This document shows, one piece after another, positions 1-64,000 of a stretch of 64,000 bases of DNA. Origin of the DNA: Aestuariivirga litoralis (GTDB lineage Bacteria > Pseudomonadota > Alphaproteobacteria > Rhizobiales > Aestuariivirgaceae); the NCBI RefSeq assembly GCF_003234965.1, contig NZ_QKVK01000002.1, forward strand, positions 248,001 to 312,000, read 5' to 3'. Under the pieces are notes generated by a model that did no database searches, was not told the DNA's origin, and was given only the letters and a program-made list of their open reading frames with translations. The stretch's first letter is position 1, and each line of letters starts with the position of its first letter. The position numbers were made by a program, and so were the translations under genes.

Positions 1-769
1 CCGAGGCATTGGCCTCCTGCGCCCAGATGCCGGAGAAGCAATCGGCCTGCAGTTCCATGCGCACGGAAAGCGCATTGGCCTCGGCCTTCGAGGCGCGCAT
101 GCGGGCCTGCTGCACCTTGTCGGCGATGCCGAGCAGGTTCTGCACGTGGTGGCCCACCTCGTGCGCGATGACATAGGCCTGGGCGAAGTCGCCCGGCGCA
201 CCCAGCTTATTCTTCATGTCCTGGTAGAAGGAGAGGTCGATATAGACCTTCTGGTCGGCCGGGCAGTAGAACGGCCCCATGGCCGCCTGGGCATTGCCGC
301 AGGCCGACTGCACGAAACCGGAGAACAGCACGAGCTTCGGCTTCTGGTAATTGCTGCCGAGAATTTCGCCCCACACCCGGTTGTTGGAGCCAAGCACGCG
401 CGCCACGAATTCCTTGCCCGCGTCGGAATTGGCCGAGGGGACATTGGGGTTCTGCAGCCCGCCGCCGGAATTGTCCGTCACCTCGGTGCGCTTGTCGGGG
501 AGGGTGTACTGGGTGTCCTGCCCGCCGCCCGGAACCGACATTCCGCCGCCGTTCAGCACCTGGAGGAGGTCGAGACCGAACACGAACTTGAAGATGAAGT
601 AGAGGACGATCAGGAACAGGATCGTCTTGAAGCTGAAGCCGCCGCGCCCCATGCCGATCGGGATGTTGACGCCGCCGCGCCGCCCGCCACCCGGAAAGCC
701 GAAGCCGCCGCCCTGGCCGCGCCGGTCCTCGATCGAGTCATAATCGGGCTTTTCATTGTCGAGGCGCAT
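1..769 (-). CDS. YpfJ-family neutral zinc metallopeptidase, C-terminus cut by window edge
   Basis: About 256 residues are present, from an ATG at 769 running off base 1. After a charged Gly/Arg-rich start there is one membrane segment at about residues 46-66 (KTILFLIVLYFIFKFVFGL), then a periplasmic-type domain. The zinc-binding HEVGHH motif is at residues 203-208, followed by ELQADCFSG, the usual third-ligand region of this family. Family members are membrane-anchored neutral zinc metallopeptidases of largely unknown substrate. About 30-40 C-terminal residues are probably missing. The gene lies 21 bp downstream of the PanE-like gene on the same strand, so co-transcription is possible. Confidence 0.9.
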   Translation of the reverse strand, partial: MRLDNEKPDYDSIEDRRGQGGGFGFPGGGRRGGVNIPIGMGRGGFSFKTILFLIVLYFIFKFVFGLDLLQVLNGGGMSVPGGGQDTQYTLPDKRTEVTDNSGGGLQNPNVPSANSDAGKEFVARVLGSNNRVWGEILGSNYQKPKLVLFSGFVQSACGNAQAAMGPFYCPADQKVYIDLSFYQDMKNKLGAPGDFAQAYVIAHEVGHHVQNLLGIADKVQQARMRASKAEANALSVRMELQADCFSGIWAQEANAS

Positions 770-790
770 GGCGGCCGTCCTTAAATCGTC

Positions 791-1762
791 TCAGGGTTGT
801 CGGCTGCGGAATTTGCAGAGATCATAGACCAATTGCAAGCTCGGCGTGCCGATTTGAACGATGCGGCCAAGCTCGATCACAACTCCAAGCAATGCATCGA
901 GTTCCGTGGGGCGGCCTGCCTCCACATCCTGCAACATGGAGGTGCGGTGGGCACCCACTTTGGCCGCCATGTCCATGCGTTCGTCGGCGTCGACGGCAAA
1001 GCTGATGCCCAGCCTCTCGGCCACGGCGCGCGCCTCCTCCATCATGGTGCGGATGACGCGGCGGGTGCCGGGGTCGGTCGCAAGCTCCTGCAGCGTGCCA
1101 AGGGTCAGCACGCTCACCGGGTTGAAGCTGAGGTTGCCCCACAGCTTGAGCCAGATCTCGTTCCGGAGGTTCGGCCGCACCGGGCTTTTCACGCCGGCCG
1201 AGGTGAGCAACCTGCTCAGCACCAGCGCCCGCTCCGTCTTCTCGCCGGTCGGCTCGCCGATCGGCATGCGGTCGCCATAGTGGTGCGCGATGACTCCCGG
1301 CGCCTCGATCTCGGCGGCCTGCCAGACGACCGTGCCCAGCGCGCGCTCCGGCCCGATGCGGTTCCAGATCACGCCACCCGGATCGACGCTGTCGAGCCGT
1401 GTTCCTTCGAGAGGCCCGCCGACGCCGTGGAAGTACCACCACGGAATGCCGTTCTGCGCGAAGAGGATGGCCGTGTCCTTGCCGATCAGCGGCATCAGCT
1501 GGTCGATGACGCCGGCGAGCCCATGCGCCTTGAGCGTGAGGATGATGTAGTCCTGCGGGCCCAGCTCCTTCGGGTCTGCGGTGACGCGCGGGTGCACCAC
1601 ATGGGTCTCGCCATCCTGCTTCAATGTCAGGCCATTGGCCTGCATTGCGGCCAGATGCGCGCCGCGGGCGACGAGCGAGACGTCCGCCTCGCCCTTGATT
1701 GCCAGCCTGGCGCCCACATAGCCGCCAATGGCACCAGCACCGAAGACGCAGATCCTGGTCAT
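791..1762 (-). CDS. panE: 2-dehydropantoate 2-reductase family protein (PanE/ApbA-like)
   Basis: 323 residues, full family length. The N-terminus has the NADP-binding glycine motif GAGAIGG at about residues 8-14, and the C-terminal helical domain carries the conserved region around KLWGNLSFNP. The family reduces ketopantoate to pantoate in pantothenate and CoA synthesis, but many bacteria carry several paralogs of unknown substrate. Its start overlaps the stop of the upstream acyl-CoA ligase as ATGA (1759-1762), so the two are translationally coupled. This pairing with a ligase, and the absence of panB or panC, leaves room for a different 2-keto or 2-hydroxy acid substrate. Confidence 0.85.
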   Translation of the reverse strand: MTRICVFGAGAIGGYVGARLAIKGEADVSLVARGAHLAAMQANGLTLKQDGETHVVHPRVTADPKELGPQDYIILTLKAHGLAGVIDQLMPLIGKDTAILFAQNGIPWWYFHGVGGPLEGTRLDSVDPGGVIWNRIGPERALGTVVWQAAEIEAPGVIAHHYGDRMPIGEPTGEKTERALVLSRLLTSAGVKSPVRPNLRNEIWLKLWGNLSFNPVSVLTLGTLQELATDPGTRRVIRTMMEEARAVAERLGISFAVDADERMDMAAKVGAHRTSMLQDVEAGRPTELDALLGVVIELGRIVQIGTPSLQLVYDLCKFRSRQP

Positions 1763-3261
1763 GCCAGCCCCAGCTTCTGGGCAAGGCCGATGCGCTGCAG
1801 CTTGCCGGTGGCACCCTTGGGGATCTCGTCGAGGATCATGATCTTCTTCGGCACCTTGAAGGCGGCGAGCCTGCCATTGGCGAAGTCCTGCAGTTCGCGC
1901 TCGGTGACAGTCTTGCCCTCGCGCAGCACCACGGCCGCGGCAACCTCCTCACCCAGCTTGTCATGCGGCATGGCGAAGGTGACGACCTGCGCCACGGCCT
2001 CGTGCTCCATCAGCACTTCATCGACTTCCATCGGCGCGATCTTCTCGCCGCCGCGGTTGATGATCTCCTTCAGGCGGCCGGTGATCTTGAGGTAGCCGTC
2101 CTCGTCCATGAAGCCCTGGTCGCCGGTGTGGAACCAGCCGAAGGCGAAGCCCGCCTCGTTGGCCTTGGGGTTGTTCTCGTAGCCCGGCGTCACGTTGGGA
2201 CCGCGGGTCACCACCTCACCCTCCTCATGCGCCGACAGGATGCGCCCGTCGGGCGCCATCACCGCCACCATGGGGCCTGCCGCACAGCCCACGAAGCCTG
2301 GCTTGCGCTTGCCCGGCGGCAATTGGTTCGACGTCATCTGGTGGGCATTCTCGGTCATCGCATAGGCCTCGATGACGGGGCAGCCGAAGGCTTCTTCCAG
2401 CGCATGGAACACCGGCACGGGGAGCGAGGCCGAGCTCGAACGAATGAAGCGCAGCGGGTTGGCCCTGATGATCTCGCCATTGCGCTCGGCGCGGGACAGG
2501 ATCGCCTGGTGCATGGTGGGCACCGCCGTGTACCAGGTCGGACGCGCCTCCTCCACCTGCGCGAAGAACTTCAGCGCATTGAAGCCGGGCGTGGCGAAGA
2601 CCGATCCCCCGGCAGTAAGGGTTGCCAGCACCGCCGCCATCAGGCCGTGGATGTGGAACAGCGGCATGATGTTGAGGCAGCGGTCCTTCTCGGTCAGCTG
2701 CAGCGTGTTGCGGATGTTGTTGGCTGAGGCCAGCAGGTTGCCATGGGTGAGCGGCACGATCTTGGGACGCGAGGTGGTGCCCGAGGTGTGAAGCACCAGC
2801 GCGATGTCTCCCTCTTCGGCATAGCCCTGCACCGAGGGCGGCGCGACGGCGTCACCCGAAATGTTGAAGGCGCCGGCCTCCGGCCCCGGGGTCAGCGTCA
2901 GCACCGGAATGCCGAGCCGCTGCGCCGCAGCGATCGCAGGAGAGGTGCTGCCCTCCTCCACCAGCAGCGCCTTCGCCTTGAGGTCGTCCATGTAGAAGCG
3001 GAACTCGTCCTCGCGATAGGCGGGGTTGAGGGGGGCCGCCGTCACCGCGCAGGCTGACGCCACGAAGGCCGCCGCCATGTCCGGCCCGTTGGGCAGCACG
3101 ATGGCGAGCTTGTCGTTGCGGCTGAGGCCGCGCCGCCTGAGAGCGGCGAACACGTCCTCCGCCAGCGCGGAAAACTGGCCATAGCTGAGGGGCTCCCGGC
3201 CGGAGGCGAGGAGGGCGGTGTCGCCCGGCAAGCGGGCATCGAGGAGGCTCTTCAGGATCAT
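1759..3261 (-). CDS. AMP-dependent acyl-CoA ligase (Pcs60/AAE3-like)
   Basis: 500 residues with every core motif of the ANL adenylating family: the P-loop LHTSGTTSRPK near residue 157, the YAMTEN adenine-binding region, the GWFHTGD motif, the hinge GRLKEIINRGGEKI, and the catalytic lysine in PKGATGKLQR near the C-terminus. It activates a carboxylic acid to acyl-AMP and then acyl-CoA. The N-terminal half resembles the oxalate/short-acid ligases of the Pcs60/AAE3 group, so oxalate or a small dicarboxylate is a reasonable guess, but specificity cannot be read from sequence. It is the first gene of a minus-strand run into the PanE-like gene and is divergent from nadE. Confidence 0.85.
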   Translation of the reverse strand: MILKSLLDARLPGDTALLASGREPLSYGQFSALAEDVFAALRRRGLSRNDKLAIVLPNGPDMAAAFVASACAVTAAPLNPAYREDEFRFYMDDLKAKALLVEEGSTSPAIAAAQRLGIPVLTLTPGPEAGAFNISGDAVAPPSVQGYAEEGDIALVLHTSGTTSRPKIVPLTHGNLLASANNIRNTLQLTEKDRCLNIMPLFHIHGLMAAVLATLTAGGSVFATPGFNALKFFAQVEEARPTWYTAVPTMHQAILSRAERNGEIIRANPLRFIRSSSASLPVPVFHALEEAFGCPVIEAYAMTENAHQMTSNQLPPGKRKPGFVGCAAGPMVAVMAPDGRILSAHEEGEVVTRGPNVTPGYENNPKANEAGFAFGWFHTGDQGFMDEDGYLKITGRLKEIINRGGEKIAPMEVDEVLMEHEAVAQVVTFAMPHDKLGEEVAAAVVLREGKTVTERELQDFANGRLAAFKVPKKIMILDEIPKGATGKLQRIGLAQKLGLA

Positions 3262-3342
3262 TCCGGCAGTCTGCCCATTTGGAGAGCGCCGTCAACGCCG
3301 TGCAATTGAAGGTCAGACCTGCATCCGCTAAGACCCCTGCCC

Positions 3343-4971
3343 ATGACTGACAGACTCATCATCGCGCTCGCCCAGCTCAACCCGACGCTCGGCGCCATCA
3401 AGGCCAATCTCGACCGCGCCCGCGAGGCCCGGCGCGAGGCGTGGGATGCCGATCTGATCCTGTTTCCGGAGCTGTTCATCTGCGGCTATCCGCCGGAAGA
3501 CCTCGTGCTGCGCTCCTCCTTCGTCACCGCCTGCCGTGACGCGGTGGAGGAGCTGGCCAGGGAGACCATCAGCGGCCCCGCGGTGCTAATGGGCCTCCCG
3601 TGGCGCGAAGGGGCCAACCTCTACAACTCCGTGGCGCTGCTGGCCAATGGCAGGATCGAGGCGGTGCGCCACAAGTTCGACCTGCCAAATTACGGTGTCT
3701 TCGACGAGAAGCGCGTGTTCAATGCCGGGCCCGCACCCGGCCCCATCGCCTTCAAGGGCGTGCGGCTGGGCGTTCCCATCTGCGAGGACATCTGGACGGA
3801 GGAGACCTGCGAGACGCTGGCCGAGACCGGTGCCGAGATCCTGCTCTCGCCCAACGGCTCGCCCTTCGAGCGCAACAAGGACGACGTGCGCCTCAACCTC
3901 GTCGTCGCCCGCGTCACCGAGACAGGCCTGCCGATGGCCTACCTCAACCAGGTGGGCGGGCAGGACGAACTGGTCTTCGACGGCGCGTCCTTCGTGCTGA
4001 ATGCCGACCGGACACTCGCCTGGCAGATGCCGATGTTCGAGGAGCAGATCGCGCTCACCGAATGGCGGCGCGAGGAGGATGGCTGGCGCTGCGTGCCCGG
4101 CGAGATCGTGGCAGTGCCGGAAAACGAGGCCGAGACGTGGAAGGCCTGCGTGCTGGGCTTGCGCGACTACGTGCTGAAGAACCGCTTCCCCGGCGTGGTG
4201 CTGGGACTCTCGGGCGGCATCGACTCGGCCGTCGTCGCCGCCATGGCGGTCGATGCGCTGGGGGCGGACCGCGTGCACTGCGTGATGCTGCCCTATGCCT
4301 ATACCAGCAAGGACAGCCTCGTCGATGCCGAGGAATGCGCCAAGCTCCTCGGCGTGCGCTATGACGTGGTGCCGATCAAGGAACCGGTCGAGGGCTTCCT
4401 CCATGCGTTGCGGCCGATGTTCGAAGGCACGCCCGCCGGCATCACGGAGGAGAACCTGCAGTCGCGCTCGCGCGGGGTGATCCTGATGGCGATCTCCAAC
4501 AAGTTCGGCGCCATGGTGCTGACCACCGGCAACAAGTCGGAGATGTCGGTAGGCTATGCCACGCTCTATGGCGACATGAATGGCGGCTACAACCCGATCA
4601 AGGACGTCTACAAGACCGAAGTCTATCGCCTCGCCGAATGGCGCAACTCGCTGGGCCATGTGATCCCCCAGCGCATCATCACCAAGGCGCCGACGGCGGA
4701 GCTCCGCGAGAACCAGAAGGACCAGGACTCGCTGCCACCCTATGACGTGCTCGACACGATCCTCGAAGGACTCGTGGAAAACGAGTTGCCGGTGGAGCAG
4801 ATCATCAAGAATACCGGATATGATGAAGCTCTCGTGCGCCGCATCCAGCACATGCTCTATATCGCCGAATACAAGCGGCGCCAGGCGGCACCGGGCGTCA
4901 AGATCACGCGGCGCAATTTCGGCCGGGACCGGCGCTACCCCATCACCAACGCCTTCCGGGACGGGCGCTGA
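3343..4971 (+). CDS. nadE: Glutamine-dependent NAD(+) synthetase
   Basis: 542 residues in two domains. The N-terminal nitrilase-type amidase (about 1-260) has the E-K-C triad at E43 ([10 protein letters not shown]), K111 (HKFDLPNYG) and C147 (PICEDIW), and releases ammonia from glutamine. The C-terminal synthetase domain has the PP-loop LSGGIDSAV near residue 290 and makes NAD from deamido-NAD with ATP. The length fits the shorter bacterial glutamine-dependent type. Translation ends one base before the gltX start, indicating coupling. It is divergent from the acyl-CoA ligase across 81 bp. Confidence 0.96.
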
Positions 4972-4972
4972 G

Positions 4973-6292
4973 ATGACGACGATCGTCCGCTTCGCGCCCT
5001 CGCCCACCGGTCGCATCCACATCGGCAATGCCCGCACGGCCATCCTCAACTGGCTGATGGCAAGCAAGACCGGCGGCCAGTTCGTGCTGCGTTATGACGA
5101 CACGGACACGGCGCGCTCCACACAGGAATTCGCCGACGGCATCGCCACCGACATCGCCTGGCTGGGCATCAGGCCCCATCGCGTCGAATGGCAGTTGAGG
5201 CGTTTCGCGCGCTATGACGAAGTGGCCGACAAGCTGCGCGCCGAAGGGCGCCTCTATCCGTGCTACGAGACGGCGGACGAGCTCGACCGCAAGCGCAAGC
5301 GCCAGGAGGCGCGCAAGCTGCCTCCCGTCTATGACCGTGCCGCACTGAAACTCACCGGCGAGGAGCGCGCGCGGCTTGAGGCGGAGGGCCGCAGGCCGCA
5401 CTGGCGCTTCAAGCTCGACGGCCGCGTGGTGGAATGGAACGACCAGATCCGCGGCCCCCAGCACATCGACACGCGCTCGCTGTCGGACCCCGTGCTGGTG
5501 CGCGAGGACGGCACCTATCTCTACACGCTGCCCTCCGTGATCGACGACATCGACTTCGGCATCACCCATGTGATCCGTGGCGAGGACCATGTGGTGAACA
5601 CCGCGGTGCAGATCGAGATCACGCAAGCGCTGGGCGCCACGGCACCAACCTACGCCCACCACAGCCTGCTCATCGGCGCCGATGGCAAGGGCCTTTCGAA
5701 GCGGCTGGGCTCACTTTCGATTGGGTCGATGCGCGAGGGCGGGCTTGAGCCCATGGCGGTGGTGAGCCACGCCGCGCTGCTCGGTACCTCCGACAACATC
5801 CACCCCTGCGCCGACTATGCCGAACTCGTCGACGGATTCGCCCTCGACAAGCTGTCGCGTGCCCCCGCCCGCTTCGACGAACAGGAACTCGCCCAGCTCA
5901 ACGCCAAGCTCCTTCACCACCTGCCCTGGGACAGGGTGAAGGACCGTCTGCCCGGCGACAACGAGGCCTTCTGGCTCGCGGTACGCGGAAACATCGGAAA
6001 ACTGGCTGACATCGACACCTGGCGCCGCGTCGTCGCGGGCCCGTCGCAGCCGGTGATCGCGCCGGAGGACCGCGACTTCATCACCGTCGCCCGCGCCCTG
6101 CTGCCGCCGGCGCCCTGGGACGGCACCACTTGGAAAGCCTGGACCGAGGCGGTCAGGGCCGCGACGGGCCGCAAGGGCAAGGACCTCTTCATGCCGCTGC
6201 GCCGTGCCCTCACCGGCCTCGACCATGGCCCGGAACTGGCGCAGCTGCTGCCGCTCATCGGCCCCGATGCGGTGCTTGAACGGCTCACGTGA
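4973..6292 (+). CDS. gltX: Glutamyl-tRNA synthetase (short form)
   Basis: 439 residues starting at the ATG one base after the nadE stop; the longer open frame upstream only reads through nadE. The class I signature is HIGN at residues 16-19, within [18 protein letters not shown]. The second signature is LSKR at 241-244 in the context [12 protein letters not shown], so the first lysine of the usual K-L/M-S-K-R is a glycine. It charges tRNA-Glu, and possibly tRNA-Gln in an indirect pathway. Many alphaproteobacteria carry two gltX genes, and this looks like one of the shorter copies. A GST-family gene follows 18 bp downstream. Confidence 0.93.
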
Positions 6293-6310
6293 TTGCGCGA
6301 TGATCGCCGC

Positions 6311-6952
6311 ATGATCCTCGTAGGCCAGTTCGACTCCCCCTTCGTGCGCCGCGTGGCGGTGACGCTCAATCACTATCACATGCCTTTCACGCGCAACCCC
6401 ATCTCGGTGTTCCGCGACGTGGGCGAGATGCAGAAGATCAACCCGCTGGTGCGCGTGCCGTCGCTGATCCTCGAGACGGGCGAGGTGCTGATCGACTCAT
6501 CCGCCATCATCGACCATCTCGACGAGATGGCCGGGCCTGCCCGCGCCCTGACGCCGCCGCACGGACCGGAGCGGCGCAAGGTTCTGCAGGCCGTGGTGCT
6601 CGGCCTCGGCGTCATGGACAAGTGCGTGGCGCTGTTCTTCGAACGGCTTTTCCACATCGACAAGCACATCAACCGCGATTTCGAGAAGCGCATGATGCAG
6701 CAGATCGGCGCGGCGCTGGACAAGCTCGAACATGATTGCGGCGCGCCGTGGTTCTTCGACGACAGGATGACGCAAGCCGACATCACCCTGGGCTGCCTCG
6801 TCGGCTACATGAAGATTCGCGTGCCCGACATGTTCCCGGCCGACAAATACCCGAAGCTCCACCACCTCGCGCTTCACTGCGAGACCAAGGAAGACTTCGT
6901 GAAGGCGCGGCCTTCGCCCGACGAAACGGTGCCGGGCCAGACGCGGCACTAG
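6311..6952 (+). CDS. Glutathione S-transferase family protein
   Basis: 213 residues from the ATG at 6311, chosen because MILVGQFDSPFVRRVAVTL is the expected first beta strand of the thioredoxin-like domain. An upstream in-frame codon at 6293 would add six unrelated residues. The N-terminal fold has NPLVRVPSLILETGEVLIDSSAI, the glutathione-binding cis-Pro and DSSAI loop. The C-terminal part is the usual helical domain. The substrate is unknown. It is the last gene of the nadE-gltX run and overlaps the convergent PhnD-like gene by four bases. Confidence 0.88.
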   Translation: MILVGQFDSPFVRRVAVTLNHYHMPFTRNPISVFRDVGEMQKINPLVRVPSLILETGEVLIDSSAIIDHLDEMAGPARALTPPHGPERRKVLQAVVLGLGVMDKCVALFFERLFHIDKHINRDFEKRMMQQIGAALDKLEHDCGAPWFFDDRMTQADITLGCLVGYMKIRVPDMFPADKYPKLHHLALHCETKEDFVKARPSPDETVPGQTRH

Positions 6953-7713
6953 AGCAGCCTCAACCCGCCCGCCCTTTCCATCGCCGCCTCACGCTCCGTG
7001 ATCGCATCATAAGCGCTCAACGGCAGTTCCGAGAAGCCTGTCAGCAGCAGTGCCGCGCGCACCTCCGCCAGCGCCGGATCGGCAAAGACCTGGCGCAGCG
7101 CCATACGGATCTTCCCGACATCACCTGCCCGCGTGATCCAGGGCAGGCCCGGCACCTGCGGCGAACGCGCCACCTCCACCAGGCCTTCCAGGGCCGAAGG
7201 CCGATAGCGCCTCGCCATTTCCACGCAGACGCAGTCGATGGCGCAGACATCGGCCCTGCCCGCCTGCACGGCGGCGAGGGAGGCGAGGTGACCCCCGGTC
7301 TCCACGGCGCGGCCAAAGAAGCGCCCCTGCTCCGCCAACGGCGCAAAGACAAGCTTCAGCGCCAGCATGCCAGACATGGAATCCGGCGTGTTCACGGCCG
7401 CGACGCTGCCGCGGAAGCCCTCCAGCGGCCTCCCTTCACGGGCAAAGACGATGCTGCGGTAGTCGGCGCCATCGCAGCCGTCGGCGGCATAATGCGGGGT
7501 CCCCACGTAATCCACCTTGCCCTTCAGCGCATGGGTGAAGGGATAGCCGCAGGTCTGGGCGAAGAGGAGGTCATCCCGAAACCAGGGGTCCGTGAATTCG
7601 GCAGGCCGGGCCAATGCCACCTGCACGCCGAGGCCGTCCGCCATGGCCTTCCACCACCGGTCCGTGGCCTCACGCACCTCGGGCCAGTCATACATCTGCA
7701 GCGCCGCGATCAT
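6949..7713 (-). CDS. PhnD-like periplasmic-binding-fold protein lacking a signal peptide
   Basis: 254 residues resembling the phosphate/phosphonate (PhnD, SsuA-like) substrate-binding fold. Features are an N-terminal YDWPEV strand, the segment GYPFTHALKGKVDYVGTPHY, the hinge VAVNTPDSMSGMLAL and GGHLASLAAVQAGRADVCAIDCV in the second lobe. No hydrophobic leader precedes the domain (it starts MIAALQMYDWPE), and no ABC permease or ATPase gene is adjacent. It could be a cytosolic ligand-binding protein. The gene is divergent from the glycosyltransferase and convergent with the GST gene. Confidence 0.75.
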   Translation of the reverse strand: MIAALQMYDWPEVREATDRWWKAMADGLGVQVALARPAEFTDPWFRDDLLFAQTCGYPFTHALKGKVDYVGTPHYAADGCDGADYRSIVFAREGRPLEGFRGSVAAVNTPDSMSGMLALKLVFAPLAEQGRFFGRAVETGGHLASLAAVQAGRADVCAIDCVCVEMARRYRPSALEGLVEVARSPQVPGLPWITRAGDVGKIRMALRQVFADPALAEVRAALLLTGFSELPLSAYDAITEREAAMERAGGLRLL

Positions 7714-7761
7714 CGCGCCATGCTATAGCATCCGCCGGGCACGAAACAGCGTAACGTCACC

Positions 7762-8514
7762 ATGAACAGCATTTCCGTCGTCATTCCCACCCGGGGCCGC
7801 CACCACTTCCTGCGCCAGGCGCTGGAGAGCGTGCTTGCCCAGGGCCATGCGCCGCAGGAAATCATCGTTGTCGATGATGGCGTGGGAGCGGCCGAGGCGG
7901 TGGCAGGCATGCACCCTGCCATCACCGTGCTCGACAACCATCAGCGTGGCCCCGTGCCGGCCCGCAACAGGGGTGTCGCCCATGCGACTGGTGACTGCAT
8001 CTGCTTTCTCGATGATGACGACTGGTTCATCGACAATGGCTACCTCGCCAGGGTGGCCGAGGCCTTCGGCCGGGGCGCCGACTTCTGCTTCTGCGACGGC
8101 GTGCTGCGCTTTGCCGACGGGAGACCCGATCTGCCCTTCGCCTTCGACGCCGATCACGCGACACTGACCCGCGACAACACCATCCTCATCTCCGGCGTCA
8201 CCTATCGCCGCGCGCTCCACTCTGCCCTTGGCCCGTTCGACGAGACGCTTCCGTTCTATTGGGACTGGGACTGGTACCTGCGCATCGCCCGCGCCGGGCA
8301 CCGGTTGACCCACATCCGCACGCCCGCCGTGGCCATTCGCGTCCATGCGCAGAACATGTCGGGCGATTCGCTCGAGGCGCAGCGGCGGGCCAATCTGGAC
8401 AGGTTTTCCACAAAGCACGCATTGCCACCGATCCCGCTGAAGAACCACCTGGACATCGCGACACAAGCGCCGGGCAAGCTGCCCGGCCGCCGCGAGACTT
8501 CCTCAAATCTTTGA
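7762..8514 (+). CDS. Family 2 glycosyltransferase (GT-A fold)
   Basis: 250 residues starting MNSISVVIPTRGRHHFL, the typical GT2 nucleotide-binding start. IIVVDDG is near residue 35 and the acidic metal-binding cluster CFLDDDDWF near residue 80. A WDWDWYLRIARAG segment near residue 170 is the equivalent of the catalytic ED motif. There are no membrane segments, so it is probably a cytosolic enzyme adding a sugar to a polysaccharide or lipid acceptor. It stands alone without other glycan genes, so the acceptor is unknown. Confidence 0.85.
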   Translation: MNSISVVIPTRGRHHFLRQALESVLAQGHAPQEIIVVDDGVGAAEAVAGMHPAITVLDNHQRGPVPARNRGVAHATGDCICFLDDDDWFIDNGYLARVAEAFGRGADFCFCDGVLRFADGRPDLPFAFDADHATLTRDNTILISGVTYRRALHSALGPFDETLPFYWDWDWYLRIARAGHRLTHIRTPAVAIRVHAQNMSGDSLEAQRRANLDRFSTKHALPPIPLKNHLDIATQAPGKLPGRRETSSNL

Positions 8515-8573
8515 TTTAACTCGATTTTATGCTGTGCCGTCGAGGGGATCGGGTGGCAAGGCCCTATTCACAA

Positions 8574-8604
8574 GGGTTTTTCCGAAAGCCCTCCGAAAAA
8601 ACCC
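8574..8604. repeat. Inverted repeat in the leader region of the HU gene
   Basis: GGGTTTTT at 8574-8581 pairs with AAAAACCC at 8597-8604 around a 15-base centre, giving an 8 bp stem. It has no following T tract on the plus strand and lies about 75 bp upstream of the HU start. It could end the glycosyltransferase transcript weakly or form part of the HU leader. Otherwise the 165 bp between 8515 and 8679 shows only a good ribosome site (AAGGAGAG) just before the HU start. Confidence 0.4.
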
Positions 8605-8679
8605 CGGAAAATAAGAGTTTTCGCGAATCGAATTCGGCGTTAACGCGGTTGCCAGCCAAACCCCAATAAGGAGAGAGAC

Positions 8680-8973
8680 ATGGCTGACGACAAGATCCAG
8701 ACGATTGCCCTTTCGAAGCTCGCGGCTGAACTCGCCGAGAAGCACGAGATGTCGAAGAAGGCCGCGGGCGAATTCCTCAGCGCCTTCGTCGAACTCACCG
8801 TCAAGAACCTGAAGAAGGGCCACAAGGTGCGCGTCACCGGCCTCGGCATCTTCCAGGTCAAGAAGCGCCCCGCCCGCATGGGCCGCAACCCGGCCACCGG
8901 CGAAGCCATCAAGATCAAGGCGTCGAAGAAGCTGGCCTTCCGCGCCGCCAAGGAAGTCAAGGACGCGATCTAA
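8680..8973 (+). CDS. HU family DNA-binding protein
   Basis: 97 residues, close to the usual 90. It is lysine-rich, with the beta-arm signature around RMGRNPATGEAIKIKASKKLAFR and the helical dimerisation part SKLAAELAEKHEMSKKAAGEF. HU dimers bend and compact DNA and assist replication and repair. It has a strong ribosome site (AAGGAGAG), its own upstream region and its own intrinsic terminator, so it is a monocistronic unit. The slight N-terminal extension (MADDKIQTIALSK) is common in alphaproteobacterial versions. Confidence 0.95.
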   Translation: MADDKIQTIALSKLAAELAEKHEMSKKAAGEFLSAFVELTVKNLKKGHKVRVTGLGIFQVKKRPARMGRNPATGEAIKIKASKKLAFRAAKEVKDAI

Positions 8974-8998
8974 GTCGCCTCTTTCTTCTACCCTGAAG

Positions 8999-9030
8999 TG
9001 GCCCTGCCCAACGGCGGGGCCATTTCTTTT
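8999..9030 (+). terminator. Intrinsic terminator of the HU gene
   Basis: A 10 bp stem (8999-9008 with 9013-9022, one T-G pair) with loop CAAC is followed by TTTCTTTT. It lies 25 bp past the HU stop codon. Confidence 0.88.
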
Positions 9031-9127
9031 GGCGATGAATTCTTTTCACCCTCGGCCTTGATTGCAGACACTACCCCTGGGGCGCTAGAACACCCGCCGA
9101 AACTCCCATCTTGCAAGGACATTTTCC

Positions 9128-11563
9128 ATGAAGACCCAGGCTCGTGTCGTGGTGATCGGCGGCGGCGTCGTCGGCTGTTCGGTGCTCTATCATCTCACCA
9201 AGGCGGGCTGGAAGGACGTCGTCCTCGTCGAGCGCGACATCCTCACCTCCGGCTCCACCTGGCATGCGGCGGGTGGCTTCCACACGCTGAACGGCGACCC
9301 GAATGTCGCGAAGCTCCAGGGCTACACCATCGCTCTCTACAATGAGCTCGAGAAGATCTCGGGCCAGGCCTGCGGCCTCCACCGTTCGGGCGGCCTCATC
9401 CTCGCCGACACGCCGGAACGCATGGAATGGCTGAAGATGGCGCACGCCCGCGCACGTTACTTGGGGCTGGAAACCGAGATCATCTCCATGGCGGAAGCCA
9501 AGAAGATGCACCCGCTGCTGGAGGAGAAGTACTTCGTCGGCGCCATGATCGACGCCGCCGACGGCAACCTCGATCCGGAAGGCACCACGCACGCCTATGC
9601 CAAGTCGGCCCGCATCAATGGCGCGGAAATCTATCAGGACACCAAGGTCGAGGCGCTGAACCACCGCAAGGACGGCTCGTGGGACGTCGTCACCAACAAG
9701 GGCACGATCCACGCCGAGCATGTCGTCAACTGCGGCGGCCTGTGGGCGCGTGAGGTTGGCCGCATGGTGGGCCTCGAACTCCCGGTGCTCGCCATGGAGC
9801 ACATGTATCTCGTCACCGACGAGATGCCGGAGGTCGTCGGCTACAACAAGGAGCGCGGCCACGAGCTTCCCCACATCATCGACTTCAAGTCCGAGATCTA
9901 CATGCGCCAGGAGCGCTCCGGCATGGTGCTCGGCACCTATGAGCGTGCCTGCGTGCCGTGGAGCCCGAAGAACACGCCCTGGGGCTTCGGCCGCGAGCTG
10001 CTCCAGCCCGATCTCGACCGCATCGCGCCGAACCTCGAGCTCGGCTACAAGCATTTCCCGGCGCTGGCGAACGCCGGCATCAAGCGCGTCATCAACGGGC
10101 CCTTCACCTTCACGCCGGACGGCAACCCGATCGTCGGCCCGGTGCAGGGCGTGCAGAACTTCTGGCTCGCCTGCGGCGTCATGGCGGGCTTCAGCCAGGG
10201 TGGCGGCGTGGGCCTCGCCCTTTCGCAGTGGATGGTGAACGGCGATCCGGGCTTCGACGTCTGGGCCATGGACTGCGCCCGCTTCGGCGAATGGGCGACG
10301 CGCACCTACACCAACGAGAAGGTGCGCGAGAACTATTCCCGCCGCTTCTCGATCCGCTTCCCCAACGAGGAACTGCCCGCCGCGCGCCCGCAGCAGACGA
10401 CGGCGCTTTACGACATCATGCTCAGCCAGGGTGCCGTGATGGGCGACTCCTGGGGCCTCGAGACGCCGCTGTGGTTCGCGCCCAAGGGGGTGGAGCCCAA
10501 GGACATCGTCTCCTTCCGCCGCTCCAACGACTTCAAGCATGTGAAGGCGGAGGTGCTGGCGACCCGCAACGGCGTGGGCGTGACCGAGATCGCCAATTTC
10601 GCCAAGTACCGTTTCTCGGGTCCGGGTGCGGAAGCCTTCCTGTCGTGCATGATGACCAACAAGATGCCGAAGACGGGCCGCATCATCCTGACCCCGATGC
10701 TGAACCCCGCCGGCAAGCTGATCGGCGACTTCACCATCGCAAAGGCATCCGATGACTGCTTCTACATGTGGGGCTCGTCCCAGGCGCAGAAGTATCACAT
10801 GCGCTGGTTCGAGCAGCACCTGCCGAAGGACGGCTCGGTCGAGATCCACCGCTATGACATGGGCCTCGTCGGCCTCTCGATCGCAGGCCCCAAGTCGCGC
10901 GACGTGCTGCAGCAGCTCGTCGACGAGGACGTCTCCAACGCCGCCTTCAAGTTCATGGACCACCGCTCGATGGAGGTGGCGCATGTGCCGGCCCTCATCA
11001 ACCGCGTCACCTATACGGGTGACCTCGGCTATGAGATCTGGGTGGCGCCGGAATACCAGCGCCGCCTCTACCAGGAGATCATGCGGGCGGGTGCCGAACA
11101 CGGCATCGTCAATTTCGGCATGCGGGCACTTCTCTCCATGCGCCTCGAGAAGAACTTCCCCACCTGGTTCCGCGAGCTCAGGCCCATCTATGGCGGCTTC
11201 GAAGCGGGCATGGACCGCTTCATCGACCTCACCAAGAATGACTTCATCGGCCGCGAGGCCGCGATGGAAGAGAAGCGGACGGGCGGCAAGCTGCGCCGCG
11301 TGTCGATGATCGTCGATGCGGGTGACGCAGACGTGCTGGGCGACGAGCCGATCTGGCACAAGGGCAAGGTGGTGGGCTGGGTCACTTCCGGCGGTTTCGC
11401 GCATTACGTCGACAAGTCGATGGCGCAGGGCTACGTGCCCGTCGAACTCGCCGGCGACACCTCGGCCGGCGCCTTCGAGATCGAGATCATCGGCGAGAAC
11501 CGCAAGGCCACCATCATCACCGAGCCGCCTTTCGACCCCGAAGGCAAGCGGATGAGGGGCTGA
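9128..11563 (+). CDS. FAD-dependent oxidoreductase with C-terminal GcvT domain (dimethylglycine/sarcosine dehydrogenase-like)
   Basis: 811 residues. The N-terminal D-amino-acid-oxidase-type FAD domain has VVIGGGVVGCSVLYHL at about 9-24 and the conserved GSTWHAAGGFHTL, where the histidine corresponds to the flavin-linking position in dimethylglycine and sarcosine dehydrogenases. The C-terminal half (about 430-811) is a GcvT/aminomethyltransferase fold (GDLGYEIWV; FIGREAAMEEKR). Such enzymes oxidise N-methyl groups and pass the formaldehyde to tetrahydrofolate. The exact substrate is uncertain. An AAGGA ribosome site precedes the ATG. A YbaK-family gene follows after 4 bp, and sarcosine oxidase is encoded 2.3 kb further on. 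Confidence 0.9.
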   Translation: MKTQARVVVIGGGVVGCSVLYHLTKAGWKDVVLVERDILTSGSTWHAAGGFHTLNGDPNVAKLQGYTIALYNELEKISGQACGLHRSGGLILADTPERMEWLKMAHARARYLGLETEIISMAEAKKMHPLLEEKYFVGAMIDAADGNLDPEGTTHAYAKSARINGAEIYQDTKVEALNHRKDGSWDVVTNKGTIHAEHVVNCGGLWAREVGRMVGLELPVLAMEHMYLVTDEMPEVVGYNKERGHELPHIIDFKSEIYMRQERSGMVLGTYERACVPWSPKNTPWGFGRELLQPDLDRIAPNLELGYKHFPALANAGIKRVINGPFTFTPDGNPIVGPVQGVQNFWLACGVMAGFSQGGGVGLALSQWMVNGDPGFDVWAMDCARFGEWATRTYTNEKVRENYSRRFSIRFPNEELPAARPQQTTALYDIMLSQGAVMGDSWGLETPLWFAPKGVEPKDIVSFRRSNDFKHVKAEVLATRNGVGVTEIANFAKYRFSGPGAEAFLSCMMTNKMPKTGRIILTPMLNPAGKLIGDFTIAKASDDCFYMWGSSQAQKYHMRWFEQHLPKDGSVEIHRYDMGLVGLSIAGPKSRDVLQQLVDEDVSNAAFKFMDHRSMEVAHVPALINRVTYTGDLGYEIWVAPEYQRRLYQEIMRAGAEHGIVNFGMRALLSMRLEKNFPTWFRELRPIYGGFEAGMDRFIDLTKNDFIGREAAMEEKRTGGKLRRVSMIVDAGDADVLGDEPIWHKGKVVGWVTSGGFAHYVDKSMAQGYVPVELAGDTSAGAFEIEIIGENRKATIITEPPFDPEGKRMRG

Positions 11564-11567
11564 TCCC

Positions 11568-12044
11568 ATGCGACCCTCGACGCACCCCCAGGCGCTTCGC
11601 GTCGCGGCCGCGTTGGGGTCGGGCTTCACGGTCGTCGAATTCGACGAGAGCACGCATACCGCGCAGGAGGCGGCCGATGCCATCGGCTGCCAGCTGGCCC
11701 AGATCGCCAAGTCGATCCTGTTCCGCAGCGCCAGTGGTAGGCCGGTGCTGGTGATCGCATCGGGCACCAACCGCGTGGACGAGAAGAAGGTGAAGGCGCT
11801 GCTGGGCGAGAAGATCGAGCGCGCCTCGCCAGATTTCGTGAAGGAGATGACAGGGTATGAAGTCGGCGGCGTGCCGCCGCTGGGGCATGCGTCGGCGTGC
11901 GTGGTCTATCTCGACGAGGACCTGAAGGCCTATCCCACGCTATGGGCCGCGGGCGGAACGCCGAATGCGGTGTTCGAGATCGGGTTCGAGAAACTGGCGG
12001 AAATGTCGGGCGCAACGGTGGCGGATGTGAAGAAGTTCTCTTGA
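11568..12044 (+). CDS. YbaK/EbsC-family aminoacyl-tRNA deacylase-like protein
   Basis: 158 residues with the whole YbaK/ProX editing fold: SILFRSASGRPVLVIASGTNRVDEKKV, then GYEVGGVPPLGHA and the C-terminal GTPNAVFEIGFEKLAE. Family members hydrolyse mischarged aminoacyl-tRNA (for example Cys- or Ala-tRNA-Pro) in trans. It starts 4 bp after the FAD-GcvT oxidoreductase, so it is probably co-transcribed, although a functional link is not obvious. Confidence 0.88.
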   Translation: MRPSTHPQALRVAAALGSGFTVVEFDESTHTAQEAADAIGCQLAQIAKSILFRSASGRPVLVIASGTNRVDEKKVKALLGEKIERASPDFVKEMTGYEVGGVPPLGHASACVVYLDEDLKAYPTLWAAGGTPNAVFEIGFEKLAEMSGATVADVKKFS

Positions 12045-12048
12045 ATTG

Positions 12049-12134
12049 CCGTCACCCCGGCGAAAGCCGGGGCCCCGCTTTGTTTCAGCACGCGCGGTGA
12101 GAAAGCGGGGTCCCGGCCTTCGCCGGGATGACGG
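12049..12134. repeat. REP-like inverted repeat, family A, copy 1
   Basis: Two arms of about 33 bases (12049-12081 and 12102-12134) are near-perfect reverse complements around a 20-base centre. Each arm begins CCGTCA(T/C)CCCGGCGAA and ends in CCCCGCTTT. It lies between convergent genes. Matching elements occur at 25918-26000 and 44491-44568. Confidence 0.88.
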
Positions 12135-12151
12135 AATGAAGAGCGGCGCAA

Positions 12152-12940
12152 TCAGGCCGTCCGCCCGTAGAACCCCATCTGGTCTTCGCGGCTGAAGACC
12201 ACGCCCGGCCGGTCGAAATAGGAGAACACCGCGATCATGCGGTCGCGCGCACCCTTCACCGTGCCGACCTTGTGCGCAGTGTTCTTGCCGCGGAAGACGT
12301 TGAGCGTGCCGGCGGCCAGCGTCAGCGTCTTCACCTCTGGATCCTCGCCGCGCAAGAGCTTCGCGACGCCCTCGTAGTTGGGGTCGGTGTCGCTCCGCAG
12401 CTCCGAACGGTAGATGAATTCGCCACCCTGTTCCGGCGCCTGCAGCAGCAGCGTGGTGGTGAACTCGCTGCGGTCGAAGTGCCAGTTCAGCGCCTCGCCC
12501 TCGCGGTAGGACATGATGTTGACGCGCGCGAGCGAATCCCGTGCGGGGTAGAGCGCCTCCTTCTCCATCGTCGCCGCGAGGAAGGTGATGAAGTGCGACC
12601 ATTCATAGATCCAGACGGGGACCGACTGGAGGATCTGGTCGGCGCAGACCGTGTGATTGATCGTCTCGCACAGGGCAAGTGCGGGATGATCGGGCGGCAG
12701 GCCCGGAATGTCCTTCCGGAAATAGATGTTGTGGCGGCGCTTGTGGGTGAAGGACAGCGTGTCCATCACCGGCCGGATCTCGTCGACCGCTTGTTTCAGC
12801 GCTTCGGGCCTGACGAAACCAGCGAGATTGTACATGCCGTCGCGCGCGAGGTCTTGCCGGCAACGCTCTACCAGCGCATGCCACTCCGGCGTGCCCGGCC
12901 GGTCGAGCGGATAGCGGTCAAGATCGAGAATGTGGCGCAT
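12152..12940 (-). CDS. 2-oxoglutarate/Fe(II)-dependent oxygenase, HalD/BesD-like layout but with an intact HxD
   Basis: 262 residues. The iron-binding facial triad is visible as H154-x-D156 (NWHFDRSEF) and H223 (TAHKVG), with the 2-oxoglutarate-binding arginine at R232 or R234. The arrangement of NWHFD, QGGEFIYRSELRS and GTLNVFRGKNTAHKV resembles the group that includes free-amino-acid hydroxylases and halogenases. The aspartate at 156 argues for hydroxylation, since halogenases have Gly or Ala there. The substrate is unknown, possibly an amino acid or methylated amine given the neighbours. It is divergent from a LysR gene that may control it and has a GGGAGG ribosome site. Confidence 0.8.
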   Translation of the reverse strand: MRHILDLDRYPLDRPGTPEWHALVERCRQDLARDGMYNLAGFVRPEALKQAVDEIRPVMDTLSFTHKRRHNIYFRKDIPGLPPDHPALALCETINHTVCADQILQSVPVWIYEWSHFITFLAATMEKEALYPARDSLARVNIMSYREGEALNWHFDRSEFTTTLLLQAPEQGGEFIYRSELRSDTDPNYEGVAKLLRGEDPEVKTLTLAAGTLNVFRGKNTAHKVGTVKGARDRMIAVFSYFDRPGVVFSREDQMGFYGRTA

Positions 12941-13037
12941 GATCGTCCTCCCTGCCCCCAGAGTCGCAGAACCTCGCCTTGCCGCAACGGGTCAAAATGT
13001 TAGGCTGGCTCAGTTTTTCTATTGCAGGAGCCCTGCC

Positions 13038-13928
13038 GTGCCCAATCTTCCCCCGCTTAACGCATTGAAATCATTCGAATGCGCGGCCCGCACGGGAAGC
13101 TATGTCGCGGCCGCTGCCGAATTGAAAGTGAGCCCAGCGGCCGTGAGCCAGCAGGTCAGGAACCTCGAGCGCTTCTTCCGGCGGAAGCTGTTCACAAGGC
13201 TCAACAACCGCATCGTGCTCACCGATGCGGGCCAGGCGGTGCAGGCCGGGATCACCCCCGCGCTGGAAGACATCGCCACGCTCACCCGCCGTGTGCTGTC
13301 GTCGACAAGCCGCAGCAAACTGGTGGTCAGCGTGATCCCCTCGCTCGCCGAATGCTGGTTCATGCCGGCCTTTGCCGGTTTTGCGGCGGCGGCGTCGCTG
13401 CGCATCGACCTTCGCATCGACGACGATCCGGTGGACTTCTCCGACAACGAGATCGACCTCCGCATCTTCTATGCAAGCACGGCCTATCCTTTACTGAACA
13501 CGGTGCCGCTGTTCCGCGACGAAGTGCTGCCACTGTGCAGCCCAGGCCTTGCGGAGAGGCACTCGATGTCGGGCATGCCTGACGATCTCCTGATCCACAC
13601 CAGCTGGGGCCAGGACTTCGCGTCACATCCTTCCTGGGACGAATGGTACGCGCGCTACTCGCCAGAACGGCGGATCGACCTCGCAAGGGGCCACCGCGTC
13701 GGCTCCTCCCAGCTTGCGCTTGAATTCGCAAGGCGGGGCCTCGGCGTGGCGCTGGGTCAGCGCGCCCTTGCGCAGGAGTCTCTCAGCAAGGGCGAGCTCA
13801 TCGTATTGCAAGAGCGGTCACTGCCGCTGGGTCATGACTATTGCGCTGCCTACCCGCGTGCCAAGGCGCGCAAGGCAGGGCTGGTGGCGCTTACGGATCA
13901 TCTGCGAAGCGCAGCGCCGCATCCGTGA
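13038..13928 (+). CDS. LysR-family regulator, GcvA-like
   Basis: 296 residues from a GTG at 13038, chosen because AGGAG (13026-13030) lies seven bases before it and the protein then starts VPNLPPLNALKSFECAARTGS as in GcvA relatives. The N-terminal winged helix-turn-helix includes ELKVSPAAVSQQVRNLE, followed by the two-lobed effector domain. A longer frame reaches back to 12930 but would overlap the divergent oxygenase start. Likely targets are the divergent 2OG oxygenase and perhaps the sox run. It overlaps soxG tail to tail by 38 bp. It is similar in length and N-terminus to the LysR at 36509. Confidence 0.9.
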   Translation: MPNLPPLNALKSFECAARTGSYVAAAAELKVSPAAVSQQVRNLERFFRRKLFTRLNNRIVLTDAGQAVQAGITPALEDIATLTRRVLSSTSRSKLVVSVIPSLAECWFMPAFAGFAAAASLRIDLRIDDDPVDFSDNEIDLRIFYASTAYPLLNTVPLFRDEVLPLCSPGLAERHSMSGMPDDLLIHTSWGQDFASHPSWDEWYARYSPERRIDLARGHRVGSSQLALEFARRGLGVALGQRALAQESLSKGELIVLQERSLPLGHDYCAAYPRAKARKAGLVALTDHLRSAAPHP

Positions 13929-14430
13929 TCGCATCCCACACATCGCGCGCGAAGGTGCGCATGACATAGACGTCGAAGGCATCTTCACCCCTGCAGTGCA
14001 CGGTGACGGGCGTGTGGTGGATGCCGGTGAGGGCCACCGAGCCGGGCGCGAAGACGGAGCGATGCAGGTCGACCGGGATCAGCATCGCCAGCACGTCACG
14101 CGCCGGGGCGCCTTCGATGCCGATGCGCACGCGGCTGCTCGTCAGCGGCGTCACCGCGCAGGCACCTGCGAGACGCGAGGCCACATCATCGGTCTCGGGC
14201 CCAACGATCCAGAATTGCGCCGGGCCGATGCGAAAGAGCGTGCGTTCGCCATTGCTCTGTGCGCGCGCCACCGTCTCCGGCAGGCTGCCGGCAACATCGG
14301 CGAGCTTCGCCTCGAAATCAGGCGACAGCCCTGCTACCTGCGTCAGCGTGAAGCCGGGGCGCTCGGCGATGGTCAGCACCGCGCTCTTGTAGGGCTTGGC
14401 GGACGCCAGCGCCGATCTGCGCTCAAGCAT
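13891..14430 (-). CDS. soxG: Sarcosine oxidase gamma subunit
   Basis: 179 residues, small GcvT-like fold, recognised by the pattern LFRIGPAQFWIVGP and TSSRVRIGIEGAPARDVLAMLIPVDLHRSVF and by its position after soxA. I place the start at the ATG at 14430, because AAGGAG (14440-14445) sits nine bases upstream. An earlier ATG at 14448 has no ribosome site. Either way the start lies inside the end of soxA, so translation is coupled. It is the last gene of the soxBDAG run. Confidence 0.9.
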   Translation of the reverse strand: MLERRSALASAKPYKSAVLTIAERPGFTLTQVAGLSPDFEAKLADVAGSLPETVARAQSNGERTLFRIGPAQFWIVGPETDDVASRLAGACAVTPLTSSRVRIGIEGAPARDVLAMLIPVDLHRSVFAPGSVALTGIHHTPVTVHCRGEDAFDVYVMRTFARDVWDAITDAALRFADDP

Positions 14431-17377
14431 GGAGGCGGACTCCTTCATGGTCGATGAAATGCGGCGAGACGATCTTCAGCCGTGCCTGCTCGTTCTTGAG
14501 CGGGAAGGCGGCGATGATCTCCTCGCCTTCGTGCTTCAGGCCGCCCTTGTAGAGGCCGAGCGCGATGAACTTGTTGAGCTCCGTCGACCACGTCACCGAG
14601 GTGATGTAACCCCGGCCATGGCCCTTGATCTCATCACTCGCGGCAAACAGGATCGAGCCGCCGCGCAGCTTCTTGTCGGGCTCCATCAGCTCGAGGCCGA
14701 CGAGGCTCCAGCGGTCAGGCGACTGGCAGTCCTCGCGGAAGCGCAGCGCCTTGCCGACATAGTCTTTCTCCTTGCCCGCCATCTTGCCCAGCCCCAGGTC
14801 ATCGAGCGTGTTGCGATGGTCGAGCTCGAGGCCTGCCACATGGCCCTTCTCGATGCGCAGGCTTGCCAGCGCCTCGAGGCCATAGGGCATGATGCCAGTG
14901 GGGGTTGCCGCCTTCAGGATGTGCTCCCACAGGCTGATCGCATGATCGGCCGCGACATGGACTTCATAGGCAAGTTCGCCCGAGAAAGACATGCGCAGCA
15001 GGCGCACGGTGACGCCGTCGAACACGAAGTCCTTGCAGCCCATGTAGGGCAGCGCCTCGTTTGACAGGTCCTCACCCGGGAAGGCCAGCTGCAAGGCCTC
15101 GCGCGCCTTAGGGCCCGAGACGGCCATGCCCGCCCACTCGTCGGTCAGCGAGGCGACCTGCACGTTGAGCTCCGGCCACTGCATCTGCAGCAGGTATTCG
15201 AGCCAGGACATGACCTCGCCGGCCTGCGCCGTGGTGGTGGTCATGTAGAACTGGTTCTCGGAGATGCGCGCCGTGGTGCCGTCGTCCAGCACGATGCCGT
15301 CGTCGTTCAGCATCACGCCATAGCGCACCTTGCCGACGGGCAGCTTGGCGAAGCCGTTGACATAGACGCGGTTCAGGAACTCCGCCGCATCCGGCCCCTG
15401 GATGTCGATCTTGCCCAGCGTCGAGACGTCGGCGAGGCCGACGCCGCGGCGGACGAGTTCCATCTCCTTCACATAAGCCGTCTCCGGCGTTGCACCCGCC
15501 CATGAATAGAACCACGCGCGCTTCCACAACCCGGCATCGATGAAGGTGGCACCGTTCTTCACGTGCCAGTCATGGAGCGGCGACAAGCGCACCGGGCGGA
15601 AATGCGAGCCCACCGTGCGGCCCGCGATCGCGCCCATGGTCAGCGGCGCATAAGGCGGCCGGAAGGTCGTGGTGCCTGCCTCGGGAATGGTGATGCCGCG
15701 ATATTCCGCCATCAGAGCGAGGGCATTGATGTTCGACGTCTTGCCCTGGTCGGTGCCCATGCCGAGCGTGGTGTAGCGCTTCAGGTGCTCGACCGACCGG
15801 TAACCCTCCTGGTGCGCGATCTTCACGTCCTTGATGGTCACGTCGTTCTGGAAGTCGACAAAGGCCTTGCCCTTGGCGCCCTGCGGCGGCGACCAGCTGG
15901 GCAGGATCGCATAGCTGCGGTCCGTTGCATGTTCCGGCGCATAGACGGGCCTGGTCTTGCCGAAGCCCGCATGGGAAGCGGCGGAGGCGCCGGCATTGCT
16001 GCCCTCGGCGATCGCCGCCGAAAGGCCGTAGGTCCCCATCATTGCGCCCGCACCGAAATGCGAGGCCGGGAAGCCGCCCGGCACGAAGCCCGCTGCCGCC
16101 TCGTCATATCTCGGCTTGATGCCGCCATGGGAGGAGAGATGAACGACAGGCGACCAGCCACCGGCCATGCCCACCGCATCGCACTCGATGGTCACGGCAT
16201 GGGCGCCGCCCAGCTTCACGCGCCTGACGCCCTTCGAACCCTCGACATCGAAGATGCCGCTGCCCGGGAAGATGGCGATGCCGCGCGCACCCGCGCGCGA
16301 CAGGATGTCGGCGGAGACCGATGCACGATGGTCGGCGATGGTCACGGCCACGCCCGCCGCGGCAAGATCGAGGGCCGCGTCATAGGCCGTGTCGTTGTTG
16401 GTGACGATCACCGCGCGCTTGTCCGGCGCCACGGCGAAGCGGTTGACGTAAGTCCTGAGCGCCGAGGCGAGCATGACGCCAGGCCGGTCGTTGTTGGAGA
16501 AGACAAGCGGCCGCTCGATGGCGCCGGTGGCCATCACAATGGTCCTTGCGCGCAGCTGGGTCAGCACCATGCGCGGCTGGCCCTTGCGCGCGTCGTGCGG
16601 CAGGCTGCTGCGGTTTTCCACCAGCACGGCGAGATTGCCATCATAGAGACCCTGCACTGTGGTGCGGGTGACGGCCTCGACATTGGGAAGGCTGTTCAGT
16701 TCGTCAACACACGCGACGCGCCAGGCTTCCTGCTCCGCATCGCTGCCGGAGAGCAGCGAGCCACCGAAGTCACGATCCTGCTCTGCCAGCACCACGCGGG
16801 CACCACTGCGGCCCGCGGTGAGCGCCGCGGCGAGGCCGGCAGGGCCGGAACCCACCACCAGCACGTCGCAGAAGGCGAAGCGCATGTCATAGCGGTCAGG
16901 GTCGGCCAAGTCGGTCGCCGCACCCAGTCCCGCCGCCTTCCGGATGAAGGGCTCGTAGAACATCCACGATCCCTTGGTCGGCCCCATGAAGGTCTTGTAG
17001 TAGAAACCCGACTGGAACAGGGGCGACAGCAGCGAATTCACTGCCATCAGGTCGAAGTCGGGTGACGGCCAGGCATTCTGCGTACGGGCCACGAGGCCGT
17101 CGACGAGTTCCACCATGGTGGCGGCGACATTGGGTTCGGTGGTGGCACCGTCGCCGATCGTGAAGAGCGCGTTCGGTTCCTCGATGCCGGCGGCGACGAT
17201 ACCGCGCGGGCGATGATACTTGAAGCTGCGGCCCACTAGTAACTTGTCATTGGCGAGAAGTGCCGAGGCCAGCGTGTCGCCGGCGAAGCCGCCGAGGGCC
17301 TTTCCGTCGAAGCGGGCAGTGACGGGCCTGGCGCGCTGGATGCGGCCGCCTTGCGGCAATCTGCGGAAGCTGGTCAT
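14423..17377 (-). CDS. soxA: Sarcosine oxidase alpha subunit
   Basis: 984 residues, full length for the heterotetrameric enzyme. Order: an N-terminal ferredoxin-like part (FDGKALGGFAGDTLASALLAN, about 22-43), RSFKYHRPRG at 50-59, the nucleotide-binding VVGSGPAG at about 174-181, and a GcvT-type folate-binding C-terminal half (from about 590). The subunit binds NAD, and its C-terminal domain accepts the C1 unit on tetrahydrofolate. The start overlaps the soxD stop as ATGA (17374-17377), and the 3' end overlaps soxG. Confidence 0.96.
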   Translation of the reverse strand: MTSFRRLPQGGRIQRARPVTARFDGKALGGFAGDTLASALLANDKLLVGRSFKYHRPRGIVAAGIEEPNALFTIGDGATTEPNVAATMVELVDGLVARTQNAWPSPDFDLMAVNSLLSPLFQSGFYYKTFMGPTKGSWMFYEPFIRKAAGLGAATDLADPDRYDMRFAFCDVLVVGSGPAGLAAALTAGRSGARVVLAEQDRDFGGSLLSGSDAEQEAWRVACVDELNSLPNVEAVTRTTVQGLYDGNLAVLVENRSSLPHDARKGQPRMVLTQLRARTIVMATGAIERPLVFSNNDRPGVMLASALRTYVNRFAVAPDKRAVIVTNNDTAYDAALDLAAAGVAVTIADHRASVSADILSRAGARGIAIFPGSGIFDVEGSKGVRRVKLGGAHAVTIECDAVGMAGGWSPVVHLSSHGGIKPRYDEAAAGFVPGGFPASHFGAGAMMGTYGLSAAIAEGSNAGASAASHAGFGKTRPVYAPEHATDRSYAILPSWSPPQGAKGKAFVDFQNDVTIKDVKIAHQEGYRSVEHLKRYTTLGMGTDQGKTSNINALALMAEYRGITIPEAGTTTFRPPYAPLTMGAIAGRTVGSHFRPVRLSPLHDWHVKNGATFIDAGLWKRAWFYSWAGATPETAYVKEMELVRRGVGLADVSTLGKIDIQGPDAAEFLNRVYVNGFAKLPVGKVRYGVMLNDDGIVLDDGTTARISENQFYMTTTTAQAGEVMSWLEYLLQMQWPELNVQVASLTDEWAGMAVSGPKAREALQLAFPGEDLSNEALPYMGCKDFVFDGVTVRLLRMSFSGELAYEVHVAADHAISLWEHILKAATPTGIMPYGLEALASLRIEKGHVAGLELDHRNTLDDLGLGKMAGKEKDYVGKALRFREDCQSPDRWSLVGLELMEPDKKLRGGSILFAASDEIKGHGRGYITSVTWSTELNKFIALGLYKGGLKHEGEEIIAAFPLKNEQARLKIVSPHFIDHEGVRLHA

Positions 17378-17619
17378 GACACCACCCCGCCGATCTCGTT
17401 GGTGGCGGTGTTGCGGGCCAGCCTGAACCAGCGGCGGCAGCCCAGAACGTGCTGCCAGTATTCGGTGTGCGGACCCTTGGGGTTCTCGAACAGGAACACA
17501 TAGTCATGCCAGGTCTGGAGGTCGCCGGTGCCATGGGCCGGGCGCTGCTTCGAGGCATCGCCGCCGTAGCGGAATTCGGAGACGTCGCGGTCGCCGCAGT
17601 GGGGGCACGGGATCATCAT
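17374..17619 (-). CDS. soxD: Sarcosine oxidase delta subunit
   Basis: 81 residues. Zinc ligands can be read as C5 and C8 (CPHCG), H57 and C61 (QHVLGC), the expected spacing for this small zinc subunit. The segment RPAHGTGDLQTWHDYVFLF is typical. ATGA overlaps join it to soxB upstream and soxA downstream. Confidence 0.94.
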   Translation of the reverse strand: MMIPCPHCGDRDVSEFRYGGDASKQRPAHGTGDLQTWHDYVFLFENPKGPHTEYWQHVLGCRRWFRLARNTATNEIGGVVS

Positions 17620-18875
17620 TGCTTGTAGGTCCAGTTGCCGAGGCCGAATTCATCGAGCTCCCGGCCCTTCTCGAAACGATCGAGGGCGAAGTCGCGGACG
17701 AGTTCGTGTTCCTGGTCATGGGCGATGGTGTGGGAGAAGGTCCAGCCCGAGGCCGGTGTCGCCTTGAAGCCCTGGTAGCACCAGCCGCCGTTGAGATAGA
17801 GGTTGCGGGTGGGTGTCCTGCAGATGAAGGGGCTGCCGTCCGGCGTCATGTCCTGGATGCCGCCCCAGTGGCGCAGCAGGCGCAGCCGCGAGATGAAGGG
17901 CATGAGCGAGACCGCACATTCCGCCACCGTCTGGATGCGGTTGAACTGGCCGCGCTGGGTATAGGTGTTGAAGCCGTCGATGTGGCCGCCGAAGACGAGG
18001 CCGCCCTTGTCGGACTGCGAGAGGTAGAAGAGCTCCGCTCCCCAGGAAATGACGTTGTCGACGATGGGCTTTATCGGCTCGGTCACAAAGGCCTGCAGGA
18101 TGTGGCTCTCGACGGGAAGCTTGAGGCCCGCCATCCTGGCGACGTGGGACGTGTGCCCCGCAACGGCAATCCCCACCTTGCCCGCATTGATGCGGCCGCG
18201 CGAGGTTTCGACGCCGGAACACGTGCCGTTCTCGATGACGAAGCCGGTGACTTCACAATTCTCGATGATGTGCACGCCCAGCGCCGAGGCGGCGCGGGCG
18301 TAGCCCCAGGCGACGGCATCATGCCGCACGGTTCCGGCGCGCGGCTGCATGATGGCGCCATGGATCGGCCAGCGCGCATCCTTCGACCAGTCGAGATAGG
18401 GCAGGAGCTTCCGCACCTCGCCCGCGTCCAGCAGCTCGGCGTCGATGCCGTTGAGCCGCATGGTGTTGCCGCGCCGCGCGAAGACGTCCATCTGCACCGG
18501 GCTCACGGCCAGCACGATCTGGCCGCGCTGGGAGACCATGCAGTTGAAGTTCAGCTCATGGGAGAGGCCTTCCCACAGCTTCAGCGAATGCTCGAAAAAG
18601 GCCGTGTTGCCGCCGATCATGTAGTTGGAGCGGATCAGCGTGGTGTTGCGGCCGACATTGCCGGAGCCGATATAGCTCTTCTCGATCACCGCGACATTGG
18701 TGATGCCGTGGTTCTTGGCGAGGTAATAGGCGGTGGCAAGCCCATGGCCGCCGCCGCCGACGATCACCACGTCATAGGAGGATCTGGGTTCGGGTGACTC
18801 CCAGGCCTTCGGCCAGGGCATATCCGGGTCGAGGGCGTGGCGCGCGAGGGCGAGGGCTGAATAATGCTTGGACAC
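17616..18875 (-). CDS. soxB: Sarcosine oxidase beta subunit
   Basis: 419 residues beginning with a GTG at 18875. The FAD-binding VVIVGGGGHGLATAYYLA is at about residues 36-53. The histidine in GTVRHDAVAW (H185) is the likely covalent FMN attachment site by analogy with known beta subunits. NGGWCYQGFKATPASGWTFSHTIA near the C-terminus is the flavin-contact region. The subunit oxidises sarcosine at FAD and passes electrons to FMN and oxygen, giving H2O2. It follows the MFS gene after 49 bp on the same strand. Confidence 0.95.
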   Translation of the reverse strand: MSKHYSALALARHALDPDMPWPKAWESPEPRSSYDVVIVGGGGHGLATAYYLAKNHGITNVAVIEKSYIGSGNVGRNTTLIRSNYMIGGNTAFFEHSLKLWEGLSHELNFNCMVSQRGQIVLAVSPVQMDVFARRGNTMRLNGIDAELLDAGEVRKLLPYLDWSKDARWPIHGAIMQPRAGTVRHDAVAWGYARAASALGVHIIENCEVTGFVIENGTCSGVETSRGRINAGKVGIAVAGHTSHVARMAGLKLPVESHILQAFVTEPIKPIVDNVISWGAELFYLSQSDKGGLVFGGHIDGFNTYTQRGQFNRIQTVAECAVSLMPFISRLRLLRHWGGIQDMTPDGSPFICRTPTRNLYLNGGWCYQGFKATPASGWTFSHTIAHDQEHELVRDFALDRFEKGRELDEFGLGNWTYKQ

Positions 18876-18924
18876 GGGGGCGTTGGTATCAGACTTGGCC
18901 GCTCCTCGGCAAGGTGCAGAAACC

Positions 18925-20124
18925 TCACCTCCTGCGGTGGCGCTCCGCCCATTCGGTGACGGCGAATGTGACCAGCCCCAGCCCGGCGAAGCCCGCCACC
19001 AGCGGGATCACCGTGCCATTGTAGAGCTGGCCGATGTAACCCCCGGTCAGGATGGCGATGAGGGAGGAAAGCGAGCCGATGATGGCCGCCGCCATGCCGG
19101 CGATACGGCCCATCGGCTCCATGGCGATGGCGTTGAAATTGCCGAACAGCAGGCCCGAGCAGAAGAAGCTGAGGAACAGGTAGCCCGCGATGAACCACAG
19201 CGGCGGCAGGCCCCCCATGAGCAGGCTCACCACCAGCGCCACCGCCGAGAGCGTCAGGAAGCCGCGGAGCGACCATTTCGACAGCTTCCGCATGCCATAG
19301 CGCATGACAAGGCGGGCATTGACCATCATGGCGATGGCCATGCCGCCGGCGAAGAAGGCGAACCACAGGGCGAAATAGGCGCCCTGGCCATAGAGCTCGG
19401 CGAAGACCTGCTGCGAGGTGCCGAGATAGATGATGAAGGCGCCGAAGATGGTGCCCGCCCCCACCGTGTAGCCCATGGCGATGGGGTTTCTCAGCACCTC
19501 GCCCGCAGCGTTGATGAGCGAGGAGACGGCCAGCGGCGTGCGCTTCTCGCGCGGCAGCGTCTCGTCCTGGCGGAACCACAGCCACAGCCCTGCCACGATG
19601 CCGACCACGAGGAAGCCGACGAAGATCATGCGCCAGCCGACGAACAAGAGCACCAGCGTGCCGACGGAGGGCGCCAGCATCGGCACCAGCATGAACACCA
19701 TCATCACGAAGGACATGACGCGCGCCATGGCCGCCCCCGCCTGACCGTCGCGCACCATGGCGATCGACACGATGCGCGGCGAGGATGCGCCGAAGCCCTG
19801 GATGAAGCGGCCGATGAGGATCATCGGGAAGTTGACCGAGAACAGGCAGATCAGCGAGCCCAGCGCATAGAAGCTGAGGCCGATGACGATGGTGGGCTTC
19901 CTGCCCAGCGCATCCGACCATGGGCCGTAGATCAGCGTTCCCAGCGTCAGCCCGGCGAAGAAGGTGGTGATGATGTATTGCCGGCTGTTGGGATCTGCGG
20001 CGCCCAGTTCATGGGCGATGGTGCCGATGGCAGGCAGCATCGTGTCGATCGACATCGCCACCATGGCGTTGAGCAACGCCACGAGCACGATGAATTCGAC
20101 ACTGAGCCTGTCCGTTCCCCGCAT
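18925..20124 (-). CDS. MFS transporter, Bcr/CflA-like drug/solute exporter
   Basis: 399 residues with about 12 membrane segments. I choose the ATG at 20124 (MRGTDRLSVEFIVLVALLNAM) because it overlaps the dppA stop as TGATG and gives the normal Bcr/CflA N-terminus. The longer open frame to 20220 reads back through dppA. MFS motif A is visible as GPWSDALGRKP, and the RFIQGFGASSPRIVSIAMVRD segment is typical of Bcr/CflA members. Its place between a D-aminopeptidase and sarcosine oxidase suggests transport of a small amino compound, but direction and substrate cannot be read. Confidence 0.88.
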   Translation of the reverse strand: MRGTDRLSVEFIVLVALLNAMVAMSIDTMLPAIGTIAHELGAADPNSRQYIITTFFAGLTLGTLIYGPWSDALGRKPTIVIGLSFYALGSLICLFSVNFPMILIGRFIQGFGASSPRIVSIAMVRDGQAGAAMARVMSFVMMVFMLVPMLAPSVGTLVLLFVGWRMIFVGFLVVGIVAGLWLWFRQDETLPREKRTPLAVSSLINAAGEVLRNPIAMGYTVGAGTIFGAFIIYLGTSQQVFAELYGQGAYFALWFAFFAGGMAIAMMVNARLVMRYGMRKLSKWSLRGFLTLSAVALVVSLLMGGLPPLWFIAGYLFLSFFCSGLLFGNFNAIAMEPMGRIAGMAAAIIGSLSSLIAILTGGYIGQLYNGTVIPLVAGFAGLGLVTFAVTEWAERHRRR

Positions 20125-20921
20125 CACGTCACGTAGTTGAGCATGCGCAGCACGTCGAAATAGTGGTTGGTCTCGAAGCGAACGGTGCGGTTTCCGACAT
20201 GTTCCATGCCGGGATACCACTGGTGGCGCGCCGCCAGCACCGGGTTGGAATAGGCGATCTCGACGATCACGTGCTCCGGCACCTCGAGCAGCGAGGCCTT
20301 GAGGTCACCGCGCAGCGCGGCGGCGGCCCCGTCGCGGATCGCCTTCACCGCCGCGGCGGGCGTCATGGAGATGGTGGACTGGCCGCGGCCTTCCTTCACC
20401 GCGCAGCGTCCGACATGCGGGTTCACCTCCTCGATTTCCGCCATCAGCCCCCTGTCGCCGCTCACGAACACCGTCGGCACGCCCAGCATGGAGGAGGCCA
20501 GCGCATGGATCAGGTATTCGGACGCGCGCCGCCCGTTGATGCGGATCTCGGCGGCATCATGCGACAGCGTGTGGGCGAGGCTGTTCTCCTCGGAACCCGC
20601 GGCGGAATGGTAGCCGATCATCATCACCGCATCGAAGCTCTCGTCGAGGTCCTGCACCATGCAGAGCGGGTGCCCCTGCCATGCCCGGATCAGCCGCACG
20701 TCGGCCGGCAGCATGGAGGCGATGATGTTGCGGCCGGAGGAATGGGCATCCTTCACCAGGATCTCGCTGGCCCCCGCGATCTTGGCGCCCTCGATGGCGG
20801 CGACGGCTTCCCTTGTCATCTGCTCGCGGAATTCCTGCCAGTCGGCATGGTTCTTCCCGGCCTCGTCCCAGTGGGTGATGCCGGCGCAGCCTTCGATGTC
20901 GACGCTGATGTAGACCTTCAT
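20124..20921 (-). CDS. dppA: M55-family D-aminopeptidase
   Basis: 265 residues with the DppA zinc-binding start VYISVDIEGCAG (Asp and Glu ligands at about 8-10), VKDAHSSGRN near 57 (a further metal histidine), GYHSAAGSEENSLAHTLS near 103-120, and FVSGDRGLMAEIEE. The family cleaves N-terminal D-amino acids from peptides, and the prototype is a decameric cytosolic enzyme from a dipeptide-transport operon. A GGGGAAG ribosome site precedes the start. It heads the minus-strand run into the MFS and soxBDAG genes and is divergent from the P450. Confidence 0.92.
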   Translation of the reverse strand: MKVYISVDIEGCAGITHWDEAGKNHADWQEFREQMTREAVAAIEGAKIAGASEILVKDAHSSGRNIIASMLPADVRLIRAWQGHPLCMVQDLDESFDAVMMIGYHSAAGSEENSLAHTLSHDAAEIRINGRRASEYLIHALASSMLGVPTVFVSGDRGLMAEIEEVNPHVGRCAVKEGRGQSTISMTPAAAVKAIRDGAAAALRGDLKASLLEVPEHVIVEIAYSNPVLAARHQWYPGMEHVGNRTVRFETNHYFDVLRMLNYVT

Positions 20922-20994
20922 GTTCTTCCCCCAAACCTCGAAGCTTCATAGCCGGACTTGCGCCGGAATGCGAATTCGCAGGAAGATGGCAGCC

Positions 20995-22200
20995 ATGCGC
21001 ATTGATAAAGCTCGTCGTTCCGTGATCCTCGATCCGGTGGACCCGGACTTCTACAACGACCCCTACCCCGCCTATCACGCCATCCGGGCGGACCTTCCCG
21101 TGTTCAGATGGGAACACTATGGCATCTGGTGCTTCGCCCGCTTCGAGGACGTCAACGCCCTGCTGCGCGATCGCCGCTTCGGCCGCCAGATCCTGCATGT
21201 TGCGAGCCGCGACGAACTGGGCTGGGCCGAGACGCCGCAGCACCTCAAGCCCTTCTACGACTTCGAATCGCATTCGCTGCTGGAGCTTGAGCCGCCGGTG
21301 CACACGAGGCTGCGCAGCCTCATCAACCGCTCCTTCCTGTCGCGCCAGGTGGAGCGGCTCAGGCCCGCCATCACGCGCCTTGCCAATGGCCTGATCGACC
21401 GTTTCGAAGGGCGCGGCGAGGCAGAGCTGCTCAGCGAATTCGCCACGCCCATCCCGGTCATCGTCATCTGCGATCTGCTCGGTGTCCCCACCGACATGGC
21501 GCAGCAGCTGCTCGCCTGGTCGCACGACATGGTTGCGATGTACCAGGCCCGCCGCGACCGCGCGATCGAGGACCGCGCGGTGAAGGCCACCGTCGCCTTC
21601 TCCGCTTTCATGCGGGACTACATCACCGCGCGCCGGAAGCAGCCGAAGGACGATCTCCTCTCCGCGCTCATCCGGGCGGAGGAACAGGGCGCGAAGCTGA
21701 CGGAAGACGAGCTCGTCACCACCGCCATCCTGCTCCTGAACGCCGGCCACGAGGCCACCGTCCATGCGCTGGGCAACGGCATCAAGTGCCTGCTCGAACA
21801 GAACATCCGCGACGGCATCGACGAGGCCTGCGTCGAGGAAACCCTCAGATACGACCCGCCGCTCCACCTCTTCACCCGCTATGCGCTGGAAGACCTCGAC
21901 TATGCGGGGATCCGCCTGAAGAAAGGTGAGAGCGTCGGCCTCATGCTGGGGGCGGCCAACCGCGACCCGGCGCGCTTCCCCGAGCCCGACCGCTTCATCC
22001 GGAACAGGGAGCCCAACCCGCAGGTGGCCTTCGGTGCGGGCATCCATTTCTGCATCGGCGCGCCGCTGGCGCGCCTCGAACTGCAGGTCGCCCTGCCACT
22101 CCTGTTCCAGCGCCTGCCGCGGCTGGCGCTGGCCGAACCGCCCCGTTACCGGAATGCCTATCATTTCCATGGGCTGGAGCGGCTGAAGGTGGAATTCTGA
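20995..22200 (+). CDS. Cytochrome P450
   Basis: 401 residues from the ATG at 20995, preceded by GGAAG at nine bases; ATGs at 20968 and 20986 are alternatives. The I-helix oxygen motif is LNAGHEATVHALGNG, the ExxR is ETLR (EETLRYDPP), and the heme loop is FGAGIHFCIGAPLARLE with the cysteine ligand at C353. It is a soluble class I bacterial P450 requiring a ferredoxin and reductase. Neither is encoded beside it, so the redox partner must be elsewhere. It is divergent from dppA; the substrate is unknown. Confidence 0.93.
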   Translation: MRIDKARRSVILDPVDPDFYNDPYPAYHAIRADLPVFRWEHYGIWCFARFEDVNALLRDRRFGRQILHVASRDELGWAETPQHLKPFYDFESHSLLELEPPVHTRLRSLINRSFLSRQVERLRPAITRLANGLIDRFEGRGEAELLSEFATPIPVIVICDLLGVPTDMAQQLLAWSHDMVAMYQARRDRAIEDRAVKATVAFSAFMRDYITARRKQPKDDLLSALIRAEEQGAKLTEDELVTTAILLLNAGHEATVHALGNGIKCLLEQNIRDGIDEACVEETLRYDPPLHLFTRYALEDLDYAGIRLKKGESVGLMLGAANRDPARFPEPDRFIRNREPNPQVAFGAGIHFCIGAPLARLELQVALPLLFQRLPRLALAEPPRYRNAYHFHGLERLKVEF

Positions 22201-22205
22201 TGTTC

Positions 22206-22233
22206 CTGACGTTACGGCAGATTTAACTATACA
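22206..22233 (+). promoter_or_regulatory. Candidate promoter of the subtilase gene
   Basis: CTGACG at 22206-22211 and TATACA at 22228-22233 are separated by 16 bases, each matching four of six sigma-70 consensus positions. It lies about 58 bp before the ATG in the AT-richest part of this intergenic gap. AAGGAG sits five bases before the ATG at 22292. Confidence 0.3.
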
Positions 22234-22291
22234 TCCATCGCGTGGGAGTTTAGGGAGGTGAACACACGTTAAAGACGAGTAAGGAGCCGCA

Positions 22292-24148
22292 ATGCGACGC
22301 TTGTTCCTGGCTGTATTCCTGGGCGTATTTGCGCTCGGGGCTCCTTCATCCGCCGCCGAAAGGGCTGATCTTGCCGCAGCACAGCGCACCGCCGCGCTGC
22401 AGGCGCTGACGGCGAAGGCCGTGCAAGCGGGAACGGTCGACGTGATCGTTGGCTTCAACGTGCCATTCTCGCCCGAAGCGGAGCTCGATCCGAAGGCCGC
22501 TGCCGCCCAGGAGCGGGCCATCGCAGCGGCCGCCGCCGCGTTCCGGGTGCGCTATGCATCCATCATCAAGCGGGCGCCTGACCGCCTCCGGACCTACACC
22601 ACCCTGCCCTTCGCCGCCCTGCAGGTGACCGCCGCAGACCTGCAGCTGCTCGGCGCCGACACGGCCATTCTGACGCTCGAGGACAATGGCAGGCTCACCA
22701 GCCAGCTGCAGCAGTCCGGGCCGCAGATCGGCGCGCCGGCGGCCTGGCTCGCAGGCTTCACCGGCAAGGGCCAGACGATTGCCGTCCTCGACTCCGGCAT
22801 CGACAAGACGCACCCGTTTCTGAAGGGCAAGGTGATCTCCGAAGCCTGCTACTCCTATCTCGGCCAATGTCCGGGCAGGCGGACGGAATCGACCGCGGCG
22901 GGTTCGGCCGTGCCCTGCACCTGGGCGGGCTGCGAACACGGCACGCATGTTGCGGGCATCGCGGCGGGGCGTGGCGCCGCCTTCTCCGGCATCGCGCCAG
23001 ACGCCAGGCTGATGTCCGTGCGCGTCGCGTCCCATGACGATGGCGGAAGCTTCGTGATGGTCAGCGACATGATCGCCGGGCTCGAGCGGGTGGCGAAGCT
23101 GGCAAAATCCAATACGATCGCGGCTGTCAATCTCAGCCTGGGCGGAACGGCCAAATTCACCGAATACTGTGACGACGCCTACCCCGCCGCCGATGCGGCG
23201 TTCCGACTGCTGTATGCCAGCAACGTCGCGGTTGTCGCCGCAAGCGGCAACGACGGTTTCCTAGACGGGCTTGCCTTTCCCGCCTGCCTGAGCAGCGCGG
23301 TCAGCGTCGGCGCGGTGTTCGATGCGGCGGCAGCACCCTGCGACGCGGGCGGACCAGCGGCGAGGGTTGACGACGTTGCCTGTTTCTCCAACTCCGCTCC
23401 CTTCCTCTCCCTCCTCGCTCCGGGCGCTGCGATCTATTCCTCGGTTCCCGGTGGCGGCTTCGACACGCTCTCCGGAACGTCCATGGCGGCGGCGCACGTG
23501 GCGGCGGCCTTCGCCATTCTCCGGCAGAAGTTCCCGCAGGCGCCGGTCGGCACGCTGCGCGTCGCCCTGCGGCATTCGGGCAGGCCGATCACCGATCAGC
23601 GCAATGGCGCCGTCACGCCGCGCATCCAGGTGGATGCCGCATTCGAAGAGGTTCAGCAGGTGAACGTCACGATCATCGGCAAGGGCTCCGTCAGGATCAA
23701 TCCGTGGGCCGTGGCGGCCTGCACCGCCAGCTGCTCGCTGTACGTGCCAATGGGCTCCTCCGTCGGGCTGAGGACGGCCCCGGCCCCTGGGCAGGCCTTC
23801 GCCGGCTGGACAGGAGACTGCACGCGCAGCCCATGTGACTTCGACGTGTGGTCGCCGAAGTCGGTGACGGCGCGTTTCGCGCCCGGCGCGAGGCTGACGG
23901 TCAAGATAGGGCCGGCGCCGGGAGGGGTCCAGGTCACGGCCCTGGGAGAGGTCACAAATTCCTATGGCAGCTTTTCCGGCTTCTACCCAGTCGGCACGCA
24001 GATCGGATTGAACCCCCTGACCGTCGGCGGAGAAGGCGAGCCGCCCATCTCGAATTTTGCCGGCTGGACGGGCCCCTGCCAGGTCACAGGCGATTACTGC
24101 GGCGTGACCCTGCGCAAGGACACCGTGGTGTCGGCCCGGTTCCAGTAG
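22292..24148 (+). CDS. Secreted S8 subtilisin-like serine protease with C-terminal GWTG repeats
   Basis: 618 residues. A signal peptide (MRRLFLAVFLGVFALGAPSSAA) is followed by an inhibitor-like propeptide (about 24-135). The catalytic domain has D167 (VLDSGID), H216 (HGTHVAG), oxyanion N320 (ASGNDG) and S397 (SGTSMAAAH). From about residue 435 come two beta-rich repeats, each with an F-A-G-W-T-G core, cysteines and a T/SARF end, as in bacterial cell-surface repeats. It is probably an extracellular protease. It stands between the P450 and the MttB-like gene, which look unrelated. Confidence 0.93.
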   Translation: MRRLFLAVFLGVFALGAPSSAAERADLAAAQRTAALQALTAKAVQAGTVDVIVGFNVPFSPEAELDPKAAAAQERAIAAAAAAFRVRYASIIKRAPDRLRTYTTLPFAALQVTAADLQLLGADTAILTLEDNGRLTSQLQQSGPQIGAPAAWLAGFTGKGQTIAVLDSGIDKTHPFLKGKVISEACYSYLGQCPGRRTESTAAGSAVPCTWAGCEHGTHVAGIAAGRGAAFSGIAPDARLMSVRVASHDDGGSFVMVSDMIAGLERVAKLAKSNTIAAVNLSLGGTAKFTEYCDDAYPAADAAFRLLYASNVAVVAASGNDGFLDGLAFPACLSSAVSVGAVFDAAAAPCDAGGPAARVDDVACFSNSAPFLSLLAPGAAIYSSVPGGGFDTLSGTSMAAAHVAAAFAILRQKFPQAPVGTLRVALRHSGRPITDQRNGAVTPRIQVDAAFEEVQQVNVTIIGKGSVRINPWAVAACTASCSLYVPMGSSVGLRTAPAPGQAFAGWTGDCTRSPCDFDVWSPKSVTARFAPGARLTVKIGPAPGGVQVTALGEVTNSYGSFSGFYPVGTQIGLNPLTVGGEGEPPISNFAGWTGPCQVTGDYCGVTLRKDTVVSARFQ

Positions 24149-24261
24149 GCTGCACCACGCCGCGTCGTTTCTTGGCTGTTCTCTGACGTTTTAATCCACG
24201 CCGCCATGGCCGGTTGAGCGTAAATCCGCTCCACGTGAAAACTTCTCAACAGGCCTTTGAC

Positions 24262-25836
24262 ATGACCGACGTCCAGCCCGCCTCGTCCTCCGGCCGCCGC
24301 GCCCGCGGGGGTGCCGATGCCCGCCGCGCCGCCCGTACCTCGACCGCCGTCAGGCAGTCCGGCTTCATCCGCCGCGCCATCAAGCCTTATGAGCCCTTCA
24401 GCGACGATCAACTCGAGCTGATCGAAGCCAATGCCGAGATCGTGCTGCAGGAAGTCGGCATCGACTTCTACGAGGACGAGGAAGCCGTCCGCATGTGGAA
24501 GGACGCGGGCGCCGACGTGAAGCCGTCTGCCACCGACCCCAAGCGCTTCCGCGTGCGCTTCCCCAAGGGCCTCGTCCGCTCGCTCATCAAGACGGCGCCC
24601 CGCGAATACGTCCAGCATGCGCGCAACCCCGCCAACAACGTGACGATCGGCGGCAACAACACGGTCTTCGCGCCCGTCTATGGCCCGCCCTTCATCCGCA
24701 ACCTCGACGAGGGCCGCCGCTACGCCACGATCGAGGACTTCCGCAACTTCGCCAAGCTCGTCTACATGCTGCCGAGCCTGCACCATGCCGGCGGCACGCT
24801 GTGCGAGCCCGTCGACATTCCGGTGGCCAAGCGCCACCTCGACATGATCTACACCCACATCAAGTATTCCGATAAGCCCTTCATGGCCTCGGTGACGGCG
24901 GGCGAGCGCTCGGCCGACTCGGTCGCCATGGCGGAGATGGTCTTCGGCAAGGACTTCGTCGACCAGAACTGCGTGATGACCTCGCTCATCAACGCCAATT
25001 CGCCGATGGTGTGGGACGGCGTCATGCTCGGCGCCCTCAAGGTTCTCGCCCGCGCCAACCAGGCCTGCGTGATCTCGCCCTTCATCGTCGCGGGCGCCAT
25101 GTCGCCGGTGACCACGGTCGGCACGCTGACGCAGATCCTGGCGGAAGCCTCGGTCGGCATCGCCTTCACGCAGCTCTGCCGCCCCGGTGCGCCGGTGGTC
25201 TTCGGCACCTTCGCGGCCTCGATGTCGATGCAGTCGGGTGCGCCGACCTTCGGCAGCCCCGAGCCTGCCATGGTCACCTTCGGCGCGGCCCAGCTTGCGC
25301 GCCGCATGGGCGTTCCCTTCCGCTCCGGCGGCAGCCTCTGCGGCTCGAAGCTTCCCGATGCGCAGGCGGCCTATGAGAGCGCCAACACCATGTGGTCGAC
25401 GCTGCTTTCGGGCGTCAATTTCTGCCTCCATGCCGCGGGCTGGCTCGAGGGCGGCCTCGCATCCGGCTACGAGAAGCTGATCATGGATGCCGACCAGCTG
25501 ACCATGTTCCAGAAATTCGCGCAGGGCGTCGACTTCTCCGAGAACGGCCAGGCGCTGGACGCCATCCGCGAGGTGGGCCCCGGCTCGCATTACCTGGGCT
25601 GCGCCCACACCCAGGCCAATTTCGAGACCGCCTTCTGGCGTTCGGGCCTCGCCGACAACAACTCCTTCGAGCAGTGGCGCGACGAGGGCGAGAAGGACAT
25701 CGTCGTCCGCGCCAACGAGCGCTGGAAGCAGATGCTGCGCGACTATGAAGCCCCCGCACTCGACGAGAGCATCGACGAGCAGCTGCAGGCCTTCATGGCA
25801 AAGCGCAAGGAAGTGCTGCCGGACAACGTGAGCTGA
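24262..25836 (+). CDS. MttB-like trimethylamine/betaine methyltransferase family protein (non-pyrrolysine)
   Basis: 524 residues from the ATG at 24262 (MTDVQPASSSGRRARGG); an in-frame GTG-type start at 24214 would add 16 residues without support. The whole length matches the MttB superfamily TIM barrel, for example IEANAEIVLQEVGIDFYEDEEA, LHHAGGTLCEPVDIP and GSHYLGCAHTQANFE. The frame has no internal amber codon, so this is the non-pyrrolysine branch, whose members include glycine betaine and other quaternary amine methyltransferases acting with a corrinoid protein. No corrinoid-binding protein gene is adjacent. It is a single-gene unit with its own terminator. Confidence 0.88.
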   Translation: MTDVQPASSSGRRARGGADARRAARTSTAVRQSGFIRRAIKPYEPFSDDQLELIEANAEIVLQEVGIDFYEDEEAVRMWKDAGADVKPSATDPKRFRVRFPKGLVRSLIKTAPREYVQHARNPANNVTIGGNNTVFAPVYGPPFIRNLDEGRRYATIEDFRNFAKLVYMLPSLHHAGGTLCEPVDIPVAKRHLDMIYTHIKYSDKPFMASVTAGERSADSVAMAEMVFGKDFVDQNCVMTSLINANSPMVWDGVMLGALKVLARANQACVISPFIVAGAMSPVTTVGTLTQILAEASVGIAFTQLCRPGAPVVFGTFAASMSMQSGAPTFGSPEPAMVTFGAAQLARRMGVPFRSGGSLCGSKLPDAQAAYESANTMWSTLLSGVNFCLHAAGWLEGGLASGYEKLIMDADQLTMFQKFAQGVDFSENGQALDAIREVGPGSHYLGCAHTQANFETAFWRSGLADNNSFEQWRDEGEKDIVVRANERWKQMLRDYEAPALDESIDEQLQAFMAKRKEVLPDNVS

Positions 25837-25868
25837 GCCGACGCGACAATTTCCTCCCAAACTTAAAC

Positions 25869-25898
25869 GGCCGGGCCGCAACGCCCGGCCTTTTCTTT
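25869..25898 (+). terminator. Intrinsic terminator after the MttB-like gene
   Basis: GGCCGGGC (25869-25876) pairs perfectly with GCCCGGCC (25883-25890) across a six-base loop, followed by TTTTCTTT. It lies 32 bp past the stop codon. Confidence 0.92.
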
Positions 25899-25917
25899 GC
25901 CCGTCAACCCCTCCCTG

Positions 25918-26000
25918 CCGTCACACCGGCGAAGGGGGGTAGCTCTTTTGACCGCGGGTGCTGAACCAAAGCTGGATTCCGGCCTTCGCCGGAATGACGG
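25918..26000. repeat. REP-like inverted repeat, family A, copy 2 (degenerate centre)
   Basis: The outer arms CCGTCACACCGGCGAAGG (25918-25935) and CCTTCGCCGGAATGACGG (25983-26000) match as reverse complements in 16 of 18 positions. The inner CCCCGCTT part of copies 1 and 3 is eroded. It lies between convergent genes, just past the MttB terminator. Confidence 0.8.
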
Positions 26001-26003
26001 CAT

Positions 26004-26933
26004 TCAAGGTGGAGCTTCGCGTGCCGGCTTCCTGAGTTCCCTCCACGTGTGATAGCCCACCCCGCCCACCACCAGCGCCGTTCCCAGCGCATGTGACCAG
26101 GTGAAGGCCTCGCCCAGCAGCACGACGGCGAAATAGATCGTCAGCAGCGGCGAGACGTTGGAGATCATCGCGGTCGAGGTGGCGCCGATCTTCGCCATTC
26201 CTGCGTTGACGAAGAAGGATGGAATCACCGTGGCGAGAAGCCCCGTGCCTGCCGCCAGCAGGAAGTAGTGCCAGGACATCGAGGTATCGAGGTGGCCGCG
26301 CACGATGAAGACATGGGCCAGCGTGGTGATGGCCGCGGCGGAGAGCGCCACCGAGGTGAAGAGCGTTGCCCCCATCTCGGAGATATAGCGCTTGGCCATC
26401 AGCTGGTAGACAGCGAAGGCGACCGCCGAGCCCAGCACCAGCAGCGTGCCGAGCGACACATTGGACCCGCCCTCGCTGAAGTCCGTGGCGAAGACCACCG
26501 CGAGGCCGAGATAGGAGACGAGCGCCGCGATCAGGCTTGTCCGGGTGAGCTTCATGCCGAAGAAGGCCGCCCCGATGAAGATGAGGAAGATCGGATATGT
26601 GAAGAGGGCCAGCCGCTCGAGCTGGGCCGTGACATAGAGCAGCCCGCCAAAATCGAGGATCATGGCCAGATAGTAGCCAATGAGGCCGATGCCGATCGCC
26701 CCCAGGACAGCACCCCGCCGCGGCATGGGCCTGCCCTCGGCCCTTCTGCGCGCCACCTCGATTGCCCCCACCACCACGAAGACGGGCAGCGCGAAGACCA
26801 TGCGCCAGGCGAGGATGAGCAGCGCATCGTAGCGCTCCACATAGGCCAGCTTGATGAAGATGGCCTTGGAGGCGAAGAGTGCCGAGCCCGCCGCGACGAG
26901 CGAATATCCGATGATGAGGGCGCGGCGGTCCAT
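26004..26933 (-). CDS. EamA/DMT-family transporter
   Basis: 309 residues with ten predicted membrane segments in two EamA repeats (about 8-150 and 165-295). Examples are LLILAWRMVFALPVFVVVGA in the first and GTLLVLGSAVAFAVYQLMAKRY opening the second. The family exports amino acids or other metabolites or imports small solutes; the substrate is unknown. It is divergent from the amidase gene, 92 bp away. A second, only distantly similar DMT protein is at 40901. Confidence 0.9.
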   Translation of the reverse strand: MDRRALIIGYSLVAAGSALFASKAIFIKLAYVERYDALLILAWRMVFALPVFVVVGAIEVARRRAEGRPMPRRGAVLGAIGIGLIGYYLAMILDFGGLLYVTAQLERLALFTYPIFLIFIGAAFFGMKLTRTSLIAALVSYLGLAVVFATDFSEGGSNVSLGTLLVLGSAVAFAVYQLMAKRYISEMGATLFTSVALSAAAITTLAHVFIVRGHLDTSMSWHYFLLAAGTGLLATVIPSFFVNAGMAKIGATSTAMISNVSPLLTIYFAVVLLGEAFTWSHALGTALVVGGVGYHTWRELRKPAREAPP

Positions 26934-27025
26934 CGCGGCTCTCTATACCGTGCAGGGCTGCCCGTCAGCCCGGGGGATTGCAGTTCTGGCATGCGGCGAT
27001 AGGCTGGCACCGACAGGAGTTCGCC

Positions 27026-28483
27026 ATGCCCGCCCTTCCCCTCCATTTCCGTTCCGCCACCGAGCTCGCCCGCCTGCTGCGCTCGGGGAAAACCACCGCC
27101 ACCGCCCTGCTGGAAGATTGCCTCGACCAATACAAGGCACACAACAAGGCGCTCAATGCCGTGGTGGTGACCGACATTCCCCGCGCCAAAAAGGCTGCCC
27201 GCGCGGCGGACCGGCGGCTGAAGGCGGGAAAGCCCATGGGCCCCTTCGACGGCGTGCCGATGACCGCCAAGGAAAGCTTCGACATGAAGGGGCTTCCCTC
27301 CACCTGGGGTGACCCGCGCTTCAGGGACAATATCGCCTCGACCGATGCGGTGGCCATGCAGCGGCTGGAGGCGGCGGGTGCCGTGGTCTATGGCAAGACC
27401 AATGTGCCGCTCATGCTGGCCGACTGGCAGAGCTACAACGCCATCTACGGCACCACCAACAACCCGTGGGACCTGGCGCGTGCACCCGGCGGCTCGTCGG
27501 GCGGGTCCGCGGTGGCATTGGCCACCGGCATGTCGGCGCTCGAGATCGGCTCCGACATCGGCGCCTCGATCCGCAATCCGGCACATTACTGCGGCGTCTA
27601 TGGCCACAAGCCCACCTGGGGCGTGGTGCCCTACCAGGGTCATTTGCTGCCCGGCGTGGTGCAGCCGGGCGACATCACGGTGGCAGGCCCGCTGGCCCGT
27701 TCGGCGCGCGACCTCGCCACGATGATGAAGATCATCGCCGGACCCGTGGGGCCGGAGGCGCGCGGCTATGCCCTCACCCTCCCGCCCGCGCCGCAGAAGA
27801 CGCTGAAGGAGTTCCGTGTTGCCGTGATGGTCACCGACGAGCAGTCGGAGGTGGACTTGAGCGTGCAGGACCTGCTGGGCAAGCTCACCCAGTTCCTCGG
27901 CAGGAGGGTCAAGAAGCTCTCCACCACGGCGCGCCCCGCCTTCACCAGCAAGGAGGCGATGGATGTCTATATCGCGCTGCTGCGCTCGGCGACGAGCCGC
28001 CGCCAGTCCGATGCGGAGTTCGCGGCCAATTCCGCCAAGGTCGCGGCCTCCGACCCGAGGGACGACAGCTACCTCACCAAGATGCTGCGCGCCTATGTGC
28101 TGCCGCACCGCGACTGGCTCAGATACAACGAGCGCCGCCACCAGATGCGTCTGTTGTGGGACCAGTTCTTCGACGACTGGGACGTGATGATCTGCCCCGC
28201 CGCGGCCTCCGCCGCCTTCCCGCATGACCATGTGGGCGAGCGCCATGAGCGCAAGATCACGGTCAACGGCAGGCCTGTTCCGACTACGGATCAATTGTTC
28301 TGGGCGGGTTACTCCGGCTGCTTCCTGCTGCCCTCCACCGTGGCGCCCATGGGGCTCACGCCCGAGGGCCTGCCCGCCGGCGTGCAGATCATCACCCGGC
28401 AATATGCCGACTACACCGCGATCCGCTTCGCCGAACTGCTTGAAAGGGAATATGCGGGCTTCGTGCCGCCGCCGGGCTACTGA
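27026..28483 (+). CDS. Amidase signature family hydrolase
   Basis: 485 residues from the ATG at 27026, which has AGGAG six bases upstream; the longer frame from 26978 adds an unlikely N-terminus. The Ser-cisSer-Lys site reads as K82 (MTAKESFD), the serines of GGSSGGS at 157-158, and nucleophile S181 in SDIGASIRNP. It hydrolyses an amide to acid plus ammonia or amine; the substrate is unknown. It is divergent from the EamA transporter and overlaps the convergent peptidase gene by seven bases. Confidence 0.92.
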   Translation: MPALPLHFRSATELARLLRSGKTTATALLEDCLDQYKAHNKALNAVVVTDIPRAKKAARAADRRLKAGKPMGPFDGVPMTAKESFDMKGLPSTWGDPRFRDNIASTDAVAMQRLEAAGAVVYGKTNVPLMLADWQSYNAIYGTTNNPWDLARAPGGSSGGSAVALATGMSALEIGSDIGASIRNPAHYCGVYGHKPTWGVVPYQGHLLPGVVQPGDITVAGPLARSARDLATMMKIIAGPVGPEARGYALTLPPAPQKTLKEFRVAVMVTDEQSEVDLSVQDLLGKLTQFLGRRVKKLSTTARPAFTSKEAMDVYIALLRSATSRRQSDAEFAANSAKVAASDPRDDSYLTKMLRAYVLPHRDWLRYNERRHQMRLLWDQFFDDWDVMICPAAASAAFPHDHVGERHERKITVNGRPVPTTDQLFWAGYSGCFLLPSTVAPMGLTPEGLPAGVQIITRQYADYTAIRFAELLEREYAGFVPPPGY

Positions 28484-30492
28484 TCGAGCTTCAGCGCCCA
28501 GCGCAGGAAGGCAAAGCCCAGCGCCATTTCGCGTGCCGTCTCGAAACTCGCACCGCCGCCACCATGGCCGCCGCGATGTTCCATGTAGAATGGCTGGTGC
28601 CCCGCCGCCCGCAGCGCAGCCGCGAAGCGGCGTGCGTGCGAAGGGTCCACCCTGTCGTCCCGCTCATGAGTGTCGATCAGGGCCGGCGGCAGGGGCCGGT
28701 CGGGAATGTTGTGGAGGGGTGAATAGGCCCGCAGCCATTCACGCGCCTCGGGATCGTCCGGATCGCCATATTCATCGATCCAGGCCCGCCCGGCGGGAAA
28801 GCGGGTGAAGTTCAGCATGTCGTGGACTCCGACATTGGCCCAGACGGCGCCGAAGCGCTCGGGATAGCGCGTCAGCATCACGCCGCAGAGCAACCCGCCA
28901 TTGGAGATGCCATGGCATGCGACGTGGCCTTGCGTGGTGATGCCGCGCGCCACGAGGTCGGCCGCCACGGCGGCAAAATCGGCGAAGCTGCGCTGGCGCC
29001 CGGCGCCCTTCGCGGGTTCATGCCAGCCAGGGCCGAATTCGCCGCCACCACGGATATGTGCCTCGACATAGGCCCCGCCCCGCTCGATCCACGCCTTTCC
29101 CGTGAGGGCGCGATAGCCCGGATCGAGGCTGATGCCGAAGCCGCCATAGCCATGGAGCAGCACCGCAAGGTCACCCCGCCCCGCATGGCCCCGCGGCAGC
29201 ACGACGTGATAGGGAATCTGCACCCCGTCATCGCTCCGCGCCGACCACAGCGCCACCTCGCAGCCCGACGCATCAAAGCGCCCCGGCGCGGCATGGAGCA
29301 GGCGGAAGCCGATGCCCTCCACGCCCTTCGACAGGTCGAAGAGCCAGTATTGCATGGGCGTGAGATAGCCCGTGGCGGTGAGCACCAGCGTGCCGTCGCT
29401 GAGGTCCGGCTGCGTATCGAAGGGCAGGACCCGCATGGTGTCCGCCACCACCGGCGGGATGATTTCCTGCGGGGTCGCGTCCACCCGGCGCGTATCGAGC
29501 GCCATGATGTGAGGCACGAGCTGGCGCATCTCGGTCCACACCAGCCAGTCGCCCGCGAAGACGAGGTCAGGTGACCGCACGGCGCCCCCGGCGCGCGGCG
29601 CGAACAGGATCCGCTCGTCGCTGCCGTCGTGACGGCTGATCACCAGCGTGCCGGAGGGATGCACGCCCTCCTCGCTCGCGACCCAGGCGCAGAAGGCATG
29701 ATTGAAGGCCGGAATGGTGTCGGGCGGATTGGGCAGCACCACCGGCCCACGGCCCGCCCGCAGCAGCGTGACGCGCGCCTTGCCGATGGCCTTGTACTCC
29801 AGGTGCACCGCGAAGAGTTCGCGTCCGCCAAGCCGGCTGACCCAGCCCGATACCTCCAGGTTATCGTCATCGGTGCGAAGCAGCAGGCTTGCCTCTTCCC
29901 GCTTGCCCCCCCGCTTCAGCCGCCGCAGGGCGCCGGGCCACCCGGAGCGTGTCGCATCGCCCGGCGCGGCGGATGCCAGCAGCAGGCTGTCCGGGCCTTC
30001 CCAGCGCGCTTCGCTGCGGTCGGGCCCGATGTCGAAACCGCCCGGCACGAAGCTGCACCGTTCGAGATCGAATTCCACGCTGCGCGTCAGGTCGGAGCTT
30101 TCCTCGGACAGCTGGATCAGCACCTGCGCGGCATTGAACGGGTTGGTCTGGGTTCCGCGCCAGTCCCACAGCCTGCCGGTTCCGGCGCAGAACGCGTCGA
30201 GGTCGAAGACCGTCTCCCAGGGCGCCTCGGGCGTGATCGGCACGGCCTCGGGCAGGCGAAGCCAGCGTCCGCGCGGATGATCAGCCGTCTGGCGGAAGGT
30301 GTAGATGAAGGATCCGCGGCGGGCGAGATGCCAAATGTCGTCCGGAGCCTCCAGGATGCTCCGCAACGCAGCCTCCTCGGCCGCCCGCGCCGGGCCACCG
30401 AAGGCTGCTTCGGTGCGGGCGTTTTCGCGTGTCACGAACCGGGCGATGGCCGGCGCGTCGGATTCGAGCTCGGGGAACGGAAAGTCGTCCAT
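28477..30492 (-). CDS. Prolyl oligopeptidase family (S9A) serine peptidase
   Basis: 671 residues from the ATG at 30492; a GTG at 30519 would add nine residues, and neither has a strong ribosome site. The N-terminal beta-propeller (about 60-400) is followed by the hydrolase domain with LLHGYGGFGIS, nucleophile serine in HGISNGGLL, the acid in DTHERDDRVDP and the histidine in EHRGGHGGG. No signal peptide is seen, so it is probably cytosolic, cleaving short peptides. It lies at the end of the minus-strand run that begins with creatinase, 59 bp after the alpha/beta hydrolase. Confidence 0.9.
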   Translation of the reverse strand: MDDFPFPELESDAPAIARFVTRENARTEAAFGGPARAAEEAALRSILEAPDDIWHLARRGSFIYTFRQTADHPRGRWLRLPEAVPITPEAPWETVFDLDAFCAGTGRLWDWRGTQTNPFNAAQVLIQLSEESSDLTRSVEFDLERCSFVPGGFDIGPDRSEARWEGPDSLLLASAAPGDATRSGWPGALRRLKRGGKREEASLLLRTDDDNLEVSGWVSRLGGRELFAVHLEYKAIGKARVTLLRAGRGPVVLPNPPDTIPAFNHAFCAWVASEEGVHPSGTLVISRHDGSDERILFAPRAGGAVRSPDLVFAGDWLVWTEMRQLVPHIMALDTRRVDATPQEIIPPVVADTMRVLPFDTQPDLSDGTLVLTATGYLTPMQYWLFDLSKGVEGIGFRLLHAAPGRFDASGCEVALWSARSDDGVQIPYHVVLPRGHAGRGDLAVLLHGYGGFGISLDPGYRALTGKAWIERGGAYVEAHIRGGGEFGPGWHEPAKGAGRQRSFADFAAVAADLVARGITTQGHVACHGISNGGLLCGVMLTRYPERFGAVWANVGVHDMLNFTRFPAGRAWIDEYGDPDDPEAREWLRAYSPLHNIPDRPLPPALIDTHERDDRVDPSHARRFAAALRAAGHQPFYMEHRGGHGGGGASFETAREMALGFAFLRWALKLDQ

Positions 30493-30551
30493 GACTGTCA
30501 CATCCGGCGGATTAAGCACGCCAAGGATGTATCATGCCAAGTGGGTGACGG

Positions 30552-31373
30552 CTATCGGAGAGGCACCGACTCCCGGAAAAATGCCACCTCGCGCTCCCAG
30601 ACACCGCGGTCGAACACCGCATCATGGCCTTCGCCCGGCACGATCACCAGCCGCTTCGGCTCATTGGCCATGGCGAAGAGTGCGCGGCCCTGCGCCACGG
30701 GCACGATGGTGTCGGCATCGCCATGCTGGATCAGGAGCGGCGCCTTCACCCGGGCGATGTGGTCCCTCGTGCGGAACTGGTCCTTCATGAGGAGGCGCAC
30801 CGGGAGCCACCAGTAGATGTCGGCCGCGATGTCGACCGTCGCGGTGTAGGGCGCTTCCAGCGCGACAGCGGCCACGGGCCTTTGCGCGGCGAGCTGCACC
30901 GCGACACCGGTGCCAAGCGACTCGCCCAGCAGCATGATGCGGTCCGGTGGCACGCCCTTCGCCCGCAGCACGTCATAGGCCGTCAGCGCATCGGTGAGGA
31001 GGCCCTGCTCCGAGATCTTGCCGGTGCTCGCACCATAACCGCGGTAGGAGACGAACATCACGCCGAGGCCCTGCGCCTGCAGAAAGGCGAAGCGCTCCGT
31101 CCGGTCGGCGACCTCGCCGCCATTGCCATGGAAGAACAGCACGGTGGGCTGGCCCGGCCGTGCGGGGGAATACCACAGCACGATGGTCTCGCCGTCGGGC
31201 GTTGTCACCCGTTCCTCGGTGACGTTCGCCAGACCCAGTGCCTGGGGCGGGGTACCCTTGTGCGCAGGGTGGTACTGGAAACTGCGCTGCTGGAGATACA
31301 TGAAGACCGCGATGGCCACATAGGCGAGCACGGCGATGGTCAGCACCAGCCGCAACAGGGCAAGCGCGCTCAT
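30552..31373 (-). CDS. Membrane-anchored alpha/beta hydrolase (BEM46/ABHD13-like)
   Basis: 273 residues from the ATG at 31373, which overlaps the stop of the DMSP-lyase-like gene as ATGA. One N-terminal membrane segment (about 4-27) precedes an alpha/beta hydrolase domain: oxyanion LFFHGNGG, nucleophile serine in LLGESLGTG, acid in QHGDADTIVP and histidine in GEGHDAVF. It resembles the BEM46/ABHD13 group, whose substrates are poorly known. Coupling to the cupin gene suggests joint expression. Confidence 0.87.
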   Translation of the reverse strand: MSALALLRLVLTIAVLAYVAIAVFMYLQQRSFQYHPAHKGTPPQALGLANVTEERVTTPDGETIVLWYSPARPGQPTVLFFHGNGGEVADRTERFAFLQAQGLGVMFVSYRGYGASTGKISEQGLLTDALTAYDVLRAKGVPPDRIMLLGESLGTGVAVQLAAQRPVAAVALEAPYTATVDIAADIYWWLPVRLLMKDQFRTRDHIARVKAPLLIQHGDADTIVPVAQGRALFAMANEPKRLVIVPGEGHDAVFDRGVWEREVAFFRESVPLR

Positions 31374-31987
31374 GCCAGTTGCGCCGGCGTCGCCGTGTCC
31401 CGCGTCCAGCACCACAGGGCCAGAAGAGGTGTGGCGCGGGTGATGGTGGCATGCAGCGCCATGGACGGATGCCAGATGATGGCGCCCTGCGGCTGTTCCA
31501 CGAAGGGGCCGCCGTCGCGGCTCCAGAAGCTTCCCGCCGTGAGCGGCCAGTAGAGTTCGGGCGCGGGATGGTAGTGATCGCGGTAATGCCGCTCCGGCCC
31601 CAGCATCAGGAGGCCGAGCAGGACGTCATCGCCCGGGAAAAATCCGCGCGGGCCGATGATCTCCGCCCAGCCATAATTCTCGGAGAAACCGGCGCCGAGA
31701 AGATCGTCCGTATAGCTAGCCGACTGCTGCCACTGCAGCGCATCCTCAACCGACGCGATGGCGGAGGCGAGGCGGGGATCGAGCACCATGGCCTCGCCGA
31801 CACATTGCGGCAGATGCCTCAGGACCGGAAGGCTGCGCGGTTCGGGTTCACGGAAGGCGCCTGGTCCGATGTCCTGTTGCGCAAGGCGCTCCAGCACCTC
31901 GGCAAGGCCTTCGCCCCGCCGGGCCGCGAGCCCTGCTGCCGCGGTGGTGACCAGACGGCGCACGTTGTCAAAGAGGTCCTGATTCAT
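31370..31987 (-). CDS. DMSP-lyase-family cupin (DddQ-like)
   Basis: 205 residues, single cupin domain in the C-terminal half. The segment HYRDHYHPAPELYW gives Y135-x2-H138-x-H140-x3-E144-x-Y146, the same spacing as the metal ligands and catalytic tyrosines of DddQ-type dimethylsulfoniopropionate lyases (Tyr-His-His-Glu-Tyr). The fourth ligand is probably H179 (or H173) in IIWHPSMALHA. DddQ splits DMSP to dimethyl sulfide and acrylate. The family also includes lyase-like members without known function, so activity is not assured. The gene sits 18 bp after an iron alcohol dehydrogenase, a class that acts in DMSP degradation elsewhere. Confidence 0.75.
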   Translation of the reverse strand: MNQDLFDNVRRLVTTAAAGLAARRGEGLAEVLERLAQQDIGPGAFREPEPRSLPVLRHLPQCVGEAMVLDPRLASAIASVEDALQWQQSASYTDDLLGAGFSENYGWAEIIGPRGFFPGDDVLLGLLMLGPERHYRDHYHPAPELYWPLTAGSFWSRDGGPFVEQPQGAIIWHPSMALHATITRATPLLALWCWTRDTATPAQLA

Positions 31988-32005
31988 GCCGGTCGATCTA
32001 TCAGC

Positions 32006-33139
32006 TCAGCGTAGCGACAGGAAGCGCTCGGCCAGCATCACGAGGTCACCGTCCGTTGGGTAGCGCAGCGTCGACTTGCGCATCGGGGCATTGGCGGGGG
32101 CGGCCATGTGCCTCGCCAACGCCTCCGCCGTTATACCGGAAAGGCCGGGCGACACGGCCACTCCGCTCGCCCGGACAAGGCGGTCGAAACCCGCCACTGC
32201 ATCATTCGTACCCATGGCCTCGCTTACGCGCGCGAAGCCCGGGCGGTTTCCTTCCGCAACCCAATCCATGGTGGCCAGCATGGCGAGGCCGGTGGCCCGG
32301 CCATGCGCAATGGGTGCGAGATTGGCCACCGCATGGGAAATGTTGTGGGCCAGTGCGGTTCCACAATTGTCGATGCCGATGCCGCCATAGCAGGCGGCGA
32401 GCAGCATGGCGCCACGGGCCGCGAGGTCAGCGGGATGCGTCACCGCGCGCTCGAGATTGGCGGCAATGAGGCTGATGGCCTTGAGGCAATAAAGATCATT
32501 GCCGGGATTGGCCTGCTTGTTGGTGGCCGCCTCGATCGCGTGCACCAGCGCATCGAGCCCCGATCCGGCCGTCACCGCTGCAGGCAGTGCGACGGACAGC
32601 TCCGGGTCGAGGATCGCCACGTCCGGCTTCAGCTCCTCGCCCCAGGCCCAGACCTTCACCTTGTTCGCATCGGCATAGACCGAGACGCGCGTCACCTCGG
32701 AGCCGGTGCCCGCCGTCGTCGGCACGGCAATGAGGGCCAAGCGGTTCTTCGGCAAGGGCGTGGCGCGGAGCGCATAGGCGGCGGCGGGCTGACCCGACAC
32801 CGCGCAGCAGGCGACGAGCTTTGCCGTGTCCAGCGCCGAACCACCGCCCAGCCCGATCACCGCTTTCGCGTCATGCCGGCGCGCCTGCGTCGCGGCGGCA
32901 TCGATGTCGGCGACCGAGGGTTCGCCGGTGAACCCGTCATAGACCTCCGTTGCGTGTCCGGCCCTGGCGAGAATGTCGACGGCCTGCGCCGTGATGCCGA
33001 GTTCCTTCAGTGCCGGATCGGCGACGAGCAGCACGGCTGCCCCCTTCCCCGCCTTCGCCTCCGCCAGCGGTGCGATGTCGCCAAGGCGGCCTGCGCCGAA
33101 GCGGATTTCAGGAACGAAGCTCAGGGTGAAGCTGGACAT
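32006..33139 (-). CDS. Iron-containing alcohol dehydrogenase
   Basis: 377 residues. The NAD-binding motif is GLGGGSALDTAK (about 97-108). Metal ligands read as D196, H200 (SGLDALVHAIEA), H265 and H279 (ALAHNISHAVANLAPIAHG), the standard spacing of the family. It oxidises an alcohol or reduces an aldehyde. Relatives act on 3-hydroxypropionate in DMSP/acrylate breakdown (DddB) as well as on many other alcohols. It is followed after 18 bp by the DMSP-lyase-like cupin and preceded, 18 bp away, by a DUF1194 gene. Confidence 0.92.
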   Translation of the reverse strand: MSSFTLSFVPEIRFGAGRLGDIAPLAEAKAGKGAAVLLVADPALKELGITAQAVDILARAGHATEVYDGFTGEPSVADIDAAATQARRHDAKAVIGLGGGSALDTAKLVACCAVSGQPAAAYALRATPLPKNRLALIAVPTTAGTGSEVTRVSVYADANKVKVWAWGEELKPDVAILDPELSVALPAAVTAGSGLDALVHAIEAATNKQANPGNDLYCLKAISLIAANLERAVTHPADLAARGAMLLAACYGGIGIDNCGTALAHNISHAVANLAPIAHGRATGLAMLATMDWVAEGNRPGFARVSEAMGTNDAVAGFDRLVRASGVAVSPGLSGITAEALARHMAAPANAPMRKSTLRYPTDGDLVMLAERFLSLR

Positions 33140-33157
33140 GAGGCACTCTCTTCGAAA

Positions 33158-33877
33158 TCAGGTGATGCCAGGCCCGGTGATCTCGCGCAGCAGCTTGCGC
33201 AGGATGGCTTGCGCATAGGCATCATAGTCATTGGCGGGGATGACGAAGTGGCCCGTGCCGCCGGCCACGTTGGCCTCGAAATAGGTGTCGAGCGTTGGCC
33301 ACTCGTTCAGGATCGTCAGGCCGTTGATGGTGATGCCCTGGGCCACCACGCGGTCCCGCACCGGCGCCACCGGCGGCCCGCTGTTGTTGCGGCCGTCGGT
33401 CGACACGTCGATCACGCGGCGCTCGGCGGCGGGGGCGGCGGCAAACAGCGCGGAGGAAAAGGTCAGCGCCATGGACAGCGACGTCCCGCCCTCCGTCAAC
33501 TGGCGCTGGGTGTGCATGAAGATCTGGCCCAGCTCGTCGGCATCGGCCCCGCCGGATACGACCGTCCACGGCACCACGACCTTCTGGTTGCGGTCATCCG
33601 ACCATTGCACGGCCGTCACCGCGATGCGCTGGCGCACGCCCTGCGCGATCGCCCGCTTCACGGCCTCGGTCTGGAAGGCCTGGCCCAGGCCGCGCATCTG
33701 CACGGCGAATTCACGGGAGTCGACGCTGAAGGAACAGTCTATCGCCAGCACCAGTGCCAGGTCGACCTCATAGTCGTCGGCCCGGCCCGCCGGCAGCGGC
33801 ATGAGAAGACAGAAAGAGACGGCAAGGCCGATGAGCCAGCACGCGATCAGTCGAAACCCGCGGCTGGCTGCCATCAC
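33158..33877 (-). CDS. DUF1194 secreted von Willebrand A-like protein, copy 1
   Basis: 239 residues. A signal peptide (MMAASRGFRLIACWLIGLAV onward, ending near GRA) is followed by a vWA-like domain starting DLALVLAIDCSFSVD. D-x-S-x-S (DCSFS) is the metal-ion-dependent adhesion site. ERRVIDVSTDGRNNSG is the second characteristic segment. Function is unknown; the protein is probably periplasmic. It sits six bp after the ABC ATPase stop and 18 bp before the alcohol dehydrogenase. A clear paralog is encoded at 43748. Confidence 0.88.
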   Translation of the reverse strand: MMAASRGFRLIACWLIGLAVSFCLLMPLPAGRADDYEVDLALVLAIDCSFSVDSREFAVQMRGLGQAFQTEAVKRAIAQGVRQRIAVTAVQWSDDRNQKVVVPWTVVSGGADADELGQIFMHTQRQLTEGGTSLSMALTFSSALFAAAPAAERRVIDVSTDGRNNSGPPVAPVRDRVVAQGITINGLTILNEWPTLDTYFEANVAGGTGHFVIPANDYDAYAQAILRKLLREITGPGIT

Positions 33878-33883
33878 CTCACC

Positions 33884-34999
33884 TCAGTGCCGGAACTCGG
33901 CAAAGTCCAGTGCGCGGCAATCCGCAGCTTTCCAGCCCACCTGCACCTGGCGACCCTCGGCCACATGCTCCGAGGCACCCTTGTTCGGCACCTTGACGAT
34001 GAAGTCGTCATGGCCCGCCACCTCGAGCCGCGCCCGGATGTGATCGCCCAGGTAGATGAGCTCGGCGATGCGGCCGGACAGGATCACGTCCGCCGTCTGG
34101 GCATTGGGATTGATCTCGACGCGCTCAGGGCGGACGGAAAGCAGCGTGCGGCCGCCCTTCTCGCGCGGGCCGATGGCCAGCGCCTTCACCATCTCGCCGG
34201 TCTCGAGCTTCACGGTCGCCACATTGTCGGCGCCGATCTCGGCCACGGTGCCCTTGAGCTTGTTGTTCTCGCCGATGAACTGCGCGACGAAGGAATTGAC
34301 CGGGCGCTCATAGAGCTCGGCGGGCGTCGAGAGCTGCTGCACGATGCCATCGTTGAACACCGCGATGCGGTTCGACATGGTGAGCGCTTCCGACTGGTCA
34401 TGCGTCACATAGACCATGGTGACGCCGAGGCGCTCATGGATGTGCTTGATCTCGTACTGCATCTGCTCGCGCAGCTGCTTGTCCAGCGCCCCCAGCGGCT
34501 CGTCCATCAGCACCAGGTCGGGCTCGAAGACGAGGGCCCGGGCGACCGCGATGCGCTGCTGCTGGCCGCCCGAAAGCTGGCCGGGGCGGCGGTTGCCCAT
34601 CTGCGGCAGCTCCACCATCTTGAGCACCTTGGCGACGCGCTCCTCGATCTCGGCCTTGGGAACGTTCCGGACCTGCAGCGGGAAGGCCAGATTCTCGTTG
34701 ATCGACATGTGGGGAAAGAGCGCATAGTTCTGGAACACCATGCCGATGCCGCGCTTGTGCGGCGGCACGTTGTTGATCGGCTGGTCCTTGAGGTAGATTT
34801 CGCCATGGGTCGCGGGCTCGAAGCCCGCCAGCATCATCAGCGTCGTGGTCTTGCCGGAGCCCGAGGGGCCGAGCATGGTGAGGAACTCGCCCTTGGCGAT
34901 GTCGAGGTTGAGGTTCTTCACGACGAGCGTTTCGCCGTCATAACTCTTCTGCACATTGACGAAGCGAACCATCGCGTCGCTGGCGGCGTCCTTGGCCAT
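33884..34999 (-). CDS. ABC transporter ATPase, PotA/spermidine-putrescine type, without adjacent permease
   Basis: 371 residues. Walker A is GPSGSGKTT, the Q loop is QNYALFPHM, the signature is LSGGQQQR, and Walker B is [10 protein letters not shown]-terminal TOBE domain (about 285-360) is typical of importers for polyamines, iron or other cationic solutes. No permease or binding-protein gene is in the window next to it, so it must serve components encoded elsewhere. It lies downstream of creatinase on the same strand, so a role in uptake of creatine or a related cation is possible. Confidence 0.9.
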
Positions 35000-35053
35000 T
35001 CCCCTGTGTCCTCACCCTGTACGTGTTTTATGGCTGCTTGAGAAAATATCATA

Positions 35054-35095
35054 GGGCGCGGGCCCGGGGATGCAAGTCCCTCCTGCGCCGCGCCC
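35054..35095. repeat. Hairpin-forming inverted repeat between creatinase and the ABC ATPase gene
   Basis: GGGCGCGG (35054-35061) pairs perfectly with CCGCGCCC (35088-35095). The 26-base interior also contains GGG/CCC pairs. On the minus strand it follows creatinase but lacks a clean T tract, so it is more likely an mRNA stability or attenuation element than a full terminator. Confidence 0.45.
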
Positions 35096-35124
35096 CATGA
35101 ATAGACTTCGTGTCAGACGCGAAA

Positions 35125-36396
35125 TCAGCGCTTCTTCTTGGCCGATTTCTTGGCAACTGCCTTCTTCCTGGACCCGCCGCCGGCCTTCACGATCAGGTGC
35201 TCGGGGCCATAGGGGAAGCCGGTGATGTTGCGGTTGCCCTTCTCGGTGATGACCAGGATGTCATGCTCGCGATAGCCGCCGGCACCCTTCTGGCCCTCGG
35301 GGATCATGATCATCGGCTCCATCGAGACGACCATGCCGGGCTCCAGCACGGTGTCGCAATCCTCGCGCAGCTCGAGGCCGCCCTCGCGGCCATAGTAGTG
35401 GCAGAGCACGCCGAAGGAGTGGCCATAGCCGAAGGTGCGGTACTTGAGGAGATCGTGCTTGGCATAGATCTCGTTCAGCGCCTTGGCGACGTCGGAGCAC
35501 TTCGCACCCGGCACGAGCAGCTTCTTGCCCTCGTCATGGACGTGGCAGTTGATCTCCCACAGGCGAATGTGCTCCTTGGACGCCGTCTCGGCGAAGAGCG
35601 TGCGCTCGAGCGCGACGTAATAGCCCGCCACCATCGGGAAGCAGTTGAGGCTCAGGATGTCGCCTTTCCTGATCTTCTTCGAGGTGACGGGATTGTGTGC
35701 GCCGTCGGTGTTGACGCCCGACTGGAACCAGGTCCAGGTGTCGAGAAGCTCGCCCTGCGGCCAGACCTTGGCAATTTCGCGCACCATGGCCTGGGTCGAA
35801 TGCAGCGCCACCTCATGTTCCGGAACGCCAACGGCAATGGCCTCGACGCAGGCCGCGCCGCCGATGTCGGCAATGCGCGTCATCTTGGTGATGTGCTTGA
35901 TCTCTTCCGCGCTCTTGATCATGCGCAGCCGCATCGAGGGGGCTGCGACGTCGACGAACTCGACGCCCGGGAAGGCGTCTTCCAGCTGCTTGCGGAAGTC
36001 GAGGTTCACATGGTCGAACTCGATGCCGATGCGCCTGGCACCCTTCATCAGCGCCTTGATGGCAACGAAATAGTTCTCCTTCGACCAGTCGGTATAGGTC
36101 ACGTTGTCGCCGAAGGTGCGGCGCGCCGGCTGGCCGCCGTCAATGGCAGCGGTGACGGAGGTCGTCTTGTTCGGCGTGATGACCAGGCCATACTTGCGGC
36201 CGAAGTAGCAATAGAGGAAGTCGGAGAGATAGTTGATGTTGTGGTAGCTGGTGAACAGGCAGGCATCGACCTTGGCCTTCTTCATCCAGCCCTTGATGCC
36301 GTCCTGGCGGCGCTTCATCTCGGCGTCCGAGAAGGTCGGCTTCGGCTTCTTGCCATTGTTGCGATAGTCGACGACCGCAGGGCGAGCGAGGTTCAT
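35125..36396 (-). CDS. Creatinase (creatine amidinohydrolase)
   Basis: 423 residues from the ATG at 36396. This start has GGAG nine bases upstream and a candidate promoter just before it; the longer frame to 36483 would include that promoter. The pita-bread M24 fold closely follows known creatinases: FTSYHNINYLSDFLYCYFGR, DTWTWFQSGVNTDGAHNPVT (H234 corresponds to the catalytic His232 of the Pseudomonas enzyme), YRTFGYGHSFG and VVSMEPMIMIPEG. It hydrolyses creatine to sarcosine and urea, supplying sarcosine oxidase. The last 18 residues form an extra Lys/Arg-rich tail (GGGSRKKAVAKKSAKKKR). A divergent LysR gene probably regulates it. Confidence 0.93.
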   Translation of the reverse strand: MNLARPAVVDYRNNGKKPKPTFSDAEMKRRQDGIKGWMKKAKVDACLFTSYHNINYLSDFLYCYFGRKYGLVITPNKTTSVTAAIDGGQPARRTFGDNVTYTDWSKENYFVAIKALMKGARRIGIEFDHVNLDFRKQLEDAFPGVEFVDVAAPSMRLRMIKSAEEIKHITKMTRIADIGGAACVEAIAVGVPEHEVALHSTQAMVREIAKVWPQGELLDTWTWFQSGVNTDGAHNPVTSKKIRKGDILSLNCFPMVAGYYVALERTLFAETASKEHIRLWEINCHVHDEGKKLLVPGAKCSDVAKALNEIYAKHDLLKYRTFGYGHSFGVLCHYYGREGGLELREDCDTVLEPGMVVSMEPMIMIPEGQKGAGGYREHDILVITEKGNRNITGFPYGPEHLIVKAGGGSRKKAVAKKSAKKKR

Positions 36397-36429
36397 GGTG
36401 GGCGTTTCTCCGGGTTTGAAATGTGCGGA

Positions 36430-36459
36430 ATAACTTCCCCGGATAAGCCCTTGTGTCAA
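36430..36459 (-). promoter_or_regulatory. Candidate promoter of creatinase
   Basis: Read on the minus strand, a perfect TTGACA -35 (36459-36454) is followed after 18 bases by AGTTAT (36435-36430). The predicted start point near 36423 would leave a leader of about 27 bases before the ATG at 36396. The region is shared with the divergent LysR gene. Confidence 0.5.
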
Positions 36460-36508
36460 AAGACGATCCCTCACATAATCCATGAAATTTCCTCATGGAG
36501 CCTTCCCG

Positions 36509-37399
36509 GTGTCCCGCCTGCCCTCATTGAATGCGCTCCGCTGCTTCGAAGCCGCCGCCCGCTCGGGCTCCTTCTCGCGGGCAGCGGAGGAGCTGAACGT
36601 CACCCAGTCCGCCGTGAGCCACCAGGTGCGCCAGCTCGAACAGTGGTTCGGCATCACCCTGTTCGACCGGCTGGGCCGCCAGACCATGCCCACCCAGAAG
36701 GGCCAGGAACTCGCCCGCTCGCTGGCCGAGGCCTTCGACATCATGGCCGCCGCCTGCCGCCGCCTGCAGCAGTCGGACCAGGGGCCGGCCCTCACCATTG
36801 CCGCACTCCCCTCCTTCGCCACCATCTGGCTGATCCCCAAGCTGTCGCAGTTCTTCCGCGAGCACCCGGAGATCTCGGTGAAGGTGGTCTATGCCTTCGC
36901 CGACCACAAGGTGGACTTCGACGAGGTGGACATTGCGGTGCTGTGGGGGCCCGGCGAGTGGGACGGCTGCCGCTCCACGAAGCTGCTGCCCGGCAGCACG
37001 GTGCCGATCTGCAACCCGATCTACCTCGAGAAGGAAGGCCCCTTCGACGTGCCGCAGACCATCCTGGGCAAGCCCCTGCTCCATGATACCGACCGGCTGG
37101 ACTGGCAGAACTGGATGCGCCACGCCGGCCTCAAGCATGCCGGCCCCTCGCCCGGCCCCATCTTCCAGGACTTCAACCTGCTGCGCGCCGCAGCGCTGGC
37201 CGGCCAGGGCATCGCGCTGTGCCCCAAGAGCTTGATCGCTGATGACCTCGCCTCGGGCCGCCTCGTTCAGCTCTTCGACATCGACATCAAGCAGGACTAC
37301 GCCTACTCGATCATCGAGCCCGCCTCCGGCATCGCGCGCCGCACCGAGGCGCTCGACACCTTCAAGGACTGGCTGCTGAGCACGGCGAAGGGGCGATAG
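36509..37399 (+). CDS. LysR-family regulator, GcvA-like, divergent from creatinase
   Basis: 296 residues from a GTG at 36509 with GGAG (36497-36500) eight bases upstream; an ATG at 36482 lacks a ribosome site. The N-terminal winged helix (SLNALRCFEAAARSGSFSRA; NVTQSAVSHQVRQLE) precedes the effector-binding domain. The length and the LNALxxFExAARxGS start equal those of the LysR at 13038, suggesting paralogs. By position it should control creatinase from the 112 bp shared intergenic region. Confidence 0.92.
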   Translation: MSRLPSLNALRCFEAAARSGSFSRAAEELNVTQSAVSHQVRQLEQWFGITLFDRLGRQTMPTQKGQELARSLAEAFDIMAAACRRLQQSDQGPALTIAALPSFATIWLIPKLSQFFREHPEISVKVVYAFADHKVDFDEVDIAVLWGPGEWDGCRSTKLLPGSTVPICNPIYLEKEGPFDVPQTILGKPLLHDTDRLDWQNWMRHAGLKHAGPSPGPIFQDFNLLRAAALAGQGIALCPKSLIADDLASGRLVQLFDIDIKQDYAYSIIEPASGIARRTEALDTFKDWLLSTAKGR

Positions 37400-37501
37400 G
37401 ACGGCGGGTTGAGACCAGCACGCCCCATGGACTGCCGGCCGCATTCATAACCGCGGGAAGCGGCCGCCGTTTGTGAATTGACTCCGGCACTAACCATAGC
37501 C

Positions 37502-38482
37502 ATGAGCCATGCAATCGTCACCACAGACTTTGGCTCCGGCACTGCCTGCATGCGCATCCTCGTAGAACTACCAAGCAACATGCTTGCGAGGTACGCAACT
37601 TACCTGAAGCGGGTCATAAGCGGTTCGGATGTCGTCGTCCGGTTGTTGTTTGAACCACGTCTCCTGGCGACGCTGAGAGACAAGGCGTGCGGACTGGAGC
37701 CCGACAGGGCAAGGCAGCGCGGAGCCGTGCTTTCGACACTGTACAGGGTGACCTTCGAACTCCGGCCGCAGCGGATTTCCAGCCTCATGAACAGCAGCTC
37801 GATTCGAAACATATTCTGGGCCAACCTCCGCGTCTCGCAGCGCATAAAGGATGCCGGACTTCATGCTCAGTTGATGGGAAGCGGGATGACCGTTGCCGCT
37901 GTTCCGGCAAAGTCCGGGAATGTGACCGTCAAGCTAAGGTACAACAGATACATCAACATCGAGGAAGGGGATTTCATCCTGTTCGTGGAGTGTGACGGTT
38001 GCGTCGTCCACTTTCTCACATTCAGCTTCTGCACGGGAATGACCGGCCAGCCGGACCAAGCGGCCATCCTCATTGGCGGAAGCCAGGGTTGCCAGCCGCA
38101 TCTCCGGGAGTTCCGCCGCCATCTGGTGAGGGACTGTTTCGACATTGCACCGGAAGAGGTGCTGATCCTGGCCATCCGCGGCCTAGCCCGCAAATTCGGA
38201 TGTGGCTCCATCCTTGCCGTCGGATGCGACATTCATTCCAAGGCGATCGTGGATACGGACTACGAGCAGATGAAGCCGCAGCTGGAAAAATCCTACGATA
38301 TGTTCTGGCTGTCACATGCGGCCCGGCGGCACTCCGACTATTACCTGTTCGATGTCTCGGAAGATCCGATACCCTCAGCCGTTCCTGCGGGAGAACACAA
38401 GGCGCGAAAACTGAGGAAGCGCGGCCTGAAACGGCATATTCTGGCCTGCGCCGAGGGCCTTTGGGAAGGCGAGAGGGCATAG
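37502..38482 (+). CDS. DUF535 (VirK/YbjX-like) protein, compositionally atypical
   Basis: 326 residues from the ATG at 37502; the start is uncertain because no ribosome site is clear, and a TTG at 37478 also lies in frame. The C-terminal half shows the DUF535 pattern: ILIGGSQGC, GLARKFGCGSILAVGCDIHSK and a YDMFWL-YYLFDV ending. The function is unknown; VirK/YbjX relatives are linked to envelope stress and virulence in enterobacteria. G+C is visibly lower and codons such as ATA, AGG and TTG more frequent than in neighbours, which suggests horizontal acquisition. It stands alone between LysR and an MFS gene. Confidence 0.72.
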   Translation: MSHAIVTTDFGSGTACMRILVELPSNMLARYATYLKRVISGSDVVVRLLFEPRLLATLRDKACGLEPDRARQRGAVLSTLYRVTFELRPQRISSLMNSSSIRNIFWANLRVSQRIKDAGLHAQLMGSGMTVAAVPAKSGNVTVKLRYNRYINIEEGDFILFVECDGCVVHFLTFSFCTGMTGQPDQAAILIGGSQGCQPHLREFRRHLVRDCFDIAPEEVLILAIRGLARKFGCGSILAVGCDIHSKAIVDTDYEQMKPQLEKSYDMFWLSHAARRHSDYYLFDVSEDPIPSAVPAGEHKARKLRKRGLKRHILACAEGLWEGERA

Positions 38483-38587
38483 GCTCGTCACGCCCCCGCT
38501 CCTTCCGCGGCAGAGGGCGACCCAACACATACCCAACCTGCCAACCCGGCATTGGCCACAACCCGCGTTTCCCGCTACGCAGTCTCC

Positions 38588-39805
38588 ATGGTCACCACCC
38601 ATTTCACCCCCGCCAAGGTCCAGGGCACCACCTATGCCGTGCTCTTCGCGGTCACGGCGGGGCACCTGATCAACGACACGCTGCAGGCGCTGCTGCTCTC
38701 GATCTATCCGTTGCTGCGCGACCTGCACAACCTGAGCTTTGCCCAGGTTGGCTTCATCACCATGGCCTTCCAGGCCACGGCCTCCGTGCTGCAGCCGCTG
38801 ATCGGGCATTACACCGACAAGAAGCCCTTTCCCTTCTCGCTGCCGATCGCGCCGGCCCTGTCGCTCGTCGGCCTCGTGGTGGTGGGGCTCGCCCACAGCT
38901 ACGAGATGATCCTGGTGGGCGCCACGCTCATCGGCATCGGCTCGTCGATCTTCCATCCGGAGGCCTCGCGGCTGGCGCGGCTGTCATCGGGCGGGCGCTT
39001 CGGCTTCGCGCAGTCGGTGTTCCAGGTGGGCGGCAACTTCGGCACCTCCATCGGGCCGCTGCTCGCCGCCTTCTTCGTGGTGCCGCATGGCCAGGGGAGC
39101 GTCGCGTGGCTGGCACTCCTCGCCCTCTTCTCCGTCGCCATCCTCAGCTATGCCGCCAAGTGGTATGCGCATCACCTTTCGCCCAAGAACGGGGTGAAGC
39201 GCGGCCATGTGCCGCCCAACCCGCTGCCGCGGCGCATGGTGATGACCTCGCTCACCGTGCTGCTCTGCCTGATGTTCTCGAAATTCGTCTACACCTCGTC
39301 GATGTCGAGCTTCTATACCTTCTACCTGATCGACACCTTCGGCCTCAGCCCCAAGGAAGCGCAGATCGACCTCTTCATCTATCTCGCCGCCTTCGCCGCG
39401 GGCACGCTGCTGGGCGGGCCCATCGGCGACAGGATCGGGCGCAAGGCCGTCATCTGGTTCTCGGTGCTGGGCGCCCTGCCCTTCACCCTCGCCCTGCCCT
39501 ATGCCAACCACTTCTGGGCGGTCATGCTGTCCGTGCCCATCGGCTTCATCCTGGCCTCTGCCTTCTCGGCCATGCTGGTCTTTGCGCAGGAGCTGATGCC
39601 GGGGCGGGTTGGCATGATCTCGGGGCTGTTCTTCGGCCTCGCCTTCGGCATCGCGGCGGCGGGTGCAGCACTCCTCGGCGTGATCGCAGACTGGACCTCG
39701 ATCGGCTTCGTCTTCCACGTCTGCTCCTTCCTGCCGGCCTTCGGGCTGCTCGCCATGTTCCTGCCCAGCCAGAAGCAGCTTGCGGCCGCGCAAGGTGCGG
39801 GTTGA
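38588..39805 (+). CDS. MFS transporter, fosmidomycin-resistance (Fsr) type
   Basis: 405 residues from the ATG at 38588; a TTG at 38552 in frame is less likely. About 12 membrane segments are seen, with the Fsr-like start TYAVLFAVTAGHLINDTLQALLLSIYP, LIGHYTDKKPFP and GIGSSIFHPEASRLAR. A second A-like motif, GGPIGDRIGRKAV, opens the second half. The family exports fosmidomycin and probably other small molecules. moaA begins 34 bp downstream. Confidence 0.9.
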   Translation: MVTTHFTPAKVQGTTYAVLFAVTAGHLINDTLQALLLSIYPLLRDLHNLSFAQVGFITMAFQATASVLQPLIGHYTDKKPFPFSLPIAPALSLVGLVVVGLAHSYEMILVGATLIGIGSSIFHPEASRLARLSSGGRFGFAQSVFQVGGNFGTSIGPLLAAFFVVPHGQGSVAWLALLALFSVAILSYAAKWYAHHLSPKNGVKRGHVPPNPLPRRMVMTSLTVLLCLMFSKFVYTSSMSSFYTFYLIDTFGLSPKEAQIDLFIYLAAFAAGTLLGGPIGDRIGRKAVIWFSVLGALPFTLALPYANHFWAVMLSVPIGFILASAFSAMLVFAQELMPGRVGMISGLFFGLAFGIAAAGAALLGVIADWTSIGFVFHVCSFLPAFGLLAMFLPSQKQLAAAQGAG

Positions 39806-39839
39806 CCTTGCCGGTGTATACGCCCAAATATAACGCACC

Positions 39840-40847
39840 ATGACCGCCCAACCTGCCCTGATCGACCCATTCGGACGCCACGTCAGCTACCTGCGCGTGT
39901 CGGTGACGGACCGTTGCGACTTCCGCTGCGTCTATTGCATGGCGGAGGACATGACCTTCCTGCCGAAGCGCGACCTGCTCTCGCTCGAGGAGCTGGACCG
40001 CGTCTGCACCGCCTTCATCGACAAGGGCGTGAAGAAGATCCGGCTGACCGGCGGCGAGCCACTGGTGCGCAAGGGCATCATGACACTGGTCGAGAGCCTT
40101 GGCCGCCACTTGAAGAGTGGCGCGCTGGAGGAACTCACCCTCACCACCAACGGCTCGCAGCTTGCCCGCTTCGCCGATGAACTCGCCGGTCATGGCGTCC
40201 GCCGCATCAATGTCTCGGTCGACACGCTGGACGAGGCGAAGTTCCGCCAGATCACCCGCTGGGGCGACCTGCCCAAGGTGAAGGAGGGCCTGAAGGCCGC
40301 GCAGAAGGCCGGCCTGTCGATCAAGATCAACGCCGTGGCGCTGAAGGGCGTCAACGACACCGAAATCCCCGAGATGCTGCGCTGGGCGCATGGGGAAGGC
40401 ATGGACCTCACGCTGATCGAGACCATGCCGCTCGGTGACATCGACGGCGACCGGACAGACCAGTATCTCCCCCTCTCCGTCGTCCGCGCGCAGCTGATGG
40501 ACCAGTTCACGCTGGAGGACATCGCCTACAAGACCGGCGGCCCGGCACGCTATGTGCGGGTGAAGGAGACGGACGGCCGCCTCGGCTTCATCACGCCGAT
40601 GACCCATAATTTCTGCGAGAGCTGCAACCGTGTCCGCCTCACCTGCACCGGCACGCTCTACATGTGCCTCGGACAAGAGGACGCCGCCGACCTCCGCGCG
40701 CCGCTGCGCGCCTCGGAGGGGAACGAGCTTCTCAATGCCGCCATCGACGAGGCCATCGGGCGGAAGCCCAAGGGCCATGACTTCGTCATCGACCGCCGCC
40801 ACAACAAGCCGGCGGTGGCGCGCCACATGAGCGTCACCGGCGGCTGA
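39840..40847 (+). CDS. moaA: GTP 3',8-cyclase (molybdenum cofactor biosynthesis protein A)
   Basis: 335 residues. The radical-SAM cluster ligands are C26, C30 and C33 (CDFRCVYC). The second iron-sulfur site is in [15 protein letters not shown], and the protein ends in the conserved Gly-Gly (SVTGG). It converts GTP to 3',8-cyclo-7,8-dihydro-GTP in the first step of molybdopterin synthesis. No other moa gene is adjacent, so it is separate from the rest of the pathway. Confidence 0.97.
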
Positions 40848-40900
40848 GCCTTGCAATTCCGGCATAGCGGCGCAGGGCGGAAGCGCGCTACCCATCGCTG

Positions 40901-41809
40901 ATGCTCCGCCTGCCGCAAAACACCGCCCTCCGCGCCGGCGTCCTCATGGTCTGCGCCATGGGGTCCTTCGTCTGCAACGACACGATCGTGAAGATCGTCG
41001 GCAAGCATTTGCCGGTGGGCGAGCTGATCGCGCTGCGCGGCGTTATGGCCATGGCGATCCTCACCGCCATCTGCGCATCCCAGGGGTTGCTGAAGGAACT
41101 CCCCAAGATCCGCCAGAAGAACGTGCTGATGCGCTCGACCTGCGATCTCTTCGCCACCGTCGCCTTCGTCACCGCGCTGGTGCACATGCCCATCGCAAAC
41201 CTGACATCCGTCATGCAGGCGGTGCCGCTGGCCGTGGCCCTGCTCTCCATGCTGTTCCTCGGCGAGGAGGTGGGCTGGCGGCGCATGATCGCCATCATCG
41301 GCGGATTCATCGGTGTGCTGATGATCGTCAAGCCCTCGGTTGCCAACTTCTCGATCTACGAGGTGCTGGCGCTGGCCATCGTGCTCTTCGTCGCGGTGAG
41401 GGACCTGCTGACCAAGACCATCCCCGCCCGCATCCCGGTCTTCGTGGTGGCGCTGGCGAATGCGGGCTTCGTCACCGCGGGCGGCCTGGCGCTGATCGCC
41501 TTCCAGGGCCTGACGCCGCCGGATTGGTGGGAGGTCGGCCTGCTGGCGCTCGCGGCCTGCTTCCTCTCCTCCGGCTATCTGCTGATGGTGGCCACACTCC
41601 GGCTGGGCGAGCTCACCGCCACGGCCCCCTTCCGCTATTCGGTGATGGTCTTCGCCATCATCTCCGGCATTGTCGTCTTCGGCGAGTTCCCGGACTGGAT
41701 CGCCATTCTCGGCATGGTGTTGATCGTGGTCTGCGGGCTCTATGCCGCGCACCGCGAGGCGATCAGGGCCAGGGCCCTCAGTGATAGCGCAGGAATGCCA
41801 GCGCCGTGA
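40901..41809 (+). CDS. EamA/DMT-family transporter
   Basis: 302 residues with about ten membrane segments in two EamA repeats. Examples are GELIALRGVMAMAILTAI and MPIANLTSVMQAVPLAVALLSMLFLGE, the S-adenosylmethionine-uptake/RarD-like region where the fourth helix carries the substrate-facing polar residues. The substrate is unknown. The 3' end overlaps the convergent TauE gene by 32 bp. Confidence 0.88.
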   Translation: MLRLPQNTALRAGVLMVCAMGSFVCNDTIVKIVGKHLPVGELIALRGVMAMAILTAICASQGLLKELPKIRQKNVLMRSTCDLFATVAFVTALVHMPIANLTSVMQAVPLAVALLSMLFLGEEVGWRRMIAIIGGFIGVLMIVKPSVANFSIYEVLALAIVLFVAVRDLLTKTIPARIPVFVVALANAGFVTAGGLALIAFQGLTPPDWWEVGLLALAACFLSSGYLLMVATLRLGELTATAPFRYSVMVFAIISGIVVFGEFPDWIAILGMVLIVVCGLYAAHREAIRARALSDSAGMPAP

Positions 41810-42539
41810 GGCAGACGGCCCAGACGAGGATGCCCTTGCGCACATAGTGGTGCGGAATGCGCAGCGCCACCTTGGCGGTGAAATAGCCCGAGATCATCGC
41901 CCCCGTCATCATGACGAGCGACGGCACCCAGCGGATGACGCCCGCCTGCGCGAAGATCAGTATCGAGATCACCGTCATCAGCGTGATGGTGATGTTCCGG
42001 ATGGCATTGGCCTGGTGCACGCTCATGTGGCTGAAGATCGCGTAGATCGCGAACATCACGATCCCCATGCCGAGCCCAAAGTAACCGCCATAGACGAAGA
42101 CGATGAACTCCAGCACGAAGGACAGCCACAGCCAGCGCGTGCCGTCGAAGGCGAAGTCACGCTCGAGCTTGTTCTTCAGCCAGGGTCCGAAAGCGAAGGA
42201 GGTGGTGGCGAAGAGCAGGAGCCACGGGATCACCCGCTCGAAGGCCGCCTGCCCGGTGTGGATGAGGATCCACGAACCAAGCACGCCACCCGCCGCCGCG
42301 AGGCAGAGCCTCAGCCACAGGTGCTTCCTCACCTTCTTCAGCTCGTGCCGGTAGACGACGGTGCCCACGACATTGGCAGGCAGCACCGCGACGAAGTTGG
42401 AGGCATTGGCCTCGATCTCGGTCATGCCCGCCGCGAGCAGCAGCGGGAAGGTCATGAAGCCCGCCCCGCCCGCCATCACGTTGATGAAGCCCGCCAGCAG
42501 GCCGCCGGCGAAGAGCAGGATGATGTGCAGAAGGTCCAA
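41778..42539 (-). CDS. TauE/SafE-family sulfite/anion exporter
   Basis: 253 residues with seven or eight membrane segments. The family signature is at the start (LLFAGGLLAGFINVMAGGAGFMTFP), followed by ASNFVAVLPANVVGTVVYR, and YGGYFGLGMGIVMFAIYAIF in the second half. Members export sulfite, sulfoacetate or other sulfur-containing anions. No sulfonate-degradation genes are adjacent. It overlaps the DMT transporter tail to tail. Confidence 0.9.
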   Translation of the reverse strand: MDLLHIILLFAGGLLAGFINVMAGGAGFMTFPLLLAAGMTEIEANASNFVAVLPANVVGTVVYRHELKKVRKHLWLRLCLAAAGGVLGSWILIHTGQAAFERVIPWLLLFATTSFAFGPWLKNKLERDFAFDGTRWLWLSFVLEFIVFVYGGYFGLGMGIVMFAIYAIFSHMSVHQANAIRNITITLMTVISILIFAQAGVIRWVPSLVMMTGAMISGYFTAKVALRIPHHYVRKGILVWAVCLTALAFLRYH

Positions 42540-42626
42540 GGCGGCGCGGTCTCTCGAGAAGGCTCCCGCCGTTATGACGGGTCTGGCGCAGGCTCCGCAA
42601 GGTGGCTTGGCTCAACCCTCCCCTCC

Positions 42627-42702
42627 CATCATCGCCGGGCTCGTCCCGGCGATCCTATTCCGCCGCCCGCAAAGGATGCCCGGGACGAGCCCGGTCATGA
42701 TG
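42627..42702. repeat. REP-like inverted repeat, family B, copy 1
   Basis: The outer arms are CATCATCGCCGGGCTCGTCC (42627-42646) and its near reverse complement ending at 42702 (GGACGAGCCCGGTCATGATG). Internal GGCGATCC and GGATGCCC parts also mirror each other. It lies in the divergent gap between the TauE gene and the ICMT-like gene; the rest of 42540-42760 shows nothing else I can call. Confidence 0.8.
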
Positions 42703-42760
42703 AGCCCCGGGGCCATGAGCCCCCTTACCCCGCCCCCGGAATCCCCCTACACTCGCCCGC

Positions 42761-43294
42761 ATGTGGCTCCATGTCCTGATCCTTGCCCTCGTCACCCTGC
42801 AGCGGGTGATCGAGCTCGTCATCGCCCACCGCAACACGAAGAAGATCGAGGCGCGCGGCGGTTTCGAGGTGGGGTCGAACCGCTATGGCTTCGTGGTGGC
42901 GCTGCAGGTGCTGTGGCTCGCCGGGCTGTGGTACCTCGTGCTGACCTATCTCCCGCCGATCGACCAGCCCTGGATCTATGCCTATGTGGTGCTCGAGGCG
43001 ACGCGTGGCTGGATCGTGGCGGCGCTGGGCAGCAGCTGGACGACCAGGCTCATGGTGGTGCCGGGCGAAAAGCTCCCCGACGAGGGCTTCCACAGCTGGA
43101 TCCGCCACGCCAACTATTTCGTGGTGGCAGCCGAGATCTTCATCCTGCCACTGGCCTTCGGGCTCATCTGGTATGCGCTGGGCTTCGGCATCCTGAACCT
43201 CGCCCTGCTGTTCTGGCGCATGAAGTCGGAGGACGCGGCGCTGCGGCCGCTCCGCGAGGAGCCCACCCCGGCCGAGGAAACGCCCGAGGCCTAG
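42761..43294 (+). CDS. Isoprenylcysteine carboxyl methyltransferase-like integral membrane protein
   Basis: 177 residues with four or five membrane segments. The C-terminal ICMT-like region reads LPDEGFHSWIRHANYFVVAAEIFILPLAFGL, where the R-H-x-NY motif matches the SAM-binding part of the ICMT/YpbQ (PF04140) group. Bacterial members methylate lipophilic acceptors such as alkylpyrones, but no polyketide synthase gene is nearby here. The start follows the family B repeat by 58 bp. It is tail to tail with the PCuAC gene, sharing CTAG at 43291-43294. Confidence 0.8.
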   Translation: MWLHVLILALVTLQRVIELVIAHRNTKKIEARGGFEVGSNRYGFVVALQVLWLAGLWYLVLTYLPPIDQPWIYAYVVLEATRGWIVAALGSSWTTRLMVVPGEKLPDEGFHSWIRHANYFVVAAEIFILPLAFGLIWYALGFGILNLALLFWRMKSEDAALRPLREEPTPAEETPEA

Positions 43295-43749
43295 TTCATC
43301 TGGGCGACGCCGCCCACCTTCGCCTTCACCTGCACCTCGCCCGCCTTCTCGAAGGTGAGCGTGAGGTCGATCTCGTCTCCCTCCTTCAGCGGCCTTGTCA
43401 GCCCCATCAGCATGATGTGATAGCCGCCGGGCTTCATCTCCAGCATGCCATGGGCGGGAATGTCGATCGCATCGACATGCGCCATCTTCATCACGCCATC
43501 GACCTGCCTGGTCTCATGCAGCCCCGCCATCCGGGCGGCGGGGGTGGAGACGGCGACGAGCCGGTCGGCGTCGCCATGTAGCATCAGGCTCACATAGGCG
43601 GCCCCGGTTTCGGCGCCGGCCGTGGCCGAGGCGCGGGCATAGGCCTTCATCACCATAACGCTACTGGCATGGGCCCCCGGCGCCAGTGCTAGGATGGCGG
43701 AAAGGGTGAGGGCGATGGCGGCGGCGACTTCGATCAGGGGCTTGCGCAT
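43291..43749 (-). CDS. PCu(A)C copper chaperone
   Basis: 152 residues from the ATG at 43749, which has GGAGG five bases upstream. A signal peptide (MRKPLIEVAAAIALTLSAIL, cleaved near AHA) precedes the domain. The copper motif H-x10-M-x21-H-x-M is exact: H78, M89, H111, M113. Family members deliver Cu(I) to cytochrome c oxidase in the periplasm. Its start codon overlaps that of the divergent DUF1194 gene within CATG, if the latter starts at 43748. Confidence 0.93.
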   Translation of the reverse strand: MRKPLIEVAAAIALTLSAILALAPGAHASSVMVMKAYARASATAGAETGAAYVSLMLHGDADRLVAVSTPAARMAGLHETRQVDGVMKMAHVDAIDIPAHGMLEMKPGGYHIMLMGLTRPLKEGDEIDLTLTFEKAGEVQVKAKVGGVAQMN

Positions 43750-44476
43750 GGGAACCTCCGTGCGGGCGTTTTGGCGCGGCCTGCGCGGCCTGTCACGCGC
43801 CATGGCGTCGCAAGCCCCGCTGCTCGCCCTGCTGGCACTGCCGGCCGCGGCACAACAGCAGACGCCGGTGGCCGTCGAACTCGTCCTGGCGCTCGATGCC
43901 TCGGCCAGCGTCGACAAGCGGGAATTCGCATTGCAGGTCCAGGGCCTCGCCGCCGCCTTCCGCGACCCGGACGTGCAGCGCGCGGTGGAGGACCTGCAGC
44001 CGCTGGGTGCGGCTGTCGCCGTCGTGCAATGGGGCGGCCCGGGCGAGACGCAGATCGTGCTGCCCTTCACCCAGATGAACAGCGGGCGCGACGCCAAGGC
44101 CTTCGGCTTCCGCATGGGCCTCATCCACCGCTTCATGTGGGCCAGCGCCACCTCGATCGCCACCGGCATCAGCGACAGCGCGGCGCTGATCGAGGCCAAC
44201 GAATTCGACGGCCAGCGCAAGGTGATCGACGTGGCGGGCGACGGCGAGGACAATGGCGAGGCGGACCTCGAGGCGGCGCGGCAGGCGGCACGCAAGCTGG
44301 GCATCATCATCAACGGGCTTCCCATCATGGCCGACAGCCCGGCCCTGGCCGACTACTACAGGCAGCGCGTCATCATCGGGCCGGACAGCTTCGTGGAGCC
44401 GGCACGGGATTTCGAGGACTATGCCCGGGCGATCCGGGCCAAGCTGCTGAAGGAACTGCGGCCCCTGGCGTCCTAG
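43748..44476 (+). CDS. DUF1194 secreted von Willebrand A-like protein, copy 2
   Basis: 242 residues from the ATG at 43748, preceded by AGGGG at seven bases. An alternative ATG at 43802 gives a shorter leader (MASQAPLLALLALPAAAQQ) but has no ribosome site. The mature domain starts ELVLALDASASVDKREFALQV with the DASAS metal-site motif, and later GQRKVIDVAGDGEDNG. It is a paralog of the protein encoded at 33158, sharing layout and motifs. The protein is probably periplasmic; function is unknown. Confidence 0.87.
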   Translation: MGTSVRAFWRGLRGLSRAMASQAPLLALLALPAAAQQQTPVAVELVLALDASASVDKREFALQVQGLAAAFRDPDVQRAVEDLQPLGAAVAVVQWGGPGETQIVLPFTQMNSGRDAKAFGFRMGLIHRFMWASATSIATGISDSAALIEANEFDGQRKVIDVAGDGEDNGEADLEAARQAARKLGIIINGLPIMADSPALADYYRQRVIIGPDSFVEPARDFEDYARAIRAKLLKELRPLAS

Positions 44477-44490
44477 CCCACTCCCCTGAT

Positions 44491-44568
44491 CCGTCATCCC
44501 GGCGAAAGCCGGGACCCCGCTTCCTTGCGGCCAGCAAAGCGGGGCCCCGGCTTTCGCCGGGGTGACGG
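44491..44568. repeat. REP-like inverted repeat, family A, copy 3
   Basis: Arms begin CCGTCATCCCGGCGAAAGCC at 44491 and end with the reverse complement at 44568, with CCCCGCTT/AAGCGGGG inner parts as in copy 1. It lies between convergent genes. The following 44569-44698 is AT-richer than anything nearby and contains no supported gene. Confidence 0.88.
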
Positions 44569-44698
44569 GTCTGAAGGAGGTCTGGAGCCCCTCGGAAGGC
44601 GATAGGACGGTTTTCCGGTTTACCCAGCTAGGGGACTACCTGCTACTCAAACTACCCAAAATCAATCGTTACGAACTCGATATCGGGCCTATCATCCC

Positions 44699-46297
44699 TC
44701 ACCCCCGCTCCAGCGCCCGGTCCACGGCGGTCGCCGGGATCCACCATTCCCGGCCGCGCGGGGTTTCGACATATTCCGGCCAGGGGAAGTCGATGGGCGG
44801 GGCATAGTCGCACCAGGGCGCCACATCCTCGGCCCGGGCGCGGCGCTCCCGGAACTCCGCCTGCGCCCGGTCGAGGGCGGCCTTGTCGGTCATCAGGTCA
44901 AGGATGGTGCCGGCGATGGTCTTGGCCGCCGTCTCCACCGTGGGGTCGATGGTGGCCGGGATGCCGCCCAGTGCGTTGAGTGCCCATTCGGGATAGCTGA
45001 AGCCCGGCGGCGCCTTGAGCACGGCGCGGCCGATGTAGAAGCGCACCGTGGGGGCGAACCACGTCATGTCGGTGTAGTCGTCGGAGGTGTAGTGCGTCTG
45101 CCAGGACGGCAGGTCGCGCCGCAGCCGGCGCTCCGCCTCCTCAGGCGGCACGAGTTCCGAGAGCTCGTCGGCGAAGGGCTCAGGCATCGGGTCGAGGCCC
45201 AGCTCCTTTTGCAGCGCCTGCGCCACCTTCACGGCATCGTCGCCATAGCGCGGCGCCCCGGCGCGTTCGAGGTTGCGGAAGGTGATCTCCGCCATGGCAT
45301 GATTGGCGAGCCCGGGCTTCGACTTCGACACCCAGTGGCGTTTGACCGTGCAGTGGGCCGCCGCCGCCGCGGCCTCGGCATTGCGGTCGAGCACGGCGTA
45401 GATCTTCTTCAGCATGGCGACGTCCGGGCAGCGCGCCGCGAACATGATCATCGCCATCTGGGCGGCGAGGTTGTCGGCGGTGGCCTGGCCGCTGGCGAGG
45501 ATCGTCTCGTTCAGCGTCCAGGTGCCGGAATGCGGCAGCATGTGGTCGCGCATCATCTTGGACAGCGTGTACATGGCGACGACCGCATCATTGGCACCGG
45601 GTGCCCGGGCCGCGGTGTGCGCGGCGGGAATGGGGGCGCCCGCCGCATCGGTCACGGCTCCTTGCAGCCACGTCTCCGGCCGCTCGCAGAGGAATTCGTA
45701 GATCGCCGCGTAATAGGGCCCGCAATGGGTGTCCCAGCGCGCCGTGTTGCAGAGCGGCAGCATGTAGAAGGGGTGGAAGGAGATGATGGCGTCGAGCCCG
45801 TCATAGTAACCCTTGGCGGCATGGATGGGCTTCGAGCCGCGCACCTTCTCGGCGGGTTCGCCCATGAAGCGGATGGTGCCGGTAATGCCGTTTTTCTCCA
45901 TCGCCGCCTTGGCCGCAAGCGCCCCAACGAGCGAGCCCATGCCGAGGGCCGAATGCGGGTCGGTGTGGCCGCCCGCGAAGCGCGACAGGCCCTTTCGCGG
46001 CTGGCGCCACGGCACCGCGGCCTGGCAGTTGCCGGGCACCGCATCATATTCCGCATAGGCCATGATGGTGGGGCCCGGCCCGTTGGACCAGGTGGCGGCG
46101 AAGGCGGTGGGCATGCCGCCGGAGCCTTCCTCCACCGTGAAGCCCTCTTCGCGCAGCCTTTGCACATACCAGGCGGCCGAGCGGTATTCGCGCCAGGCGG
46201 TTTCGGCGAGATGCCAGATGTGGCTGTTCCAAGAGGACCAGTCCGGCTGCTTCTCCTCCACCCAGCGGAAGGCATCGCTCTTGGCGGCATCGCTCAT
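44699..46297 (-). CDS. M20-family amidohydrolase, AbgB-like
   Basis: 532 residues. Similarity to p-aminobenzoyl-glutamate hydrolase B and related M20D enzymes is seen in WNSHIWHLAETAWREYRSA, IMAYAEYDAVPGNCQ, GHTDPHSALGMGSLVGALA and PTVRFYIGRAVLKAP. It is expected to hydrolyse an N-acyl or aminoacyl amide using two metal ions. Its start overlaps the stop of the MocR regulator gene as ATGA (46294-46297), so regulator and enzyme are made from one message. Confidence 0.87.
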   Translation of the reverse strand: MSDAAKSDAFRWVEEKQPDWSSWNSHIWHLAETAWREYRSAAWYVQRLREEGFTVEEGSGGMPTAFAATWSNGPGPTIMAYAEYDAVPGNCQAAVPWRQPRKGLSRFAGGHTDPHSALGMGSLVGALAAKAAMEKNGITGTIRFMGEPAEKVRGSKPIHAAKGYYDGLDAIISFHPFYMLPLCNTARWDTHCGPYYAAIYEFLCERPETWLQGAVTDAAGAPIPAAHTAARAPGANDAVVAMYTLSKMMRDHMLPHSGTWTLNETILASGQATADNLAAQMAMIMFAARCPDVAMLKKIYAVLDRNAEAAAAAAHCTVKRHWVSKSKPGLANHAMAEITFRNLERAGAPRYGDDAVKVAQALQKELGLDPMPEPFADELSELVPPEEAERRLRRDLPSWQTHYTSDDYTDMTWFAPTVRFYIGRAVLKAPPGFSYPEWALNALGGIPATIDPTVETAAKTIAGTILDLMTDKAALDRAQAEFRERRARAEDVAPWCDYAPPIDFPWPEYVETPRGREWWIPATAVDRALERG

Positions 46298-47721
46298 GTC
46301 AACACTCCAATCAGTTTCGCAGCGGCCTGCTGCAGATCATCCTCGCTGAAGCCGGCGAAGCTCAGCAGCAAACCCTGCTCGCGCTTCCTCCCCGCATAAT
46401 GGCTCGACAGCGACTGCGCCTCGATGCCCTTCGCGGCGAGCTTTTCGACCATCGCCTCGTCGCTCACCCCCGCGGGCAGGCGCAGCAGCAGCATGAGCCC
46501 GGCGGGCGAGGCATCGACGGTGAAGAGCTTGCCCTCGGCCTGCTTCAGCGCCTCGATCAACGCGCGCCGGCGCGCGGCGTAGATGCGGCGCATGCGGCGG
46601 ATGTGGATGGCGAAGGCGCCGGAGCCCATGAACTCGGCCAAGGCCGGCTGGGCCATCAGCGAGGGGGGCGCGCCATGCGACAGGCGCTCCTCGCGGAAGC
46701 GCTTCACCAGCGCCAGCGGCACCACGATGTAGCCCAGCCTGACGATGGGCGAGAAGACCTTGGAGAAGGTGCCGGTGTAGATGACGCGGGCCCGCTTATC
46801 GAGGCTCATCAGCGCGGGCAGCGGCTTTCCGACATAGCGGTACTCGCTGTCGTAATCGTCCTCGATCACGATGGCATCGGCATCGGCCGCCCAGTCGAGC
46901 AGTTCCAGCCGCCGCGCGAGCGGCATGGTGACGCCCGTCGGATATTGCCGCGCAGGCGTCACGAAGGCGGCGCGCGCACCGGGCGCGCGGTCGCAGCCGC
47001 GGGTCACCACCATGCCCTCGGCATCGACGGGCACCGGAATGGCGGTGACGCCGCCCAGTGAGAAGATGCGCCGCGCCGTGGGGTAGCCCGGCTCCTCGAA
47101 CCACACTTCGTCGCCGGGCTTCAGGATCGAGCGGCCGATGAGGTCGAAGGCATCGAGGCCACCCGCCGTCACGATCACCTGCTCCGCCGCGCAGTCGATG
47201 CCGCGCCATTCGTAAAGATGGCGCGCGATCGCCTCGCGCAGCGGCAGCCAGCCGAAAGGGTCGTTGTGCTCGAGCAGTGTCACCGGCGGGTTGCGCCAGA
47301 AGCGGCCGAGCAGGCGCCCCCAGTCGTCGTGCGGGAAATTCTCCCAGTCGACGAGGCCGGAGCGGAAGGGCCGCGCCGGCTCGCGCCTGCCCGTGGCGCG
47401 GGACGGTTCCCGCGCGCGCTCCTTGGGCGACGAGGTGAGCAGCGTCTCGGGGAGTTCCGCCGCGACCCTGGTGCCGGAGCCCGAGCGGGTTTCGAGATAG
47501 CCCTCGCTGACGAGCTGCTCATAGGCCTCGACCACCGTGGCGCGGGCGACGTTGAGCTCCTCCGAAAGGGCGCGTGTGGAGGGCAGCTTGGTCTGAGGCT
47601 TCAGGCGGCCGCTCAGCACCAGCGAGCGCAGCTGGCGCGCGATCTGGCTCTGGATCGGCTCGCGGTCGTCGCGGTCGATGCCGATCTCGCTGGAAGAGGT
47701 GCCGAGAAGTGGTCTGCTCAT
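46294..47721 (-). CDS. MocR-type regulator (GntR winged helix plus aminotransferase domain)
   Basis: 475 residues from the ATG at 47721; upstream codons to 47835 would run into the divergent gene. The N-terminal GntR winged helix (QSQIARQLRSLVLSGRLKPQTKLPSTRALSEEL) is followed by a class I aminotransferase domain with the PLP lysine in TGTFSKVFSP. MocR proteins sense PLP or amino compounds and often control vitamin B6 or amino-acid genes. Likely targets are its own operon with the M20 gene and the divergent flavin protein gene 70 bp away. Confidence 0.92.
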   Translation of the reverse strand: MSRPLLGTSSSEIGIDRDDREPIQSQIARQLRSLVLSGRLKPQTKLPSTRALSEELNVARATVVEAYEQLVSEGYLETRSGSGTRVAAELPETLLTSSPKERAREPSRATGRREPARPFRSGLVDWENFPHDDWGRLLGRFWRNPPVTLLEHNDPFGWLPLREAIARHLYEWRGIDCAAEQVIVTAGGLDAFDLIGRSILKPGDEVWFEEPGYPTARRIFSLGGVTAIPVPVDAEGMVVTRGCDRAPGARAAFVTPARQYPTGVTMPLARRLELLDWAADADAIVIEDDYDSEYRYVGKPLPALMSLDKRARVIYTGTFSKVFSPIVRLGYIVVPLALVKRFREERLSHGAPPSLMAQPALAEFMGSGAFAIHIRRMRRIYAARRRALIEALKQAEGKLFTVDASPAGLMLLLRLPAGVSDEAMVEKLAAKGIEAQSLSSHYAGRKREQGLLLSFAGFSEDDLQQAAAKLIGVLT

Positions 47722-47791
47722 TGATGCCGAACTTGGTCCTTTCCGCCAGACCATATCGCAGGCATTCCGGGGGCACAATGGAGTGACTGAG

Positions 47792-48436
47792 ATGGACGCC
47801 CCCAGCGAGAGAACCCGCGTGAAGCGGATGAACAAGCGCGCCGCCTATGATGCCGAGACGGTGCACGGCATTCTGGACGCGATGCCGATCTGCAATGTCG
47901 GCTATGTCTTCGATGGTGCCCCTTACGTGACGCCCACGCTGCAATGGCGCGAGGGCGACCATGTCTACTGGCACGGCTCATCCGCCAGCCGCATGCTGGA
48001 GGCCTGCACGGAGGCGGAGGTCTGCCTCACCGTGTCGATCATCGACGGCTTCGTCATGGCGCGCTCGGCCTATAACCACTCCTGCAACTATCGCTCGGTG
48101 ATGGTGATGGGCACCGCGCACAAGGTGACGGATGCGGCCGAGAAGGAAATGCGACTCAAGAATTTCACCGAAGGCCTGTGGCCCGGCCGCTGGGACATGC
48201 TCCGAAAAATGACGGCGCAGGAGCTGAAGGCGACGACGGTGCTGAAGCTGTCACTCGCCGAGGCCTCCGCCAAGGTGCGCACCGGTGCGCCGGGCGACGA
48301 CGAGGCGGATTATGCGCTGCCGATCTGGGCGGGCGTGATCCCCGTGCGCATGGAGGTGCTGAAGCCGGTTGATGATCCGCGGCTGATCACCGGGCTGACG
48401 CCGCCCGCGCACATCACGGATTTCAAGATCGGGTGA
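47792..48436 (+). CDS. Pyridoxamine 5'-phosphate oxidase-like FMN-binding protein
   Basis: 214 residues from the ATG at 47792, with GGAG eight bases upstream. The split-barrel flavin-binding fold reads MPICNVGYVFDGAPYVTPTL, HVYWHGSSASRMLEA and NYRSVMVMGTAHKV, closest to the NimA-like/PPOX group. It probably binds FMN and reduces or detoxifies a small molecule. Divergent arrangement with a MocR regulator is common for this family and suggests direct control. Confidence 0.88.
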   Translation: MDAPSERTRVKRMNKRAAYDAETVHGILDAMPICNVGYVFDGAPYVTPTLQWREGDHVYWHGSSASRMLEACTEAEVCLTVSIIDGFVMARSAYNHSCNYRSVMVMGTAHKVTDAAEKEMRLKNFTEGLWPGRWDMLRKMTAQELKATTVLKLSLAEASAKVRTGAPGDDEADYALPIWAGVIPVRMEVLKPVDDPRLITGLTPPAHITDFKIG

Positions 48437-48460
48437 GAAGTCCCCGCAACCCCACCAAAT

Positions 48461-48539
48461 CATCATGCCCGGGCGCGTCCCGGGCATCCTCTTTGCCAGC
48501 CCTAAAGAGATCGCCGGGACAAGCCCGGCGATGATGATG
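48461..48539. repeat. REP-like inverted repeat, family B, copy 2
   Basis: Outer arms begin CATCATGCCCGGGCGCGTCC at 48461 and end GCCCGGCGATGATGATG at 48539, with an internal GGGCATCCTCTTT and AAAGAGATCGCC mirror. It lies between convergent genes and fills most of the gap 48437-48554. Confidence 0.82.
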
Positions 48540-48554
48540 CTGCGTTGTAGCTCC

Positions 48555-48965
48555 CTACTGCGTGCGCCGCACCAGCTCCACCATGTAGGCGGTCGACCAG
48601 CCGAAGCTGAGGAGGCCGTTGGCGGCGGCAAGGCCTGAGAGCATGCGCCATTTCTCGTCGAGCACGATGTCGCCGAAGCCGAGCGTCGAGAAGGAGACGA
48701 GCGAGAAATAGAGCGACGGCTCCAGTTCACTGAACACGCCTGCGAAATAGAAGGTGAGGCCCCAGACCCAGACATTCACCGTCTGCACCGCCATGACGAA
48801 GAGCACGCAGATGACAATGGTGGCGGTGTTGGTGAATCGCCGGAAGACGCGGCGCAGGTGGACGATGACCTTCTCCAGCTTCTGCGCGAAGGCGCTGAAC
48901 AGCTCTGCCTGGAAGATCGCATTCACCGTGATGACGAAGGTGCCAAGGACCAATTGGTAGATCAT
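48555..48965 (-). CDS. Two-transmembrane ion channel family protein
   Basis: 136 residues. Three hydrophobic segments are seen (about 3-22, 49-78, 108-130). The selectivity-filter sequence TLGFGD at 94-99 follows a pore helix (PSLYFSLVSFS), as in small potassium channels (usual TVGYGD). Only one filter is present, so a functional pore would need a tetramer. Its start overlaps the SnoaL gene stop as ATGA, and it is the last gene of the M20-M20-SnoaL run. Confidence 0.82.
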   Translation of the reverse strand: MIYQLVLGTFVITVNAIFQAELFSAFAQKLEKVIVHLRRVFRRFTNTATIVICVLFVMAVQTVNVWVWGLTFYFAGVFSELEPSLYFSLVSFSTLGFGDIVLDEKWRMLSGLAAANGLLSFGWSTAYMVELVRRTQ

Positions 48966-49321
48966 GCGTCCGTCACCTCGACGTGGCGGATGAGGCCAGC
49001 GCTGTCGAAGGTGACCGTCTCCACCCCGCGCCGTGCGACGCGCTGCCCGGTCGAACGCGCGGTCGCTTCGAGCCGCCAGACGGAGCGCACGGCATCGGGC
49101 GCCAGCAGCGCCACCTCGTCATCGATTGCGTGCTGGTCCGGATGATCGGCGAAATAGGCAGTGAAGGCGGCGATGATGGCATTGCGCCCCGCGATCCGCC
49201 CGTTCACGCCGGGAGACTCATAGACGGCGTCCTCGGCGAACATGGGCTTCACCGCCGCCGCGTCATAGGCGTTGAGGGCCGCGTGGTAGCGCCTGAGCAG
49301 CGCCACGGGGTCGAGGGTCAT
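48962..49321 (-). CDS. SnoaL-like NTF2-fold protein
   Basis: 119 residues with the NTF2/SnoaL pattern: LLRRYHAALNAYDAAAVKPMFAEDAVYESP, then GRNAIIAAFTAYFADHPDQ and a C-terminal strand HVEVTDA. Proteins of this fold are small ligand-binding or isomerase-like domains; no specific function is visible. ATGA overlaps couple it to the M20 gene upstream (49318-49321) and to the channel gene downstream. Confidence 0.82.
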   Translation of the reverse strand: MTLDPVALLRRYHAALNAYDAAAVKPMFAEDAVYESPGVNGRIAGRNAIIAAFTAYFADHPDQHAIDDEVALLAPDAVRSVWRLEATARSTGQRVARRGVETVTFDSAGLIRHVEVTDA

Positions 49322-50718
49322 TTACCGAATTCACCCATGATGCGCACCCAGCTGCGGATGCCGCGGCGATAGCTCTCGAGATCATATTTCTCGTTGGGGC
49401 TGTGGATGGCGTCATCGGTCAGCGCGAAGCCGACGAGGATCGAATCCATGCCGAGAATGTCCTTGAAGAAGCGGCAGATGGGGATCGAGCCGCCGGAGCC
49501 CATGAGCACCGTGTCGCGCCGGAACTCGTCCTTCAGCGCCCTGGCCGACTTGGCGATGAAGGGATTGTCCTCCGGGATCTCGGTTGCGGGACTGCCATTG
49601 CCGCCGGCGAATTCAACCTTGCAATCCTTGGGGACAAGGCCCTTCACGAAGCTGCGGAAGGCCTTCAGCACCTTCTCCGGGTTCTGCCTGCCGACGAGGC
49701 GGAAGGTGAACTTGGCATGCGCCTTGGAGGGGAGCACCGTCTTGGTGCCGACACCGGTGTAGCCGCCCCAGATGCCGTTCACCTCCGCCGTGGGCCTGGC
49801 CCAGATCTGCTCCAGCACCGACTTGCCCTTTTCGCCGGCGGGCAGCTTCAGCCCCACGTCCTTGAGGAACTTCGCCTCCGAGAACTTCAGCGACTGCCAC
49901 TGCTTCTTCGTCTGCTTCGGCAGGTCCGACACGCCGTCATAGAAGCCGGGGATCGTCACCTTGCCGGTCTTGTCATGCAGCGCCGCGATCACCTTGCTGA
50001 GCACGCGGATGGGGTTCATGGCCGGGCCGCCATACATGCCGGAATGGAGATCGATCCTGGGACCGGTGATGGTCACCTCCTCGCGCGCCATGCCGCGCAG
50101 CCTCGTGGTGATGGCGGGCGTCTTCGGGTCCCACATGTTGGTGTCGCAGACGAAGGCGGCGTCGCAGGACAGTTCCTTCGCATTGGCCTTGAGGAAGGGG
50201 ACGAGCGAGGGCGAACCCGACTCTTCCTCGCCCTCGATCAGGAAGGTAGCCCTGATCGGCAGCGTGCCGGTGGTGCGGATCCAGGCGCGCGCGGCCTCGA
50301 CGAAGGTCATGAACTGGCCCTTGTCGTCGGAGGTGCCGCGGCCATACATGCGCTTCACCTTGCCATCCGTCTTGATGGTGGGCTCGAAGGGTGGCGTGGT
50401 CCACAGCTCAAGCGGATCGGCCGGCTGCACGTCGTAATGGCCGTAGAACAGGAGATGCGGCGTGTCCTTCGTCGCCTCCTTCGGGGTGTAATGCGCGACG
50501 ACCATCGGCCGCCCCGGCGTCGGGCGCACCTGCGCCTTGAAGCCCAGGCCCTTGAGATCATCGACGATGGCATTGGCCGCCTTCTCGCACTCGGCCGCGT
50601 AAGCAGGGTCGGTCGAGATCGAGGGGATGCGCACCAGCTTGAACAGCCTTTCGAGGCTGTTGTCGAAGTCCTTCGTGGCGGCTTCGAGAACGGCGTTCAG
50701 TTCGGTCATGTCAGTCAC
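49318..50718 (-). CDS. M20-family dipeptidase (CNDP2-like), copy 2
   Basis: 466 residues. Two-metal ligands are visible: His/Asp in LLFYGHYDVQPADP, Asp in GTSDDKGQ, the Glu pair in IEGEEESGSP, Asp in FVCDTNMWDP and His in IHSPNEKYDLESYR. It cleaves dipeptides or acyl-amino acids in the cytosol. It is about as long as, and clearly similar to, the next upstream gene, so they are a tandem duplication joined by ATGA (50715-50718). Confidence 0.92.
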   Translation of the reverse strand: MTDMTELNAVLEAATKDFDNSLERLFKLVRIPSISTDPAYAAECEKAANAIVDDLKGLGFKAQVRPTPGRPMVVAHYTPKEATKDTPHLLFYGHYDVQPADPLELWTTPPFEPTIKTDGKVKRMYGRGTSDDKGQFMTFVEAARAWIRTTGTLPIRATFLIEGEEESGSPSLVPFLKANAKELSCDAAFVCDTNMWDPKTPAITTRLRGMAREEVTITGPRIDLHSGMYGGPAMNPIRVLSKVIAALHDKTGKVTIPGFYDGVSDLPKQTKKQWQSLKFSEAKFLKDVGLKLPAGEKGKSVLEQIWARPTAEVNGIWGGYTGVGTKTVLPSKAHAKFTFRLVGRQNPEKVLKAFRSFVKGLVPKDCKVEFAGGNGSPATEIPEDNPFIAKSARALKDEFRRDTVLMGSGGSIPICRFFKDILGMDSILVGFALTDDAIHSPNEKYDLESYRRGIRSWVRIMGEFGK

Positions 50719-52112
50719 TCTTTTGCAAATTGCGCGATGATGCGGGCCCAGGCGCGGGTGCCGTGCCGGAAGCTGTCGACGTCGTATTTCTCGTTGGGCG
50801 AGTGGGCGCTGTCGTCGGCACCGGAGAAGCCCACCAGCAGGCTGTCGACCTTCAGGTGCGTCTTGAAGGATTCGACCACGGGGATGGAGAAGCCCCCGCC
50901 CACCAGAACCGCCTCGCGTCCGAACTCGTCCTTCAGTGCCGCCTTCGCCGCCCGGATCCAGGGCGTATCCTCCGACACGGCGATGCCGCGCGAGTCGCCG
51001 CCGTCCTCGATGAAACTGGCCTTGCAGTCAGGCGGCAGGCGGTCCTTCACAAAGGCCTTGAAGGCCTTGCGGATCTTCACCGGGTCCTGGCCCTCGACGA
51101 GGCGGAAGGTGAGCTTGGCGGTGGCCTCCGCCGGCAGCACGGTCTTGCTACCCACCCCGCGATAGCCGCCGAAAATGCCGTTCACCTCCGCCGTGGGCCT
51201 CGCCCACATCTGCTCCAGCGCCGAATAACCCTGCTCGCCGGCGGGGATTGCCAGGCCCACGTCGCCCAAGAACTTCTTCGCCGGGAACTTGAGGCCGGCC
51301 CATTGCCGGCGGAGCTTTGCGGGGATGGGTTTCACCCCGTCATAGAAGCCGGGAATGGTGATGCGGCCGCGCCTGTCATGCATCGCCGCCAGCACGGCGC
51401 TCAGCACCTTGATGGGGTTCCGCACCGGGCCGCCGTAAAGACCGGAATGCAGGTCGATTTTAGGGCCTTTCACCGTCACCTCGATGCCGATGCAGCCGCG
51501 GAGGCGGGTGTTGATGGCAGGGGTGCGCGGGTCCCACATCTCGGTGTCGCAAATGAAGGCCGCATCGACGGGAAAGTCACGCGCGTTGGCCTTGAGGAAG
51601 CTATCGATGTGGCTGGTGTCGCCTTCCTCGTCGCCCTCGATCATCACGGTGAGGCGGAAGGGCAGGCTGCCATGAACCTTCAGCCAGCAGCGGCTGGCTT
51701 CCAGAAAGGTCATCAATTGGCCCTTGTCGTCACATGCCCCGCGCGCGAAAATTGCATCCTTGCCGCTCTTTCCCTTGCGGATCCGCGGCTCGAAGGGCGG
51801 CGACGTCCAGAGCTCCAGCGGGTCGGCGGGCTGAACATCGTAATGACCGTAGAACAGGATATGGGGCAGCCGGCCCCCGCCCGGAGGCTCATAGGAACCC
51901 ACCACCAGGGGCTGGCCCGTGGTCTGGCGCAGGCCGGCCTTGAAGCCCATGCCCGTCAACTCTGCCACCAGCCACCGGGCGGCGGCGCGACAATCCTTGG
52001 CATGCGCAGGGTCGGTGCCCACGCTGGGGAAGCGCAGCAGGTCGAACAGGCGCGCCAGGCTCTCAGGGAATTGTTGATCTATTTCTGCAAGAACGGTTGC
52101 GGGATGTACCAA
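50715..52112 (-). CDS. M20-family dipeptidase (CNDP2-like), copy 1
   Basis: 465 residues, first gene of the four-gene minus-strand run. The same ligand set as its neighbour is present (ILFYGHYDVQPADP; GACDDKGQ; IEGDEEGDTSH; FICDTEMWDP; AHSPNEKYDVDSFR), with small changes around the Glu pair that could shift specificity. It is divergent from the SLC13 carrier across 68 bp, which would suit coordinated uptake and hydrolysis, although the carrier family usually handles di- and tricarboxylates. Confidence 0.92.
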   Translation of the reverse strand: MVHPATVLAEIDQQFPESLARLFDLLRFPSVGTDPAHAKDCRAAARWLVAELTGMGFKAGLRQTTGQPLVVGSYEPPGGGRLPHILFYGHYDVQPADPLELWTSPPFEPRIRKGKSGKDAIFARGACDDKGQLMTFLEASRCWLKVHGSLPFRLTVMIEGDEEGDTSHIDSFLKANARDFPVDAAFICDTEMWDPRTPAINTRLRGCIGIEVTVKGPKIDLHSGLYGGPVRNPIKVLSAVLAAMHDRRGRITIPGFYDGVKPIPAKLRRQWAGLKFPAKKFLGDVGLAIPAGEQGYSALEQMWARPTAEVNGIFGGYRGVGSKTVLPAEATAKLTFRLVEGQDPVKIRKAFKAFVKDRLPPDCKASFIEDGGDSRGIAVSEDTPWIRAAKAALKDEFGREAVLVGGGFSIPVVESFKTHLKVDSLLVGFSGADDSAHSPNEKYDVDSFRHGTRAWARIIAQFAKE

Positions 52113-52180
52113 GATGTCACCAGTGGACTCGCTCGCGGCGACAATGTCACGCCGCCCGCCCTTGCGGCAAGGGGCGGCGC

Positions 52181-53725
52181 ATGAAGCCGGACGCGTTCTC
52201 GCTGGCGCGTGACAGCCTGCAGGCGCAGGAGCCTTCGGCCGGCCTCAGGCGCTTCCGGCGCCGCGGCTACCAGCGCTTCCTGGCCTTCATGGGCGACATC
52301 GACCTCGCCTTCCTGTGGAAACGCCGGTGGTTCTTCATCACCATGATCGTGGGCTTCGTGCTGATGGCGGCGCCCACGCCCGCGGGCCTCACCCATGAGG
52401 GCCAGGTGGTGCTGGTCATGTCGCTGATGGCCACCATGCTGTTCATCACCGAGCCGATCCCGCTTCCCACCGTTCCGCTGCTCATCATCGTGGGCCAGGT
52501 GGTGCTGCTGAAGGTCGACCCGACGAAGGTGGCACAGAGCCTGATGACCGACTCGGTGCTCTTCATCATGGGTTCGCTGATGCTGGCGGTGGCCATCGTG
52601 CGCCAGCGCCTCGACAAGCGCATCGCCTGGTGGATCGTGCGCATGACGGGCACCAACATCTACTGGATCAGCCTCGGCATCACCACGGTCTGCGGCATCA
52701 TCGCCTCGTTCATCGGCGAACACACGGTGGCGGCCATGATGCTGCCCGTGGGCGTTGCCCTCATCACGCTCACCTCGAACGATCCGAAGAAGGTGCACAA
52801 CCTCGCGGCCGTGCTGCTGTTCTCGATCTCCTATGGCTGTTCCATCGCCGGCGTCGCAACGCCCTCGGGCGGTGCCCGCAATGCCATCATCATCAGCTAC
52901 TGGAAGGACTTCTTCTACAATCCCGCCGATCCGGCCACGGCGCGCTACCTGATGGATTACGTGACCTGGATCACCTACGCCTTCCCGATGTTCATCCTCA
53001 GGCTGCCCATCGTCACGGCGATCCTGATCTTCACGTTCAAGCCGGAGGTCACCGACATGTCGCGCGCCATCTCGCGGCTGCGCACGCAGGTGTCGATGCA
53101 GGGGCCGATGCGCGCGTCGGAGTGGCTGACGATCCTGATCTTCGCGCTCACCATCGTGGGCTGGGTGACGCTCTCCAATACCCTGGGCCTCGGCGTCATC
53201 GCCATCGGCGGCGCCTCGCTGTTCCTCATTCTCGGGCTGGTGCGCTGGGAGGACATCAACTCCGGCGTCAACTGGGGCGTGGTGCTGCTCTATGCCGCCG
53301 CGATCTCGCTCGGCGTCGAGATGAAGGAGACGGGTGCGGCCGCATGGGTCGCCGACAACGTGTTCACCGTGATGCGCGAGATCGGCGCTTCCGACGCGCT
53401 GGGCTTCAATGCCGTCATCTCGCTCCTCACCATCGCGGTGTCGAACACCATGACGGCGGGTGCGGCTGTCGCCGTGCTCGCACCGATCGTGCTGAAGACC
53501 GCCGTGACCGCGCACCAGGACCCGATCGATGCCGGCTTCATCACCGCCATCTCCTCGGCCTTCGGCTACCTCACGCCGGCCGCCCAGCCTGCCTTCACCA
53601 TCATCTATGCCTCGGGCTTCCTGAAGGGCAGCGACTTCTTCAAGGTCGGCATCCGCATGATGGTGCTGTCCTTCATCGTGCTGATGGCGATTTCCGTGCT
53701 GTACTGGCCGCTGCTGGCTCCCTAG
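52181..53725 (+). CDS. SLC13/DASS-family sodium-coupled carboxylate carrier
   Basis: 514 residues from the ATG at 52181 (MKPDAFSLARDSLQAQ); the longer frame to 52097 overlaps the divergent dipeptidase. About 12 membrane segments are seen, with the family motifs FIGEHTVAAMMLPVGVAL and VSNTMTAGAAVAVLAPIVLK (the S-N-T sodium/substrate loop). An extended cytosolic N-terminus of about 55 residues precedes the first helix. It imports succinate-like or other carboxylates. A universal stress protein gene starts nine bp downstream, a likely regulatory partner. Confidence 0.92.
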   Translation: MKPDAFSLARDSLQAQEPSAGLRRFRRRGYQRFLAFMGDIDLAFLWKRRWFFITMIVGFVLMAAPTPAGLTHEGQVVLVMSLMATMLFITEPIPLPTVPLLIIVGQVVLLKVDPTKVAQSLMTDSVLFIMGSLMLAVAIVRQRLDKRIAWWIVRMTGTNIYWISLGITTVCGIIASFIGEHTVAAMMLPVGVALITLTSNDPKKVHNLAAVLLFSISYGCSIAGVATPSGGARNAIIISYWKDFFYNPADPATARYLMDYVTWITYAFPMFILRLPIVTAILIFTFKPEVTDMSRAISRLRTQVSMQGPMRASEWLTILIFALTIVGWVTLSNTLGLGVIAIGGASLFLILGLVRWEDINSGVNWGVVLLYAAAISLGVEMKETGAAAWVADNVFTVMREIGASDALGFNAVISLLTIAVSNTMTAGAAVAVLAPIVLKTAVTAHQDPIDAGFITAISSAFGYLTPAAQPAFTIIYASGFLKGSDFFKVGIRMMVLSFIVLMAISVLYWPLLAP

Positions 53726-53734
53726 ACTGCGACC

Positions 53735-54742
53735 ATGCTGTTCAGGCGCTCGACACTCTCGGACCGGCAGGAAGCGGCGGTGCAGAAGACGCTGCAGAAC
53801 CTCCGCGCGCAGCGCCGCAACCGCTTCCGCATCCTCGCCTGCATCGACGGCACGGAGGACTCCCTCGTCACCGTGCGCCGCGCCGCCCGCTTCTGCGTGC
53901 AGGACAATTGCGACCTGATCGTGCTGTTCGTCAGGCCCATCGATTCCGGCCTCCATTCCGGCGGGCTGCAGGTCAAGCTGGCGCGCGAGAACATGCTGGA
54001 GGCGGGTTTCGAGATCCCCGGCGTCACCAACCTGAAGGCGGCGCTGGACGTGCTGAAGCAGGAAGGGATCGACGTCGAGGGCTGGCCCAAGGAAGCCCAG
54101 CGCAGCGAGGCCTGGGGCGACCCCGCGGGCGACAACAAGCTGGAATTCAGAAGCCCCGAGGGCCGCTCGGTGGTGCTCAAGCTCAAGACAGCCCCTGACG
54201 TCGCCAACGGCATCCTCGACCAGTATGAGCTTGGTCCCTACAACCTCATCATCCTCGGCGAGCCGTCGCGCTGGCATGGCGAGTTCATGGCCTTCTTCCG
54301 CTCCGGCATCGTGCAGACGGTCACCACCATGGCGCCCTGCTCGGTGCTGGTGGCGCGCCCCAGCCTGGACCGCAAGGGCTTCTTCATCTGCACCGACGGC
54401 AGCTCGCGCTCGATGCAGGCGGTGCGCCGCGCCGCCGTGCTGGCGGAGGTGACGGGCGAGCCCATCACGCTGTTTTCGGTTGCAGATACGCCGGCCGGAA
54501 AGCCCGCGGCGGAGGAGGCGGTAGCCAATGCACGCGCATTGCTCAAGGCCATGAAGATACAGGTTGCGGAAACCAGGGTTGCCGTCGGCAATCCGGTGGA
54601 AGAAATCGTCGAGAGTGGTTCGCTCTACAAGGTGATCGTGGTAACCGACGAGGGACGTTCACGGCTGCAGAGGCTGCTGCGCGGCTCGACGGCGACGGAG
54701 GTCGTGCGCAAGGCCCGCACCAGCGTGCTGGACGTGCGGTAA
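53735..54742 (+). CDS. Two-domain universal stress protein
   Basis: 335 residues. The N-terminal UspA-like domain starts RFRILACIDGTEDSLVTVRRAARF. A second one follows from KGFFICTDGSSRSMQAVRRAAVLAE, ending with a repeated hydrophobic-charged strand (TSVLDVR). The G-x2-G-x9-G(S/T) ATP loop is only weakly kept (LGEPSRWHGEFMAFFRSGIVQTV), so nucleotide binding is uncertain. The nine bp spacing from the SLC13 gene indicates one operon and a possible role in controlling the carrier. Confidence 0.85.
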   Translation: MLFRRSTLSDRQEAAVQKTLQNLRAQRRNRFRILACIDGTEDSLVTVRRAARFCVQDNCDLIVLFVRPIDSGLHSGGLQVKLARENMLEAGFEIPGVTNLKAALDVLKQEGIDVEGWPKEAQRSEAWGDPAGDNKLEFRSPEGRSVVLKLKTAPDVANGILDQYELGPYNLIILGEPSRWHGEFMAFFRSGIVQTVTTMAPCSVLVARPSLDRKGFFICTDGSSRSMQAVRRAAVLAEVTGEPITLFSVADTPAGKPAAEEAVANARALLKAMKIQVAETRVAVGNPVEEIVESGSLYKVIVVTDEGRSRLQRLLRGSTATEVVRKARTSVLDVR

Positions 54743-54766
54743 CCGCGTTTCGAGAGGAGAACCGAC

Positions 54767-55399
54767 ATGGCGGACTACAGGCTCTGGTGCATGGGTGAAT
54801 CCGGCAATGCCTACAAGGCGGCACTGATGCTGGAACTGTGCGGGCTGCCATGGGAGCCCGTGTGGGTCGACTTTTTCCACGGCGAGACGCGCACCACGGA
54901 TTTCCGCGCGAAGCTCAACGAGATGGGCGAAGTGCCGGTGCTGGAGCATGACGGCAAGCACCTCACCCAGTCTGGCGTGATCCTCGATTATCTCGCGACG
55001 CTCACCGGCAGGTTCGGCGCCCATGACGAGGATGAGCGGCGCGAGATCTGGCGCTGGATCCTGTTCGACAACCACAAGCTCACCGCCAGCCTGGCCACGC
55101 TGCGCTATCTGATCCAGTTCGCCAAGACGGGTGAAACGCCTGTTACCGAGTTCCTGCGCGCCCGGGCGGTCAATGCACTGAAGATCGTCGACCACCATAT
55201 GGAGGGCAGGTCATTCGTGCTTGGCGAGCGCTGCACCATCGCCGACCTGTCGATGGTCGGCTATCTCTACTACGGTGATGAACTGACGGTGCCGCTCGCC
55301 GACTTCCCGCACATGGCGGCCTGGCTCCAACGGATCAAGGCGATGCCCGGCTGGAAGCACCCCTATGAGTTGATGCCGAGCGCGCCGAAGGGCCGCTGA
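54767..55399 (+). CDS. Glutathione S-transferase family protein
   Basis: 210 residues with a thioredoxin-like N-terminus (YRLWCMGESGNAYKAALMLELCGLPW), cis-Pro in EMGEVPVLEHDGKHLTQSGVIL and the C-terminal helical domain (ERCTIADLSMVGYLYYGDE, the N-capping box region). A GAGAGGAGAA ribosome site precedes the ATG by few bases. It follows the USP gene by 24 bp. The substrate is unknown. It is not closely similar to the GST at 6311. Confidence 0.9.
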   Translation: MADYRLWCMGESGNAYKAALMLELCGLPWEPVWVDFFHGETRTTDFRAKLNEMGEVPVLEHDGKHLTQSGVILDYLATLTGRFGAHDEDERREIWRWILFDNHKLTASLATLRYLIQFAKTGETPVTEFLRARAVNALKIVDHHMEGRSFVLGERCTIADLSMVGYLYYGDELTVPLADFPHMAAWLQRIKAMPGWKHPYELMPSAPKGR

Positions 55400-55402
55400 G
55401 GC

Positions 55403-56158
55403 TCAGCTTCGCGCCGGCTCCATGGCGTCGAGATATTCATCGAGGTGCTCGAGGTTCTCGAAGCGCATCCAGCCTTCCGCCGTCTCCGCCTCTACCGTGC
55501 CGTCTGACAGGATGCGCGCGGGGTGGCGGCGGATCACGCGTTCCTCCACGACGTAGAGCTGGCCGTCATCCATCACCTCTTCGTCCTCGGTGACGGTCTC
55601 TTCCTCGATGACGGCTTCCGGGGCCGCCTCCGCGGCCTCGATATCGGTTTCCGTCTCGGCAGTCGATTCGGCGTCCGCCTCGATCCCGGCCCCGGCTTCA
55701 ATGTCTTCTTCCGTTGCGGCGGTGGGCTGCTTCGGCGCCTCGCTGCGCGACTCGAAGGCCTGCTCGATCTTCTGACGGGCCTGTTCGAGCGCCTGGATGG
55801 TGTCACGCGTCGGGCGGGACACTTCCTCCTCGACGATCACCGATGCCGTTGCCACCGTCGTCGCCGCAACGGACGCCGCCGCCACTGCCGCCTTGGCGCT
55901 GCGCGGATCGAATTCCGGAATGGGCGCGGTGGCGGCCGGAATCACCGGCTCCGGGATGATGGAGCGCACCGCCGGCCGCGCCTGCAGCGCGTCGATGACG
56001 CCCCCCAGCCCGAGCGACAGGATGCCGCCCACCAGCAGTATCGCCGCCGTCTGGATGTCCATGCCGCCCGGCCGCGCCGCCGAGACGAGGAGAACGACGC
56101 CGAGAGCCACGCCCGCCGCGATCAGCAGGATGCCGCAGATCCACATCAGCCTTGCCAT
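55403..56158 (-). CDS. Hypothetical membrane protein with acidic low-complexity middle
   Basis: 251 residues that I do not recognise. Two membrane segments (about 4-28 and 36-58) are followed by an Ala/Pro linker, a short helical stretch (TIQALEQARQKIEQAFESR) and a long Glu/Ala/Thr-rich acidic region (about 150-200). A small folded end follows: GQLYVVEERVIRRHPARILSDGTVEAETAEGWMRFENLEHLDEYLD. That end looks like a compact domain found at the C-terminus of alphaproteobacterial membrane proteins. The gene is tail to tail with the GST gene, four bp apart. Confidence 0.7.
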   Translation of the reverse strand: MARLMWICGILLIAAGVALGVVLLVSAARPGGMDIQTAAILLVGGILSLGLGGVIDALQARPAVRSIIPEPVIPAATAPIPEFDPRSAKAAVAAASVAATTVATASVIVEEEVSRPTRDTIQALEQARQKIEQAFESRSEAPKQPTAATEEDIEAGAGIEADAESTAETETDIEAAEAAPEAVIEEETVTEDEEVMDDGQLYVVEERVIRRHPARILSDGTVEAETAEGWMRFENLEHLDEYLDAMEPARS

Positions 56159-56257
56159 TATCCCCTCCCCGGGCCCAATCGATTCGCCCGCAGTGTAACC
56201 TTCAGCATAAACAGCGCGGTCAGGGTTAATTTTCCATCAATCAAGGGGTTGGCGCAA

Positions 56258-57367
56258 CTATTGCCCGTCGACCACGATGCGGGGGGCAGCACGGGCCAAT
56301 CTGCCGCCTTCGAGGCTGGCCCACACCTGCCGGGCCACGTCCCGGTAGAGTGCCGTGTGCAGCGCGTCGGGCTGGGTCGCCACGATGGGTTCGCCCGAGT
56401 CGGAGCGCAGCCGCACCTCCTTGTCGAGCGGGATCTCGCCGAGGAATGGCACGCCGATGCGGCCCGCCTCCTCCTTCGCGCCGCCATGGCCAAAGATCTC
56501 ATGCCGCTCGCCGCATTTGGTGCAGGTGAAATAGCTCATGTTCTCGACAATGCCGATTACCGGCACATTCACCTTGCGGAACATGTTGAGGCCCTTGCGG
56601 GCATCGATCAGCGCCAGGTCCTGCGGGGTGGAGACGATGACGGCGCCCGACAGCGGCGTCTGCTGGGCCAGCGTCAGCTGCACGTCGCCGGTTCCGGGGG
56701 GCATGTCGATCACCATCACGTCGGCCTCGCCCCACTCGGTCTCGCGCAGGAGTTGCGTGAGCGCCGACATCACCATCGGCCCGCGCCAGATCATCGGCGT
56801 ATCCTCCGGCACGAGGAAGCCGATCGACATCACCTCCACGCCGTAGCGCTTCATCGGCTTCATCTTCTTGCCCGCGGCATCGGAGGGCTCGGGCTTGCCG
56901 GTCAGGCCGAAGAGCTTGGGGATCGAGGGGCCATAGACATCGGCATCGAGCACAGCGACCTTGAGGCCCAGCGACTTCAGCGCCAGGGCGAGGTTGACGG
57001 CCGTCGTCGACTTGCCAACGCCGCCCTTGCCCGAGGCCACAGCCACCAGGTGCTTGATGCCCGGAATGCCGCTGCCGCGCTGGCCTTGCTGCGGCTGGCC
57101 CGGCGGTTGCTGGGGGCTACGCTCGGCGGTCAGCGCCACCATGGCCTTGTCGACGCCGGGAAGGCCCAGCACGGCCTTCTCCACCGCGCCGCGCAGGGCT
57201 TCCATGGTCTTCACATGCTGCGGGCTGGTGGTGAGCGCGAACATCACCGTGCCGCCCTGGATGGCGATGTCGGAGACGAGGCCGGCCGAGACCACGTTGC
57301 CCCGCCCATCCGGGGCTGCGATGCGCTTCAGAACCGAGAGGACGTCGTCCTGGGTGACTGTGGCCAT
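56258..57367 (-). CDS. apbC: Mrp/ApbC-family iron-sulfur cluster carrier ATPase
   Basis: 369 residues. The N-terminal MIP18/DUF59 domain (about 1-90) is joined by a Gln/Pro/Gly linker to the ATPase domain with the deviant Walker A GKGGVGKST at 113-121, DADVYGPSIPKLFG and IDMPPGTGDVQLT. The CxxC needed for cluster binding is present in FTCTKCGERHEIFG. It forms and passes Fe-S clusters to apoproteins in the cytosol. The name Mrp is equally used. Confidence 0.94.
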   Translation of the reverse strand: MATVTQDDVLSVLKRIAAPDGRGNVVSAGLVSDIAIQGGTVMFALTTSPQHVKTMEALRGAVEKAVLGLPGVDKAMVALTAERSPQQPPGQPQQGQRGSGIPGIKHLVAVASGKGGVGKSTTAVNLALALKSLGLKVAVLDADVYGPSIPKLFGLTGKPEPSDAAGKKMKPMKRYGVEVMSIGFLVPEDTPMIWRGPMVMSALTQLLRETEWGEADVMVIDMPPGTGDVQLTLAQQTPLSGAVIVSTPQDLALIDARKGLNMFRKVNVPVIGIVENMSYFTCTKCGERHEIFGHGGAKEEAGRIGVPFLGEIPLDKEVRLRSDSGEPIVATQPDALHTALYRDVARQVWASLEGGRLARAAPRIVVDGQ

Positions 57368-57418
57368 GTGTTCAAAATCCTTGTTGTTCCAGTCATCTAG
57401 AACGCGGGGTGCGGGGCT

Positions 57419-58024
57419 TCAAGTGACCAGCCGCGCAACCCGGGCCCGCAGTTCGGGCAGAAGCTCCGCCAAAAACCACGGGTTCCGCTTCAGCCAGCCG
57501 CTGTTGCGCCAGGACGGGTGTGGCAGCGCGAACACCGGTGGCGAGAGCGTCAGCCCGCCGCGCCAGCCCTTCACCGCGGCATCGACCGACCCCGGCCATG
57601 CCTCGCGCATGTGCCAGCGCATGGCATGGACGCCGAGGCAGACAACCAGTTCGACCTGCCGCATCTCCGCCAGCAGCTTCGCGCGCCAGGCCGGCGCGCA
57701 TTCGGGCCGCGGCGGCAAGTCCGAGCCCTTGGCATCGAGCCCGGGAAAGCAGAAGCCCATGGGCAGGATGGCGACGTGGCGCGGGTCGTAGAATGTGTCC
57801 TCGCCGATCCCCAGCCAGGCGCGCAGCCTGATGCCCGAGGGGTCGGTGAAGGGCCGCCCGGAGGCATGCACCCGCAGGCCCGGCGCCTGGCCGGCAATCA
57901 GCAGCCGGGCGTCCGGTCCGGGTTGCAGCACCGGACGCGGCTGATGCGGCAAGGGCTTGCCCGCCTCTGCGCAGATGCGGCAGGCGCGGATCTGCGCCAG
58001 CAGATCGGGGCGCCCGCCTGCCAC
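57419..58024 (-). CDS. Uracil-DNA glycosylase superfamily protein
   Basis: 201 residues from a GTG at 58024, directly abutting the cobT stop (TGAGTG). The glycosylase motifs are GQAPG at 45-49 (water-activating region) and HPSW at 169-172 (DNA-intercalation loop), with C15 and C18 (CRIC) at the N-terminus. Only two cysteines are visible, so a 4Fe-4S cluster as in family 4/5 enzymes is not assured. It probably removes uracil or a related damaged base from DNA. A longer out-of-phase frame in this region is a shadow. Confidence 0.82.
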   Translation of the reverse strand: MAGGRPDLLAQIRACRICAEAGKPLPHQPRPVLQPGPDARLLIAGQAPGLRVHASGRPFTDPSGIRLRAWLGIGEDTFYDPRHVAILPMGFCFPGLDAKGSDLPPRPECAPAWRAKLLAEMRQVELVVCLGVHAMRWHMREAWPGSVDAAVKGWRGGLTLSPPVFALPHPSWRNSGWLKRNPWFLAELLPELRARVARLVT

Positions 58025-59050
58025 TCAGGCTTCCTTGTTGCTGACCCCCGCCGAGGCGAAGGTGGCCATGCCGCTGTGAAGCTTGGCCGCCGCCTTGACG
58101 ATGCCGGCCGCCATGGCCGCACCCGAGCCCTCGCCGAGGCGCATGCCGAGTTCGAGCACGGGCTTCAGCCCCAGCTTTTCCAGCAGCCGGCGGTGCGCGG
58201 GTTCCGCCGACAAGTGCCCCGCCACGCAATGCTCCAGCGCGTCGGGCCGCATGGCAAAGAGCACGGCAGCGGCGGCGGTGGCGACATAGCCATCGAGGAT
58301 CACCGGAATGCGCTGCAGCCGGGCGGCCAGCACCGCGCCGGCCATGGCGGCCAGTTCACGCCCACCGAGGCGGCGCAGCACTTCGAGCGGATCATCGAGA
58401 TGCGCCTTGTGGAGTGCCACGGCGCGGCGCACCGCATCGGCCTTGCGCTTCAGGCCTTCGGAATCGACGCCGGTTCCGGGTCCTACCCAGTCCTGCGCCT
58501 CGCCGCCGAACAGCCCGTGGCAGATGGCCGCCGCGATCGTGGTGTTGCCGATCCCCATCTCGCCCACGCAGAGGATGTCGCAGCCCTCGGTCGCCTCCAT
58601 GCCATAGGCCATGGTCGCGGCGCACTCGGCCTCGTCGAGGGCGGCGTCCTGGGTGATGTCGCGGGTCGGCTTCTCGAGAGCAAGTTCGAAAACCTTGAGC
58701 CCCAGGTCAAAGCTCTTGCAGATCTGGTTCACGGCGGCGCCATCGTTCTGGAAGTTGGCAACCATCTGGGCCGTGACCTCCTGCGGGTAGGCGGCAACGC
58801 CCTGGGCCACGACACCGTGGTTTCCGGCAAACACGGCAACGACGACGCGCTCCGACTTGGGCGGGTGCTGGGCCTGCCAGGCGCACAGCCATTCGCTGAT
58901 GCTTTCGAGGCGGCCCAAGGCGCCGGGCGGCTTGGTGAGCTGCCCCTCGCGGGCGCGGCAGGCGGCAACCGCATCATGGTCGGGGCCGGGAATGTCCTTC
59001 ACAAGGTTGCGAATATCGTCGAAGGGCAATCCCGTGGCAGCATTTGTCAT
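58025..59050 (-). CDS. cobT: Nicotinate-nucleotide--dimethylbenzimidazole phosphoribosyltransferase
   Basis: 341 residues, full length. Family segments include GRLESISEWLCAWQ, VAVFAGNHGVVAQGVAAYP, GEMGIGNTT and LGMRLGEGSGAAMAAGIVKAAA, in which the glutamate is the catalytic base. It makes alpha-ribazole phosphate for the lower ligand of cobalamin. It is divergent from cobS across 61 bp, so the late nucleotide-loop steps share a control region. No cobalamin riboswitch is recognisable in that short gap. Confidence 0.96.
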   Translation of the reverse strand: MTNAATGLPFDDIRNLVKDIPGPDHDAVAACRAREGQLTKPPGALGRLESISEWLCAWQAQHPPKSERVVVAVFAGNHGVVAQGVAAYPQEVTAQMVANFQNDGAAVNQICKSFDLGLKVFELALEKPTRDITQDAALDEAECAATMAYGMEATEGCDILCVGEMGIGNTTIAAAICHGLFGGEAQDWVGPGTGVDSEGLKRKADAVRRAVALHKAHLDDPLEVLRRLGGRELAAMAGAVLAARLQRIPVILDGYVATAAAAVLFAMRPDALEHCVAGHLSAEPAHRRLLEKLGLKPVLELGMRLGEGSGAAMAAGIVKAAAKLHSGMATFASAGVSNKEA

Positions 59051-59111
59051 TTGTAAAAAAGGCTCCTAGTTTCAGGCCACTTCACTACAGGATTCGGGAC
59101 TTCCACATACC

Positions 59112-59930
59112 ATGAGCGACGGGTTCGAGCCTCGCAGCGCACACCGGGGGCGGTTCCGGCCATTCGCGTCTTTCCTGATGGCGCTGCGCTTCCTTACCCG
59201 CATGCCGGTGCCCTTCGTCAGGACGGTTGATCCGCCGCCGCTGAAGGATTCGATGTACATGTTCCCGGTGGTGGGGGCCGTGGTCGGCGCGATTGCGGGC
59301 CTGGCCCTCGTGCTTGCAGACCTGGCCCGGCTGCCGGAATTGTTCTGCGGCCTGTTCGCGCTGGCCATTGCCGCGATGATCACCGGGGCCTTCCATGAGG
59401 ACGGGCTGGCGGATGTGGCGGACGGTTTCGGCGGCGGCAACACGCGCGAGGAACGCCTTGAAATCATGAAGGATAGCCGGATCGGCGCATTCGGCACCCT
59501 GACCCTCATCATCACCATCCTGGCGCGCGCCTCGCTGCTCGGGGCGCTGCTGGTGCTGAAGCCCGGCGCCATCATCCTGCTGGTCGCGGGGGCTGCTGCC
59601 TTTTCGCGCGCGCTGATGGTGGACCTGCTGTGGGCGACGCGGCCGGCGCGGGCCAACGGCCTGTCTGCCATGGCAGGCCAGCCGACGCGCAACACGACCT
59701 TGCTGGCGCTGGGAATTGGCGGGCTGTTTGCGGGGGTTGGCGGCTCCCTGGTGCTGACGCCGGAGGCCGGCGTGCTGGCCCTGGTGGCGGGCGGACTGGC
59801 ACTCGCCATGGTGCGGGGGCTCGCCATGAAGAAGATCGGCGGCCAGACCGGGGATGTGTGCGGGGCCGGACAGATCATGGCCGAAACCGCCATGCTGGCC
59901 GTCTATGCCGCCGCCGTGGCATTCCGATAA
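59112..59930 (+). CDS. cobS: Adenosylcobinamide-GDP ribazoletransferase (cobalamin synthase)
   Basis: 272 residues, integral membrane protein with six or more segments. The family signature is FHEDGLADVADGFGGG (about 95-110), followed by KDSRIGAFGTLTL and QTGDVCGAGQI near the C-terminus. It joins alpha-ribazole and adenosylcobinamide-GDP at the membrane, the step following CobT. The start (MSDGFEPRSAHRGR) has a somewhat extended, charged N-terminus. Confidence 0.95.
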   Translation: MSDGFEPRSAHRGRFRPFASFLMALRFLTRMPVPFVRTVDPPPLKDSMYMFPVVGAVVGAIAGLALVLADLARLPELFCGLFALAIAAMITGAFHEDGLADVADGFGGGNTREERLEIMKDSRIGAFGTLTLIITILARASLLGALLVLKPGAIILLVAGAAAFSRALMVDLLWATRPARANGLSAMAGQPTRNTTLLALGIGGLFAGVGGSLVLTPEAGVLALVAGGLALAMVRGLAMKKIGGQTGDVCGAGQIMAETAMLAVYAAAVAFR

Positions 59931-59981
59931 ACCGCCGTTTTTGAACTATCTTTTCAACCGGGCCGCATTACATTCGGGAGG

Positions 59982-60218
59982 ATGAACGCGCCTTACCAGA
60001 CCGCCATCGAGACGCCCTGCGTCAAGATCTGCGTCGTGGACCCGGAGACCGGTTTCTGCATCGGCTGCGGGCGCACGCGCATGGAGATCGGCGGCTGGCT
60101 CGGCATGTCGGCCGATGAGCGGCGCACCGTGATGGCGGAACTTCCCGAGCGGGTTCAGGGGCTTACGCGGCGCAAGACGCGCCGGGGCGGGCGGGCTGGA
60201 CGTCTGCAGGCCGGTTGA
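59982..60218 (+). CDS. DUF1289 small cysteine-rich protein
   Basis: 78 residues. The cysteine pattern C-x3-C-x8-C-x2-C ([22 protein letters not shown]) is the DUF1289 signature, followed by the usual [21 protein letters not shown]. The protein probably binds a metal or Fe-S cluster; function is unknown. Its 3' end overlaps the convergent dusA gene by 56 bp, and its Arg/Gly-rich tail lies in that overlap. Confidence 0.9.
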
Positions 60219-61191
60219 TCCGGTCCACCACTTCTTTCGCAGCCTTTTCAAGCACTTCGATGCCCGCACCAGGCTTCGGCGCCTGCTCCGACAGCACCCG
60301 CCGCCACAGCCGGCCGCCGGGCATTCCGTGGAACAGGCCCAGCATGTGGCGGGTGATGTTCTGCAGCCAGACGCCCTTGGCCAGCTCACTGGAAACATAG
60401 GGCTTCATCCGCTCGACCACGTCCAGGGGATCGAAGATCCCGCGGACGTCGCCGAAGATGCGGCTGTCGACCTCGGAGAGGAGCCACGGCGTGTTGTAGG
60501 CGGCACGCCCCAGCATGACGCCGTCGACGTGTTCGAGATGCGCCACGCACGCGTCGAGTGTGTCGATTCCGCCGTTGATGACGACATGCAGATGGTTGTG
60601 TTTCTGCTTGATGCGGTAGACACGCCCGTAGTTGAGCGGCGGCACCTCGCGGTTCTCCTTCGGCGACAGTCCCTTCAGCCAGGCCTTGCGGGCATGGACG
60701 ATGAAGGTCGTCACGCCGGACTGCATCACCGTCTCGACGAAGCGGGTGAAATCCTCTTCCTCGTCCTGGTCGTCGATGCCGATGCGGCACTTGATGGTGA
60801 CGGGGACCCTGACCGCATCCCGCATCGCCCCGAGACAATCCCGCACCAGTTCCGGCTCCGCCATCAGGCAGGCGCCGAAGCGGCCGGTCTGCACGCGGTC
60901 CGACGGGCAGCCGACGTTGAGGTTGATCTCGCGATAGCCGTAGTCCTCGCCCCATTTCGCGGCCTCGGCAAGGAGTTTCGGATCGCTACCGCCGATCTGC
61001 AGCGCCACGGGCTGTTCGAACGAGTCGAAACCGAGAAGCCGCTCCCGGTCGCCGTGGCGGATGGCGAGTGCGGTGACCATTTCGGTGTAAAGCAGCGCGC
61101 GCCTCGTCATCTGGCGGTGGAAGACGCGGCAGTGCCGGTCCGTCCAGTCCATCATCGGGGCGACGGAGAATGTTTTCTGTGCCTGGGTCAC
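60163..61191 (-). CDS. dusA: tRNA-dihydrouridine(20/20a) synthase
   Basis: 342 residues from a GTG at 61191 ([22 protein letters not shown]); the open frame reaching 61371 includes 60 residues of MFS-gene antisense-like sequence and is rejected. FMN-barrel features are [21 protein letters not shown], with the catalytic cysteine, and [34 protein letters not shown] is a DusA hallmark. It reduces uridines 20/20a in the tRNA D-loop. It is 44 bp downstream of the MFS gene. Confidence 0.95.
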
Positions 61192-61235
61192 TGCGGCGAT
61201 CTCTAGCCGCCCCGGCCTGCCACATCCACCGAATT

Positions 61236-62459
61236 CTACCCCGCCGCCGGCCGCAGCTGGCCCTGCGCCGGGAAGGGCCGGAACAGCATGGCGATGAGGA
61301 AGGCGCCGATGCCCATGCCGAAGCTGGCGATGTAGAGCCAGCCATAATCGCCGGTGCGGTCGAAGATCCATCCGCCGAAGACCGGGCCAATGGCCATGCC
61401 GAGGCTGCCCGCCATGGAGGTGCCGCCAATGATGGTGCCCATCATGCGCAGCGGGAAGTTCTCACGCGCCAGCACGGCGTAGAGCGGCATGGTGCCGGCA
61501 TAGACGAAGCCGAAGAGCGCGGCGACGGAGTAGAAGGCCGCGAGATCCTGCGCGAAGAAATAGCCGAGCGCGCCGAAGGCCTGGACGAGAAGGCCCGCCA
61601 CCAGCAGCAGCTTGGCGCCGAACCGGTCGGCCAGCACACCGAAGCCCAGGCGCCCCGCCATGCCGGCGAGGCCTTCGACGGAGTAGATGGTGACCGCCGT
61701 CATGGCCGGGATGCCGCAGGCCACGGCATAGCTCACGGTGTGGAAGATGGGTCCTGAATGCGTGGCGCAGCAGAAGAAGTTGGTGAGCGCCAGCACGATG
61801 AAGGGGGCGGAGAGCAATGCACCCCGCGTGCTCATGCCCGGCTGGCCGGAAACATCCAGCGATGCGGCGGCGGCGGGATTGGCCAGGGCCGGCGGGCGGC
61901 GCAGCAGGAGAGCCAGCGGAACGAGGATGACCGCCGCAACGACGGCCATGATCTGGTAGGAGGTGCGCCAGTCATGCTGGGCGATGAGCCAGGCCGCGAA
62001 GGGCGACATGGTGACGGGCGCCATGCCCATGCCGGCCGAGACAAGCGACACGGCGAGGCTCCTGTGCGTGTCGAACCAGCCGGTGACGGTGGCCATGGTG
62101 GGTGCGAAGAAGGCAGCCATGGCGCCGCCGATGAGCACGCCATAGATCGCCTGATAGGCGGCGAGCGAGGTCACCATGCTAAGGCCCCACAGGCTGGCGC
62201 TGAGGATGACGGCCCCTGCCAGCACCACGGCGCGCGGGCCGAAGCGGTCCGACAGCATGCCCCAGACCATGCTGCCCGCTGCCATGGCGAGGAAGGCGAT
62301 GGTCATGGCGGCGGAAATGCCGGTGCGCGTCCAGCCCGTCTCCTCCGCGATGGGAATGATGAAGACGGGGAGCGAGAACATGCAGCCGATGGCCACGCAG
62401 CCGATGACGCCGCCTGCGGCGACGATGATCCAGCGATAGGTCTGGTCGGTCATTGTCAT
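61236..62459 (-). CDS. MFS transporter (OFA/monocarboxylate-like)
   Basis: 407 residues with 12 membrane segments. The MFS loop 2-3 motif reads GMLSDRFGPRAV and the central repeat LGFGVLADRFGAK. The overall layout resembles the oxalate/formate and monocarboxylate exchangers (TRTGISAAMTIAFLAMAAGSM). It starts five bp after the SRPBCC gene with AAGGA as ribosome site, so it belongs to the arsR-SRPBCC-MFS operon and is probably repressed by the ArsR protein. Confidence 0.9.
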   Translation of the reverse strand: MTMTDQTYRWIIVAAGGVIGCVAIGCMFSLPVFIIPIAEETGWTRTGISAAMTIAFLAMAAGSMVWGMLSDRFGPRAVVLAGAVILSASLWGLSMVTSLAAYQAIYGVLIGGAMAAFFAPTMATVTGWFDTHRSLAVSLVSAGMGMAPVTMSPFAAWLIAQHDWRTSYQIMAVVAAVILVPLALLLRRPPALANPAAAASLDVSGQPGMSTRGALLSAPFIVLALTNFFCCATHSGPIFHTVSYAVACGIPAMTAVTIYSVEGLAGMAGRLGFGVLADRFGAKLLLVAGLLVQAFGALGYFFAQDLAAFYSVAALFGFVYAGTMPLYAVLARENFPLRMMGTIIGGTSMAGSLGMAIGPVFGGWIFDRTGDYGWLYIASFGMGIGAFLIAMLFRPFPAQGQLRPAAG

Positions 62460-62464
62460 GTCCT

Positions 62465-62881
62465 TCAGGCGGCGCGGAACTGCAGCGGGAAGCGGTCCAT
62501 GAAATAGGACCAGCCCTCGCGGTGGGCTTCGCCATTGGCATTGCCGGGAAGGCCCGTGTGCACCAGCACCATGAGCGTGTCATGGCCCTGGGCGATGAAG
62601 CTCACCGTGACCAGCGTCTCCTGGCCTTCGGTGTAGGGCGACATCCAGCTGTGGCTGATGAGCCGGCCCTGCGCCAGTTCGATGAAGCGGCCGTAATGCG
62701 GCGTGTCGCTCATGCGGGCATAGAACAGGCCATCGGGCTTGCACTCCATGATGAGCTTGACGGCGGCATTCCAGGGCGTTCCCGGCACTTCGGGGTCGAG
62801 CCAGGCCGCATAGGCGGCCTGCGGCGTCGCCTGGATGGTGCGTTCGATGCGGATATCGAGGCTGTTTGCGGCGCGGTCCAT
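62465..62881 (-). CDS. SRPBCC/AHSA1-family protein
   Basis: 138 residues from the ATG at 62881, which overlaps the arsR stop as TGATG; the longer frame to 62965 lies within arsR. The START-like fold is visible in IRIERTIQATPQAAYAAWLDPE, AVKLIMECKPDGLFY and the C-terminal helix EGWSYFMDRFPLQF. ArsR-AHSA1 pairs are frequent in bacteria; the hydrophobic cavity probably binds a small ligand, but the function is unknown. Confidence 0.9.
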   Translation of the reverse strand: MDRAANSLDIRIERTIQATPQAAYAAWLDPEVPGTPWNAAVKLIMECKPDGLFYARMSDTPHYGRFIELAQGRLISHSWMSPYTEGQETLVTVSFIAQGHDTLMVLVHTGLPGNANGEAHREGWSYFMDRFPLQFRAA

Positions 62882-63204
62882 CAGTGCTTCTCCCTTTTTG
62901 CCTTGAAGTGTTGCTGGAACTGGTCGAGCCGCTCGGTCCAGAACTGCTCGTAACGGTGGATCCACGAGGCCGCCTCGCGCAGCGGTTCCGGCTTCAGCGA
63001 GATGAACACCTCGCGGCCCTTGCGGGTGCGCTCGATCAACCCTGCCCGCTCCATCACCTTCAGATGCTTGGTGACGGCGTTCAGCGCGGTGTCGAAGCCC
63101 TCCGCCACATCGGTGAAGCGCGCCGGCCCCTTCACCAGGCGCTCGATGATGATGCGCCGGGAGGGGTGGGCCATGGCGGTGAAGACGTCGGTGAGATGAT
63201 CCAT
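62881..63204 (-). CDS. ArsR-family repressor
   Basis: 107 residues. The winged helix is MAHPSRRIIIERLVKGPARFTDVAEGFDTALNAVTKHLKVMERAGLIERTRKGREVF. No CxC-type metal-binding cysteine pair is present, so it is of the non-metal group that goes with AHSA1 partners. It heads the operon with the SRPBCC and MFS genes. A perfect inverted repeat over its own promoter lies at 63211-63230, indicating autorepression. Confidence 0.93.
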   Translation of the reverse strand: MDHLTDVFTAMAHPSRRIIIERLVKGPARFTDVAEGFDTALNAVTKHLKVMERAGLIERTRKGREVFISLKPEPLREAASWIHRYEQFWTERLDQFQQHFKAKREKH

Positions 63205-63210
63205 TCTTAC

Positions 63211-63239
63211 ATTACACCATTAGGTGTAATATCAGTCAA
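63211..63239 (-). promoter_or_regulatory. Promoter and operator of the arsR-SRPBCC-MFS operon
   Basis: On the minus strand, TTGACT (63239-63234) and TGTAAT (63216-63211) are separated by 17 bases, each one mismatch from the sigma-70 consensus. The inverted repeat ATTACACC-4-GGTGTAAT (63211-63230) covers the spacer and the whole -10, the expected place for an ArsR operator. The predicted start point falls at or within a few bases of the ATG at 63204, so the transcript may be leaderless. Confidence 0.75.
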
Positions 63240-63349
63240 CCAACCTTCGGACGCAAGAGGTTTTGACGGCCGCCTCGCGCGCGGAGGTATTGACAGGCCC
63301 CGCACATGGCCGGAAAGTTGCCGCACGCGTTGCGCTGGGAGGAAACGAC

Positions 63350-64000
63350 ATGACAGTTTTCCGGCACCTTCGGACAGCGATGCCGTCCATCCTGCTCACC
63401 GGGCTTCTTGGCGTGGGGGCGATCGCACTGGCCACGGAGGCCGCGGCCCAGGGCAGCAAGCCCAACATCCTGTTCATCGTCTCCGACGACACCGGCTATG
63501 GCGACCTCGGCCCCTATGGCGGCGGCGTGGGGCGCGGCATGCCAACCCCCAACATCGATGCGCTGGCCCGGCAGGGCATGACCTTCTTTTCCTTCTATGC
63601 CCAGCCCAGCTGCACGCCGGGGCGGGCTGCCATGCAGACCGGCCGCATTCCCAACCGCAGCGGCATGACGACGGTGGCCTTCCAGGGTGAAGGCGGCGGA
63701 CTTCCGCATGCCGAATGGACGCTCGCCTCGGTTCTGAAGACGGCCGGCTATGGCACCTACTTCACCGGCAAATGGCACCTGGGCGAGGCCGACTATGCGC
63801 TTCCCAATGCGCAGGGCTATGACGAGATGAAGTATGTGGGGCTCTATCACCTCAACGCCTATACCTATGGCGACCCCACCTGGTTTCCCGACATGGACCC
63901 GAAGCTGCGGGAGATGTTCAACAAGGTGACGATTGGCGCCCTGTCGGGCCTTGCCGGCCAGAAGGCGACGGAGGATTTCAAGATCAACGGGCAATATGTG
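63350..64000 (+). CDS. Arylsulfatase, N-terminal part (runs off window)
   Basis: 217 residues are present. A GGGAGG ribosome site precedes the ATG, and a signal peptide (about 1-34, ending AAAQG) is followed by the alkaline-phosphatase-like fold with metal ligands D46-D47 in IVSDDTGYGDLG. The formylglycine site C-T-P-G-R (C88) is in YAQPSCTPGRAAMQTG, followed by GYGTYFTGKWHLGE. It is a periplasmic or secreted sulfatase that releases sulfate from an organic sulfate ester after conversion of C88 to formylglycine. No sulfatase-maturing enzyme gene is seen in the window. The C-terminal half is missing. Confidence 0.93.
   Translation, partial: MTVFRHLRTAMPSILLTGLLGVGAIALATEAAAQGSKPNILFIVSDDTGYGDLGPYGGGVGRGMPTPNIDALARQGMTFFSFYAQPSCTPGRAAMQTGRIPNRSGMTTVAFQGEGGGLPHAEWTLASVLKTAGYGTYFTGKWHLGEADYALPNAQGYDEMKYVGLYHLNAYTYGDPTWFPDMDPKLREMFNKVTIGALSGLAGQKATEDFKINGQYV

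Follow-up and report, generated by a model that had tools for sequence, protein, structure and literature searches.

An arsR-SRPBCC operon with a conserved arrangement of operator, promoter and predicted leaderless repressor start

Leaderless repressor operons and the arsR locus of Aestuariivirga litoralis

Leaderless mRNAs of Proteobacteria have long been described gene by gene. The acuR-acuI-dddL operon of Rhodobacter sphaeroides was characterized by 5'RACE (10 clones starting at the AUG), by fusions, and by operator and promoter mutations, and acuR-lacZ reached about 7.5% of acuI-lacZ (PMC3017554). Its operator is an 8-bp inverted repeat lying over the promoter (TAATAGAC-n6-GTCTATTA), and the same report predicts layouts of this type in diverse lineages and names the mRNAs for two further repressors, lambda cI and Tn1721 tetR, as leaderless (PMC3017554). 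Leaderless starts are also established in the class of the host studied here, with 171 reported for S. meliloti (PMC3616915) and 192 starts exactly at the start codon reported for Bradyrhizobium, whose leaderless promoters carry TGnTA (PMC4842269). A survey of leaderless genes places a -10-like signal, TANNNT, some 12 bp upstream of the start (PMC3160421).

The window, i.e., the whole stretch of DNA analysed, comprises 64,000 nt of Aestuariivirga litoralis (NZ_QKVK01000002.1, 248,001-312,000, forward strand). Its arsR-SRPBCC operon is probably leaderless and autorepressed, of the kind demonstrated experimentally for acuR-acuI-dddL, but with a repressor of the ArsR family. As in the acuR operon, the repressor gene comes first, an 8-bp inverted-repeat operator lies across the promoter, and the repressor gene lacks a Shine-Dalgarno (SD) sequence while the next gene has one; acuR mRNA starts exactly at the AUG, and the arsR mRNA is predicted to do likewise. 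AcuR, however, is a TetR-family protein that senses acrylate and is expressed from a TTGATT/TATTAT promoter, whereas the operon described here pairs an ArsR-family repressor with an SRPBCC partner. Similarly, the predicted leaderless repressor message resembles those of lambda cI and Tn1721 tetR, although these belong to other protein families and are phage-borne and transposon-borne, respectively. With regard to the published survey, arsR has a -10-like box right before its start and no SD, but its TGTAAT does not fit TANNNT. In searches of open-licence PubMed Central articles, no listed title or abstract opening described the promoter layout of this ArsR-SRPBCC operon, and no article combining ArsR, SRPBCC, and a palindrome was listed.

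The first gene, arsR (62881-63204, minus strand), encodes a protein of 107 aa that matches the winged-helix ArsR domain models HTH_20 (PF12840, 41 bits, cut-off 27), HTH_5 (PF01022, 23.9 bits, cut-off 22), and NCBIfam NF033788 (66.8 bits, cut-off 55). It resembles ArsR/SmtB and SdpR-like autorepressors in the family winged helix and in a predicted operator overlapping its own promoter. It differs from these relatives in having no metal-binding cysteine and in scoring below the cut-off of the SdpR autorepressor subfamily (NF033789, 52.1 bits versus 100). Three ArsR relatives are found among solved structures. Metal- or thiol-sensing cysteines occur only in part of the ArsR/SmtB family, and none of the 107 residues here is a cysteine; hence, the inducer is likely to be non-metal, judging from the protein sequence. 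The second gene (62465-62881, minus strand; Pfam AHSA1, 2.3e-14) encodes an SRPBCC/AHSA1-like protein. Its start codon shares one base with the arsR stop, the last of the latter (TGATG), and follows an SD (GGGAGA, 62889-62894, minus strand) inside the end of arsR. The third gene encodes an MFS transporter (61236-62459, minus strand; Pfam MFS_1), and its start is more likely at 62453, with AAGGA 7 nt ahead. The expectation that the later genes would use normal ribosome sites or coupling was thus borne out.

Promoter, operator and start codon in the window and in related loci

Direct reading of the minus strand places a -35 hexamer, TTGACT, at 63239-63234, a 17-nt spacer at 63233-63217, and a -10 hexamer, TGTAAT, at 63216-63211. 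Six bases (GTAAGA, 63210-63205) separate the latter from the arsR ATG (63204-63202), which is the earliest in-frame start 3' of an in-frame TAA, with no alternative start upstream. The putative ArsR binding site is a perfect 8-4-8 inverted repeat at 63211-63230 (ATTACACC-N4-GGTGTAAT, with TAAT as the loop and no mismatch in the arms). Its right arm contains the -10 hexamer, and the palindrome as a whole spans the entire -10 plus 14 of the 17 spacer bases, so that promoter, repressor site, and start codon fit in about 40 bases. These readings agree to the base with the original prediction of a TTGACT-17-TGTAAT promoter, an 8 bp inverted repeat across spacer and -10, and an ATG whose A is the seventh base after TGTAAT. 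The description of the promoter as near-consensus was generous. It is the sole site in the window with at least 5/6 matches in both hexamers (16-18 nt spacing, 64 kb, both strands), but its -10 has G instead of A at the second position, and a promoter scanner demanding A there reported no promoter at this site. An A at this position is usually the most important base of the hexamer. A possible extended -10 (TGn), noted from the sequence and the comparison of loci as TGG at 63217-63219 on the minus strand (TGG-TGTAAT), may compensate for the imperfect hexamer.

Because perfect 8-bp inverted repeats are common in the window (30 with loops of 0-10, six of them with a loop of 4), the palindrome alone proves little, and the weight of evidence lies in its position. 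Within the organism's own genome (4.23 Mb), the palindrome has a single match at up to three mismatches; as a control, the reversed pattern gave two forward and two reverse matches.

To compare this arrangement among relatives, 84,980 genomes were scanned with a five-row alignment, which yielded 56 loci. The studied ArsR clade includes 40 of these and, with the window and L008, comprises 42 loci; the remaining 16 (L073-L085, L087-L089), at 35-45% identity, were set apart as other subfamilies. Duplicates (L005, L006, and L007 of L034, L039, and L035, respectively) were left uncounted. For L053, the aligned start was replaced by hand with an ATG lying 12 nt upstream, and the start of L041 was shifted by one codon; L069, which is truncated or frameshifted, was counted among the 42 as a miss. 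By their titles, the 42 loci represent 11 phyla, nearly all as metagenome bins, and related loci among them are not independent samples. They include a named strain, Rhizobium sp. BK376 (L067). Median pairwise ArsR identity is 70%, and the closest orthologues within the host's family have the same layout.

A palindrome with at least 13 of 16 consensus bases lies directly before arsR in 39 of the 42 loci, and each of the 41 full-length arsR loci has one operator copy. A -35 TTG keeps the spacing of the window in 32 of the 39, and occurs with a 15-18 nt spacer in 37 (read from printed sequences; the 15-nt spacers of L044, L063, and L068 were read by eye), whereas L045 and L071 have no TTG -35. 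The -10 is TGTAAT in 31 loci, TATAAT in five, and TGTATT, TGTAGT, and TTGAAT in one each. The five loci with TATAAT, four from Fibrobacterota and one from Actinomycetota, have GGTATAAT as their right arm; the palindrome loses its symmetry at just the base that creates the consensus hexamer, as expected if this hexamer is the -10. The gap between palindrome and start codon is 6 nt in 21 of the 39 loci, 7 nt in 15, and 5, 8, and 10 nt in one each. The arsR tree requires at least 11 changes in gap length, yet the gap has kept to this narrow range. The compact geometry of promoter and operator recurs in bacterial groups that are distant from one another.

In 36 of the 39 loci, the gap measures 6 or 7 nt, which would place +1 on the start codon, as in acuR, and on this basis we infer a transcription start at the A of the arsR ATG (63204, minus strand, plus or minus one base). 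If transcription from the same promoter began a few bases further upstream, the message would carry a leader of 2-5 nt and would not be truly leaderless. Start-site choice generally shifts by a base or two, and the loci with gaps of 7, 8, or 10 nt would suit such a leader, but the commonest gap, 6 nt, places +1 on the A itself, and we regard the short leader as unlikely, though by no means negligible.

Ribosome sites and loci in which arsR is not first

Ribosome sites separate arsR sharply from its partner gene. In the 39 loci whose operator lies directly before arsR, the best pairing with the 16S tail at -15 to -4 reached -4 kcal/mol or below in none of the arsR genes versus 35 of the SRPBCC genes (medians -1.5 and -7.9 kcal/mol; Wilcoxon P = 7e-8, relatedness ignored). 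Similarly, GGAG, GAGG, or AGGA occurs at -18 to -4 in 1/39 arsR and 33/39 SRPBCC genes. Together with the geometry in 39/42 loci, this difference supports the original prediction that the repressor mRNA has little or no leader. SRPBCC lies downstream of arsR in all 42 loci and in most of them overlaps its stop codon (in L039, the match lies 386 nt past the stop), so the comparison indicates an operon as well as the missing arsR SD. In L055 (254 aa) and L058 (250 aa), arsR and SRPBCC form one open frame, and this naturally occurring fusion suggests that the two act together.

The lack of an SD also bears on the possibility that arsR has an ordinary leader from a promoter further upstream, with the palindrome acting as a roadblock or as a secondary operator downstream of that promoter. 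The imperfect -10 at arsR and the 145-nt region that separates arsR from the start of a divergent sulfatase gene (from 63350), which could house another promoter, would allow for this. We consider such a leader improbable given the absence from the window of a second site with at least 5/6 matches in both hexamers, the conservation of -35 and -10 at the operator, the missing arsR SD in all 39 loci, and the poor conservation of columns -60 to -13 from the palindrome in the same loci (mean 0.09 bit versus 1-2 bits for most operator columns). The sulfatase was rejected as a partner of the operon, being found only in the window among the 42 loci, some of which have little upstream DNA.

Start codons provide a point against leaderless translation, which tolerates GTG poorly: four of the 39 loci start with GTG and 35 with ATG. 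In the acuR report, a GTG start was much reduced (PMC3017554), and all 171 leaderless starts reported for S. meliloti are AUG (PMC3616915). Other points that weigh against the proposed reading are the lack of a TTG -35 in L045 and L071, the 15-nt spacers of L044, L063, and L068, the G in the -10 of the window, the relatedness of the loci, and the quality of the bins.

Two full-length loci, L041 and L086 (Planctomycetota, one clade), have no operator at arsR. In both, an alpha/beta-hydrolase-like gene (translation read by eye) lies between operator and arsR, and the operator and promoter precede this gene, 976 nt (L041) and 986 nt (L086) upstream of arsR. The L041 promoter reads TTGCAT-17-TGTAAT; that of L086 has TTGCCA as its -35 and a 16-nt spacer. 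The hydrolase gene of L086 has AGGAGG ahead and a leader of about 50 nt, and that of L041 has GGAG ahead if its start is the GTGATG before a likely signal peptide (a weaker alternative is the TTG that lies in frame 8 nt downstream of the operator). Because the first gene here has a leader and an SD-like site, the promoter itself does not seem to force leaderlessness, which appears to go with the repressor being first; with n = 2 from one clade, this is a lead, not proof.

Proposed regulation and distribution of the module

Overall, we assign a probability of roughly 0.85 to the view that arsR, SRPBCC, and the MFS gene form a self-repressed operon, with an mRNA whose 5' end falls on the arsR start codon or no more than about one base away. 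TTGACT-17-TGTAAT would serve as the promoter for RNA polymerase, and the inducer-free ArsR dimer would sit on the palindrome, covering the -10 and the spacer, so that polymerase could not bind. Release of the repressor would give a leaderless mRNA from which ArsR would be translated at the 5'-terminal AUG, probably weakly, and SRPBCC and MFS from their own SD sites and by stop-start coupling. In this way, a single message would yield a small amount of repressor and larger amounts of enzyme and transporter. Binding of the ArsR protein to the palindrome is suggested by the co-occurrence of the two in 41/41 full-length loci. It is very improbable that the palindrome serves another regulator while ArsR acts elsewhere, given one operator in each of those loci and one in the organism's own genome, and given that L072 has both an altered recognition helix and a changed operator core.

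In L072 (2975-3110), the recognition helix reads SLNAVSKH versus ALNAVTKH, and the operator core TTAAACC versus TTACACC. From sequence, the two changes are a possible specificity pair. The consensus TTACACC-N4-GGTGTAA offers a ready predicted operator for the studied ArsR group.

The arsR tree mixes phyla (18 changes versus a least possible 10), and its starred branches force at least three changes for Acidobacteriota and at least two for Pseudomonadota. Transfer of the module between phyla is thus likely on phylogenetic grounds, though not proven, because bins can hold stray contigs. A phage origin was rejected, as viral contigs contain no relative of this ArsR and the sole match in a phage record is distant (36%), and so was plasmid spread of the clade, with only five matches, each at <60% identity. 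A forward search based solely on the DNA pattern, in a sample of 396 Acidobacteriota genomes, returned only the already known locus (1/396). It provided no independent confirmation; the single match indicates a rare module and a specific motif.

A repressor clade that locks operator, promoter, and start codon together in loci attributed to 11 phyla represents unusually broad conservation, and the SD-bearing partner gene provides a built-in contrast by which one could test directly whether leaderless translation is maintained to keep repressor levels low. We tentatively suggest, at somewhat less than even odds, that selection acts on operator, promoter, and start codon as a single unit of about 45 bp, which accompanies the repressor between phyla. 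Leaderlessness would then be a means of keeping the repressor output of a shared message low whatever the host, and not a by-product of the promoter, with a leader and ribosome site present when another gene is first (L041 and L086), and the wider ArsR-SRPBCC family may reach the same end via a start codon in mid-operator.

The third gene of the operon varies: the MFS homologue occurs only in the window, L034, and L035, and other third genes resemble, by eye only, hydrolases, glyoxalase-like, YCII-like, or second SRPBCC proteins.

A set of 70 ArsR loci at greater distance includes 25 in which a palindrome has an ATG at its centre (e.g., ATTCAACCACATGGTTGAAT), and in 21 of these 25, TTGAC lies 34-37 nt before this ATG, the spacing expected for leaderless starts (35-36 nt in the studied clade). 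In the other 45 loci, TTGAC lies 58-70 nt before the start in 29, 34-35 nt in five, 49 nt in one, and only at 15 nt in one; nine have none within the searched stretch. Start-in-operator loci may be a second type of predicted leaderless autorepressor; this is a lead only, because the start codons of the 70 loci were chosen by script. ATG-centred operators were seen upstream of arsR in L022, L029, L032, L073-L085, L087, L088, L091, L106, and L117.
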